The translations under genes were made by a program, and so were the position numbers. Source: Hypoxylon rubiginosum (Eukaryota; Ascomycota; Sordariomycetes; Xylariales; Hypoxylaceae). From it: 64,000 bases of DNA. The notes beneath the pieces are model-generated. The model was not told where the DNA came from. It ran no database searches and saw nothing but the letters and a program-made list of their open reading frames with translations. Shown here in pieces: positions 1 to 64,000 of this stretch; positions within the stretch are counted from its first letter, which is position 1; every line of letters starts with the position of its first letter. The stretch is from positions 992,001 through 1,056,000 of the forward strand of contig CADCXA010000027.1 of assembly GCA_902806565.1 (NCBI GenBank), given 5' to 3'.

Positions 1-2783
1 GAAACCAAGGGGGCCATCGTGCGAGGATGGAGGTTGAGAGGGTGTCCCCTAAGTGGCTCGGGTTAACGTGGATCCGACCAAGCTCGAGCCAATCGCCTAT
101 TGCCGATGTCGGGGTTAAGCAAAAAGGGGGCGCCATCATTGGCTCACCCATCGTTACACTCAAAATGACGGAATCGTATTGCAAGTGCACACTGCTACCA
201 TGTCATGACTAAGGCAGTGAGTGTCGAGAACCTTGTGAGCATTCTCGGAAGCTACTCTGGTGTCTCTTCCGCAGTTCGTATCAGATATCAGAATCGTGGT
301 CGATGGATATACTAAAAATGTTGTCTTACCGGAGAACGTCTCGATGAATGGCTGGACGGTATTGGCACCATTAATATTGCATTGGCGGGAGGAGTCCGAC
401 CCAATTATCGAGTTAGGAGAGCTCCATTGACAAATTTGGGCCACTGTAGCGGAACTACAACTCTGAAGAGTCTTGGTGATCAGCTGCTACTTAAGCCAAA
501 CCGGTGAAAACAGAAGCATGTGGTAAAAACGGGGTCTAGCTCGTCGTATCGTATCTTGCGCTGTGTAGATATATCGTATTGCAGAAGCGAGCTGCAATTG
601 CTCGAGACAGTTGAATGATAACAGGAACCAACTATCAACATCTGAGAAGTATTGAGCAAGTGATTAAATAGGGGTTTTAAGCTTAACGGCGTTATATCAA
701 ATACTGAAACTACGTAAGGTACTTGAAATATTGATCTTGTAATTTGGGCCATGCACCATCTAGCTTACCGCTCCTTTCTTCCATTATGGTCATGACTCTA
801 TTATGATAAATCAGTTGTACTACCGAAGGAAACATAGTGTCAATCTCTGAGCTAAATCTACTAACATCTTGAATTGTCCAAGTTTGTTGAAGATGTATCG
901 ACCTAATGCACCCTCAGTCAACCCTCTACTTTCTCGTTGTCCTAAGGTATCCTATTTAAGAAGTTAATCATGTATATGCAAGCAGGTACATAATAGTATT
1001 TCATGCGCGAAAGTTGGAAGCAAGGAGCTTTGAGCTTCAACGATAATATCCGGAACTTTCAAAGGTAATAGTCGTAGCACAACCTCTTCCACTCCGCTAG
1101 GCATCACCGCACTCCCTTTTCTATTGCAACAATGGAAATAGCTTGACATAACATGAAAATTGAAGTTGAATAAATCACTTTGTCATACCGGGGTTAGAAA
1201 TCGTCGCACGTCTCCCGTCACGTTTGTCAAAAAATTGACACCTACCGCCAGCATATTTCCTGTACGCCTTATGCCTTTAGATGTATTACCTAGGTAGGAG
1301 GTACATATGCGGGAAGGGTTGAGATCGCTGTTGATCATGCATCAAATGCAGGCAGGGCATTCAACATTGCCTAAATGAGAAAGCCAGGCTTCTCATGATT
1401 GGCCGTTTAATAAGTCTGTACATAGTAGTAGAGAAGCCAGCATATCCCCTGTCTTGTGGCTGACGTATAGAGGCTAAGATTAGTTAGTAGTTAGAAACCA
1501 AAAGCTCTCGTTTACATTCCAATATGACTGGGTGTCGTTGGAAAAGCGTAGTCTAAACCTCTAAGGACACAAGCTCAAGATTACTATCGTAAATCTCGGT
1601 TCGCAGCCGAAAGTTGTATGACCCATAGCAAATAAGGTAGGTGCTTTAAGATCTAGCCCTGTCTCTTATAAGTCACCCCTGTAAGGGGCTACGTATGCTC
1701 AAGGCATGCTCAGTATTTGGAAAACTTGAAAAAATATTATAAGAGGTCCTATTCATGATACTTACCAGTAGCGCAAATGATCTCTCGTAGTGGCAGCATA
1801 TATAATACATAATTTATCATTTGCAAATATCTTGCGGTCATGTTGATAGCTCTCGCAATCGAAGACGAGATCCCGCGCTTAGGCCATCACTCAAAATGCC
1901 CCTATCTCGATTTGATCTAGCTACCCTAGTCCATATCTCGCTAGGAATTTGTCTAGAAGGAGGTAGCCAAGCCGGAGCTGACAGGCCTTTAAGGCTGTCG
2001 TTCCAAGTTTTCAAGTTAGACTCGTTTACTAGCTCAACACTGATTGGTTAGCTTGAAGAAGGTCCTCACGGAGCCCCTGATGCTAAACCGTTCTCACGTT
2101 GACGAGATATTCTCCGAAGAATAAACACGCGTCGTTTCTCACGATGCCGTAGTCCAATCTGTTTCAAGTCAAAAGTCCGCACCAGTATATTACCTAGCAT
2201 AGTAGACGCTTACACCTTCTATCGGCCGGGGAAAAAACAATAGCTTGGACCGTATTTCGTCTCATCTATGACTGGCAGAAATGTTCTAGTTTCGCATCTA
2301 TCCCTTTTCTAGAGCATATACCCGCAGCCAACGCTGAGCCCAAGCAGACGGGACCGATTGTTTTTCGATGTCCCACCCCTGAACCACATGGTTGCTATCA
2401 AAACGTAGCATTCCGGATGAGCTTGGTGTACGGCTGTGCCCTTTCGCTCAGTTGCTACTATGATAGCTTCGGCCAAGGACCCTGGCGTAGCATTGGGGCA
2501 GGTCTAGATCCGGTGGTTGGACATTGTCGTCGAACGATATGCAGGCACGGACAGGGCGCTACGACGTACGCTTCGGATGAGTTTCCACGTTGATGCCCAT
2601 GTTCTTTTCTCGTTGATGGCGGTCATTCAGTTATCATGGCAGGCCACCCATCACTTTGCTCTTCGCCTGCCGAGACACGATGGGAGCGACAACCTCTGTT
2701 CTCTTCGCCAACTAGGACGTCAGCTAAGTCCATGTCATTCGTTTATTTTATTTAGACACTCTTTAATATCATAATACTTAATC
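1..2783. other. gene-poor stretch upstream of the laccase gene
   Basis: No convincing gene is visible. Short open frames on the minus strand around 160-752 have protein-like composition but start with GTG or lack any family motif, so they may be remnants of a decayed gene. One TACCTAGGTA-type palindrome lies near 1287. The last few hundred bases must contain the laccase promoter; no clear TATA box stands out. Confidence 0.6.
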
Positions 2784-4585
2784 ATGCGGCCAGCAATGTT
2801 CTGGACCGCTCTCACCACTCTCGTTGCTAGCTCACTCGTTTCTGCTTCCTCCCTTCATAGGAGACATTGTCATCACAATCATAATCACAACCACACTACT
2901 AGTAAATGTAATTTCCATCACTCCAAGAGTCCCACGTGCTGGGGCGACCATTCTTTATCAACAAACTGGTACGACAAGGTGCCGCATACCGGCGTTACGA
3001 GAGAGTACTGGCTCGAGGTTCAGAACGGCACGGCGGCCGTCGACGGAGTCGAGCGTATAGTCTTAACAGTCAACGGATCAGTACCAGGTCCCACGATCAT
3101 CGCAGATTGGGGAGACAATATCGTCGTTCATGTGCATAATGCACTAGAAAACAACGGCACTAGCATCGTACGTACAGAGAGGTCATGTGGCTAGAAGAGA
3201 AGCCTACCTCGCTTCAATATCAGAAAATGCTAACCCGAAGACAGCATTGGCATGGTCTGAGACAAAATTATACGACACAACATGATGGTGTAGCATCCGT
3301 CACTCAATGCCCGGTAGCTCCAGGGGAAAGCATCACGTATCGGTTTCGCGCAGAACAATATGGCCATACTTGGTATCACAGCCACTTTGCCACGCAGGCC
3401 TGGAACGGCGTCTTCGGTGGCATTCTCATCAACGGGCCATGCTCGGCACCCTATGACGAGGACAAGGGCGTCCTCTTCCTCAACGACTGGTTCCACAACA
3501 CGACCGACGCCTTATGGAGCACCGCCGCGGCTGGCTCCCCACCTGTGGCACAGAACGGGCTCATCAATGGAACGAACGTGTACGGCAGCGGTGGGAAGAG
3601 ATTTGAGACGGCTTTCACGGCCGGCAAGCGTCACCGGATCCGGCTGGTCAACGGGGCTATCGACAGTCACTACAAGTTCATGATTGATAACCACAAGATG
3701 AAAGTCATCGCGGCCGACTTGGTTCCGATCAAGCCATATATGACTGATGTTTTGAGTATTGGAATCGGGCAGCGTTACGATATTATCGTCGAGGCGGACC
3801 AGGATGGCGGCGACTTCTGGCTTCGAGCGTATCCCGATATGGCCTGCAGTGCCGAAAACGAGATGGTAAACGACATCAAGGGCATTGTACGATACGATAC
3901 TTCCTCACGTGAAGAGCCAACCTCCGCAGCCTATTCTTTCACGGAGGACTGTCTCGACGAGCCGATGTCCAAGCTGGTCCCCTACGTGGCCATCGACGCC
4001 GAGAGCCCGGTCAAAGAGGAGAATTTCGACTTGGGATTCACGGTCACCACCGACGGCATGTTCAAGTGGACCCTGGACGGCACCGACCTGATGTCGGACT
4101 GGGGCGTACCCACCTTGCGGCAGAGCCTCATAGACCTGTCGGTCTTCAAGACCGCCAGCAACGTCGTGGAGCTGAGCCAGAAGGAGGCCTGGGTGTACTT
4201 CGTCATCGAGAACGGGGCGGCGGCGCTCGGGCTCACGCACCCGATCCACCTGCACGGGCACGACTTCTTCGTGCTCGCGCAGGCGGCGAACGCGAACTAC
4301 ACGGCGGCGACGCCCCTGCAGCTGAAGAACCCGCCGAGGCGGGACGTGGCCATGCTGCCCGCGAACGGGTACCTGGTCATCGGGTTCGTGACCGACAACC
4401 CGGGCGTGTGGCTCATGCATTGCCATATCGGGTGGCACGCCTCCCAGGGGTTCGGCCTGCAGGTCGTCGAGCGGGAGGCCGAGATCCCGCCGCTGTGTGA
4501 GATTGACAGCCTGGACTCGACCTGCGCAAAGTGGCAGAGATACGTCGCCTCGAAGGGTATTCTTCAGGATGATTCAGGCATATAG
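2784..4585 (+). CDS. secreted laccase / ascomycete multicopper oxidase
   Basis: Two exons, 2784-3167 and 3245-4585, joined by a 77-nt phase-0 intron (GTACGT donor, GCTAACC branch, ACAG acceptor), give 574 residues. Residues 1-20 are a signal peptide, followed by an unusual His-rich stretch (RRHCHHNHNHNH). All four copper motifs of the family are present: HWHG (created exactly at the splice junction), WYHSHF, HPIHLHGHDF and HCHIGWHASQGF. The C-terminus ends DDSGI, like the processed DSG tail of ascomycete laccases. Known role: four-electron oxidation of phenols coupled to reduction of O2 to water, extracellular or in the wall. The axial position of the type-1 copper (four residues after the last His) is Phe rather than Met or Leu. 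Length and domain order are normal; the gene looks intact. Substrate cannot be told from sequence, so pigment, lignin or detoxification roles are all open. Confidence 0.93.
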
Positions 4586-5258
4586 CGTGCCCAACAGCAC
4601 ATTTTCAGCTGCCGTAAGCCAGTCGGAGTTTTACTAGGAGGTTAATATAGAGACGTTCATGAAACAAGTCAATTCTAATAAGCAATGCTTGCGCCTATGT
4701 GTATCCCCTGTATTGAGGCTTCTTCGACGTTAATTTTGATCATCGGTCTCTTTACCCGATTCATCCTGGCCCACCATCGACCAAGGACCCAGGGGACTCC
4801 CTACTAGGTACACTATCAGATCCAAACCATCGGGTTTTGGCGCTCATAGCCCGGATTGAGATTCCGCTGTATACATGATCCACCTCCCCACGAGCTACTG
4901 GTCTTCTTGTGTGTTCAAGATTTACAAATATACCTAGTCCTCCAGGGACTGTAAGAACTCTATATACCGCTAGGAAATGAGGCTAAGACATCTAGTTTTG
5001 GTTGGAAGATTGTAATGTATACGAGAGCACTAACGAATATTAATATTATATTAAACTAGGGGACTAGGGGATACTGTAGGATACGCCTCTACTCTGACTC
5101 ATTTGTATTTGATACTAGACATGACAACTTCATGATGAATATTTTAAGATGACCGAGAAAGATAAGTCTATTAAGAACGGACTGCTATGTATTGCATGTT
5201 GGTACCAAAAACAGTAAAAAGCGTCATCGAGCTTCGCATTGCTTTCCTGTCTAGTCCA
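4586..5258. other. intergenic, convergent 3' regions
   Basis: Lies between the 3' end of the laccase gene and the 3' end of the minus-strand phosphatase-like gene. No open frame, RNA gene or repeat is supported here. Confidence 0.6.
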
Positions 5259-6252
5259 TTACGAGAGCAAAACCGTTTTGATCTCCGCTTTGCTAGCAGT
5301 GTGTTGACGGCGTAAGGAGCTATCTATCAAGGACTTTGAAAATGCCTGATCGGCTGGCGGTGCACGCATTTTCCCATTGCGTTTCCGGAAACTCTCATCA
5401 GTTTCCCACAAGCGAGCATCGCGATCTTCCAAATTCCTGTCTACGAATTGATACGACCTCGATGAGCAGCGGTCCCACATCTACAATGAAAGTCAGTAAT
5501 TAATTCTCTAGGCAAGATACTTGGGTCCGGAAACATATCTCGGGAGTAACGACTCCTAAATATAATTCCTACTTAGGAACATACCTAGGTAGGTATACTC
5601 CCGAAACTGGCTGAAAGGGGAAGAAAGAAAAACCTCTGATGTTACTTACATATCCCGAAACGAAGTCTCCAGTTAGGTAGACAATAAATTCTACGTCAGC
5701 CACAACGTATATACTTGAATCGGGGAGTTCTGCAGAAGCTCTCTTGCAAATGTCTTGAAGCCATGCCCTGAACCCACGAGCACGCTCTTCGACGTTCTCG
5801 GGGAGCATCGCATCTGGTCCAGCCACCCCAGGCTCTTCCTCATCCACGAAATGGGAATTGATCAGATTTCCGAATTCCTTGTCCAAATCATCTCTAGATG
5901 CGATCTGGTTGCACCCGTGTGTTGGATTGGGAGGCCGTAAGGCGCGGTGTATGGTAATAGAACCAAGGCGTTCAATGGACGGAGCGACACAAAGCAGAGC
6001 AGTCTGAATGGCTCGTTTTGAAGGTGCAGTTACGACAAAGTTGAGCACCGGGTCGGGCTCCTTTGCCAACTCTTCGCCAAGGCGCACTGAGGCGTCGGCG
6101 CATTGCATCAGACCAGCGGATGTTAAGTAAGGGTCGGGTAAGTCATAACCAAAATTTAGTTTTTCGAGCTGGTCTCTTGTTAGAAAATTGGACGTGGCGT
6201 TAATGTTATGCAAGGCCTCCGCGGTCCGGATGACTGTAATCGTCGGGGCCAT
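5259..6252 (-). CDS. phosphoglycerate-mutase-fold protein lacking catalytic histidines (pseudo-phosphatase)
   Basis: Two exons on the minus strand, 6252-5650 and 5480-5259, with a 169-nt phase-0 intron (GTAAGT donor, CTGAC branch, TTGTAG acceptor), give 274 residues from the ATG at 6252. An in-frame ATG at 6378 would add 42 unrelated residues; I prefer 6252 because the family normally starts a few residues before the first strand and a TTACAG acceptor-like site lies just upstream. The fold is recognisable from TITVIRTAEALHN near the start, LPDPYLTSAGLMQC, KRAIQTALL and the SRSYQF segment in exon 2. However, the diagnostic RHG/RHA is RTA, and the second catalytic His segment (normally THGG) reads VVADVEF. 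Both catalytic histidines are therefore missing although the frame and splice sites are intact. Known family: histidine phosphatases. Inference: a non-catalytic or sugar/phosphate-sensing descendant, or an early pseudogene. Confidence 0.8.
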
Positions 6253-7102
6253 TGCGATAGATCGCCTGTAAGCTGCTGATATTGCCTTGTTAGTATGGTT
6301 GTCTTGGAATGCTAAAGGTGGAGCTGCGGCGCCGTTATAGATTTTGCTTCTTCCAATTTGATAGGGAAGGGCGCTCATATAGAGTCCACCACGCTCTAAG
6401 CGTTGTTGCGATTGTTTGGATGGTAATTAGCAATCCCAACAATCGTTTTGTGTTTTGACCATAAAACAAAGACAATGTTGAAGTATGGAGAATATTTGCT
6501 ATCACATATTTGAAAAAGAAGAAGAAGAAGAAGAAGAAGAAGAAGAAGAAGAAGACGAATAAGAATGAAGAGCGTTGCTTATTCCTCTGCGTGTGGTGTT
6601 GATGGGTAAGGTGAAATTTCCGTAATGCGGCGATGTTGGTATTGATCGTCCTTGTTGATAAATCTACTCCTAGGCTACATGTAGGTATATAAACGCTTAT
6701 ATATTTGACTGGAATAGTAGCCTTCTTCAAAACTAGGTACCTAGGTAGATATTTAGGGTAGTCGAGAAGTGACTAGTTTGTCCGACTCACTGTACACAAT
6801 GAAAGGGACGTGGAGCACAAGGAAACTGTTATTGAATAATAAGATACCCATAGACAAGTAGAGAATTATCCCACACAAAGGTAGACCGATAATGTTCCCG
6901 ACATGTTCCAGAAATCAATGGGCGGAGAGGGCTTAAACGAGTACAGCCGTAGGGTTACTGCTAGAAACGACTCGCTTGCCAATACCATGATATATGAGCA
7001 GATATTACATCCTGGAAGGCTCTTCGAGCTCAGGCCACCGGCTTGTTCACGTACTGAACGTAGTAGACGAGCCCCCGGACGTTGCCATAGAACGCCACGC
7101 TA
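6253..7102. other. intergenic with a GAA microsatellite
   Basis: Contains the 5' region of the minus-strand phosphatase-like gene, a GAA trinucleotide run, a GGTACCTAGGTAG motif near 6737 and the 3' region of the steroid reductase-like gene. No other gene seen; the 131-residue open frame here is mostly the translated GAA repeat. Confidence 0.6.
6517..6555. repeat. GAA trinucleotide microsatellite
   Basis: About 13 perfect GAA units, non-coding, upstream of the phosphatase-like gene. Confidence 0.95.
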
Positions 7103-8029
7103 TCAGTAGACACCAGGAATGATGACGTATTTCCCCTTGATTTTATCCTCGCCGAACTTCTGTTTGTACCACTTCCCGCCCGAGACGGCGCGGGGCAACA
7201 TGGCGAAAAACTCGTTGATGAGGAAAGTCCTTGCAGGGGTGCAAGCAACACCTGCGGCAACCCAGTATCCGAGCCACTCGACCCATTCCATGAAGTAGTG
7301 TGGGTAGAGCATGTATCTGAACAAGCCATTCTGAGGTACCTCGTAGTGCTTGTCAGCGGTCTTGCCTTGCCGCTTCAGTTTTGCCTGACGTCGCAGCTCC
7401 GCCCGGCGAATCTCTCGCAGCTCCTCGTCCGAGAAGTAGTTGGCGGCCAGTCCGACGTAGAAGAGGACGAGGCCGACGGAAAACTGCAGGACGGACCAGT
7501 TCTGGGCTTTCCATTCTTCCTGGGTAGTGGGGCCGTATGCTGCTAGCCAGCTTCCTAGGCAGGTACCGTTGCTGACTTGAAAGACGATGGCCATCGCCCA
7601 GACGAGCACGTGAATGGGAGACATAGATGGCTGAATGATGGGGAAGATGATGGCGCGGTAGGTATAGTGAATGACGAAGAGGCCGGCCAGGACTTTGTTC
7701 TGCCACGGTAGGTCGGTAATGCCATGCTGTGCCGGAAGCGTGCTCATGACGTATAGAAGAGTAGTGAACCCGGGCACCTCCATCGTCACCCACGCGATCC
7801 TCCCAGGTAAATTGAATCTACTTTGAACAGAAGTCTTCCCCATGCCATACCACGAGACGAACCATTGGAAAGAACATAGCTGTGCGTTATATTAGTGTGA
7901 GTACATATGTATGTAGACGTACGAGGGATTAGACGTCGGGGATCCCACCAGAGGGTAGAGCTTCCACCAGAACAAGATCCTCTCGTAGTTTTCCTGGCTC
8001 GCAGGGAGCCAGTCTTGGACGATAGCCAT
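7103..8029 (-). CDS. 3-oxo-5-alpha-steroid 4-dehydrogenase (SRD5A)-like membrane reductase
   Basis: Exons 8029-7949 and 7879-7103 are joined by a 69-nt phase-0 intron (GTGGGA donor, CACTAAT branch, CGCACAG acceptor), giving 285 residues. The donor is weaker than a GTACGT site 22 nt downstream, but only GTGGGA keeps the frame and yields the conserved FQWFVSWYGMGKTS segment. Further family signatures are LPGRIAWVTMEVPGF near the start, the HYTYRAIIFP segment after the second membrane helix, and the C-terminal block NGLFRYMLYPHYFMEWVEW followed by GKWYKQKFGE. Five or six hydrophobic segments fit an ER integral membrane protein. Known activity: NADPH-dependent reduction of a delta-4 double bond conjugated to a 3-keto group. 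Fungi of this group do not make steroid hormones, so the natural substrate is unknown. Length is normal and no damage is visible. Confidence 0.88.
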
Positions 8030-8288
8030 AACGAGTTATTATAAGTATAAGTACCTATCTGCTATACGGGATGATGCGGACTTGGAGGTTAGATTGTTTG
8101 AAATCTATGGACGTGTTGGATTTTCCGAAGTTAGCAAGCTAAAGTTTTGCGAATAACTGCGAACACTCTGTGAAATCATGAAGGTGGCCGGGTCACGAGA
8201 ATGATTTCATTAAATATACGAAGTACGAAATAAATGTAACCAATTGGCCGCATGTCACCGGGGGACTCGGACCACTACAAAGGACAAG

Positions 8289-8320
8289 GATGGCAAGATG
8301 GCAAGATGGCAAGATGGCAA
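8289..8320. repeat. 4 x 8-bp tandem repeat (GATGGCAA)
   Basis: Four perfect GATGGCAA units head to tail in the divergent intergenic region. Confidence 0.95.
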
Positions 8321-8708
8321 GGATAGACAAAGAGGCAATTGAGTACATGTATATCGGATAGAGTGATAGAACATTTTTTACGGTTTACATAATACATCTT
8401 TACCCCACGTTCCATTTTGAACAGACCTGATTACCATTATAGCAGCTTAGGCTGTTAGGTCGGTTGGATGTGGCTTTTAGAAACGTCATCTGTGGCTGGA
8501 GGTGGGTTTAGTTTACGCGGCCCTCCACTATCGTCTAGCTCGTCCCAATCATCTATTATATCTATCGTGCTAACGAGCCAGCACCGCCACGTTTTGTTTG
8601 GACAACAAGCCTCAAGCCTGAAGCCCGCCCTGAATGTCTGTGTTACGATTGGATAGTCGTAGACAGGACCAGGACCCTTGCGTTTATCGCTGGCTGGGTT
8701 CGAGTAAG

Positions 8709-8759
8709 CTACCTACATACATACCTAGGTACCTACATACCTACATATCTACATACCTC
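8709..8759. repeat. imperfect CCTACATA repeat with a TACCTAGGTA core
   Basis: Units of ACCTACATAC type flank a central TACCTAGGTACC palindrome. The same motif recurs at many intergenic places in the window. Confidence 0.85.
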
Positions 8760-9094
8760 TCACGTACTTCACAAGCCTGCTGCCTACTTGACGTACGCGC
8801 AACTTTTGGCAACGTTGCCTCCTTATCCTAGATTTTAAAGCTGCTACAAACGAGTTCGTAATAGATGTGTTCCTTATCTTGAATCCCTTGCTGACTTTTG
8901 TTTAACTGCTATGTAGTCGCTCTTCCAACCGTCCCGGGTGATGACGCAATCCCGACCTTCGTGACTGTTACGCTCTTAGCGAGATTCCCGTCTCCCAGGT
9001 CTATTTACCACCCCTAATCTTCAGAGGGGGGCCAGAAAGCGTGGAACCTGAATAACAACTCTTTCGGCCGTATCCGCCTCGCCCGTATACCACA

Positions 9095-11917
9095 ATGGTC
9101 GCACGAAAGCCGCTTCCCGACAATTCCTCGGTAGATACCAGTAACCCTGCGCCTGCGGTTACCATACGAGGCGTGAGACAAGAGTTGTGGTCTGCTAGCG
9201 ATTCCGATGCCGAGTCTGAAAGAGTATGGGCACCAGAAGATTTGACACCGGCACAAACACAACGAGGTGACGTTAACGACAACACCTTACAAGGTGTGCC
9301 GGATACTCTTCGACCTGGCACCGCCCCTAAGAACCCGAGCTACCCCCAAGACGAAGAGAACCCCTGGGATGATCGGGACAGAAATGCCGGCCTAGCTGCT
9401 GTAACTGACTCCAAGGTCAAGTTAGAGGATATGCCTCGAGCTCTGTGGCCGGGAGGGGCACGATTCGAAACCAACCCCTTCAAGCGAAAACCTGTACAGA
9501 CGGGCCCAACAGACCCAACAGACCCAACAGACCAACCTAATCAAAATAACCAGAATCCATCACCCACTTCTGCGGCTGCTCCCCCTCCCCCTCCTGTGCC
9601 GACACCCGCGTTCGCCCAACTGCAAATATCCGACCCCGAGACCAATACAAACCCCTGGCAGCCAGCGCTCGGCGATCCTGGAGTCTCTACTGCGCAACAT
9701 CCGGCCCCGCCCCTGCCCGAACAGGAGTCTAAGAGCAATGTTTGGGACTCGGGCGTGCCGTCCAGGGTTCCTTCCATTGGCCCCGCTTCAAATTCTCCAG
9801 CCTTGTTACCCTTACAGAATGAAGGAGAGGCTCAAGCATGGATCGAAACGCCCCAGAAGCCTTCATTGCAGCCAATGCCAGAGAGATCTCAAGAGGCGGA
9901 GGAGATATTTGACGACCAGCATGCTTGGGACGACGTCGGACCTACTAGCAAGGGGAAACAGCCAGATATTCGAGCATCGCAAACACAACCCGAAACTGTC
10001 GATGGCTGGAATCTAATCGACCACGAGCCTATGCGAGAACCCGCGCCGGGGACCCTATCGAAGCAGAGCACATGGGAGAACTTCATAGGTGAAGATGAGA
10101 ATTCAAAAGAAGTGACAGAGCCCACCCCGGCAGACACTACAGCAGATGCGCCACCAGCTTTGCCACCGCGACGACTATCGAACGAGAACTCAGCGCCACC
10201 CCAACCACCAAGGCCACGCTCCCCAAGCACTTCAAGTAAAGCGGAAACCTATCAGATTAAAAATATCAACTGGTTTGATGCGACAGCGGCCAAGAACCCT
10301 CGAAGATCACCTATTCTCGTCCAGAACGCCAATGGACCTTGTCCTTTGGTTGCGCTTGTAAATGCGCTCTCGTTGACTACACCTGCTAGTCAGACCAACT
10401 CGAACCTGGTTGAGACGTTGAGATCTCGTGAACAGATCAGTCTCAATTTTCTTCTTGAAGCTGTCTTCGACGAGCTTATGTCTCATCGCCATACAAACCC
10501 CAATGTATCATTGCCTGATATGACGGAGCTTTATTCTTTTCTGAAAGGTCTCCATACGGGTATGAACGTGAATCCTCGATTTATCCCGAGTCCCGAGCTT
10601 GTGCATGCTCATAAAAGGGCATCCCAGCCCTTAATTAATCCTTCGAATCGTCAAGAACTTATCCCCGGAAGTTTTGAGGATACGCGGGATATGAAGCTTT
10701 ACGCTACCTTTTCCATTCCGCTGATCCACGGCTGGTTACCTCCAAGGGACGACCCGGTATATGATTCTCTGAACAGACAAGCATCCTCTTATGATGATGT
10801 GCAAAGCATTTTGTTTCGAGAGGAAGAGCTCGAGGATAAGCTCAGCAATTCGGAGACGGGTCTCACCGAACAGGAGCAGCAGCTTTACCAGGATATCATC
10901 ATTATAAAATCGTTCCTTACGACTTCCGCCACCCAACTTACACCTTGGGGTCTCGAAGTCATTACCAAAGCCGTCCGCCCTGGCACAGTATCAATTTTGT
11001 TTCGCAATGATCATTTCTCCACTCTATACCGACATCCACAAACGAATAAGCTTTTCACCTTGGTTACCGATGCTGGTTACTATTCACACGACGAAGTCGT
11101 CTGGGAATCACTTGCCGACGTTAGAGGCGAGCGGACTGAGTTCTTCTCGGGCGATTTCCGTCTAGTTGGTGGTCCTCAGCACCAGCGACCATCCGGGAAC
11201 CCACCAGGTGCGTGGTCTGCCAACGAAGGACCAAGTAGTAATTCACGTGGGGGCGAATGGCAGACGGTCCAAAACAAACGATCACGGAACAGTCGACATG
11301 GCGAAACAGGCTCTAGCGCAGCTCTTTCACCAAATCATGAGCAGGAGGATCGGGATTTAGCACTAGCCTTGCAGCTCCAGGAGGAAGAGGAGGAACGCCA
11401 TCGTGCGGAGCAAGCCGCTCGCCGTCGTGAAAGCCAGCTGTCGGAGCAGTTCATCGAGCAGCAAGGCCACCAGGCAACTCCGCCTCGTGCTGCCCAAGGT
11501 CGCGGCAATTCCATCAGTAGGGTTAGCAGTGGCCCGCTACCACCGGCCAGGGGCAGTTCCGCGAATCAATCCACGACTACCCTCGCCAGTGGAAGCAGAC
11601 CAGTGCAGCAAGTGAGGTCCTTGATACCGCCGGCTTCGACTACCCATCGGCCTACGGACGACGCCGTTGACGATGCGCCACCAAGTTATGAACAAGCCTC
11701 CAAGGCGACTCCGTACGTGCCGCCCGCCGGGCATCCAAGCCACCCGGAAAGCAGCCCGAGCAGCCCGACTCCTAGGAGGAGGCCTACGTTTCCCGGACAG
11801 GGCAGCGCGGGGCCTAGCGCGCCGCCGAGAGGTCGTCAGGGGGTACCTCCGGGACCTGTTAACGCCGCTTCTGCGCAGGCGGGTGGCGGGAAAGATAAGG
11901 ATTGTGTTGTTATGTGA
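9095..11917 (+). CDS. miy1: MINDY-family K48 deubiquitinase with UIM-like helix and CaaX box
   Basis: A single uninterrupted frame of 940 residues starting at an ATG with CACA before it. Residues 1 to about 380 are low-complexity, Pro-rich and contain repeated NPW(D/Q) segments and a DPTDPTDPTD repeat. The MINDY catalytic domain begins near residue 387 (YQIKNINWFDA) and carries the catalytic-Cys motif LVQNANGPCPLVALVNALSL and the His motif SILFRNDHFSTLYRH followed by LVTDAGY. Downstream, near residues 750-790, an acidic helix DLALALQLQEEEEE has the form of a ubiquitin-interacting motif. The protein ends CVVM, a farnesylation-type CaaX box. Known biology: MINDY enzymes, including yeast Miy1, trim K48-linked polyubiquitin, and several members are prenylated. 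Inference: a membrane-tethered K48-specific deubiquitinase. The gene looks complete. Confidence 0.93.
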   Translation: MVARKPLPDNSSVDTSNPAPAVTIRGVRQELWSASDSDAESERVWAPEDLTPAQTQRGDVNDNTLQGVPDTLRPGTAPKNPSYPQDEENPWDDRDRNAGLAAVTDSKVKLEDMPRALWPGGARFETNPFKRKPVQTGPTDPTDPTDQPNQNNQNPSPTSAAAPPPPPVPTPAFAQLQISDPETNTNPWQPALGDPGVSTAQHPAPPLPEQESKSNVWDSGVPSRVPSIGPASNSPALLPLQNEGEAQAWIETPQKPSLQPMPERSQEAEEIFDDQHAWDDVGPTSKGKQPDIRASQTQPETVDGWNLIDHEPMREPAPGTLSKQSTWENFIGEDENSKEVTEPTPADTTADAPPALPPRRLSNENSAPPQPPRPRSPSTSSKAETYQIKNINWFDATAAKNPRRSPILVQNANGPCPLVALVNALSLTTPASQTNSNLVETLRSREQISLNFLLEAVFDELMSHRHTNPNVSLPDMTELYSFLKGLHTGMNVNPRFIPSPELVHAHKRASQPLINPSNRQELIPGSFEDTRDMKLYATFSIPLIHGWLPPRDDPVYDSLNRQASSYDDVQSILFREEELEDKLSNSETGLTEQEQQLYQDIIIIKSFLTTSATQLTPWGLEVITKAVRPGTVSILFRNDHFSTLYRHPQTNKLFTLVTDAGYYSHDEVVWESLADVRGERTEFFSGDFRLVGGPQHQRPSGNPPGAWSANEGPSSNSRGGEWQTVQNKRSRNSRHGETGSSAALSPNHEQEDRDLALALQLQEEEEERHRAEQAARRRESQLSEQFIEQQGHQATPPRAAQGRGNSISRVSSGPLPPARGSSANQSTTTLASGSRPVQQVRSLIPPASTTHRPTDDAVDDAPPSYEQASKATPYVPPAGHPSHPESSPSSPTPRRRPTFPGQGSAGPSAPPRGRQGVPPGPVNAASAQAGGGKDKDCVVM

Positions 11918-12343
11918 AGAGACCATCCCTGTTAGCCGTATGTGATGTTATCGGTACCTGGTTAGCCCAGCATGGGTGCATGGAAGTCTTTTTTCTTTTG
12001 GTTATGGGACTTGTATTGGCATAGAGATGGCGGGCTACGAGCGGGTTGTTTGACGAGCTTACGCAGGGAACATAGAATTAGGTCGATATTCAACCTAGGA
12101 AATGAAGTGACGTTTGGCCATATGACAGCTGAGTTAGTTGCTTTACTCGCTGGATGTTCGATGCTAATATTCGGAATCCTACCTAGCTCAGGATTAATGT
12201 ACCAGTATCAGCTTTAAGACAGGCAGATTTCGAATGGGAAAAGAGCCTTTAACTCGGGCTAGCACTCAAACAAAGAATTGGCATTCATTAGGATCTCACT
12301 CATAAGTTCTACGTCAACTAACGTAGATGCCCTACACCGTATT
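11918..12343. other. convergent 3' intergenic region
   Basis: Between the 3' ends of the deubiquitinase and the Cys/His-repeat gene. Only short unsupported open frames; no RNA gene or repeat seen. Confidence 0.6.
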
Positions 12344-14631
12344 TCAACACTTCGTCAGCTTATGGTGATGCTTCTTTCCCCCGCTGCATCCATCACCAAC
12401 GCCGCCGCCGCCGCCGCTACTGCCCCCATGGTCAGTAACAGTGTTGTCCGAACATCCATCATCGTCATCATCGTCGTCTGAGCCATCCGAGCCATGCTGG
12501 CCACAGGAGCACGTACCGCAGAAGCCATCGCCGCCGAAAGGAGTCTCGTGTCGACAGTTATTGCTACTGCGGCAGTGACGGTGGCGGTGAGGATGTTGTT
12601 GACGCATCTGCAGCCGGAACGAGTGCTCGACGCAGTAGTACATACCACCGCCACCGCTACCGAAACCTGCTGCCATGCCGCCGCCCGCCGGCGGTTGTGC
12701 GGGAGACGTCATGGCAGCCGCCGCTACGTGCGAGTTCGCGCACCCGGCCTCGGCGCACCGGTGCGCGTCGCAGAACAGGGTCGACAGGGCGCTGGCGGTC
12801 GCCAGACACCCGACGACGTGGCACACGTGCAGCCTGCACGCCACAGCGCCGCCGCCCTCGGCGTCGAGGGCGCAGTGGGGGACTGCGCATTTGGCGGGCT
12901 TAGCTGCGAGATCTAGGTAGGTGAGCAGATATTAGCCTGCAATACCTCCCCGCATGTATATATATATAAAGACGAAAACCACAGCGAGTGCAGGGCACAC
13001 TCCACTATCCCGAGACGCATCTTATACCACCGCTCTCCGAGAACAAGGGGGGTTAAAGGGCAGGGTAGGGTGGGGCAAGAACGTACGCTCCTCGCACCTG
13101 GCCAGCCTCGCGCCGCGGCCCCTGACGGCGCGGAACTCGCCGCACCCGGTCTCCTCGCAGGGCTCGTGGTCGGCGCAGAAGACGGGGTTCCGGGCGGACC
13201 CTTCGCGGCGGGCCTCGCAGTCCTCGCGCCGCGCCAGGGCCGCCATGCACATGTGGTCGGCGCACCAGGGCCCTCCTCCTCCCGTCATCGTCATACCATC
13301 GCCGCCGCCGGACTCGTACCGCTGCTTCACGCACCCGCCCTCCCGGCACTCGTGCTCCTTGCAGAACAGGCTGCGCGCGATATCAGCGCGCGGCTTCGCG
13401 CACGCGGGGTACAGCCCGCAGCTGTGGTCGCGACACGCACCGCCGCCGTTGACGCTGGCGCCGGCGCCGTCGACGCGCGCCTGGGCGCACCGGGGGGACG
13501 CGGCGCAGAAGTGGCGGTGGCAGAAGCGGGCGGCGCGGTGGCAGGCCTCGTCGAGCAGGACGAAGGACTCGCACCCGCGGACGTCGCAGACCTGGTGGCC
13601 GCGGCAGTATGTTGGTGGCGAGGAGGACGAAGAAGAGGGGTTGCTGTTGGAGTTGTCGCTGCTACCGCCATCGTCGCCGCCGTCGTCATCGTCGGGGCCA
13701 TCGTCATGATGATGATACACGGTGCAGTTCACGCAACCCCTGCCGCGGCACGTGTGACGCTTGCAGCAGCGACCGTGGCCGTGTCTCGGCTGGTCGCACC
13801 CCTTGACGTTGCAGCCGTGCTTGGAGCAGTATGGAGAGGAGCCCTTCTTGGAGGAGGAACGCGGTTCTTTGCAGTCGTGGTGGATGCAGCCATCTACATA
13901 GTTACCGGCGGTTAATTTTCCCTGCGGTCGCACGAAGTAGGGGATGGAGTAGTAAGCAAGGTATCATGGGAACAAGGGTGGGAAAGGGGAGAGATAGAGT
14001 GGGGAAAGAGAGGCGAAAAAGATGGTGGGTGAGGTAAGAAAGGTACGTATGGTACATCATAGGTCGGCTATATTGGTTGGGAAGTACTTGTTCGGGTTGA
14101 AAGACGAGACAAAGAGGTGAGACCAACGTTCTTCTGCGCAGTACCGGAAATTAGGATCGCATCGCTTTCTCCAACTCCGGCACCTCCGGCCTGCACTAAC
14201 GTGTTCGCAACGGCGATCTGCTGGGACACATTGGAGAATCAAAAAGAGTGTCCCTTTTTTTCGGCAACAAAGAAGAAAAAAATTATGACATGTCTCTACC
14301 GTCCATCCGGCCCCATAGCCGGCTTGGCCTATGCTTCCCCGGCCGATCCCCACCACCTTTTTCCCTTGTGGGAGGGTATTTGGGGGGTAAAAAAATGGCG
14401 GGAGGGGGATGGAGGATGGATGGACGCTGACTCACGATGGTGACAGATCTTTTCCTCGCCGTGGCCTCGCTTGGAGGAGGAACACGTTCTGAACTTGAAG
14501 CATACGGTGCAGACGTGATATCTGCAGTACGGCGAATCGCCCGCGCCGCCCACGATTCTCCTGTTGCTGCAAGCCTTGACGCGGCACTTTAGATCCGCCT
14601 GGAAGCATAGCTGCCACGGCGACAGCGACAT
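12344..14631 (-). CDS. tandem Cys/His-module protein, function unknown
   Basis: I join four exons on the minus strand: 14631-14436, 14190-14128, 13893-13087 and 12903-12344. Introns are 245, 234 and 183 nt; all three junctions match in phase (phase 1), giving 541 residues. The product is almost entirely a repeated module of about 20-35 residues, roughly H-x-C-x(4,5)-C-x(6-25)-C-x(2,3)-H-x-C, in which the closing C of one module begins the next. About 15 copies are visible, for example SPYCSKHGCNVKGCDQP, FCHRHFCAASPRCAQAR and LFCKEHECREGGC. An Asp/Ser-rich linker (DDGPDDDDGGDDGG) and a second acidic run near the C-terminus interrupt the array. The spacing strongly suggests zinc binding. I see no signal peptide, membrane segment or known DNA-binding domain, and I do not recognise the family. 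The coding strand is very GC-rich, so long open frames on the opposite strand are shadows. Confidence 0.75.
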
Positions 14632-15914
14632 TGCTTCTCGTGGCCCACTTGTGGGGGGAAAGGGAAGGCCACCGGCTGCTACGGTCTCACGTAAGATACG
14701 AATGAAGAAGTCTTCTCTCTATCTCCTGATTCGAAAAAATGTCAGCTGCTGAATATGGCTATGGCTCTGCTGCTCCGAGTAGCGGCGTTTTGGGAAAAAC
14801 GACTCAAGAAACCCCCCCTTTTATGACTCCGCAGGAACGGAAGCTCCTCCATAGCGATCTAGACGAAAGCAATACAGAGTCCCAAACATTGCCGTAGACC
14901 AAAAAAGTTATCCGCTTCTTTGGGAGCTCTAGGGCTCTCCCAAACACGGCATGACGTGGTCAAGGAAAAGTGCGCAGGTGAGCTGTAAGGCACCCGCTCC
15001 CGCTCTAAGGGATCAAACACTACCGAAGAGAAGCACATAGGCACTACATCTTCGCCCGAACCCATGCGCCTCAGGGTCCCCACCAAGACTTCCCGTAGGG
15101 CTGCATATCAGGATCCCGTAGGGCTGGGCGGCTGAGCGAATGATCGCAAGATGCCGCAATTTGCCACGTTCGTATACGATAGGAGGCGACAATTGTCACG
15201 CATCGACGTTGCAAGGAAAAAAAACCAGGAGTTTGCTATATCCGTAGGGAAAAACAGTCACATGCGAGACGGATATCTTCCGCGGAAGTGAGTTGTTAGA
15301 GTCTAGAACAAGGGTCGACAGTATAACGGAATTGTAGTATAGCTTCTTTCTTACCATATGAATCCAAAATCAACATCGCAACTCTGATCTACCAGATGTC
15401 TCCGTGATAGGTACTGCAGGCGATTTTGCTCTATACTTGACTAGAAAACACTAGGCTTGAGCCATGACCATTCAGCCCAAAAATACTGGAGTTGGTTAGC
15501 CTTGCATAGACATCGTAGTCTAATAACTGTCGTTAGTACATATGCGAGACGCCTCGGCGCATGCGGTATTATCATGACATGGATGAGTACCTAGAGCCGA
15601 GATTCCGGGAATGTTGGAAGATCATCGTGCTACTCGGATGGATGCAGGGACCACAAGCATCCGCGTACAGCAGGGCTAGACAGCAACGACCCGACAGCCC
15701 GGGTCTAGGCGAACTTGTATCACACAATCGACATATAGGATATAGCGTGACCGACTAGCATTGCCATGTTTGTCTACATAGGTAGTCTAGTCCGAGGCTC
15801 AACTCTCTGCTATTAAACTTCCTTCCAATCACCATAACCGCCCAGGGGTATCAATCATCCATTTCATAAGCTGACGCAAGAAAAACGATAGGCCTAGTGC
15901 CATCCCCAATAGTC
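14632..15914. other. intergenic, no gene recognised
   Basis: Carries the promoter of the Cys/His-repeat gene and the 3' region of the Tbf1 gene. The 60-75 residue frames show no family signal or codon regularity. No RNA gene or repeat supported. Confidence 0.55.
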
Positions 15915-18900
15915 CTAAGATTGGAGTGGTGTGGCCGCCGGTGTAGCTGAAGTGCTAGAATGCATTGGTGCTTCTTCGGCGTTATTTGCTGGGGGTGCCG
16001 GAGTAGAAGCAGCTGCTGAGTCTCTTTCTCTCTCCTTGTCCAGAGCAGCCTTCAGACCAAGTACCGCTGCGTCTATACTGCTAAGTCCACTTTTGTCCAG
16101 TTCGTGATTCTCTAATATGGAGGGTGGCGCTGGAACAATCATGGACGCGGGAACAGGAGCCATTGTGGCCGCCGCCGGAGATGCCGTTGGAGCTGTTGAA
16201 GGAGTCACCTGTCGTTCAAAGTGAGGCATAGGTGGTGGCTGTGTGTGTTGGTGAGCTGTCGATGTAAGAGTGGGTAGGCTAACTGGTTGCGGTGCTGGTA
16301 TAACTGGTATAACTGGACGGGGAAGAGCAACCGGAGCCGCTGTCGGCGCGGGCGCGGGGGCTGAGGTCTGAATTGACTGTTGCGATACTCTTGGCGTCCC
16401 CGGTTGCGAGGTGGGATGAGATACCGGCTGGCTGGGAGTGGCGCTTCTAGGGGGTGCTGTAGCCGAGGGGGTGTGTGTTGATGGACCGTTGTTCTGTAGC
16501 CCATTTGCTAATGTCAAGATGCCATTCACGTGAGCTTGTTGCTCCTCTGAGTTGATCCTTGCCTTCTCTTCGGCCTCCTTCCTCGCCGCCTGCGTAGGGG
16601 CTCTCGTCTTTAGTTCGCCAGTGACGCATTGGAGGTAGTAGGGCATTTCTGAATTCGTTTTCAAAAAGAACAGCTTCAGGTTCCTCGCTTTATCCTTAAG
16701 TTGAACTTGAGTTCGGTCTGCAAGAATATTACTAAGAGAGCCATTTGGACCAAAAAGCGATAGTATTTGGGACCAGTGAGGGCCTTTGACCATGTCAAGT
16801 CCCATCATAAGTGCCTTTTCTTCCTCTGGACCCCAGGGTCTACGGGTTGAGTGAGACCCTTCTCTGCGCGCGTGAGTAGATGAGCGCGCCGCTGCTGCTT
16901 GTCGAGCCCGCTCGTACAGAGCAGGGGTTGAGTCGCTCTGATTGGGTGGAAGGTGACCATTCGGCGTTTCATAAGAAGGTATCCCATTCGTCGAAGGATG
17001 CTGCTGGTAGTGGTACTGTTGCTGTTGCTGCTGTGGTTGCGGCTGTGGCTGAGGTTGAGGCTGATAGTTATGATTTGAGGTAGGAGTTGAGTGAGATTGG
17101 GATTGGGATTGGGATTGGGATTGGGCTACATCTTGTTAGTAAGCGTTTTCCAATGTCTACCCTGTATAAAATAACTCACTCGTAGATTGTGGCAGCGCCG
17201 TAGGTTGGTATTGGTTCTGTTGAATACTTTGTAGAGCCAGTATTGTTGCCCTCTCGGCGCTCTCCGCTGCAGATGCGATAGAAGATGGCAGTTCTGTATT
17301 TGTGGCGCTTTCCTTCGCCTGTTCAACTGCCTTGCTGACATTTTCTGCGAGAAAAGCAGAAATATCATCAAGTTCGTGAGATGTATCCCCTGCTATTTCC
17401 AGAGCGCTCTGAGCTGCCCTCGAAGCTTCCGCAATCATAGCATTGATATCAAACGTTTCGTCTGGATGCTGGCTGGCATCTTCGTCTTGTGTATTATCTT
17501 CGATCACCGTTGTAGTTTCCACCCTTCCAGTACCCTGTGTTCTAATAATCTCTATGTGGTCATTGAGAAAGGTGCTCAAGCTATCGAGAAAAGCCTCATA
17601 TGTAAATTGCTTGCCAAGTGCCTCTAAACAATAATTAGCAAATGAGCGTGATTAGCCAGACACTGCACACGTACGGATACTGTCAATGTCGGCGGATTCA
17701 TTCCAAAGCATAGCTTTTCGCGCTTTTGCATTCGCAACAAATTCGTGCTCGACGGCCGTTAGCGGAAGGCTTGGGTGATGTTCTTGCAAATCATTTCCAA
17801 GTCGTTTAATGAAGAGATCGTCGAGTTGTTGATCCCTAGCTCTCCCCTGTTCGCTTTCTAGCACCGCTAGGAAAATCTGAGTCTTCAGGCCCAGATATAA
17901 ATCCGCTGCATCCCGTGGTACTTCCTGGTTCTCTGGGACAAAAATGTGTAGAAAGTGATCGTTGATCTCTCCTAAACCAAGTTCGTTGGTACCGAACACA
18001 CTCGCACAAGCCGTCGCCAGATTAACTATCCTGATAACCTCTCGAGTTTCGCTCGTTACGTTTAGCTGTTCGGGAACCAAGAGTGGATGCACATCAGATA
18101 GTAGCTTTCGTTGAGAATCGAAGGCGACCTTTAGTAGAGCATATTCCTTGGCGATGTCCGAATCTGATTCGCCACTTAAAGTTGCAATAGTATCCTCTAA
18201 AGACTGTTCAGACCAAGCCGTAATGATGTCAACCGCCTAGCAAAATTGTCAGTGGTCCGGGTATAAATGACTATCCCGTATAACACTCACAAGGCTACCA
18301 AGCGCTGGTATAATATGCTTCCGCCGTGTAAAGTCTCTAGGGTTACTCCATAGTGATTCAGGACGTGGCTCGACATTGTCGATCGGCGTGGACGTTTGGT
18401 GATCGATTGTAGGCTCAAAGGTCGGCAGGCCGTGGGACACATCGTGAGATTCATCATGAGATATTTCGTGAGGTACGTCGTGGGATATATCGTGGGATAT
18501 GTCGTGAAAGTGCTCGAAGTCGTTGGTCGGAAGGGCATCAGTCCTATTAGAGTCGGGCTGAAATTGTTGCATGACAGAAGCCTCAGCTTGCTGGACAAGA
18601 CGAGCGATCTCGTCCATCTCGTTCGTCTCGTTTCCATAGTCGGTTTCCATCTTCAGTCGCTTCTCGTCCCGAGATTGCTCGCCGTATCCATCTGCGGTTC
18701 GAGGTCGCTTAGCGATGGTGGACTGCGGTGATATTGGATTGGGGTCTAGAATCAGCGGGTCGCTAGCTGGAAGCTCTTCGGTTTTTATCTGGGGGGCTAT
18801 TGTAAGTTGTAAGTAAAGGCACCACTCAGAACAGATAGGTTTGCGACTGTAGTCTTGCTGCCTCTCGAGAAATCTGAGGAAAATAAATAAAAGTCCAAAT

Positions 18901-18973
18901 GCGACTCACTAGGGGAGGTTGTGGCCGTGGCAGCTGCCAGAGCGGCGGCAATGGCCTCAGCAACGTCAGCCAT
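15915..18973 (-). CDS. tbf1: Tbf1-like telomere/TTAGGG-repeat binding factor (telobox Myb)
   Basis: Five exons on the minus strand: 18973-18910, 18796-18291, 18236-17675, 17623-17180 and 17125-15915. Introns of 113, 54, 51 and 54 nt all keep frame and give 928 residues. The N-terminal half holds a helical region (about residues 190-520, including [15 protein letters not shown] and [16 protein letters not shown]) matching the position of the TRF-homology dimerisation domain. A Gln/Ser/Pro tract (QSQSQSQS, then poly-Gln) follows. The C-terminal Myb domain begins [20 protein letters not shown] and contains the telobox signature [17 protein letters not shown] Pro/Ala/Thr-rich tail ends the protein. 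Known family role: binding TTAGGG repeats at telomeres and in gene promoters, with insulator or activator function. An alternative name would be a Teb1/Taz1-like factor, but the domain order fits Tbf1 best. His-Asp repeats ([20 protein letters not shown]) in exon 2 are a further low-complexity feature. Confidence 0.85.
17095..17125 (-). repeat. hexanucleotide repeat CAATCC inside the tbf1 exon 5 start
   Basis: About five units encode the QS dipeptide run that opens exon 5. It begins right at the splice acceptor. The same hexamer repeat occurs at 60888-60932. Confidence 0.9.
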
Positions 18974-19741
18974 TGTTAGCCTACTTTATGCGACAGTATA
19001 GAAGACCACATGGAGCTTCAATGGAAATGCGACAAGTGGTTGTCGTCGTCAACGTGGTAATGCGCCGTAGCTGGATGAGTTTGATGGGGTACGCTGGTAC
19101 GTAGGTACGTGATACTGCGAAAAATTTAGTCAAAGCGCCCCCGATAAGATTAGAAAATGCCCTTATTTCTTGCCCCAACGGCTTTTGATCGGCACGATAC
19201 ACAAAACACTCCGAAATCTTTAATTCTATCGATGAGAGAGCAAAATCAATTTTATATTCTCTTTTCTTCTTTTTTTCAGTTGAATAGTGAAAGAGATATC
19301 CTTACGTCCAATTGGTTCCGTTACAGAATGTTAGTACATAGAACAATTAGTACCGTGCCGTGTATTAAATTTACATGATCGAGTCTAAAAGCCGGAAATC
19401 TTTACAGTGTCTCTATCAAATCAAGTCTACGCATGCCGGGTTCCATTGTCTATAGTCTCAAAAAGTCACCTACGTGGACTCTGACGCAATATGAAATCCG
19501 CCATCAGCACTACCTATCATCAGGACTGTCGTCAGCACTAGCACTTCATGTAAGAACTGGAAAGTGTTTCAATTGACAATCGCTCTTAGCCATTGGACTA
19601 CTTAAGTGCGAGTAGCCTCTATACTATGTAGCCAAAAAAAAAATTGGAAATTCTCAGTTACTACCTAATGGCTTTAAGTCGTCCGATACTTAGAGACTTC
19701 ACTTGCTCGCTCGTCTTAACTGACGATCTAGACGTTTAAAC
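18974..19741. promoter_or_regulatory. divergent promoter region between tbf1 and the NTF2-like gene
   Basis: Head-to-head arrangement leaves 768 bp for both promoters. I did not find a TTAGGG pair that would indicate Tbf1 autoregulation. No coding sequence supported. Confidence 0.5.
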
Positions 19742-20242
19742 ATGGCATCTTCCGCAGATGATCTTCGTTCCATAATGGAATCTACGCTAGTCGAATTTTT
19801 CGACAGTTACCCACGTTCAGTCCGCAATAAAGACCCGTCTCTACTCTCGGCGACGCTGACAGAAGAATGCGCACGATCTCTAAAGCCAGATAGCTTTCTG
19901 GCCAAACACCCCTATGTCAAGGCCGTGGAAACCAATGCCGAGTATGAGGCCCACATGGCGCCGGAGATTTCCATTATGGAGGAGGTCCGGTTTAAGATCT
20001 TAGACCGCGTTGTCGACCCGCTCAAGCGCAAGGCTAGCTCTCGCGTCGAGCACTGGACGAAGCTCGCCGGGCGTAAACAGCCTACCATTCTGGAGATATG
20101 TTGGTTCGTGGACTTCACGGAGGACGGGAGAAGAATCTCGCGCATCGTCGAGTTTATCGACACGTCCGTAGCCTCAAAGATAATTGAGGAGCTTGCGGAG
20201 GGCGGATACAACATGGAGGAGGCTGCTGCCGCAAAAACATAA
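19742..20242 (+). CDS. NTF2-like / SnoaL-fold protein, function unknown
   Basis: Single exon of 166 residues with an ATG preceded by AAAC. The pattern fits the NTF2-like cone fold: an N-terminal helix (LVEFFDSYPRSVRNKD), a region around LTEECARSLKPDSFLAKHP, then strands ending in EICWFVDFTEDGRRISRIVEFIDTS, a segment in which a D-E-DG-x-I-x-RIVEF pattern is typical of this superfamily. There is no signal peptide or membrane helix. Members act as small hydrolases, isomerases or binding proteins, and many fungal copies are uncharacterised, so no activity is assigned. It is transcribed away from tbf1. Confidence 0.78.
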   Translation: MASSADDLRSIMESTLVEFFDSYPRSVRNKDPSLLSATLTEECARSLKPDSFLAKHPYVKAVETNAEYEAHMAPEISIMEEVRFKILDRVVDPLKRKASSRVEHWTKLAGRKQPTILEICWFVDFTEDGRRISRIVEFIDTSVASKIIEELAEGGYNMEEAAAAKT

Positions 20243-22951
20243 ACACCGAGAATGAGAAACGAGGTATTTGAAGCCCTTCTTCAGGGTGCACATCTGATGA
20301 TGGATGACTTTGCCACTTAGCTGGCCTGTTGGACATTTTCTTACTCCCGTTTATATCTCAGAAATGCATTCCGACGAACTCCGGACTCTCTGGTATGGAT
20401 CTTTCTTACATCTAAACCGACCTTGGTGGTTACTATGTAAAATGGTTGCCTGGAATGATATTCGAACACAGTCGGTATAAATAGATATCTACATACATAA
20501 TACATACATACATGTAGGTAGCTAGTTGCTAGATGGTGATCGAATTCCAAAAATAAACCGTCAAGGTGTGCCTCTAAACCACTTCCGAGAGACCCTTAAT
20601 TAGAACACCATGAACACCATCCTTACCTAAAGCACCCAAACATTCAAACACGCCTGCTGACTAAAATAGGGATACTCGATACGGCATCCTTTCCACCGCG
20701 TAGCGAGTGTCTCGTGACAGTAAGCGTATGTGTGTGCTAGGCGATCATGGTGGCGGACCCCTAACTCTCTGAAGAAACCCTTAACCTATGATGCTGAACT
20801 CGCTGCTTATTAACCCGAGACGACTGTGTTGTTCAATCCACGTTGAATTGGGTTTCATTTCGAGTAAATTACTGGCATGCTAGAGATTATTGCAATATAT
20901 TGACAAAGGCTACATGTTACTTGGTGAGGGTCGGTTGATAGATAAACCTGGGTAGGTAAGCAGAACACATTGACGCCATAAGTACGATGGAAAAAGCAAA
21001 AGACATCTTGATACTCCACGATTCGACCACTTTCTCCAGATGTACGTTATCGTCACAGCTGCGCGGGGTCTCTTTAGCGTCTCTAGTACCTTTAGCGTCT
21101 TAACTCCCTCTCGTCCTATCAGGCTCCCCCCGGAGAAAGACTAAACGAGGTTAGGCCCAAGAAGAGCGGGGTGGGGTATAGATCTTTTACGGTTCTATCC
21201 GCAATCCTCTATCAAGTTCCGTTGCACAAAATGCAAATGACAGGTACCTAAATGTAACATTGAACCTACATACCCACCGCTTACCGGCTACTTACCGTTC
21301 GCCCGTCTCGGGTCATACCCATCATCTTCAACTCTGACATGCGTCCGATCGAATCTCATTTTCGGATGCCACGCAGCTACGCAGCCACGCTGGGAGATGG
21401 GAGACGGAAGATAGGAGAGTATACCTTCTGAGAACTCCAAGGACCAAACTTGACGTGTCGAGATGTAGGTAAGCCGATAAGTTGACGTAGTGGAGACTCG
21501 TTACGTCTCGTTACGTCAAAACGGGCAACTCGAGCCTTGATGACAGCTCAACAAAAGAATGAAAAGAAAAAATGACTTGACAAAGCTCCAACTCCGCGGC
21601 TCCATCTTAGTTGTAAGTACATTGTAGGAATGGATAGGGTACCTAACGGATGGTGGTTAGTGGCTCCGTTTGTCCGCATCGACCCGACTCTTTCACGGAC
21701 GACCGGTCATGATGGTGAAGGTTCATAGCTCATAGCTCAGATTCCAGGCGCTAAAACTGCCACGAGCAGCACGAGCGCCGAATGAAGCATGGATACAACT
21801 TCTCCACAATGTGGGGGAAGAATGGGTTTACTACAAGCTAATGCGGCCAGGTATCGGTGTGTTATGCGTGTCTTCTGTCTTGTGTGATCTTAGTATTAGT
21901 CTCGAGATCCTCGACCAGCCGTGGCGAAATGCTTTCCCGCAGCCAGCTTAGGCTTTGTCATGCCGATTGTAAGTCTGATGGGTATCACAACAGACAGCTA
22001 TGATCGAATATCCCTAACATATGTAATATGTAGGTGATCAGTTACTTTTTGTTGAACTTGGTGGATATATGTAACCTAACCTACTATACTAGGTGCATAC
22101 AGACTACATACATATACGGATTATCTATATTGTCTGGATTAATAAACGTTTTTGTAGCATTCCTGTAGTAAGTCAGCCATCGAATGCGGGGGACAGACGA
22201 CACCCGCCAAACAGGTACCCCCACCGAAAGAGTCCACTTGGGCTGGTCTCCTGCTTGAGACTGTTCGACTCTTTCAGGTACGCGAGGTGTCCCGGGCCAG
22301 CGACGTACGCAAGGGACGCAAGGTACGGAACCATACTCAGACACAGGGCCATGGAATGGTTCCCCGATGGCGAATTCCAATTCGTTTGACCGAGTATACC
22401 CAGAATACTACGAGTACTAAGAGAGCAGTCGAAAAGTTCACGTGAACTATCCTGAGGCACAGAGGCAGCATGATCGAATCTATCTGAAGGGGCCAATCAG
22501 GTCGACTCCTTCAACTCCGGCCCCTCCATTCTCTAGTCTTCGCCCCCGAGAACCCCATGTGTCCGGCAAAGTGGAAATCCTCCGTTCCAGCCTGCCAGCC
22601 TGCCAGCCCGCAAGAACTAGCTTGATCGTTTGGGGTAATGGTTGCTCTCCATCATCACACAATGACACGGTCTAGTAGATTACCCCGCCCTTTATCTCGG
22701 TGCAGATGGTATAGCGGCACGACGGGCATGGTGGCATCAAGACATCTTCCGTCGTATACAAAAGACTGAGGGCCGCCCGTCTTCTTCTGCCGAGAGAAAT
22801 CATCAGTTCCCAAGTTCACAACCATATCCATACTATAACCTTGAAACAGCCTCCTCCTTACATCACTAAGCAAGCAAGCAAAGTCCAATCATCACACCCA
22901 ATCGACCCAATTTCGCTATATACCAACAGATCCAAACGACCAATCACCAAG
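20243..22951. other. long intergenic region upstream of the aldehyde dehydrogenase
   Basis: About 2.7 kb without a supported gene. It includes ATACATACATA and GTAGGTA short repeats near 20500. The last 60 bp before the dehydrogenase start are rich in CAA/ACC, typical of fungal leader sequences. Open frames in this stretch lack family signals. Confidence 0.55.
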
Positions 22952-24639
22952 ATGCCTCTGTCTGTGCAATTGAAGACGCCTGTCACTGGCGAATACACCC
23001 AGCCCACCGGCCTGTAAGTCAACGTCAGGAGCTGCATCAACCCCTTAAATCTCCACCAATCGCATCCCTTCAACCGCTTCTCCAATTTCCCTCTTTGTCC
23101 ATTTGGGATTGATGAGCTAATCATCCTCACCTATCTTTTAGATTCATTAACAACGAATGGGTTGAGGGTGTTGATAAGAAGACCATCGAGGTCATCAACC
23201 CCACCACCGAGGAGGTCATCTGCCACGTAGCTGAAGCCACGGAGAAGGATGTCGACATTGCGGTAGCAGCAGCCCGAAAAGCGTTTGAAGGCCCGTGGCG
23301 GAAGGTCACCCCCCAACAGCGCGGCATCTACATGAACAGACTCGCCGACCTGGTAGAGAAGAACCTAGACCTGCTGGCTGCTGTCGAGTCCCTAGACAAT
23401 GGCAAGTCCATTACCATGGCGCGAGGTGATGTCGGTGCCGTCGTCGGCACGCTCAGATACTACGCCGGCTGGGCCGACAAGATTGAGGGCAAGACCATCG
23501 ACATCGACCACGAATCGTTCCACTACACCAGACAGGAGCCGGTACGTTGCATAAAACCCCAGAAGAGTTATCAAGACATGCGAGTAGGGCACTAATTCTT
23601 TTCCTTCTAGCTTGGCGTATGCGGTCAGATCATCCCGTGGAACTTCCCCATGCTAATGCTTGGCTGGAAATTCGGACCGGCTGTCTGCACCGGAAACACT
23701 GTCGTCCTCAAGACCGCCGAGCAGACGCCTCTTTCTGCCCTCGTCTTCGCCAACTTCATCAAGGAGGCCGGATTCCCCCCGGGAGTCTTCAACATCATCT
23801 CCGGTTACGGCAGGGTCGCTGGTGCTGCCATCTCTTCTCACATGGACATCGACAAGGTTGCCTTCACTGGCTCTACTGTCGTCGGCCGCACCATCATGAA
23901 GGCTGCTGCGTCATCCAACCTGAAGAAGGTGACTTTGGAACTCGGCGGCAAGTCGCCCAACATCGTCTTCAACGATGCGGACATCGAGCAGGCCATCTCA
24001 TGGGTCAACTTTGGTATCTACTTCAACCACGGTCAAGTCTGCTGCGCTGGTTCGCGAGTCTACGTACAGGAGGGCATCTACGACAAGTTTATCGCGGCCT
24101 TCAAGGAGCGAGCGGAGAAGAACTCGGTCGGCGATCCCTTCCACGAGGGCACCTTCCAGGGCCCGCAGATCAGCCAGCTGCAATACGACCGCGTCATGGG
24201 ATACATTGAGGCGGGTAAGAAGGAGGGAGCTACGATCGAGCTAGGTGGTGAGCGCCACGGAGGCAAGGGCTACTTCATCCAGCCGACCATCTTCACCAAC
24301 GTCACCCCCAACATGAAGATCATGCAAGAAGAGATCTTCGGCCCCGTCGTCGCGGTGGCCAAGTTCAAGACGGAAGACGAGGTGATCGCGTTGGGCAACG
24401 ACAGCAACTACGGATTGGCCGCTGCCGTCCACACTCAGGACCTCAACACCGCCATCCGAGTCAGCAACGAGCTCCGCGCAGGTACCGTATGGGTGAACTG
24501 CTACAACCTGCTCCACCACCAGCTGCCGTTCGGCGGCTACAAGGAAAGCGGAATCGGTCGCGAGCTGGGCGAGGCCGCGCTCGCCAACTACACGCAGAAC
24601 AAGTCGGTGGCCATCCGTCTGGGTGGTGCGATGTTCTAA
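22952..24639 (+). CDS. aldA: NAD(P)-dependent aldehyde dehydrogenase (AldA-like)
   Basis: Exons 22952-23013, 23142-23541 and 23611-24639, with introns of 128 and 69 nt (donors GTAAGT and GTACGT, acceptors TTTTAG and TTCTAG), encode 496 residues. Class-1/2 ALDH motifs are all present: [20 protein letters not shown] in the Rossmann region, [23 protein letters not shown] with the general-base Glu, GQVCCAGSR with the nucleophilic Cys, and EEIFGPVV. The length equals that of Aspergillus AldA, a cytosolic enzyme that oxidises acetaldehyde to acetate during ethanol catabolism. There is no mitochondrial presequence, which supports a cytosolic location. Intact. The assignment to the ethanol-pathway isoform rather than another ALDH1-type enzyme is inference; strong codon bias towards C-ending codons suggests high expression. 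Confidence 0.93.
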
Positions 24640-26417
24640 GCGGGTCGAAGAAAAAATAAAAATAAAACCCCAAAAATGTCGAACTCGAACTGTCGAAGCG
24701 TGCTATTGAGATCGAATCCAGTACACGTCACTCACTTGTATGTAATGAGGACCTAAAATTCCCGGGTCGGTTTATGGATATGAAATGAGATCATGGAATG
24801 GAAAGGTTCCTCTGTATATCATTGATACTTTTAGCTAGCTTGCCAGGGTCTACGGTTCCGTGGCAAAATCCAGATTGAAACGTTTAAACCTATTTTATGC
24901 TGTTGCCTAAGTCGGCTGTCTGTGACTGTTGTTCGAATGCGAGTGACGGAATTCGATGGAAGATCATTGTCGTAGAGATCATCGCGAGTGAGATGAAAAG
25001 GGGGGCAAACGGATAGGCTGATTTCGAGAATGTCGACATTGACGGAGTTTGAATTGAGGGAGACGTGAGGCCTCTTATCTACATATATGTGTAGGTAAAG
25101 TACCTATCTAAACGAGTGGTGCGTCACATCTTCTGGAAGGATTCAAGACCTAGAAAAAGGACCCAAATATCCAGAAACAACTATCGTGAACCGGGGGGGT
25201 GATGACCTTGAAATAAATCAGCCTTAACGGCCCAGGTGGTGGACTGGGATTGTTAACGGAGGCTGCGGGGCTGAGCTGAGGGTGTCCCTTGTTGATCAGG
25301 TCCATCAGGTCCAAGATCAGGTCAACCATCCGGATGGATCAGCTGAGGGGTCTGTGCGCATGATATGGACGGTACGTACCTCCCAGCATCGCTATCGACG
25401 CTATCTAATCTTATGGTAATTGGCTGGATTGGCTGTGCACACAACTGATCAGGGAGCTAGCGCAGGGGCTAACTGCACCTAACTGCAAGCTGCAGCAGGT
25501 AGCGATGCATCCAGCGCGCTTATGCATCTGCGTCTGCGTCTGCGCGACAAATCGATTTCCATCTCTCCAGTCTTCGCCTCTTTTCGCCATCCTTGTGCAT
25601 TTCATCTCCATGTTCATGCATCTTGCCAAAGGTTTATTTTCACCTCCACTATGTATCTACACGAGTAACTAAATGCGAAGAACATGATTTGTTTCATCCG
25701 AGACGACACGCTTGTTTCCCCCCGGACCTCTATTCATTAAATCGTATACGAATGTCCTTTTTTCGCATTTCTCGGCTAATAGCCCAAGTGACCTGAGCCC
25801 TCCTGAGACATGTAAGGAACTCGGAGTCAACTGAGGCCTACCCCGGTCTCCAGGCGCTCTATGGCGGATGACTTTTTCGGTCAACCCTTTACTATTATAT
25901 CGCCCGCTTGAGGCTGGGTTGACAGTTGAACAGCCCAACCGGGGCAATATGGTTTCTTATGTGTATTTGGCTCTGACTCTAGCTTATCTCTAGCTTGTCG
26001 AGACAGCCACTGACCGAATACCCTCGCCCTCCACTACAGCGACGTCAACTGGGGAGGCCATGAGGTTCGTTCCTAGAGCCGCGTGATATGTATTACTAGG
26101 TTTTTAGACTTCATCTGCTTGCTCTCCGTACCCACCATAGCCTCGTGGGGAGGCCTATCAAAAGGTGATGCCTAGGATACTCAGTTTATAATGAACTCTC
26201 CTGCATATCGGTCGAGTCCAATCTTGGCCTGCCCATCTCTTCCTATTCGTCTCCATCCCCTACTAGTTTCCGCGGCTGCATCTGCAATCCACCAACACAA
26301 CTTCGTGCTTTATCCAGTCAAAATCCAGCATCACCCTGTTGATCTTCACCTCCTAGTCTAACCTACCATACAGCGTTGACCCTCGGATAGAGAGGGGCGC
26401 TCTTATCACCTCTCCAT
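24640..26417. other. intergenic, no gene recognised
   Basis: Contains the 3' region of the dehydrogenase and the leader of the coiled-coil gene (pyrimidine-rich around 26180-26400). Only short unsupported frames. Confidence 0.55.
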
Positions 26418-27128
26418 ATGTTCGAGTACCGAATCAAGACAACTCCCACAGGTCGGCAGCAGTTCGTGCGTTCTCAGTCCTTCTCTCATCATCACGATCA
26501 CGATCATCACCGCCATCACTACCGAACACGATGTTTCGATAACTGCGCTGGCATCTCGCTCGACCAGTGGAACACCTTGTGCGGCCAGAACAAGACTCTC
26601 ATCGGGGACAATGACGCCTTGACCCGCGAGAACCAGACGCTGAAGAGCGACCTTCAAGCCACATCTCAAGAAAACGGCCGGCTCATCGCGTACAACCAGC
26701 AGATGATCGACGAGATCGAAGTACTGAGACGGTCTCACTCTCACGACAGCGATACCACCGAGAGATTTCGTCGGCGGGTGGCAGCTCTTAAAACGGAGGT
26801 AGACAACAAGGATCGAGAAATCCGCCGCATCGAGAAAGAGAACGACACCTTTGCGACGCGAGTCCGCGTCCTAACGCAGACCGTCTCAGACCACGCCAGG
26901 AGGATCGCAGATATGACCACAGATCTTATCAACTGGGAGAAGAGATCCGACAAATTTGAGGGCTGGTACAACGACATGAAGAGCAAGTTCGAAAATGTGA
27001 GGCGCTTAGTGGCGTCTCAAACGAGAGAACTGGACGACAAGAATATTCTTATCGAGGAACAGCGCCGCATGATTCGTCGGCTCGAGACTGCACTCCCTCC
27101 TCCTCGTCGACGGTATTCTTGTGTTTAG
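26418..27128 (+). CDS. coiled-coil protein, function unknown
   Basis: Single exon of 236 residues beginning MFEYRIKTT, with CATATG context at the start. A His-rich patch (SHHHDHDHHRHHYR) lies at residues 23-36, a Cys-containing segment (RCFDNCAG) follows, and from about residue 50 to 225 the protein is an almost continuous coiled coil with charged heptads (LTRENQTLKSDLQ, VDNKDREIRRIEKEND, SQTRELDDKNILIEEQ). It ends RRRYSCV. No catalytic domain or membrane helix. I do not recognise a family. It resembles the other coiled-coil protein at 44992 only in architecture, as far as I can see by eye. Confidence 0.7.
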   Translation: MFEYRIKTTPTGRQQFVRSQSFSHHHDHDHHRHHYRTRCFDNCAGISLDQWNTLCGQNKTLIGDNDALTRENQTLKSDLQATSQENGRLIAYNQQMIDEIEVLRRSHSHDSDTTERFRRRVAALKTEVDNKDREIRRIEKENDTFATRVRVLTQTVSDHARRIADMTTDLINWEKRSDKFEGWYNDMKSKFENVRRLVASQTRELDDKNILIEEQRRMIRRLETALPPPRRRYSCV

Positions 27129-29412
27129 GATTCTGAAACGGACGTGTAGGATTTCGGCTAGGCATTTGGGAGTTAGCACAGCATTTCGTTTGGGCTTACA
27201 TTCAGGGGAAAGGGGGGTTTCCGGTCAGTAAATTGATCTGATTGTGCAACGCGAAACGTGTTTACGTGTTGTAAGCTTAACATTCATCGCACTTCTGGTC
27301 GTTACAAGCATGCTCATGTTATTTTTTCAGTTTTATTGTCTTCATTCATTATTTGGTTTCATTTTAGTAGGGCATTCAGGAGGTCACACATGGGAAAGGG
27401 GGTCGGAATAATCTGTTATCTTGGTATTCAATATTCTTGATTATGATGTATGATTACGTCCAATATTACTAGCTAGTTCTGACATAAAATTTGATACCCT
27501 GACTTCATGTCTTTAGAAGAAAACAGAGGAAATTTTTGTGATCGGTTCTTGCATGACTACTTCAGTGTAGCGCAGACTGAGAACCAAGGCATTTTATTGA
27601 ATACAAACAGGCTGGTACATTACAACTGGCATTCAGAGGCATCATCAAGCGAGCTGATGACTCAGGTCGCTGAGAAACTCGCAAAAGAGCACTTCTGAGT
27701 CGACCGGTCGGATGGTCTTTCGTCTCGTGGAACAAGTCTGAGCCAGTCGTCATGTGAGGGGATACACTTGGACAGCCACAGGGTTGACGCCCTGGGCCAA
27801 CACATGATGCCCGCCTACCTCATAGTCCGACGACGCACTATTTTTTCATTCTACGTAGGTAGATAGTATCGAGCAAAGCAAATACGATATTCGTCTTGTC
27901 CTCGCTAAAAGATGATGAATCGGCGCCGAACGTAGCACAGAGGAAGCTCTCTCATCGTCTCGTACTACCCCCTCTCCCCCCACGGTTCTTGTACCCCCGA
28001 GAGTCGTCAGCCTCGGTCGAACGTCAGGCCGCCGCTCAGGCTGAACATCATTGCGCGGGTGTGCTTTTCAACGAACTGACTACGTAGGTAGTTACGTACA
28101 ATACATACTAGTGGCACCGAGTAAAAAAGAAAAAAAAAAAAAAGAATCGTTTGCCACACGAGCCTAGCCGCGCATGAGGAAAAGGTATCAACCTCTTTTT
28201 GACGGAGGACAGAACCTACGTCCCTAACACCGAAGTGTATTTTGCTCTAGGGGTAACGAAGGATATCATCATGCGCGCCTGAGTCGTCAGACTGTGAGCT
28301 GTATAAGTTTGCTTACCTGAGAAGCTTGGCGGTGACCCGAATTAGTGCTTAGTATAGTAACAGATGCAAGATTCAAGGAAAGAAGGAGACGACATACGGC
28401 CTCCCATCAGAAGCTATTATTGGCTAGTCTTCTTATTAATCGGTCTACATTGTAGTCTTACCCATGCGGTAATCCTCCCCAGAATAGCTCTCTCCCGTCT
28501 GCAGTCAGACGCCAATATTCCAAACTGACGTCTGGGAGTCTACGTATGTTTTCGATTTGATCGATGGCATGCTTTGCTGGTTAGCTGGCTGGTTTGGTTT
28601 GGTTTGGTGTTTTGGTGTATCGCTGGCGGACGATCGGCGAACATTACGAAAGGAGCAAAACGGGGGCTTTTGGTTGGCCGCCGAGCGCATCATGGCCTTC
28701 TCAGCCGCGGACCACGCACCCCATCAGGTAAGCAAGCATACCTCGGTAACGAGATATTTTTGGCACCCTACTCTACGTACTGTATATGGGCTGCCCCCCT
28801 CTTAAGTCCGGGACGCTGTATACAACAGCTTCTTTATTGCTGCCGCAAGAGCGTTTTTAGAAAAGCTCCAGCTCAGTCTGCGAGCCGTGGGACCCGAGCA
28901 TTGGCACGTAAGACCGGTCCTGGCAACACCATCAGCCATTCACAAACTCATCACTGACAGCTCAGCGTCGGTACCACCGGATCATGATCATCTGTAAGTT
29001 GGCTCAAAAGTGCAGTTTTCGTTCTTTTCTGTCTGGTCCAGTTACTTTCGGGAACGGTTTTTGATCCTAGAGGCGCAATGTCCGGCGCAATTCGCATCAA
29101 TCCCCGGCGTTGTGCACCTCGAACGTCCGCTAGCTGTGCCTTCTTCGGGGAGGCAACTCGCAAGCCCGATAGAAATGTCCACCGTTCGTCCAGATATGAG
29201 ATAGACACTAAACTAGTGGTGTGCAGTAGCATGAACTGGTTCCTGAGTGAGGTAGCGGGAGTGGCCGTTGGCCTCTTTATGACAACGAGATGGATTAGCT
29301 AGGCTGATAAAGTCTTGGATTTTTCTCAAGGGAATGTTTTCCCTGATAATAATCCGTCTCAAGAAGAGACAGCTGCAGTGGCTGTGCCAATTAATGATGT
29401 AGCTTGGTTACC
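27129..29412. other. intergenic approach to the AT-rich block
   Basis: No gene supported. Contains a poly-A tract at about 28124-28143 and CTACGTAGGTAG motifs near 27853 and 28081. Open frames near 28574-28957 have no family signal. Composition is normal until roughly 29430. Confidence 0.55.
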
Positions 29413-29432
29413 GTTAACATGCACATGTTAAC
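29413..29432. repeat. perfect palindrome at the left edge of the AT-rich block
   Basis: GTTAACATG and CATGTTAAC arms of 9 bp are separated by CA. It is the last notable GC-containing structure before base composition drops. Confidence 0.9.
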
Positions 29433-29743
29433 AGGGGGTTGGGTTAGCTTCAATACTCTAATATTCCAATATTACTAAAGTTAGAGATAACAACTAACTT
29501 AGGTAAGCATATATTAACTTCTTTTTATTTTATTAGTACTGCCACAATTTCATTAACTAATCATATATTTAAAATCGCCCCGCACTTTTTAATATTTTTT
29601 TTTATAGTTTTATTATAATAAAATCTATAAAAATATAAATAATATAAAAAAATTATATAAAACAAGTTTTATTAAATTATATTAATTATTAATTTTTTTA
29701 AGTTATAATAAAATAAATTAATTAATTTTATAAAAAATTTATT

Positions 29744-29936
29744 AAATATATATTAAAATATAGTTAACTAATTAATATAAATATTAATATAATATAAAAA
29801 AATATAATAAATTTAACTTTTAATTATAATTTTTTTTTTTAAAAAATATATATTAAAATATAGCTAGTTAATTAATATAAATTTTATATATAATATAAAA
29901 AAATATAATAAATTTAACTTTTAATTATAGTTTTTA
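29744..29936. repeat. tandem duplication of about 101 bp
   Basis: Two copies share long stretches such as ATATATTAAAATATAG and AATAAATTTAACTTTTAATT at an offset of 100-101 bp. They differ by a few C/T-type changes and indels. Confidence 0.8.
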
Positions 29937-30137
29937 TTTTAATAAATATAATATTATATAAACTTATAATATAACTTTTCTTTTTTTAATTAAAATTAAA
30001 TAAATTTTATAAAATTTATAATATTTTAAATTATATTATTAGTTATTATTTTTATAATTATTTATTTATAATATTTAATTAATTTATATTATTAATAAAA
30101 CTTATAAAAAAACATTTAAATTATTTAAAATTATTTA

Positions 30138-30938
30138 TTTAATTTTAATTAAATATATTTAAAAATTATTATATTTATAAAACTTATAAAAGAACGGTTT
30201 AATTTTTTAATTATAATATAAATAAATTTAATTAAGCTTAATTAAACGTGTTTAAAAAATATATAAACTTATAAAAAAATATTTTAATATATTTTAATTA
30301 TTATTTTTAAATATATTTAATTAAATTTAATTAAATATATTTAAAAAATATATAAATATATAAAATAAAATTTTAATATATTTAAAATATTTTTAAATAA
30401 ATTTAACTAAACTTAATTAAATGTATTTATAAAATAAATAACTAAATTTTTAGTTATTTAATTAGTTTATAACTTTTATATTATATTTATAAGTTTTATA
30501 AAAAAATATTAATTTTTTAATTAACTTTAAATATAATTAATTAAATTTAATTAAATATAATTAAAAAATAAATAATTTTTATTTATTTAATTTTTAACTA
30601 TTTAATTAACTTATTATTTTTTTAATTATATTTATAAGTTTTATAAAAAGGTATTAATTTTTTAATTAACTTTAAATATAATTAATTAAATTTAATTAAT
30701 TATAATTAAAGAATAAATAAGTAACTATTATTTTTATTATTTAATTAATTTAGATTTTTTTTTATTACGTTTATAAAGTTTATAAAAAAACATTTAAATT
30801 TTAATTTTAATTTAAATATATTTAATTAAACTTAGTTAAATATATTTAAAAAATAAGTAGCTTATAACCGTTAAAGTTTTTAAAAATAATAAATATATTT
30901 AATAAAACTTAGTTAATTATATTTAAAAAATAAGCAGT
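30138..30938. repeat. degenerate tandem array, about 8 copies of an ATTTAATTAAA core
   Basis: A core like TTTAATTAAACTTAATTAAA followed by TATATTTAAAAAAT recurs at about 30138, 30225, 30310, 30396, 30530, 30675, 30814 and 30892. Spacing is about 80-145 bp. The intervening TTATAAGTTTTATAAAAA segment is also shared by several units. Confidence 0.75.
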
Positions 30939-31121
30939 TTATAATTAGTTAAACTTTTAAAAATAAAATATATTAATTTAAAAATAAATTATTTATATTA
31001 ATTTAAACTTTTAATTATAAATGTTTTTTAAGTATTTTATATTATATTAATAATAAAACATTAATTTATATTTATATTTATATATAATAAAAAATTAAAT
31101 TTATTTTTTTATTTTTATATA

Positions 31122-31146
31122 TTTTTTTTTTTTTTTTTTTTTTTTT
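31122..31146. repeat. poly-T run
   Basis: About 25 consecutive T within the AT-rich block; length may be inexact in the assembly. Confidence 0.9.
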
Positions 31147-34100
31147 ATTCTTTTATTTTTATTATATTTAGATTTTTTTTTTTATTTTTACTTAATTATA
31201 ACTTAACTTTTAACACTTATAATAAACATTTATTTAATTTATTAAACTATATAATAAAGTAAGTATTTTTTAATATTAAAACCTAGTTATAAAAATTTTT
31301 TAAATTTAAAATATATAAATATTTTTTTTTATTTTTAATGTTATAACTATCTTTTATTTTAACGATTAATATACCGTTACTATAACTTTTTTATTTATTG
31401 TAATTTATTTTTTTAAAAGTATATATATATTTATTAGATTTATTTAAAAATTAAGTTTATTAAATAATTTTATATTTTAAATTAATAAAAAATAATTATT
31501 TATTAATAATATTAAACTAAAAATAATAATAATAATAATAATAAAACTAACTTTAAATAAATAAAATTAACTTGTTAATTTATATTTTTTAAAGTTATAA
31601 AATTATTTTTTTATTATTTAGTTCCGGATTTTTTCTTACCTTTTTTATATAAATCTTTTATAAAAATCGCTTTTAATTATTATTTTTTAAATTAAGGTTT
31701 TAATAACTATTTATTAAATAATATAAATAGTTATTTTATAAAGTTATAATATTTTAAAATTTTTACTAATAATAAATGTTCCTAGTTATATATATAAGTT
31801 TTTTATAATATTAATAATTTTTTTAATAAACCTTTTAACGTTTTTCTTATAAAAAACCACTTTACGTTATAATTTTCTTTTTTTTTTTTAGTTAATAAAA
31901 ACCTATTATTATAAAAATAAAACTTATTTTTTAATTTTTTTTAAAACTTTAATAAGTTATATTAAAAATAATTTTATTAAAAAAATAATTCTTATAAATT
32001 AACATTATTCTTAATTATATTTATAAGTAAAAAAGCTTTTATTTTTATAAATTTATTAAATAATTTACCTTTTTTATTTATAATTTTTAAAAAAAATAGC
32101 TTTTTATTATTATTAATATTAATTAGTTTAATTATAATAAATAATAATTTAAGTTTTTTATTAAAACTTATATTAACATTTATTTTATTAAAGTTTAATA
32201 AAATATTTAACTTTTTTTTAAAGCTTAAAAATATTAAGTGTAAAACTAAATAAAAACCAATAACATTAAATATATTAAAATAAAAGTTAAAATAAAATAT
32301 ATTTATATTTAATTTTAGTTATTATATTTTAATAATATTTAATTATTTTTAATAAAATTTAAAAGGAATTAATAATATGTTAATATATAATTTAGATATT
32401 TAAATAATTTTAATATATATTTATTTTTTTAAAACTTTTTATTTTATTTATTTTTTATATAATAAAACATATTATAATAAAGCGTGTTAAATATATTTTA
32501 AAGATATTAACCTAAGAAAAAATAGATTTTATATATACTTCTTTTTATTTATAAGTTTTTTTATTTTTTATTTAAATTTTTTATTTATATTTTTTAGTTT
32601 TAATTAATATTAAATATTTTTTTTAGTTATTATTATTTTATTTACTTTTAATATATAAATATTATTATATTTTAATATATAATTAAGTTTTTTTAAAATT
32701 TATTATTATTTAAAACCAGCTTATTATAACTATATATTATTTATTTCTTTTTTATTTTTATATAATAAATATATATAAATTTATTAAAATTTACATTAAA
32801 TATAAGAAAATTTATACGTTATTTAAAATAACTTTTAATTTTTATATAAAAAATTTTTATTATATTTATTATTTATATTATATTTTAAAATAATATTAAC
32901 TATTAAATAAAATTAATTTAAATATATTTTATTAATTTAAATATTTTTAAAAGTTTAAAATTAAAAAAAATAAAATAACTAAATAATAATAATTTAAGCT
33001 TTAAAATTTTTTATAATTATTTTAAACCTTAAACTAATAACTTTTAAAATAAAATTATTTATTATATTTTTTACATTTTTATTATAAAAAATAATTAAAC
33101 TTTATTAAATATTATAAAACTTAGTTATATAATAATAAACCTTTATAAATAAATATTTATAATATTAATATTATAAATAAATAATATAATTTTTATAACA
33201 CGTTTTATTAGTTTAATAAACATTTTAAAAAAAAAATAAAAAAAAATAAAACCTTTATATTTTATTATAAAAATAAAAATATATAACTAATAGAAATTTA
33301 TAAACTTTTTAAGTTTTTATAATTATTATTAATTAACTTTAACTTAAAAACTTAAAAATTTTAAAAAAACATTTAATAGTTTAACTTCGTTTTTTTTTTT
33401 ATATTTATTTTATATAAACTTATTAATTATAATATTAATAGTTTAAATCTTAGTTATTTTTAAATTTAAAAGATTTTATATTATATAATTAGTTTTTTAG
33501 AAATAATATAAAATAAACGGTTTAAATATATTTAATTATATTTTTATAATTTATAATTAGTTATTTAATATTAATTTATTATTAATAATAATAATTTAAA
33601 TTTAAATATTTTAATATAACTTTTTAAAAAGATTTATATAAATAATCTATATATTAAAAAATATATTATAACTTAAAAACAAATATAAAAAGCTATAAAT
33701 AATTTAAAAAACTTAAATATAAATAATTTTATAATTTAATTTATATTAAAATTTAACTTAAATATAATTTTTAAAAAAAATATAAATTAATAATATAAAA
33801 ACTTTTTAAAAACTAAAAATATTATTAATATTATTTTAAACGTTATAAAAAAAAATTAATAATAAAAAAAAATTATTTTAACCAAATAAATTATTATAAA
33901 AAAAATATCGTTTTTTTATATATATATTCTTATAAACCATTTAATATATATACCGTTTATTTATATATTAATATAGCTATATAAAAAAACTAATTATAAT
34001 TTAAATATATAATTTTATAATAAAAATTATAAAAAAAAAAACTTATTTTTATAATAATATTTTTAATATTATTTATATAATTATAAATAAAAAGTATTAA

Positions 34101-37100
34101 TTTTATTTATATTTAATTAACTTTTTTAATAATATTTAATTAATATTTAAATTATTATAAAATAAATTATTTTAAAATAATTAAAATATAAATAAAATAA
34201 CTTATAAAAGGTTTTTTAAAATAATTTTTATAATATTATTTTAATTAAAAATATTAATTTAATTAATATTAACTATAGTATATATTTACCGTTTTTATTT
34301 ATTAACGGTAAAAAATTTATATTTTATTATTATTAAAACTTAATAGTTATTATTTATTATTTAAATTAACTAATTTTTTTTATTATTTTTATTATTAATT
34401 TAAACTAATTAAAAATAAAAAATAAGCTTTTTTTAAATTAAATTATAAGTAATTAATTTAATATTAATATTTATATTTTTAATTAAAAATAAAAAACATT
34501 TTTAAATAATATTATAAAAAAAAACTATTTTAATAAATATTATAATATAATTTAAATAATTAAATATTAAAAAAAAAAACTTATTTTATATATATTATTT
34601 AATTTTTTTATTATTATTAAATTATAATTAATTTATAGAACTTGTAAATATTAACCGTGTTATATAAATTAAAATTTTAAGAATTAATATTAATTTAAAT
34701 AACGTTTTATAGTAAATAGTATTATTTAATATAATATATAAACTTTATAACGTGGTAAATTTAAAATTATTTTATATAATTAAAAATTATTATTTTAAGA
34801 ATTTTTTAAAATTATTTTACTTTAAAATTATAATTAAATTAAATAAATATTTAATATATAAATAAAAATTATATACTAAGATCCTAAACTATTTAAAACT
34901 AGTAAAATAAAATAATAATTAAATAATATTATATAATTTTTTTTTAACTAAAAATACCAGGCGTATATTAATATTAAAATTTATATTATTATAAAAACAA
35001 TTAAATATATTTATAAATATATTTATAAAAATAATAATTAAATTATAACCTATTTATATTAAAAGAAAATACTATTATAATAAAATTAAAATTAAAATTA
35101 ACCTCGTGATAAAATTAATAAATATTTATATAGCCGTTTTATTAAATTATATAAATTAATATATCGTTTTTTAAAATTTTTAATTTATAATATATATTTA
35201 TTTATTTAACCCTTAGTTATTTATTTAAAAAAAAAAAAAAATAAAATACTATATTAAAAATAACTTTAAATTAATAATAAAAGCTTTAAAATAAAATTAT
35301 ATAATTTTTATAATATGGTTTAAATATAATAAGGTTTATAAAAATAATTAAAATATTTTATATTAAAACTTTTTATATTTATTTTAATAATATATAAAAA
35401 AGAAATAAATAAAATATAAACGAAAAATAATAAAGAAGTTTAATTAAATATATTTTATTTATTTAAAAGTTAATAAAAGATTTTATTTATAAATACTTTT
35501 TATTTTAATTTTTAAAATTAAAAGTTAACTTAATTTAATAAAATATAATAATGTTTAATATTTAATATTTTAAGATATTTATTAAGTTTAAGGCTTTTTA
35601 AAAAATAATAACTATTAGAAGAATTTCTTTAAAAAAACGTAAATATTTTTAATTAATAGTTAATTAAAAGCTGTTTTTATATATATTTTATAAAAAAACG
35701 ACATTTAAAATCTAATTTATATTTAAAATAAATTTTAAAAGTTTATATATAATAATTTAATATAAACATTTAATAAAATATAAAACTTATTTAATTTAAT
35801 TAAAATTATCTACTTAAATTATAATTTATATTTAATTAAAATAATTATTATAAACTTAAAAAACTAAAGCAAAATAAGTTTTTTTTTATTTTAATTTAAT
35901 TAAAAAAAGGTTTATATTAATCACTTATTTAAAAAAAAATTAAATTATAATTATAACGTTAAAACAAGCTTATATAATAAAACGTTTTTAATATTAAATA
36001 ATAATTAATATATTATATATAATATTATTATAATAATTATTAAATAAACTTTTTCTTTTATATATTTTTATTTATAAAACCTAGTTAAAACTAAGAAAAC
36101 CTTTTTATATTTAATATTTTATTATTATTATTAATTAAAAAAAAAAATTATATTATATATAGTTTTATTTAATATTATAACGTTTTTATTATCTAATGAA
36201 AAAACCACTTATTTATAGTTTAAAATTTTTATTACTTTAAATAATAATTTAATATATAATATTTAAAAAAAATTAATAAAAACGAATCTTTTTTAATAAA
36301 TATTATTAATTATTTAAAATAAAGTTATTATATAATATAAATATATATTTAAAATAATTTATAAAATATTATATAATATATAAAAAAATTAATTTTTATT
36401 TAATAAAATACTTATTTTATTTAAAAAAAACTTTATATAAATTTTATTTATAATTAAAAAAGAATTAAAACTATAAATTATTAATATTTATTTATAAAAT
36501 TTATTTTTATAGTTTAAACTTTAAAAACTATATTTAATAAAAAATATAAAGGTTTAATAAAATAATATAAAAAATATAAAGTTTTTATAATAATTTTAAA
36601 TAATTTTTTATAACTTTAAAACTAATAAATTAATATTATTACTTAATATAATAAAAGTATTTAATAATATTAAAAACTTTTATAATTATATTTATTTAAA
36701 AGAAATTTTAAATAATATATTATATAATTTAAATACCTTTATTTTTAAGTTTATTTTATTTATATATAACGTATTTATATAGGAAATTAATAATAATTTA
36801 TTATTTAACATTTTTAAGAAAAAATAAAAATATTTTTTAATAAATAAATTTATTAATATAAATAACTAATAGGTTAAAAAAACGCTAATTAAAATAATTT
36901 AAGTTTTATAGCTAAAAGAAATATTATTAATTAAATTAAAATTAAAAATTAATTTCTTTATTATAATATTATATAATTTAGATTTTAATTAAAACTTTTA
37001 TAATAATATTTAAATAATTATAACTTAATTTAATAAATATAATATAAAAGTTAAAATTCTTAACAAGTTATTTAATAAAATGGAATATGTTTTATTAAAA

Positions 37101-39559
37101 ATTAAATTAATTTAAAATAATAAGAACTAACTATTTATATAATTTAAATAATAATTCTTAATATTAATTTACTTTATTATAATTATAAATAAATTATAAA
37201 AATAATTTTTTAATATAATTAATATTAATTAAAAGATTTTTATATTTATATATAAGTAATTTTATATAATTATATTAAAAATTAAGTTTATTTAAAAATT
37301 AAAAGTCCTAAAAACACTAGGAGTAAAATTTAATAAATTATTAAATATTATATATTTTAAAGTTTTATAAGAATTAATAAATAATTAAGAAAAAATATTA
37401 TAAATAATATTATATTTAATATATATATAAAACGTTTTTAATTAATTATTTAACTTATTTTTATTTTTTAAAATAAAAAATCTTATTATATTTTAATTAT
37501 TTTACTTTTTTTATTATATTAAATAATTAAAATAATAAATTATAAATTATTTTAATTATTTTAAATAAGTGAATATTAATTAGTTTTTACTCTGTTATAA
37601 GTTTTATATTTTTTTTAATTATTAATAATAAAAAGTTACGTTAAAAAAAAATTAAAATTAATATAAAAACGTTAATTAATACACTGTTTATTTTAACGTG
37701 TTTATTAGTAACTATTAAAAAAATTAACTATTATTACTTAAGTTTATTAGTATTTATATATTATATATTAAATTAATAAAAGTATTTATTTTTAATATTA
37801 TTATAATAATAATTAATATATATATTATTAAAATAATTAAATAAAATAATATAATATTAAAATTTATTATTATTTATTTTATAGTTAGTGTAACTTTATT
37901 TTAAAGGTAAAATAATATTATATATTTATATATAAATAACTAATAATAATTAAAATTTTTAAATTAACTAAAAAAAATTAATATAAATTTATTTTTATAA
38001 TTAATAATTAGTATTTTATTTAACTTAATTTTTTTATAATAATAAACTTAATTTTTATATTATATATTTAATAAAAAAATTTATTTAATAATAAGTTATT
38101 AAATTGTTAATAAAATACTTATTTAAAAAAATAATAAGGTTTAATATATATATAAATTATTAAATATTAAAACTATAATATTACTTATTTTTATTTTTTT
38201 AATTTTAATTAAAACTTATTATATATATTTAACTAAATTTTTATTATTTTTTAATATAAAATAATTATTATTTTCACTAATATAATAAAAAATTTTAAGT
38301 GTATAAAATAAAACTAAAAAATAATTTAATTTATTTTAATTTAAAACTAATATTTATTTTTAATTAAGTTTAAAAAAATTAAAACAATTTATATTATAAA
38401 ATAATAAGTTTAATAAATAAAAACTAGTATATTAATTATTATTATTTTAACTTATAAAATTATAAGGTTATTTTTTTAATTTAATAATAATAATTATTAT
38501 AAATATCGTTTTTATAATATAAAAAAATTAAAATAAAATTAAAAGGTTTTTTAAAATTAGTAAAATCCTTTAAAAAACATTTTTTATAAGCTAAAAAAAA
38601 ATCTTATAAACTATGTAAACTTAAATAATATTAATTAAAAATAATTATAAAAATTTATAAAATTTAAAAGTTTAAATTAAATAATTATTTAAATTAAACA
38701 AATAAAAAAAATATTAAATAATTTAAAATTAATATTATATAAATCACGTTTTAATAACAGTTTAAAAAAATATATAGTAATTAAATATACGTTATATATT
38801 AAAAGTAAACTAGTTTAAAATATATATAAAGTAATAAAAAAAATAAAAATTTTAAATAAGTTATAATTATAAAATTAATTAACGTTAATTTAAATAAATA
38901 AAAATTATTTAATTAAACGCTTTTAATTTTATATTATAAAGTTATAATATAAAAAAAGGTTTTATATTTTAAAAATATAAAAAAATATTAACTTGGAATT
39001 TTTATTAAGTAATATATAAAATAATAAACTAATTTATTAAATTATTTTTTTATTATTTATATATATATATTTTATAAAATATTATCCTTATAAAAACACT
39101 TACTTAAAAAATATTATAAATTATATATATAAAAAAGTAATATATAAAAAAAAATCTAATTTTTTTAATTATAATATATTAAAAAAAACCTAATTTTTTA
39201 TAAATAAAACATCGAAAAAAATTAAATTTTTTAATAAATATAATTATTATAAATACGCTTAAAAATAACTTTATAATTAATTTTAAAATTAATATTAATA
39301 AGGGATTTAATATTAATAAAAACTATATAAAAAATAATTAAAATAAAATAATTTTTATAATAATTTAAACTTTAATTATTACTATTTATTAAATTAAATA
39401 TAAATATAAATAACTTTAAAATAAAATTAAAATTAACAAATAAATAAGATAATATAAGTTTAATTTTAATATTTAAGTATAAAGAATTAAACTTGGTTTT
39501 TTTTTTTTAGTTAAGTTAAAAGTTATTATTTAAATTATTAAAAAAGAAAAAGTTAAAAC

Positions 39560-39561
<2 letters not shown>

Positions 39562-39606
<45 letters not shown>

Positions 39607-39621
39607 TTATTATTATTATTA
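39562..39621. repeat. ATT trinucleotide microsatellite
   Basis: About 20 nearly perfect ATT units within the AT-rich block, one interruption in the middle. Confidence 0.9.
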
Positions 39622-42600
39622 CTAGTAAGTTTAAATTATTTAATATATGTTAAAAATATTAATTTTTTATAATAATATTTTTAAAAAAAATATTTAAAAT
39701 TATTATTATTATTAGGTTTTATTTATTTAATATATATTAAATAAATTAAGCGTTTATTTAGATATTTAATATTATTTTTTTTTTTTAACTTTATTTATAT
39801 TTTTTTTTTTAGTTTTGCTTATGTTTTTTTTTTTAATTTTGTTTATATCTTATAAGATTTTATTAATATTATATTTTTAATTAACTTTTTTAATATTAAT
39901 AACTTTTATTTTAAAATTAAAAAGTTGTTTTATTATTATTATTTATTATATAAATTATTTATTATAAAAGCTTTTATATTTAAAAAAAATAATAGAATAT
40001 TTTTAGTGGGAAGTATTATTATTAAATATTTTAATTATTTTCCTGGTAAATAAAATTTAAGTGAAATAAATAAATAAAAATTTAATTAAAATATAAAAAA
40101 TTAAATGGAAAAAATAATTATAAAATAATATATATATTTTAATATTTATATTATAATATTTAATTAATAGTTAAAAAATATATAATATTAAATAAAGTTT
40201 ATTTTTTTATTTAAGGTTTAGTTTTAAATAAATAATAATATAATTTTTATTTTAAATATAATAAAAGTTTTAATAAAAAAATATATAGTTAAAAAAGAAA
40301 ATATAAATAACGTTTAATAAATTTTTTATAAAATATATATATATTTAATTAATTAATAACTAAAAATTTATAATTTTAAATATAATATAATTGTTTTTTA
40401 ATTTTATTAATTATAATATAAAAGTGTAATAATTATAGTTAAAATTAAATTTAAAATTAATATAATTAAATAAGTTATTAATATATATATTTTTTTATTA
40501 TTTAAATATATTTTTATAAAAAAAAGACCAGTATTTTTAAAAAAAAATTACTAGATATAATATATTAATTATAATAAAAATAATTAATATAAATATATAT
40601 ATATAATATTTAAAATTAATTATAATATTTAAATATATAATTTATATTTATATAGCTTTTATAAAAAATATAAAAATAATAAATTTTAATATTAATTAAA
40701 TTATTTTAAGATATTAGTAAGTAAAAAATAGTTTAATTAATAAATAAAAAAAAATATAGTTTTTATATATTTTTAATATTATTTTAAATATTTTTAATAA
40801 TAATTATATAAATTTTATAAAACAGTAAATAATAAAGTTTATTATTATTAATAATATATAAAATAATTAATATATATAATAAATTATACTTAAAATAAAA
40901 AATATAAATAACTTTTTAAATTTAATTAAATATATTGTTATTATTATTAAAAAATATAATAACCGTGAATTTTTTTTTTAAATTTATTTTATATCTTATA
41001 TTAATAAAAAATATATTAATAGAAAATAAATATTAAAATAAAAAATAAAAAATTAATTATATATTATATAACTTACTTATATATATAAACAAATAATAAA
41101 TTATTAATATTTTAGGTTTTAAAATAACTTATTACTTAAATATTTAAATAATTTATATAAATAAATCCTTATAATTTTATTTATATTATAATAAATATAA
41201 CTTTTTATTATTTATATATATTTAAATTTATATATATTACGTTTATATATTTAAAAATAAATAATATTAATAAATTATATTATTTAATTTATAAATTGTT
41301 TTTATATAATTTATATATATAATTATAATATAAGCTTAATATATATTATTTAAAATACTTAAAAATAAAATTATTATTTAGTTTTAATTTTTTAAATTAT
41401 TTTAATATAATTTTTAGTATTAATTATAAAATAATTTATATTATTTATATTATTATTACTAGTAATTATTAATATTTAACAATAAAAAAAAACATTAATA
41501 TATTATAAATATATAAAAATAAATATAATTTTTATATTTTAAAAACCTTTAAAAGTAAATTATTTATTATATTTAATTATAAGATTTTATTATTTAATGA
41601 TTATTAATAAATTTAATTAATAAATAATATTAAATATTTTTTTATTATAATATTATAATAATTATTTAAGTTTATTAATAAAATAATATTAATAAATAAT
41701 TATGTTTTTTATTTAAACTTTAATTAATAAGTAATATTTATTATTTTACTTTTATTATAAAAAAAAATAATAAGCTTAAAATATAAATATAATAAATTAA
41801 TTATAAGCGAGTTAATTTTAAATAAATTAATTTTAAATAAACTAACTTTAAATAAATTAACTTTAAATAATAAAAAAGTATTTTTATAGGTTTTAATTAT
41901 TAAAATTATAATAAATTTAAAAAAATTAATAAATAATTATAACTTTTTAATTAAGATTTGTTATTTTATAAAAGCGTTAATTAAAATTAAAATAACTTAT
42001 ATTATATTAAAAATATATTTAATTTAATTTAATAATTATTATATGTAAAATTTTATAATTTTATTTTTAAATATAAATAACTTTTTTAATAATAATAAAA
42101 ATTAAATAATAATTTAAAATAATATTTATTATTTATTTAATTATAATTATATAGTTATAATATTAAAAAAAAATAAAGATAAGGATAATAAATTAAATAA
42201 ATTATATATATTATAAATTTATATATTAAATTTATTAAAATTTTTTATTAATAAAAACCTATTATATTTAAATTTTTATTATAATATTAAATATTATTTT
42301 ATTTTAAAAACACCTTTTTAATATACACTTATATATTTTACTTAAAGTTTAATATATAATAAAATAACTTTGTTACTTAAAAATAAAAAAGCGATAAAAA
42401 ATTAAAAATTTAATTTATTATTAATAAAATTTTAAAAAAATAAACACTATAAATAAAAACCATTAAAAACCTTAATTAAAATATATAAATTATAAATAAA
42501 AATATTAAAAATAAATAATTAAAAGAAAGGAAAAAAATAAAGTAAAAATTAATAATTAAAAAACCTGGAGTTAAAAGGCTTAAAATTAAAAAGTTAATAA

Positions 42601-43327
42601 TTAAAAAATAATTATAAATATTATTTTTTAGTTTTAAAAAAAAGCTTTTTAAATTTAAATTTAAAATTTAATAATAATAATTTTATTATTTATTATTAGT
42701 TTTATAAAAAAACCTTTATTATATAAAAATAAAATAAATTAAAGTTAATAACTAGTAATAATAATTATAAAAAAAAGTTTAAAACTAATAAAAAGTTAAA
42801 AATAAAACATATAAAATTAATATTAATTTTAACTTATATTAAAATTAAATAACTTAAATTTATATTTAATAATATTACGTTTAAATTAAATATTAATTTA
42901 ACTTTATTATTTAATAATTTTATTAGTAATAATAATAATATTTAAATTAATAATAAATAAAATTTTAATAAATATAAATATAATAATATTTTAATAACTA
43001 AAAAAAATAATAATTATTAATTAAAAAATTTCTAAAAAAAAGAATAATAAAATTTAAATAAAAGTTTAAAAAAAATAAATATAAATATAAATATAAGGTA
43101 TAAAATATAAGTAAAATAATTAATATAAATATATTAATTAAAAAAAAATAATATAAATTAATAAAAAGTTTTAATAAAAAATAATAAACTTAATAATTAA
43201 ATATTAGTTTTATAATTTTTATTTTATATTTTTATAAATAAATTTTAATTAATTTAAATTACGTGAAATTAATATAATATAATAATAAAATATTTATATA
43301 ATTTAAAAAAAAACCCACAGCTTCTCT

Positions 43328-43351
43328 CCCGGCCGTGCTTGCACGGCCGGG
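43328..43351. repeat. GC-rich hairpin at the right edge of the AT-rich block
   Basis: Arms CCCGGCCGTGC and GCACGGCCGGG (11 bp, perfect) flank a TT loop, starting 15 bases after the last AT-only base. An alternating TA run follows. Confidence 0.92.
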
Positions 43352-43363
43352 TTACGCAGCTAG

Positions 43364-43392
43364 TATATATATATATACATATATATATATAT
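43364..43392. repeat. TA dinucleotide run
   Basis: Alternating TA/AT with one central C, directly after the GC-rich hairpin. Confidence 0.9.
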
Positions 43393-44991
43393 GCACTTGG
43401 CACTTATGGCAGCTTGTTTATGCATGTATGCCTACCAATCTTAGCTTAGTGCGGATCGCAGCCCCGCGGTTTTTACACTTGTTTTGACGGATCAGATCAT
43501 GTGCTTGGAAGCCTGTCCCCGAAGTAATTTTTCTCCGCCTGGACGCTCTGGACGCTGCACAGTACCGGGTACAGTACCTACCCCCTAGACCCCTTTTCAG
43601 CCCTGTTAGGCGACACCACCAACACCTCCAGCAAAAGACCAACAATCGGGAGACTTTCAAACGTCATGCACAGAACGCATCAAGCATACTCTGCAACCCT
43701 CGATGCAGGCTGTATGTGAGTCATCGTGCGGTCTCCGTTATTTGTTATTTGTGTTCCTATCTTTGCATATCGAGCATAGGGTCGATTGGCTTCCCGATGT
43801 CATTGATTCGACACCTGCAGAGGCCATCGTCGCTTTTGACTGGCTAGGCATTTCTGTGGGCGCTCTTCCATCTGCACGCCCGCGCGAGTGTAGTCCTACT
43901 CTACGCAGTTGCGCAGAACCGCAGCCGGAAATCAAGATCGCGCGTTGAGAGGTCCCTTTTCGTCAATTCTTTGCGTGCGCCATCTCTGACCTACCTACCT
44001 AGGTACATATAACCCGTTGGCGACCCAGATGGCGCCTCCTGGCGAACCGTTTTGGGGGCCGAAAAAGTAGGCGGCCATGGCGTCCGGTACGAATTTTCGG
44101 TGTAAAGCTGGCAGGTCGAACATCCAGCTCACTCCAAAGGGGGGAAGCACAAATGCCGTCTAACAGTGCTAGAAACTTCCAACTCGCGTCTTTTCCTGCT
44201 CTCTCTTCTCGTGTGCTCTTCCCACACCATCCTGTTGATTGCGCGTTACGCGTTGCGCGATGCGCGGTGGAGTAGGCGGTCAGCAAGGCGTTCCCCCTTT
44301 TTTTTCCTTAATTGACGGCTAGTGTGGGAGGAAACGAGTTGTTTCCGCCACGGCGTACTCCCAAGTTCGGCTCCCCCATAAACCAATTTTTTTTCCCGCT
44401 TGGTAAGACGACCCTTGAGTCTATTGAGGCTCATCGGCCGGGAAGGATGCTACAGACCAGGGACCCGCTGCCTAAAATCAGGACTCCATGTGAGAGGCAA
44501 CCCGGTCTACTTAGTACAGATACGTGCATATATCTGCCGTATCCAGAATTTGCTGTTAGTCTCGTGGTGTAAGTGGTTATACATACCTAGTTATACATAC
44601 CTAGGTACACATAACTACCTCACGCCGAACACTCAAGGCAGCAACTGGCCCATTCACGAATCATAGCTCCTAAATCACTTTGTATAAAAGTTGCATCTTT
44701 CCTCTTCTTAACATTCTACTCGTTTCTATCTGCAAGACATTTATTACCACTGCTCGATTTGTCTCACTTTCACAAAAGGTGATCTACCGACGTTTTTATA
44801 CTTGTAACTAGAAGACCATCGTCATCAACTCGGTGACTCAACATCGCTTTCCAACCTACAGCCTCACCCCCCTGCTACGCCATCGACTGCTACTATCCGT
44901 TAACCGTGCCCTTGCTGCGTTGCCTTGTTGTGAATCGTCACACAGGCATCTCCCGGTGACCGTTGCCTTAAGGGTTACGTTCACGACGATA
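43393..44991. other. intergenic between the AT-rich block and the second coiled-coil gene
   Basis: No gene supported. Two TACCTAGGTA motifs occur (about 43997 and 44596). The pyrimidine-rich and CTCATC-rich stretch near 44690-44830 looks like promoter and leader of the next gene. Confidence 0.55.
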
Positions 44992-45909
44992 ATGTCAGAT
45001 AGGCGAGTCACGTTCCAGATCTCCACGCCAGCAAAGAAGTCATCGAAAGGTCACCGCAGCCGCGAACTAGGGCACGATTCAGGAGTGGGTTCATCATCTA
45101 GTGGGCAGGCTAGTTTAGGCGGAAGACCTGACCGTAGGTTCACAGCCGAGGATCTCGACAGCCAACTATACAGTGTCAGTGCCCTTCAGGAGGCACTTGG
45201 TCAAGCAAACCGGAAAGTCGACCTTCTCCAAAGGCAGTGTTCCGACATGGATGACGATTTGACCAAAGCCCACAAAGCCGCTCGGGATACGGAGAGGCTT
45301 TACCGCGACGAATGCGAGCGTACTGATCGACTAAACAAACTGGTCAAGGAACTTGAGGATCAAATAATCACCAAGGATTATCAGCTCAAGAACTTAGAGC
45401 AAACAGTAGCCGCCCAGGACGATCGGATCAAGGACCTTACGGATGCTTTCAACGAAATGAGAGACGATCGGGATGAATATCGGCACAAGTATTACAACTT
45501 ACCAGACCCGGTCGTCGACACCACCATGAGAGGTGGCTCTGGCGAGCCTTCGTCTCGATTGCACCGTTCAAGAAGCAGGCATGAACAAGACCATAGAGAG
45601 TCGAAGGGTGCCAGCAGGAAGCACGGAGAGGAGAAGGCCGGATCGTCACGGCACCATCGCCGCAGATCAAGCATCAGCATAAACCCAGGCGCAGGCAACA
45701 AGAAACCATACATCGAACGAATGCCCGGCGACCCCCCCAGGGCGTCGGCAAGGTATTCGGGCAACTACACCACTACGGCTATAGACGTATCGCCAGTTTC
45801 CAATACAGATCCCCGATACTCGGCCGTTCCACGAATCTCACCGACATCAACCTCAGGAAACTATGTACCGTATCCCTTACATGAACCCCGCGGCCACCGT
45901 CGTAGCTAG
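44992..45909 (+). CDS. coiled-coil protein with basic, Ser/Arg/His-rich tail
   Basis: The frame is open from 44833, but the first ATG is at 44992, giving 305 residues in one exon. Residues 1-55 are Ser/Gly-rich and basic. Residues about 65-180 form a coiled coil with regular heptads (LYSVSALQEALGQANRKVD, LVKELEDQIITKDYQLKN, LEQTVAAQDDRIKDLTDAF). The C-terminal third is rich in Arg, Ser and His (RLHRSRSRHEQDHRE, RHHRRRSSIS) and ends in RRS, which suggests nucleic-acid or acidic-surface contacts. No known domain, signal peptide or membrane helix. Function unknown; it lies just right of the AT-rich block and mirrors the coiled-coil gene on its left in size, single-exon structure and orientation. 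Confidence 0.75.
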   Translation: MSDRRVTFQISTPAKKSSKGHRSRELGHDSGVGSSSSGQASLGGRPDRRFTAEDLDSQLYSVSALQEALGQANRKVDLLQRQCSDMDDDLTKAHKAARDTERLYRDECERTDRLNKLVKELEDQIITKDYQLKNLEQTVAAQDDRIKDLTDAFNEMRDDRDEYRHKYYNLPDPVVDTTMRGGSGEPSSRLHRSRSRHEQDHRESKGASRKHGEEKAGSSRHHRRRSSISINPGAGNKKPYIERMPGDPPRASARYSGNYTTTAIDVSPVSNTDPRYSAVPRISPTSTSGNYVPYPLHEPRGHRRS

Positions 45910-46400
45910 TTGGGGTTTCGATTACAATTTGGGCGACGACCATTCAAGATTGGACAACGGCCATTCGATTAGACGACGGCCATTCAAGGAGAAGAAATGC
46001 GAGCCCAGTTGGATATTTGTACAATTGCCCCTTTTACACGCTTCCTAATACCCGACCTCGAATAACGCTACATCTATATCGCCGATAACTACGAGGCCCA
46101 CTGTTGGGATCTCTCAACGGCGTGTAACACTATCATGTAATACTAAACCCCGGTTACTGGAACCGCTAAGACATTCTGTCAACTTGAACCATCGCAACTT
46201 AGCCGCACACCCCGCCTAGGCCGAAGCCGGCTCGGACGCCAAGGGATATATGCTGCTTATTTAATTAGAACAAGTTTATTACACCGGACTGTTCTGTTAC
46301 AACTTACAACATCCTGCTACAACATCGATGCGTCGATCCATTCGGTCTCACCACCACTTCTCACATCCTACTACAAGCTCGTCTTCGTCTTCCTAGAACC
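45910..46400. other. intergenic with short GGCCATTC repeats
   Basis: The 3' flank contains three imperfect units of the form ACGRCCATTCRA (about 45937-45990). The rest is the leader of the next gene. Confidence 0.55.
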
Positions 46401-47240
46401 ATGGTTGCGTTTTCCCGCTCGCTACCGGAAAACCTCCGGACCTGGGCCCTTTCTCAGCCCGTGTTCTTCGTGGCATCGGCACCCAAGCATGGCCAGCACA
46501 TCAACGTATCACCGAAAGGTTATACGAACGCAAACTTTGCCATCCTCAACCCTAACCAGTGCGCCTACGTGGATCGAACGGGCTCCGGCTGCGAGACCAT
46601 CGCACACATCTACGAGAACGGTCGTGCCACGCTCATGTTCTGCTCCTTCGGCTCCAGCCCTCGGATCATGCGTCTGTTCTGCCGTGGACGCGTGATCGAG
46701 TGGAACAGTCCGGAGTTTGCGCCGTTCCTGGAGAAGATGAAGCTTCAAAAGGTCGACGCGGCCCGCGCCATCATCGTCCTGGACATCTTCAAGGTGCAGA
46801 CGAGCTGCGGGTACGGCGTACCCAAGGTCCGCAAAATGGTCGCCGACGTCACTCCCTCCTCTTCCTCCTCCTCCTCCTCCTCCTCCTCTTCTTCTCCTTC
46901 TGCTGCCGTCGTAGACGAGAAGGCAAAGGGAGACGACCCGGAGAAGCAGGACATCGGGGTCGCGGGCTTCGAGGAGCGGCCCACGCTCCAGTTCTTCAAC
47001 AACCGGCGCGAGCGCGCGGGCACGGTGCAGGAGTACCAGAGCGAGGCGAACACCCGCAGCCTCGACGGCCTGCCCGGGCTGCGCTCCGCGCGCCGCGACG
47101 TCGGGGAGCACCTGCTCATAGCTGACGCGATGGTCTTCGTGCGGCGGGCGCTCGCTCATCAGAGGGAAGGCGTGGTGGTGGGATTCTTGCTCGCGGTCGG
47201 CCTCTATCTCCTACTTGATCTTTTCGGGGTACGCATCTGA
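46401..47240 (+). CDS. PPOX-fold (pyridoxamine 5'-phosphate oxidase-like) protein with C-terminal membrane anchor
   Basis: Single exon of 279 residues; the ATG has a good ACC context. Residues 1-150 match the fungal PPOX/flavin-binding split-barrel family: FFVASAPKHGQHINVSPKG, NQCAYVDRTGSGCETIAHI, NGRATLMFCSFGSSPRIMRL and FCRGRV. A poly-Ser stretch encoded by TCC repeats (about residues 152-166) separates this from a region containing NNRRERAGTVQEYQSEANTR. The last 20 residues (VVVGFLLAVGLYLLLDLFG) form a hydrophobic helix followed by VRI, i.e. a tail anchor. Known family activity is FMN-linked oxidoreduction; the specific substrate is unknown. The membrane location is inference from the tail. 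Confidence 0.82.
   Translation: MVAFSRSLPENLRTWALSQPVFFVASAPKHGQHINVSPKGYTNANFAILNPNQCAYVDRTGSGCETIAHIYENGRATLMFCSFGSSPRIMRLFCRGRVIEWNSPEFAPFLEKMKLQKVDAARAIIVLDIFKVQTSCGYGVPKVRKMVADVTPSSSSSSSSSSSSSPSAAVVDEKAKGDDPEKQDIGVAGFEERPTLQFFNNRRERAGTVQEYQSEANTRSLDGLPGLRSARRDVGEHLLIADAMVFVRRALAHQREGVVVGFLLAVGLYLLLDLFGVRI
46852..46900. repeat. TCC/TCT microsatellite coding for poly-Ser
   Basis: Imperfect TCC trinucleotide repeat within the PPOX-like gene, in frame, so length changes would alter only the Ser linker. Confidence 0.9.
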
Positions 47241-47850
47241 GTGGCGTTTTTTTGGTCTTTTGGGGGGGGAAGACGGGTTATAATAGATTAGGTACCTACT
47301 GGTGGTCTCGGGGATCGGAAAATACTGCTACGGTTTAATGGATATCTGGGTAGCCGTTTTGTGGCGGAAAATCTCTGGTTTTGTTGGCTGCCCAGGTGGG
47401 CTCTAGTAGAGCGAGGTACCTAATACTTAGGGAATTGTGTTTTGGATTAAGCGCTTTTATGTTATGTGCAACGTAGATTCCGACCCTGATTCGCCTCGGG
47501 GGTAGTGTAGAAGTGCAGAAGGAAGGCTTGGAGGCCGCAGTGAGAGGCAGAAGATGCGACGCACACTATAAAGGTATTTCAGTCCTAAGCCCGGGAGGCG
47601 CCCTTCTTAAACCTTTCCATCCCATAATCATCACTCTCTACTCTTTTTCTGTGAGGACCCTCGTGCGATATACCAACCATATGTGCCTAGGTACCTGACT
47701 ATCTCCTATGTTCCTCACTACCTACTGAGTGGCAAGCCAATGAGAAAAAATGATATTATCTGCATGATATGCGACGCTGACTTTTAATTATTGGTCACAT
47801 TTAAGAGGTACATACCTACCTGAAATCTTAACATTATCCCTTCTAGGAAA
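47241..47850. other. intergenic, no gene recognised
   Basis: Contains a GCCTAGGTACCTGAC motif near 47684. Nothing else supported. Confidence 0.55.
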
Positions 47851-50241
47851 ATGTCAATCACGATACCGCCGCTCACGGCGCTGTGTCCAAGGTGTCAAGT
47901 TCTTGAGTTCGATGACTCTGCTTGGCCAGGAGCGTACAAAGCTGGCTCCGCAGCAGAGGGATATTACCTCGAAATCCCAAACGACTTACGTAGCAACCTG
48001 AATTCGACTAAATGCCAATTCACCCTTGACTATGAGCTTATAGACTCTTTACCTGGCTTGCCACTACTCTCCGAAGCCGCTCAAAACCGCTGTGGCTTTT
48101 GCTCGGTATTAAAACGAGCTATCCAAAGATGCGCACGAGCTCATTCCCAACGGGTTTCGGTACACCTCTGGTATACGTGGTACTGGGCCGGTGTTTTCGA
48201 AGATGATCCATCTTTTGGGCTTAAGTCGCTAATAGCTAATGTTAGCTGGATTAGACATGATGAAGTTAAAGGTATGACTGAAGTTTGAGTTGAAAAGGAG
48301 AGAGAGAGCAGCTAATTACTAGATGTATAGAAATATCGCTTTTGGGATTTAATGTCGATGCTCCCTCAGGTATGTGAGCAATTTCTGTTTGGATTTTGGA
48401 AACTAGGAGCTGCAAGAGAATCATGTTTCAGAACGAAAAAAACATCGTGGCGAGCATCATTCGGTGTTTTGCTAATTACCTCTTAGGCTCATGTTCTCAA
48501 TGGCTGAGACTAGAAACACCCCCTCGAGACGAGGCTTTGTGCCCCGAAAATATTCAGATGATCATCAACAGTCAGTCTCAAGAATAATAGACATGAACGA
48601 ACGTATTCCGTGTGAGGTGTGTATCCAGCTCGCCTTATCGAAGTTGGGGAGGAAGGTGACCTCTCCTGTCGACTTGTAGAGACTCACTCTCACCCCAAAT
48701 TTGCACAGCCTTCCTTGGTTTCGTATGCCGCTCTAAGCTATTGCTGGGGTCCTCAAGAGAATGCAGCCCTACAATTCAAAACTGAGCGGCATTCACTGGA
48801 ATATAGACTGAGTGGGTTCCAGGTGGACCAAGTTACTCCAATCCTCCGCGACGCCATTCAAACCACGCGAGCATTGAAAGTACCATATCTATGGGTAGAT
48901 GCAGTCTGTATCGTACAAGATGACGAAGAGTACTAGGATAAGGAATCATCACGGATGATATTTGTCTACCGGAATGCCGCGTTGGCGATTTTTACACCGG
49001 CTTCGGCTTCTTGTCAGCAAGGGGTTCTAGCCAGAGACTGGGCTATGACGAGAATAAAATTCCGGTCAAGGCTAGACAAGACTATGTCTGGGTCCTATAT
49101 TCTTCGATCCATTGGCGAAGAACTAGCCTTCGGCCATTTCCATCCCTATGGTGACTGCCTGTATTTCGCTCTTATGTTTACTCGTTGGGCGCGTCGTGGG
49201 TGGACACTTCAGGAGTACGAACTGTCGCAGCGAGCACTCGTTTTCGGCAGGACTAAACTCCATACCCTTACCGATAGTGGTGCACGCTCAGAGGGAAGTG
49301 ACCAGTTCTCTATCCCGACACGCCATTGGTATTTGTTATGGCTGATCATAGTTGGGCGGTACTCTGGGTGTGAGCTCAGCAATCCTTCAGACAAGCTCCC
49401 AGCCATTTCGGGGCTCGCGAAGCACATCCTACCCAGTTCGTTGCCAAATTACTATGCAGGTCACATATTTCTCCATATCGACTTGTATTGGGTATCTTTT
49501 GGGCTCTGGCCTGGATATTCTAAGACGAAGGAGGCTTTGCTTCATACCCTACAATTTCAAGACTCGTACGTCACACCATCTTGGAGTTGGGCAAGCCGAA
49601 GTCACACGATTAACTTTGGTGATTGGTTCTTCTTTGACATCGGGAAATTCAATATGTCCTGGTGCAATGTCAAATAAGAATGTGAAATCGTGAAGGTGTC
49701 GGTATCATTAGCCGGCTCGGATTTATTCGGTAAGGTAAGGGGTGGCAGCCTACTTATCCGAGGAGCTGTCGTGCCACTTCCGCCGAAGGTGGAGTTACTT
49801 GGGGATGTAGGTTGGCATGAAAAGCGATGGCAAGCGAATGACGACGACAAGTACGTTGCTTACCTGAGCTTCAATTAGGGTCAATTTAGAGACGACGAAT
49901 CTTTCGAAAGGATGTCGTTGGTATTACTAGGAAGTTGCAATATGGGAGTAAATAAGAGTTGGAAACCATTCGACGGTACCGGTCTATACAAGGCTGAGAT
50001 TTCGGACACATCGGGCAGTAGGCACAACGAAGCGTACGCCCACCCCCTAACCAAGGCTGCAGAGCTAGGCAAGAATGCCGAAGTTACAAGGCTCCCTTCC
50101 GTACCTAAAGACGAAAGGCACGCGTATGGCATCATTATCCATCCTACTTCAATACCTGGAAAATATCTGCGCGTTGGGGTATTTCATTCTGTGGCTGTGG
50201 AAGGTGGAGGCCTGAAATACTTCCATAAACGTCCGACATAG
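47851..50241 (+). pseudogene. HET-domain (heterokaryon incompatibility-type) pseudogene
   Basis: Family segments appear in the expected order: an N-terminal part (LCPRCQVLEFDDSA, LPLLSEAAQNRCGFCSVL) at 47851-48258, a middle part (SQWLRLETPPRDEALCPENI) near 48490-48560, then the HET core (YAALSYCWGP, LRDAIQTTRALKVPYLWVDA) at 48619-48933, and the rest to 50241, including RRGWTLQEYELSQRALVF. The frame is interrupted by TAG at 48934, TAA at 49675 and TAG at 49876, yet the reading frame downstream of each stop is the same and clearly homologous. The TAG at 48934 falls where family members have a Trp. Between 48258 and 48619 the pieces lie in different frames with no fully consistent splice solution. 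Functional members trigger cell death on incompatible fusion; this copy cannot make a full protein. Confidence 0.85.
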
Positions 50242-50801
50242 ACGGTTGAGATCATTTAGCCCCTATTCCGCTTATACCATTGACGATCAGACGGCCCTGG
50301 ATGAGACCGACTTGTATCTACCTCATAACCGTCACTGCTTTATTCGACAAGGAGCCTTCGGCGATTATCTGTTCACCCATCAATAACGGCGCTATGAGAT
50401 ATACCCTGCCTGATGAGAGCTATCCCGCCAGCGTGGAATAGGAGCTAGCGGAGGTGGACGCCTGCGTTTAATGTGAGAAGTCCCTCCTGAATCGTTTGAA
50501 TATCTAATGCTTACCCAAATCAACTTAGAGGTTGCAATAAGGTATAATATCCCGCCAATGTATGTTATATTCGTTGCCCAAATCTGCCTCGTTGGTGTGG
50601 GCGATTTTATATTTCTAAGTCGGCCGCTATTTAAATCGCAGACTTCGACGATCTCTATTGTTGCGAGTGACACAGGAGACTCACGTGAACTTGAGGTTGC
50701 CTGAACGCAGGGATGGCCAACTTTTCGAACTGACCGCTTCCCAAAGCTCAGCCCAACATCATGCGAAACGCGACCTTGAAGTTACTGAGAATTTCTACAC
50801 G
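50242..50801. other. intergenic between the HET pseudogene and the AN1-kinase gene
   Basis: May include degraded 3' sequence of the pseudogene. The short frames on both strands have no family signal. Confidence 0.5.
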
Positions 50802-52225
50802 ATGCCTATGTGGACCTGCGATTTTGCGAATTGCCAAAAACCGGCTGTCCGTAATCTCGGCGACTGCATACTGTGCAAACGTCACTTGTGCTCTGACCAC
50901 CTTCAGGACGCGTTCCATAAATGCCCCAAATGGGAGGTGAGTTCAGCTCTTCAAGGTACCAATCTACTTACTGAAGTTTGTGTGCCTGGCAGGATGTGGG
51001 TGCTTACGATCCCGCCGCTCGAGCCGCCGAAGCAGATGAGATTACAGAGCTGATCAAAAGGATTGACACTTCCGCTCTGGCGGCTCGAGCTAGCCATCTG
51101 CGCGAGGGAATGCCCTGCTCTATCCCCCCGCTTCGCTATGATAGAACAACACGGAGTTCGGTGATGGGTGGCATGAATTATCATATTGAAGTCTGTTTTG
51201 ATGACGGAGTCAAGTGGATTGCCCGTATCCGCAGATTCAACGCTACGTCGCCCCCGCCAGCGCTGCGAGATTATATCGTCCAGAGTGAGGTCGCAACCCT
51301 TAAGTTTCTGGCAAAGACTGGTGTGCCTGCTCCAAAAGTATTTGATTTTTTACTGGACCATGCGGACAATCCTGTTGGAGTTGGGTACATTCTGATGGAA
51401 AAGCTACCGGGAAAATCTCTGAGATGGTCTCTTGCTACTCAAGAGCAGAAGAGGAGGGTGATGGAACAGATCGCGGACGTGTTCATTGAACTTCGCGGGT
51501 ACCCTTTCGAGCTTCTTGGTTCTCTCAATTGCCCAGGCGATTCCCATGTTGGCGCATTTGCTCGAGAGTCGCTTACCGACTTCACACAATCCGGAATGCG
51601 TACACTGGGTCCATTCCTATCTTGGGAAGAGTATCATAAATCCTCTCTTCAGCTCATTTTAGACCAGATTCTTCGCCGAGAGATCTACTCGCAACGAGCT
51701 GTGGATGCTTACCTAATACACCGGTTTCTCCTCGACTTGATCCCGTCCGTGCTGTCGTCGTCGGTGCAGGACAACCAAAAGTACTATCTGAAGCACGCGG
51801 ACGACAAGGGAGACCATATCTTGGTAGATGAAGACTTCAATGTAACCGGCATCATCGATTGGGAATGGGCTCATACTGCACCGCCAACGCATGCATTCAA
51901 CTCCCCAATTGGCTTCTTCTCAGTTGCGCAATTCTACAGCGGTGCGAATGATCTGGGCGACGATGAAGTTACCTTTGCGCGCATTCTGGAAGGAAAGGGC
52001 CATCAGGATCTGGCAGGTTTTGTCTGGAACGGCCGATTGCAGCATAGGTTTGCTTTTTGTTGCGGTTACGATCTTGTAGACTGGGATGGCTTCCTTGGTC
52101 TCTTTCAGGGGCTCCGAGATGCTGTAAGTGTGGATGAAGGCGTAGATTGGGATCAGTGGAAGACTGCTGCGTTGCACCGCTACAGGGAGGATGCTGGCTT
52201 GCAGCTTTTACTGTCTACCAAATAA
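50802..52225 (+). CDS. AN1-type zinc finger fused to an APH-like phosphotransferase
   Basis: Exons 50802-50936 and 50993-52225 with a 56-nt phase-0 intron (GTGAGT, CTGGCAG) give 455 residues. The frame is open further upstream, but the first in-frame ATG is 50802. Residues 4-40 form a zinc finger of AN1 pattern: CDFANCQKPAVRNLGDCILC followed by HLCSDHLQDAFHKC. The kinase-like domain follows: N-lobe KWIARIRRF and the VLMEK-equivalent GYILMEKLPGKSLRW, then the catalytic loop LKHADDKGDHILVDED and the metal-binding VTGIIDWEW. The HADDKGDH loop replaces the bacterial HGDLHPGN but is characteristic of a large fungal APH subfamily. Known: APH-fold enzymes phosphorylate small molecules such as choline or aminoglycosides. 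The real substrate, and why an AN1 finger is attached, are unknown. Confidence 0.85.
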
Positions 52226-52261
52226 GGGATTGTTCCTGTAAAGTCTCTTTGTTTTAGGTAC

Positions 52262-52288
52262 ATACATATGTAGTAACTACATATGTAT
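52262..52288. repeat. inverted repeat 37 bp after the AN1-kinase gene
   Basis: Perfect 12-bp arms ATACATATGTAG and CTACATATGTAT around a TAA loop. It could act in 3' end formation, but it also contains the GTA/TAC-rich motif common in this genome. Confidence 0.85.
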
Positions 52289-52790
52289 AGATAATACTGG
52301 CAACTTCAAAGTTGTAAAACTGCAACTAAGTCAGCCCTGCAACCGCCAACCAGGCCGCTACCAACATAGTGGCGCCACTGATAAACTACCACGGTTCCAA
52401 ATACCCTAGGTACTCTAGATGCCTGTAAATTTTATCAATTTATCGAGATATTGCGTAGTCACATACAGTATACTTACTAAAGTAATACGCAGTTACGTCC
52501 TACGTGACACGTATGGAGGGGATAGGTGGGCGAGAAACAGCTCAGGGGTATTGGGTACCTATTAAATTTTTCTTTGCTTCTAAGACAAACGTGTGCAAGT
52601 CAAACACAAGTAGAGACAATCGCTACTAGAAGATACCGGTAAACTGATATTGCAGAAAGGAAAGTATATAAAAATTTCATTACCTATCCGACTGCAATAG
52701 CGTACAAAGATACCTAACAAAGGATTGTTTTGAGAGGTAATAATATCCCGCGTTTCGCGGACGTTACCGGTGTGTAACACAGCTTAGGCG

Positions 52791-52826
52791 CACTGGACGC
52801 ACTGGACGCACTGGACGCACTGGACG
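52791..52826. repeat. 4 x 9-bp tandem repeat (CACTGGACG)
   Basis: Four perfect head-to-tail units in the intergenic region. Confidence 0.95.
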
Positions 52827-53009
52827 CAGCGCTGGTAGCGCATTTCTTTTTTAGCGAAACCCGACATAGCGCTGTTACGGGATTTGTAAGCCAAGATTGT
52901 TACTGGGACACAAAGACCGAATTTAGCCAAACTACTCCACTTCGCTTTTCTTTGACGACGACATCACCATCACATCTACGATACACCTACAATCGCCGGT
53001 ATCACTAGT

Positions 53010-53951
53010 ATGCATTGTAAAATGACATCCCTCGGCTCCTTCGATTGTTTCAACGACCTCCCCAAAGAACTCCGCATCCTGATATGGGAATACCACTTCG
53101 AGAGCGCTCGGCTTCACGTGGTCCATCCCGCGCCGGAAAGTGAGAACCGGAACCCGAAGAGGGAGGTCCTGATATTTCAGTGCACCGTCCTAGATTCCGC
53201 CACCAACCTCGTCATCCTGGACGGCCGCCCTCCCTCCATCCTCATCAACCACGAGGCCTACTCGGTAGCCGCCTCGCGCCGCCGCGTGTGGACTCCCGTC
53301 AGGTTCGGCAAGGATCTAGCCGAGTCCGTCACGTCGGGCCGCGCTGCTCGCGTGCCTCTCCAATGGCCCGTCCCTAGCGTGTCGGGGCTGCTGACCGCCG
53401 AGCGCAACGCGAGGCCCATCCACCCCGTCTACGTCGACTTCGACCGCGACATGCTCTACCTGTGCGTCGCCCACGCCGAGCAGGCCTTCTGGTCGCTCCG
53501 CTCCGTGCCCTGGCGGGACCGGCTCCGGAAGCTTGCCGTCCTCGTCCCGCAGAGCGAGTTCGACCGGGCCATCCCCTTCGGCCCTACCGACCCCATCCGG
53601 GAGGTGCTCGACTCCACCAGCGACCTCGAGGAGCTGCTCGTCGTGCTTGTCCCGCAGCCCGGCGTCGTCGGCGGCGGCGGCGCTCCCGCCTCCCCCGCCG
53701 CCATGGCCGGCCTCTCGCGAGACGAGTTCGGCTTCGTCCCGTACGTCGACTACCTGCAGGAAGCCGGCCTCGCGAGCAACCACATCCTGTACGCCCGAAC
53801 CGCCATGTCGTTCAAGGAGGCCCTGGGAGGCCTGCGGAGGAAGATCAAGCTTAGGAGGGTGGTTGACGTGGATTACCTCACGTCTGCCTTCGGCTACTAC
53901 CGGCGAAGAAGTCTAAGCCCATCGGACTTGAATGGAGGCCCATCTAGCTAG
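53010..53951 (+). CDS. 2EXR-domain protein
   Basis: Single exon of 313 residues. The 2EXR signature FDCFNDLPKELRILIWEYHF lies at residues 11-30, followed by VVHPAPE and, after a variable region, ILINHEAYSVAASRR and VYVDFDRDMLYLC, which is the usual order in this fungal family. A Gly/Ala/Pro insert (VVGGGGAPASPAAMAG) occurs near residue 220. The second in-frame ATG (53022) is an alternative start. The domain is expanded in ascomycetes and its function is unknown. Coding GC is much higher than in the flanks. Confidence 0.85.
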   Translation: MHCKMTSLGSFDCFNDLPKELRILIWEYHFESARLHVVHPAPESENRNPKREVLIFQCTVLDSATNLVILDGRPPSILINHEAYSVAASRRRVWTPVRFGKDLAESVTSGRAARVPLQWPVPSVSGLLTAERNARPIHPVYVDFDRDMLYLCVAHAEQAFWSLRSVPWRDRLRKLAVLVPQSEFDRAIPFGPTDPIREVLDSTSDLEELLVVLVPQPGVVGGGGAPASPAAMAGLSRDEFGFVPYVDYLQEAGLASNHILYARTAMSFKEALGGLRRKIKLRRVVDVDYLTSAFGYYRRRSLSPSDLNGGPSS

Positions 53952-56323
53952 GAGCTTGCAACGACGACTGCGGAACCACTGTCACACAGACGTTCCATGT
54001 ATTTAACCACCTGTTGTTGCTAAAACGACCCGAGGACTACCTCGCATCCGCAGCACTATGCTTGCTATCATCTTCATGAAGTGAAGTGTCATGTTGGTTC
54101 ATAGGTATATATTCTACTTTCGAACATGCTGTCAGGGAGGCTTTTAAAGGCACTGACAGACATACCGCCCAGCAAACTCCTGTTTCCTCCCGGGTGCTCC
54201 GAACGAAGTGCCTAACTCGCCAGCATCTCCAAATGCCCAAGACAGCGACATAGGTGTAGGTATACAGCAAGGTTACGGAAAACAGCAAGTGCCCCTAGTC
54301 TTTGGGACGGATGGAACTGCCAAGGGCAAGCGCTACCCAAGTCATCGACCCATGGATGCCTACGTGTTGGGTATGTGTACTGTGTACTTAGTGATGTACG
54401 ATGTTTAACGACTGCACTGCGCTCTTACAAGCCTCGACTAATGCTGCTACCATTTCCGACGGCCTTAATATTATATCGAGACCACTGAGAAGAAAAGAAT
54501 TACTATCCCACATGCCCACCTGTTCGATATTTGTCAATTAATACCCCTTAATGCCGATTCACCGAGCAAGGTCCACGCGTTGTCGCCTAGTATTCGGACC
54601 CCTTGTTGGACACCCAATTGATGTAGATTACATCTGTCAAACCCATCCAGAGGGGGGGGGAGACTTTACTCAAGGACCTGTAAAGCCATGCATAACAAAA
54701 ATAAGAACCGACATCAATTTCAAGGGGTGGTTTCAATAAACAGTGCCACCCTAGCACGACGACCGCCAGACAATGCCCCTGAGTAAGTATCTCCTTTTCT
54801 ATGAGAAATACAACTCCGCACACTTGAGCTAACAATGGGATCACAAGATTTGCCAATCGTCAACGACGGAGGCTCGCCGGACTGCACCAACCGCTCCTCG
54901 TACAGCGGCCTAAGACGCAACCACGGGTCCGGTGGCCAGGTTCCCTTCGCGATGGTTGGCCTCTTCGCTTCCTTTTTGATAGCTTTCAACTTGGGTTGAA
55001 ACAGGGGGGGTGGCACGGACAAACACCGTAAATGGTAGATGCTCCGGCTTACATACAAGGGGTGTCTACCTGGGATATTGAGTCGCATAGGCACATAAAC
55101 ATATGAGTTTCATTAGACGTGTGTCAACGAGATATCCGCGCTTTGTACCCTGTATTCAACGGACTCAACTTCTTGGTAGCATGATAATATTGGAATGGAG
55201 ACGCTATTCACTATACTTCTCATTCGGTTGTTAATAGGCGTAGAACAGATGGCCTAACTCTAGCATTTAATGATTCTAAGTGTGCGAGTGGTGCCTTACA
55301 CGTGCGCGGACCATGGAGTCTCACCAGAGTGGTGTTACCTAAAGTGCTAATGTAAGTGTAAAGACAAGGAGAATTAAGGTGGCAATGCTTTAAGACAATA
55401 TAAGAGATATCTTTCTTCCGACATATTGGTATCTTAGTTGATCCCCCCCCCCCCCCCCCCCGGACCCTGTTTTGCTTCTTCCTTTTCTTTTTCCATCTTA
55501 ATATAAAAACCAACCGCAATTCTTAATTCTTCGAGAAGGAGTAGTGTTACCTTTTCACGAGTTATAAGTGCCGAATTTGGCCGTCTATTATTAAAATAAT
55601 GTATAAGCAAACCTATCCATCTAGTGAGCTGCAATAGGAACTCATGCAATGGCTTATTCATGCATACGTCTAGCTTCTTTTTGGACATCCACCTTTACCA
55701 ATGACTTTCAGCAACTATATATCTCAGTCTTGGCAAGCATCGTCATTGGTGTTTCTTCTCAGCCGCGTGCCGGTATATTGTCAGCTTACTTGCGCTGAAA
55801 AGTCAGACCGCCGATTATACGGGGCGGCATAAACTGAGCTGTCAGGCGATCCTGAATTAACACTACCATCCCTAAAGGAGGCTGAAGACGACCCTGACTC
55901 TTCAGATACGAAGATGCGAATTGGTGATGGAAAAGGTTGACCGCATGCCGAGCTTACTCTTGGCAACGAAGGTATACTCAACACAAGTGGAATATACTAC
56001 TGGACTTAATTCATATCATGTTATTACCGACGTCGTCGCCGATTGTCCCTGGTAAAATGAGCGGTCGTGGAGGAGCGGAATTTGCCTTGTGAGTAATGGG
56101 GAATACCGACAGTAGCCTTGTTGAAACTTAGAAGATATGATATGCGTTGTACTGAGTAGAGTAGACCATACTTGATTTTTCTTGATAATTATAAATACGA
56201 CGGAAGGGCCTCGTCTAAGATCATTTCACTCTTGATCCGTAGAGACCATTCACGCAGCTTCTCAATATCAAAGCATCGCCAGCATTCTTGTATCTTTCAG
56301 ATCACATAACCTACCTATCCAAC
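53952..56323. other. long intergenic region, no gene recognised
   Basis: Contains a run of 19 C at 55443 and a run of G at about 54651. Several 60-125 residue frames on both strands lack family signal. The last 100 bp are the leader of the secreted Cys-rich protein gene. Confidence 0.5.
55443..55461. repeat. poly-C run
   Basis: Nineteen consecutive C; exact length is uncertain in any assembly. Confidence 0.9.
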
Positions 56324-57092
56324 ATGCATTCTAGCCTCTTTCTTGCGCCATTGGCGTTCTTGCTTCAGATTGGCGCCGGTCTGCCCGCAGAAGAGGGCAA
56401 ACGAACCTTTGAGATCCAAAAGCTCCCTACCATTCCGCTGAACCAGACACAATACTGGGCTGAGCTTCAAGCCAGCAAGGACGGCGGACTCATTGGCAAG
56501 CGGGATGACTGCTCCTCTTCCACCCCGTACACGCAGAGCGACATGGACGCGCTCATCTCGAGTCTCCAAAGCGACGGTCAGAGCGACTATCTGCCAGCTA
56601 CAAGCTCTTCGGGCTGGCTCCTAGGCACGGCCAAGGTGAGGCAGCTTATTCCTTTGGTATTGCAGACTCAGATATACTAAACAAATATGGTTTCAGGTTT
56701 GCACGTACAACAACTATATCTTTGACAATACCCACGTCAGCCGTACGTGTCTCTTCCTCGGCGACTCTCAAGGGGAATTGGATTCGATTTTTATTGCCCC
56801 AGAGAGATGATTGAGTTCCCGGAAACTTTTTGATAGAAGCAATGACTAACCCCCTGGTTATTATAGACTGGGAGATGGGCTGGGGCGCCGGCTATATCAA
56901 AGGGATCTGCTGCCCCTCTGAGAATAACAACCCGCAGTGGTCAGTACTATCAAGCCCTCACCCTCGCATGAAGAAAATAGGAACATCGCTAACTTGACAA
57001 TTCCGAATAGCTCCGGTGGCAGCTGCACGGGGCAGGGAGATAGCGGCCTTAATGTTATTATCGCCACACGAAACAGTGCCCTCTCCTGTTAA
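56324..57092 (+). CDS. small secreted Cys-rich protein with a Kex2-type propeptide
   Basis: Four exons, 56324-56635, 56697-56742, 56867-56939 and 57011-57092, with introns of 61, 124 and 71 nt; junction phases 0, 1 and 2 agree and give 170 residues. Start ATG opens a clear signal peptide (MHSSLFLAPLAFLLQIGAG). A dibasic KR at about residue 57-58 (GGLIGKR, then DDC) is a likely Kex2 cleavage site, leaving a mature chain of about 112 residues. The mature part has seven cysteines (DDC, VCTYNN, GICCP, a C after NNNPQ, GSCTG, and the C-terminal residue LSC). The second donor-acceptor set and the third donor (GTCAGT) are plausible, with GCTAAC branch in intron 3. Effector-like proteins of plant-associated fungi look like this, but I do not recognise the family and assign no activity. 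Confidence 0.75.
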
Positions 57093-58575
57093 ATTAGAAG
57101 CTACAGAAACCAAAGAACTTGCCTGTATGATTGTTAGGCGAGAGAGTGTGTGCGAATGGGTCGCAAGGAAGTTGGATTTGGGATATGCTCTGATGACCTT
57201 TCATTTCACTAAACACTTCAATCTGTCTCCTATTATCTAAGTCGCTCTCTGTCCCAATACAAACACATTAAATTGCGCTGATGTAATCCAGACTACTGGA
57301 TTGAAGACTTATGCTTGTGCGCTATGAATAGGCCTTTCGGATGTACCATGTTACGTCTAATAGTACCAAGGTATAACATGACTTCTGGAGGATGTAGTCG
57401 AAATCGCTAAGGATAACTCATGGGGGAACTTAGTAAATTATGATAATTCACTAAACAATATACTTAGCGTTTTTTCAGGTTTGCCAGACGTAAATTGATG
57501 CTATGACTAAGTGGCTTTAAGACAAATAGGGGCCAAGCAGCAACTTTGAGACCCCTTTCCGATCTTTCACAGTTCTTCGCAGCTTTTCTTAACAAACCTG
57601 TTTCCCAAAGGGGCATATGTGAGCAGATCAATCCTGCGCCAAGGGCGAGTCGCTAGAACGACACATAAAAAGCAAGCCGACCACATGCACGTCGGCGCCA
57701 TTTGCGAAAATCCACGCGGCCGCTCCAATCGGCTCAACAAAAGCTATCTTGTCTCCTATTTCACAGCTGGTATCTTTCGAGAACCTGAATTCTTACTAAT
57801 TTGTCGCCTCAATCGGGGTAGCGACGGCAGCCTAGGCAAGACCTTGGCTTTGTTCCCGTACGAGCTTACTTACCTCCTATGATACCTTACCTACCAGGAA
57901 AATTCAGAGAGACCTGACTTCGGCCTCATATTTCTAAGCCGGCAGGCTCCGAAGCGTCTCAAATTTGGGTCCTTACTGTGCAGCTCACTCGCCAGTACTG
58001 AAGCCACAGGACTTCGACGAGACAATCGATAGTAGGTAGTACGTCGGTGCGGACTATCTAAGACATATGGTCGGGGAGTTCCGGGAGTTCCTGTTACACA
58101 AGCATAGGTACCTGCTACTCTAGATATAACAATACAATATGTCGAGCCTGTGGCCAAGGTTACAATGCATAACGGATTATGGTAGCGGTCCAATAGATAA
58201 GAGTATCGACTGCCCTTCTTGCCCCGTGGCCCAACTTTGTAAGACCATCCACGTAATTGGCTACCTATTAGATAGAGACTCTGAGTAACCCCGGTGAGCC
58301 TTTACAGGTAGGTACACTTGGCGTATAATTGATAGGTATTACTCGGATAGGGCTGAATATCGGTTATCAGGCACCTAAATATAGATACCTCGGAAGACGG
58401 AATTAGGAGGCTATGGACCTGTGGCTGACGGGAGGTATTTCACTAGGTAGGTCTCGTCGGCGTTTTTATTTTCCCTCTACATGGAAAATCTACTAGTTGA
58501 GCGATAGTTTATTTCAAATGTACCTTCAGTATTGACGGCCATACCTAGGTACCTATTCCTCGCGGAAAATTCACT
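57093..58575. other. intergenic, no gene recognised
   Basis: About 1.5 kb with only unsupported short frames. A TACCTAGGTACC motif lies near 58543, just upstream of the membrane protein gene. Confidence 0.55.
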
Positions 58576-60033
58576 ATGAATCTAGAGAGTACGCCAGCGA
58601 TGGAGGCTCCTCCGGGAGAAACATCTAATCTTGTCGGCCCTTATACAGTAGACCCTATTCGAATCGCCGTGTCAGCCATTGGCATCGGGATCGCTGTTAT
58701 ATCTGTTTCTATCCGAATTTATATGCGGGTAGTGTTGAAAAGGTTCAACCATGAGGACTGTGAGTATTATCATCAATTCGAAGCACATGGCTAACTATTT
58801 CCGAGGGGTTCTTCTGTTTGCGATTGTATGTCCATCCAACATTGGGTTCGACGAATACTTTGGCACTTCGTTTCAAGATCTGACATCATATAGGCAGCAT
58901 TCGGGGTGTTCGTAGCCATGGAAATTATTGCTTCTGTATACGGCGAAGGCCAACATTTAGTAAGAAAACATTTTCAGTTTCGATCCTGTCTCGGTCTCGT
59001 ACGCAACGACCTGCTTCCAGTCAGGCATTTCGACGCTAAAGACCCGTTTACTAATTCAGATGGAAGTGGAATGTCTCCTTAGCCAGTCTTGAAAAGGCAC
59101 TTTACGTGAGTGCCTCAAAATATTTTACTATAATGCGATTTTTATATCCAGAGCCGCTGCTGATAGCAAACTTGCGCTATAGTACGGAAACATTGCGGAA
59201 ATATTCATCAGCGTAACAATGTTCCCCATCAAATATGTTTTGCTTTACCAAATCAAGTCGATATTCTTTCAGCATGATCGCCGAGGTCTTTTTGGTCGAA
59301 TAATTATCATCTTGATCTGGGTAAACCTACTCCTGTACTCCTCCGTCGCTTTGGCTCTGATCTTTTCCTGCAATCCTCGGGAGAAATTATGGCATCCAGA
59401 TATCGAGGGTTATTGTATCGATAATGTGGCTTGCATGTCTACAAGCAATGCCCTTAACATCGCTTCTGACCTTTCGATACTGATAATTCCCATGCTTGGC
59501 ATCGCACAGTTGCAGATGCCCCTTAAGAAGAAGCTTCTGGCCGGATCGGTGTTCGCAGTGGGTATTTTGTACGGGCGTTATCCATCCATATCGCTTATAC
59601 GTCGCGAGTCTGACCAATATTAGTGCCACAGCTGCCGGTATTGTTCGATTATATTACGGTGTTCAGCTGCAGGACAGTGAAGATTATACTTGGGACGTCA
59701 TGCCCGTGGGTAACTGGACGTAAGTCGGATATCACTATACAAGGTGAACCAACTGTACAATATAACTAACCGCGTCGTCTAATTTATAGTGCCGTGGAGT
59801 TCGCTATGGGCTTTATCGTTGCCGGCGCACCGTATCTCCCTCGCTTCATCGAAAATGTATTTGGGCGGCGGAAGTCGGTACCCACTAACCCGCCCTACAA
59901 TATATCATCATACAGAATGGAGAGGCTAAGGTCTTCGGATATACCCGACGTTAACTCAGGTAAACGGCATTTAGAGAGTAAGAATAAGGTGATTGCGCCT
60001 TGGGAGGATTCGACTCCAGGAGCGGTCTTGTAA
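58576..60033 (+). CDS. fungal rhodopsin-like seven-helix integral membrane protein
   Basis: I join seven exons: 58576-58759, 58806-58825, 58894-58959, 59067-59105, 59183-59561, 59632-59719 and 59790-60033. All phases agree, giving 339 residues. The second exon is only 20 nt. Family landmarks are IYMRVVLKRFNHED before the second helix, YGEGQHLWNVSLASLEKALY across exons 3 and 4, a DxxDLSI-like SDLSILIIPML helix, and the VRLYYGVQL plus WTAVEFAMGFIVAGAPYLP helices near the end. Hydrophobic segments number about seven. Such proteins (often annotated 'rhodopsin domain' or PTH11-like) are numerous in ascomycetes and most have no known ligand; they lack the retinal Lys of true opsins. The 59562-59631 intron (CTGACC branch, CACAG acceptor) is the least certain junction, and without it the frame breaks. 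Confidence 0.78.
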
Positions 60034-61302
60034 TAAGGGGTGGGTGGAACGGCCACGCTAAACAGATCGGCACGAGGAACCAACACCTCTTCAGATATTT
60101 TGTAGCTAGCTGAATAATCCTAGAAATTCACTTTACTTATGAATCTCGGACTACCGAGATAATAGACGCTGAATTTGCTCTGCCACTCATCGTGTTTGCC
60201 CACTTTGGCAACGCCTATTCTTCTGGATGTCGGGTTGCATCCATGAAACTCAGTTCGTATGATTCATATAACTTATTCATATTCCAGGTCAAGGATGCCG
60301 GCTTATGATCAAGGTGTATTTTAATACCCCGTTCGCTTTCATGGGTACTTATTAATGTTCACAAAGTTGGATAGTTCGTCCTTCTACCCCTTTTCATCAT
60401 CACTAGCGCGAGTGTCTTCATAAAACTACCTGGGTATACTAGTAGGATCCTTGAACAGATTCGGACAACTGGGGAGAGCTGATAGCTCAACTATTTTACG
60501 GAATTGAATGCGACGATACTATAATGCCGTCAAGGATATGACCTTGGCCTATGGATGGGAGGTTAGGCATGTTAACACGGATAGGGGGGCTGAGACAAGA
60601 GCACGAAGTATTTCTTTTCAAAGCAAACTTATGACCCTCAACGGTTATGGCAAGAACTTATAGCGCAATAATTCCGTTGCTTTCACACCTTGGCTTGCTT
60701 CGCGACAGGTGCAATGGAGAAAAACTAGATAACAAATGCGACAGGCTGCATGCCGTCAGAGTCAAGCACCGCTGCTCGATTGTCACTACTCTAATCAGAC
60801 CAGTTCTCTCATATGCCACTCCTCCTGCGGTAACACCGTTTCTAGGTCTCCGATTATCCTGTTCTAAATTCCAAATCCCAGTCCCATCCCAATCCCAATC
60901 CCAATCCCAATCCCAATCCCAATCCCAATCCCATCCCCAACCAGAACCAGCTCCAACCACCACCACCATCACCATCACAAGCCCCGAGCAGTGAGTCCCA
61001 CCTGAATGAGATACAATCGGGGTTCCATGCTACTAATCGAGTTATGTATTGCTGACATTTAACCAGACAAAGGTTAGTGGGATCTATCTGCTTCGTCTCC
61101 TTACCACAAACAGATCTTCGTTACACATCAGTTGAGGAGAAGCGTCATATATTGGAGAGCTCAGCTAACATTTCTCGACGAAGGTTCTCCTATAGCTAGC
61201 ATTTGTTATTACTCCGGTGAAGATCGAGCGCCCATACACCAGCACTGCCGTCGCCCCCAAGGCCGTAAGCAATACACTAATTTCAGCAAATAGAACACAA
61301 TA
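60034..61302. other. region upstream of the microexon gene, partly exon-like
   Basis: No complete gene resolved. An ATG-started frame at 60647-60994 (115 residues) contains a QS repeat encoded by CCCAAT units and ends at a potential CAGTGAGT donor. Between 61120 and 61270 two open, protein-like stretches occur (SVEEKRHILESSANI and PVKIERPYTSTAVAPKA). They may be 5' exons of the microexon gene, but the intron needed just before its ATG would be only about 34 nt. Confidence 0.4.
60888..60932. repeat. CCCAAT hexanucleotide repeat
   Basis: Seven units, same hexamer as in tbf1. In the plus-strand frame it encodes QS dipeptides. Confidence 0.92.
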
Positions 61303-62251
61303 ATGGCCGGCCTCGCGCCTCAGGTACGCACCAGATCTCAGTCCTTACAACCCTATCCATTCGCGCGAACACCAGCGATATCCCCTCGACCGAGAATAAC
61401 ACTATGTGGCTAATTTGATATGCCAAATAGCCCAAGTACGGCGAGAGGGATGTAAGTAGACCAAGCTTCTTCGCTTATACTCATACATACACTAACATAT
61501 ACCTCCAGGATGGATCTCTCGAAGTGAGTGGCACTTCATGTCGGTATCATGGTCATGCCCGCTAACTTTTACGAAAAAGTTCATCCAGTACCGGATAGAC
61601 GTGAGCCATAACAATGTCTTGTAATCCCTAGATATGACGCAGCTATACTAACATTTACATAGGTGGCAATGGGAGAACTGCGCGCAAGTCTTCATTGTTC
61701 AGCTTATATATTAGTAAAATACTAATACCAGCATTTTAGGAGCGCATAGAAGTTAGAATACCTCTGCCCAACTGGACGACTACACTGATAATTTGAACCT
61801 CCATCCAGAAACAAGAAAAGTTGCGAGACGTAAGTAGAACGTTATCTTCCACGTCGAAAGTCGCAACTAATATGGATTGAAGGAACTTGCCGCTCGTCTC
61901 ATCGTATAATATACCCAAATCGACTAGTGATATTAGCTTAGGCTAACCTATCTTATTTCCCTACCGAAGGAGTACAAGAAGGAGCGCGAAGTAAGATGGT
62001 ATCTCCTCGATGGATGCTACCGCAGTTGCTTATAGTTTATAGCAACGCAAGAGCCAGCCGACCATGGATGACAAGGTTGAGGTGAGTATTCCAGCCTAAA
62101 TATTTGTGTATTGCTTGCTAATATCTTTGTAGGCTCTTTTGCGGGAACTTGAAGTAAGCCTATTAATAATCCGTAGCCACTCGACGAAACTAATAGCAAC
62201 TCGTTACAGAAGAAGGCCAAGGAGGAGGTTGAGGAGGAAGAGGACGCATAG
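61303..62251 (+). CDS. 12-microexon gene for a 91-residue charged coiled-coil protein
   Basis: Exons: 61303-61323, 61431-61451, 61509-61523, 61580-61600, 61663-61683, 61740-61751, 61809-61829, 61883-61903, 61970-61990, 62043-62081, 62133-62153, 62210-62251. Coding totals 276 nt in 949 bp; the 11 introns are 51-107 nt, all phase 0. Exon lengths are 21, 21, 15, 21, 21, 12, 21, 21, 21, 39, 21 and 42 nt. Ten introns have GT donors (mostly GTAAGT, GTGAGT or similar) and one has the canonical rare donor GCAAGT. Nearly all have a CTAAC/CTAAT branch point close to the AG. The joined product starts MAGLAPQ, contains FIQYRID, KQEKLRD, ELAARLI, EYKKERE and ALLRELE (each one exon) and ends in EEVEEEEDA. 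It reads as one continuous amphipathic charged helix, so the exons are unlikely to be chance. No signal peptide or known domain. I do not recognise the family. Confidence 0.8.
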
Positions 62252-62353
62252 GTGCCTCTTAAGGCACCTACTCAGGAACGGACCAAGGTATGTAAAGTAT
62301 TTTTCGGGTCATATGTAATACTGTTATTAATTATCTAGGAAGACAACGGCTAA
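62252..62353 (+). other. possible 3' coding continuation past the microexon gene stop
   Basis: Directly after the TAG the same frame stays open for 12 codons (VPLKAPTQERTK), meets a GTATGT donor at 62288, and a TCTAG acceptor at 62338 leads in phase 0 to EDNG and TAA. The 51-nt intron matches its neighbours. Either the stop is real and this is a spliced 3' UTR, or the TAG is a recent nonsense change. Confidence 0.45.
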
Positions 62354-62587
62354 CTCTCTTGTTATAGAAACCCATTATTAAATACTTCAATTATTTTTAG
62401 TACTTTTATCGTGTTGGCATGTGCCGGCCCTAAAAATTCTTTTTATCCTGTTCATGCTGCCACTGGCGACTGTAAAATATGCTCATGCTGCACGTTTCTC
62501 AACTTCATGGCCCTCTCCGTCAACTCCTCCGTAGCTGTGTAACTGAAAGTAATGATCGTATCTCCCCCACACCCTCCTTTTCCATTC

Positions 62588-63463
62588 TCAATCTTTCGCA
62601 ATCTCCAGCTTCTCTGCCTCCATAGCCATGGCCCGAGCCTTAGGATCTTCGCTGTTCTTGTTGTCTTCTTGACGTTGCCAGAAATTGGGCGCCACTTCGG
62701 ATCGATCGATGAAGACAAGATTGGAATATTGTAACTCGGTGTCATTATGTCTGTCCTTCAGCAGCAGTATCCATCTCTCTACCTTGTCGAGGTGATACTT
62801 TTGCCTCAACCGTAGGCAATCGCGCACGCAACTCTCAATGTCAAGCTCAATTTGAGATTCCAGTTCTCTAATTAGAGTATCTAAACGTGTGACACGGCGT
62901 ACCATGCCCTGATGGTGTCCCTGTCGAAAAGTTGCTGTGCTCAATCGGTATTTCTTTGTGTCACGGTTGGATCTGAGGCGATGTATGTCGGCAAGACGGT
63001 CTCTAAGGCTCAGGCGGTCGAAGAAGACAAAGGTTCTCAGTGAGCGCGGGTCCCCATTTGCGCAAAGACCAGAGTTATGCAACCCGAAAATATCGATGAC
63101 GATATCGGACCCGGAAGGAGATGTGAAAAACCACCGCCTCTCTACCGGCTTGCACCTCGTGCGACGCTCCAACGCGATCTGGCGGCTCTCGTGGCTGACG
63201 TAGAAAAGCTGGGGCACCTGAGAGAGGACGCAGTATCCCATATGTATGAACGTTGGATATCCGTCCATGCTGGGGAATACCACGCCCCGAATCCCGGCAG
63301 GCGGTAGATCGACCATGTAGGCCTCGTCTAGGGCGTACTCCCATATCTGAATCCGAAGCTCAGCTGGAAGCATTCTGAACAATGTGAACGACATGGCGCG
63401 AGGTCTGATCGGCAAGTTGGTAATAAGTGTGTTGCTGGTGTTTTCTATATCTAACGAGGCCAT
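62588..63463 (-). CDS. 2EXR-domain protein
   Basis: Single exon of 291 residues on the minus strand. The 2EXR signature FTLFRMLPAELRIQIWEYAL is at residues 26-45, followed by VPQLFYVSHESRQIALERR, the second conserved block of the family, and a strand-like DIVIDIFGL. The C-terminal half is helical and basic with a possible coiled coil (residues 190-240) and ends KLEIAKD. It is the second 2EXR gene in the window but is only distantly similar to the one at 53010. Function unknown for the family. It is convergent with the microexon gene, about 235 bp apart. Confidence 0.85.
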   Translation of the reverse strand: MASLDIENTSNTLITNLPIRPRAMSFTLFRMLPAELRIQIWEYALDEAYMVDLPPAGIRGVVFPSMDGYPTFIHMGYCVLSQVPQLFYVSHESRQIALERRTRCKPVERRWFFTSPSGSDIVIDIFGLHNSGLCANGDPRSLRTFVFFDRLSLRDRLADIHRLRSNRDTKKYRLSTATFRQGHHQGMVRRVTRLDTLIRELESQIELDIESCVRDCLRLRQKYHLDKVERWILLLKDRHNDTELQYSNLVFIDRSEVAPNFWQRQEDNKNSEDPKARAMAMEAEKLEIAKD

Positions 63464-64000
63464 GGCGGTAGCTCTTATGTGTATATGAAAGAGTGTAAAG
63501 GAGGGAGAGACGCCAGCCTTGGAGCAAATCCAAGCAGGGCGAAGGTATATACTTATAGGGCGACGTGTTATAAAATTGAAGTTTAAAGGTTTGGCCCTGC
63601 TGTGGTAATATTCGAGGGTAATTTGATGCTGTATTCACTCGTGATGTTTCTTCGATTCGACGTCTTGTAAGGCACTTTCATTATGGTATGATCAGGTGCG
63701 TCGAAGACATCTTGCAAGGGGGGGGGGGGGGGGGGATGTATTTTATACACCGCGATATGGTTCCATGGAGGCTTCAAGATTCTAGTAAAGTTCATGTTTA
63801 AATCATTGGGCACGTCCTAACGTTATCAAGCTTTACGTAGCTATTGTTGACTTTTGCGTACGGAGGTGCCGTGCAATATCGTTCGAGTCGTCAAATTCTA
63901 CCTTATTGGTGCCAAATGAGATCCTTGGAAGTACTGCGACAATAGCTCTTATCTTGTAACAGTAGGTTGATTATAGTATTTGAACATTGCTTAACTATCT
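63464..64000. other. promoter side of the 2EXR gene, window end
   Basis: Contains the poly-G run; nothing coding is supported. Confidence 0.55.
63718..63735. repeat. poly-G run
   Basis: About 18 consecutive G upstream of the 2EXR gene; length uncertain. Confidence 0.9.

Follow-up and report, generated by a model that had tools for sequence, protein, structure and literature searches.

Can a fungal gene consist of microexons throughout, and how might such a gene have come about? In most genomes, genes with many exons of similar size and a single phase are reportedly rare (PMC9168663). The initial annotation of a 64,000-nucleotide stretch of the Hypoxylon rubiginosum genome (contig CADCXA010000027.1, positions 992,001 to 1,056,000; hereafter the window) described a gene of this kind, a 91-codon frame split into 12 in-phase microexons. 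We analyzed this locus computationally. Judged from its sequence, the locus is best read as an orphan gene made of microexons, spliced by intron definition and encoding a small, charged, helical protein. We think it likely that the gene is real and unannotated, that about eleven short phase-0 introns cut its 91-codon frame and are spliced by intron definition, and that the layout goes back to an old duplication of cassettes.

Exon-intron anatomy of the locus

We found that the chain occupies positions 61303-62251 on the + strand and contains 12 exons of 12-42 nt and 11 introns of 51-107 nt, every intron being in phase 0. The first intron is 107 nt long and the others are 51-66 nt. Exons account for 276 of the 949 nt (29%), and the joined frame has 91 codons. 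The coordinates, lengths, phases and exon content given in the initial annotation were all borne out when we read the sequence. Its count of eight exons of exactly 21 nt holds less firmly: there are seven or eight, and eight is not certain, exon 4 being either 21 or 12 nt long.

The frame begins with exon 1 (61303..61323; 21 nt; MAGLAPQ; posterior 0.997-1.0), whose start codon lies in CACAATAATGG context. (Here and below, features are on the + strand, and posteriors come from 4000 sampled gene models in each of three settings.) Intron 1 (61324..61430; donor score 4.8, acceptor plus branch point 4.0) leads to exon 2 (61431..61451; 21 nt; PKYGERD; 0.95-0.97). Intron 2 (61452..61508; 57 nt), which is stop-free if retained, is followed by exon 3 (61509..61523; 15 nt; DGSLE; 0.99-1.0). 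Intron 3 (61524..61579; 56 nt) has an in-frame alternative acceptor at 61588, and exon 4 is either 21 nt (FIQYRID; 61580..61600; 0.26) or 12 nt (YRID; 61589-61600; 0.74). After intron 4 (61601..61662; 62 nt) comes exon 5 (61663..61683; 21 nt; VAMGELR; 0.975-0.995). Intron 5 (61684..61739; 56 nt) is of the GC-AG type (GCAAGT) and precedes exon 6 (61740..61751; 12 nt; ERIE; 0.92-0.98).

Intron 6 (61752..61808; 57 nt), with the donor GTTAGA, separates exon 6 from exon 7 (61809..61829; 21 nt; KQEKLRD; 0.99), and intron 7 (61830..61882; 53 nt) lies between exon 7 and exon 8 (61883..61903; 21 nt; ELAARLI). Exon 8 is uncertain, with a posterior of 0.72-0.73, or 0.49 if introns of up to 140 nt are allowed. 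Intron 8 (61904..61969; 66 nt; donor GTATAA) is followed by exon 9 (61970..61990; 21 nt; EYKKERE; 0.65-0.78), which has a rival in a 54-nt exon at 61937-61990 (0.18-0.28). Intron 9 (61991..62042; 52 nt) leads to exon 10, which is either 39 nt long (QRKSQPTMDDKVE; 62043..62081; 0.78) or 24 nt long, beginning at 62058 (0.18). Intron 10 (62082..62132; 51 nt), exon 11 (62133..62153; 21 nt; ALLRELE; 0.99-1.0) and intron 11 (62154..62209; 56 nt), the retention of which shifts the frame without a stop, complete the interior of the chain. Exon 12 (62210..62251; 42 nt; 0.94-0.95) encodes KKAKEEVEEEEDA and ends with the stop codon TAG. A weak donor-like site within exon 12, noted by eye, would give an alternative C-terminus (KKAKEE-ERTK-EDNG).

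The splice signals described earlier as good donors and branch points are good in large part. Eight of the 11 donors score 4.8-6.8, and a loose regular expression finds a branch-point site in 10 of the 11 introns. The remaining three donors, those of introns 5, 6 and 8, are weak, and intron 9 has no branch-point match.

Introns may also lie outside the frame. A possible 5'UTR intron extends over 60991..61066 (donor GTGAGT, score 2.5), and a possible 3'UTR intron begins at 62288 with the donor GTATGT and would end at an acceptor at 62338 (score -0.1) or 62367 (1.6). We also considered a longer gene with outer exons. The gene finder described below, free in its choice of start, picked 61303-62251, and we read the flanking introns as UTR introns. 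A CCCAAT-type hexamer microsatellite lies at 60870-60940, approximately 370 nt upstream of the start codon, and the sequence is of low complexity from there to the good donor at 60991. About 60 nt at 60546-60608, unlike the rest of 60000-61303, have two copies elsewhere in the genome (C25 and C53) at 83-84% identity. A perfect 8-bp inverted repeat with a 4-nt loop (AGGTGCCT) at 62250-62269 overlaps and then follows the stop codon.

Gene-finder tests and coding signal

We found that the chain was recovered unprompted. Our gene finder used generic splice matrices for filamentous ascomycetes and a codon table derived from long ORFs, and treated all phases and exon sizes as equal. Given the final 6 kb of the window (+ strand), it returned the chain with both ends included; only the acceptor of exon 4 differed, giving the 12-nt form. 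Chains in phase 0 only made up 99.4-99.7% of the sampled models, and in no setting did the posterior of exons 1, 2, 3, 5, 6, 7, 11 and 12 fall below 0.91. A self-retrained version of the finder kept the locus with the same ends, as 10 exons and with a score of 12.9. Self-training merged adjacent genes and drifted (249, 337 and 521 introns over three rounds), and the untrained matrices were used for the other tests.

The locus was an outlier when only microexons were allowed. We scanned 264 kb of the genome on both strands for chains of exons of 60 nt or less. The locus scored 18.6, compared with 3.8 for the next-best locus, and 19.4 once the window was left out of codon-table training. The 285 chains built from dinucleotide-shuffled chunks reached no more than 2.2, the 2000 shuffled versions of the region no more than 0.5, and four additional 10-kb stretches no more than 1.5. 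No further microexon gene was found in the 304 kb scanned, a sample of 0.6% of the genome. One other open-ended run scored high (L008, 13.5; shuffles reached up to 8.8); it is presumably a normal gene with an MRG domain (Eaf3-like) that was split too finely in the scan. Based on the unprompted recovery and the distance from the shuffles, we conclude that the chain is more than a chance arrangement. Together with the sampling of phase-0-only models, these results support the in-phase microexon chain as first described.

The joined exons also carry a coding signal. In the joined frame, codon usage gives a log-odds of +30.6 nats, no internal stop occurs, and the log-odds is positive in each of the 12 exons. 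The other two frames of the same strand scored -3.0 (2 stops) and -0.5 (5 stops). When blocks of the same lengths were slid along the region, none of the 106 sets was stop-free and none reached 30. The exons have 55% GC and the introns 40%. One antisense frame of the joined exons is likewise stop-free (log-odds +17.5), which we put down to codon symmetry. A gene on the antisense strand was considered and rejected: the longest stop-free stretch there is 84 codons, the drifted model, run on both strands, gave no prediction on the minus strand over the locus, and the microexon scan, which also covered both strands, listed none there. We likewise rejected a non-coding RNA; no Rfam family reached its gathering score within 60000-63000. 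From its sequence, the locus is very probably a genuine protein-coding gene.

Exon lengths, exon ends and the origin of the layout

We found that the exon lengths are more regular than random placement would give. When 11 boundaries were placed randomly on codon borders, with no exon under 4 codons, at least eight equal exons arose in about 0.01% of 100,000 trials (~1 in 10,000) and at least seven in about 0.2%. The exon ends are also alike. The residues preceding the 11 junctions are LAPQ, GERD, GSLE, YRID, GELR, ERIE, KLRD, ARLI, KERE, DKVE and RELE, which share the motif [ER]-[LIVR]-[DE]|; the irregular exons 3, 6 and 10 also follow it, loosely. Over three residues at the 11 boundaries, the similarity had p=0.00025 against random placement and p=0.002 against permuted exon lengths. 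Under both nulls, p was 0.001-0.002 over two residues and 0.005-0.017 over four. The last residue is D or E in 8/11 exons (p 0.0016), and position -2 is I, L, V or M in 7/11 (p 0.0012). These tests of equal length and exon ends were chosen post hoc, which weakens their p-values, and they used exons 4 and 10 as the initial annotation had drawn them.

A slide of all boundaries by one residue retained much of the score, and over four residues a slide of +1 scored higher (64 vs 32), as expected of a heptad repeat. Donor preference does not seem to be the full explanation of the motif, since just 17 of the 191 control donors predicted (frame unknown) had GA at -3/-2; it may account for part of it. 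The shared motif indicates that the boundaries fall at equivalent points of a short amino-acid repeat. Such placement, like the equality of the exon lengths, is what both origins initially proposed, duplication of heptad-sized exons and repeated insertion of introns at equivalent sites, would predict.

Neither origin has left a recognizable copy in the nucleotide sequence. The eight 21-nt exons agreed at 165 of 588 positions (null 161.6, p 0.37), so that duplication is not visible at this level, and their amino-acid similarity was weak (p 0.05-0.07; 0.012-0.014 without exon 1). The introns (10 compared) were not clearly more alike than predicted control introns with a similar GC content (p 0.09). 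Their summed similarity did exceed that of shuffled introns (0/200 shuffles reached the real value); because real control introns were not clearly beaten, we read this excess as shared splice and branch signals. A search for copies of the introns in the genome sample gave 22 matches at E<1, compared with 106 for five shuffled sets. Among the matches listed, the region as a whole had one short match in the sample, 25 bases at 92% (E 0.014), which lay inside the glutamate-rich exon 12. In the genome as a whole, the 949-base region matched only itself at E<=0.001. These comparisons revealed no introner-like copies, which the initial annotation had proposed to look for, among the introns, in the sample or, at E<=0.001, in the genome. 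None of the 11 introns had significant terminal symmetry (self-reverse-complement, all p 0.10 or more), and none contained the 10-nt palindrome core of Hypoxylaceae sister stwintrons. With no nucleotide similarity among exons, and neither copies nor symmetry among introns, both a recent exon duplication and an introner or stwintron origin are unlikely.

An old duplication of cassettes fits the equal lengths, the single phase and the common exon-end motif best. The layout would have arisen by tandem duplication of an exon-plus-intron cassette of about one heptad, as the lengths, phase and end motif suggest, and the duplicated cassettes would later have diverged past nucleotide recognition. The main rival is parallel insertion: an ordinary gene of one or two exons, encoding a helical protein with a repeat, would have gained introns at corresponding points of that repeat. 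Intron proliferation is known in the family, with sister stwintrons described in H. rubiginosum and its relatives (PMC12403724, PMC8469720); a fungal amylase gene acquired by transfer is described as having gained introns massively and at rather regular intervals (PMC3584928); and the repeated exon-end motif would offer equivalent target sites. However, the 11 introns do not match one another clearly beyond control introns, nor the sample beyond shuffled introns, and lack the symmetry and the palindrome. Moreover, the published stwintron insertions in Xylariales are described as lying at seemingly random sites (PMC12403724), which would not yield phase 0 throughout together with seven to eight equal exons. 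We consider parallel insertion somewhat unlikely.

A second alternative is a chance splice-like chain, or an untranslated pseudogene. No homologue or annotation was found in the length range searched, and the stretch may be lineage-specific, the neighbour at 62588-63463 matching its own species only (E<=0.001). Against this stand the scan score of 18.6, with a shuffle maximum of 2.2 and a next locus at 3.8, and a per-exon coding signal that is frame-specific on the + strand and runs through 91 stop-free codons. This explanation seems to us very unlikely. A further alternative concerns function: microexons might be included alternatively, so that the coil would vary in length among the proteins made. 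Each of the ten internal exons is bounded by phase 0 on both sides and, by the arithmetic of lengths and phases, can be skipped in frame, as the initial annotation had pointed out, and exons 4 and 10 have in-frame alternative acceptors. Alternative inclusion of microexons is known in the micro-exon genes (MEGs) of schistosomes. However, where introns are short and spliced by intron definition, errors should more often take the form of retention than of skipping, and the one tested microexon of a filamentous fungus in the literature covered is a single 20-nt exon (PMC11121469). Exon skipping at this locus is possible; a diversity device built on it appears distinctly unlikely.

To return to the probable gene itself, each intron would carry a full set of splice signals (donor, branch point and acceptor), and splicing in Ascomycota is described as proceeding by intron definition (PMC12403724). 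If the introns are spliced in this way, as the anatomy also suggests, exons as short as 12-42 nt would not have to be recognized across their length. Retention puts a stop in frame for 9 of the 11 introns, and any regulation would more probably act through intron retention than through exon skipping.

Predicted product and comparison with known systems

The predicted product has 91 residues, of which 26 are acidic and 19 are K or R, and an E-rich tail. No signal peptide is evident by eye at its N-terminus. The protein would be cytosolic or nuclear, charged and mainly helical, and probably has a short coiled coil and an acidic tail. The coiled coil proposed in the initial annotation found marginal support in tests of a hydrophobic a/d register (p 0.017 for residues 23-58, 0.073 for 19-58 and 0.139 for 65-86) and none in a 3.5-residue periodicity, which was not significant (p 0.32 for residues 19-58, 0.11 for 19-85 and 0.06 for 1-91). 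Its equation of one exon with one heptad holds for length; no single heptad register runs throughout, the register being shifted by the 15-, 12- and 39-nt exons.

We found no annotated relative in the length range searched. There was none at E<=0.01 among 31 candidate proteins of comparable length, and none at E<=10 among 7988 candidates that share most words with it (~50-159 aa, splice variants included). Adding the alternative C-terminus as a query in one homology search had no effect. The initial annotation had held that the absence of any conserved homologue in related species would speak against the gene; the absence of an annotated relative of ~50-159 aa goes part of the way there. NCBIfam gave no match at E<=0.1 and PDB sequences none at E below 0.03. 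The best Pfam match, to DUF1690 (PF07956; 20.6 bits, E 0.0006), is below the gathering cut-off of 29.7, and three others were weaker still. A protein search of its own genome, of low informativeness, found nothing else. A plasmid collection yielded no match either, as one would expect of fungal DNA. Public annotation probably lacks the gene in its present form, because the protein database contains at least one H. rubiginosum protein and yet gave no match; fused or very short models outside the length limits would escape this comparison.

Several known systems resemble the locus in part. In schistosome MEGs, the exons are symmetric. As in those genes, the coding sequence here lies in very short exons (12/12 of 12-42 nt, phase 0). 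Schistosome MEGs are described as having exons of 3-81 bp, introns of up to 5 kbp and secreted products (PMC10526429). In contrast, the introns here are 51-107 nt long, the predicted product has no evident signal peptide, and there is no second copy by genome DNA search or by the microexon scan of 264 kb. Aphid bicycle and KQY genes likewise combine a divergent protein with many tiny exons. Bicycle genes are reported to have about 17 exons on average, with nearly all internal exons in phase 2, and KQY proteins to carry a secretory signal, KQY1a having 37 exons across 45.7 kb (PMC9168663, PMC7495047). Bicycle internal exons are thus also of a single phase, but that phase is 2, and here it is 0 throughout.

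Among fungi, the Hypoxylaceae sister introns and stwintrons come from the same family and are reported from H. rubiginosum too. They are similar in sequence and often terminally symmetric, whereas the 11 introns here are neither; many, not all, of the sister stwintrons are described as having terminal inverted repeats and a 10-nt palindrome (signature in PMC8469720). Xlr2 of Trichoderma virens provides a functional microexon in a filamentous ascomycete, before which, according to its authors, no functional microexons had been described in filamentous fungi (PMC11121469). That case is one 20-nt exon in a transcription factor, whereas here the whole gene would be made of microexons. The intron-invaded alpha-amylase gene of Basidiomycetes is similar in its small exons, many introns and rather regular spacing; exon sizes there are reported to vary more than intron sizes (PMC3584928). 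It encodes a conserved enzyme of bacterial origin and has introns in more than one phase, in contrast to phase 0 only at this locus. We discarded the SP7-like effectors of mycorrhizal fungi as an analogue; the description found for them mentions just a conserved intron that precedes the first repeat. Among the matches listed from openly licensed literature, judged by title and the opening of the abstract, there was no fungal gene made of microexons.

A filamentous-fungus case with near-minimal introns would show the lower bound of exon size under intron definition. Such genes would tend to escape standard prediction, and more may therefore be hidden. The locus would also give a testable case for the origin of repeated exon modules in a family in which intron gain is under study. 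In a bolder version, which we think unlikely, it would be the first fungal micro-exon gene, with serially duplicated one-heptad cassettes giving graded coil lengths by in-frame exon choice. If true, a present-day gene would let us read how a protein was put together from minimal modules, one exon at a time.

The surroundings of the locus have features of their own. Two genes of the 2EXR family (PF20150) lie at 53010-53951 (+) and 62588-63463 (-). The latter, a single-exon neighbour, is identical to an H. rubiginosum protein in nr and is the gene noted above as matching its own species only. A block of approximately 12 kb at 30001-42000 has 5-7% GC, compared with ~44-62% elsewhere in the window outside the margins of the block; our guess is a RIP-degraded repeat or a centromere-like block. 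It is flanked by two single ORFs for coiled-coil-like proteins, at 26418-27128 (+) and 44833-45909 (+), whose Pfam matches are all sub-threshold.
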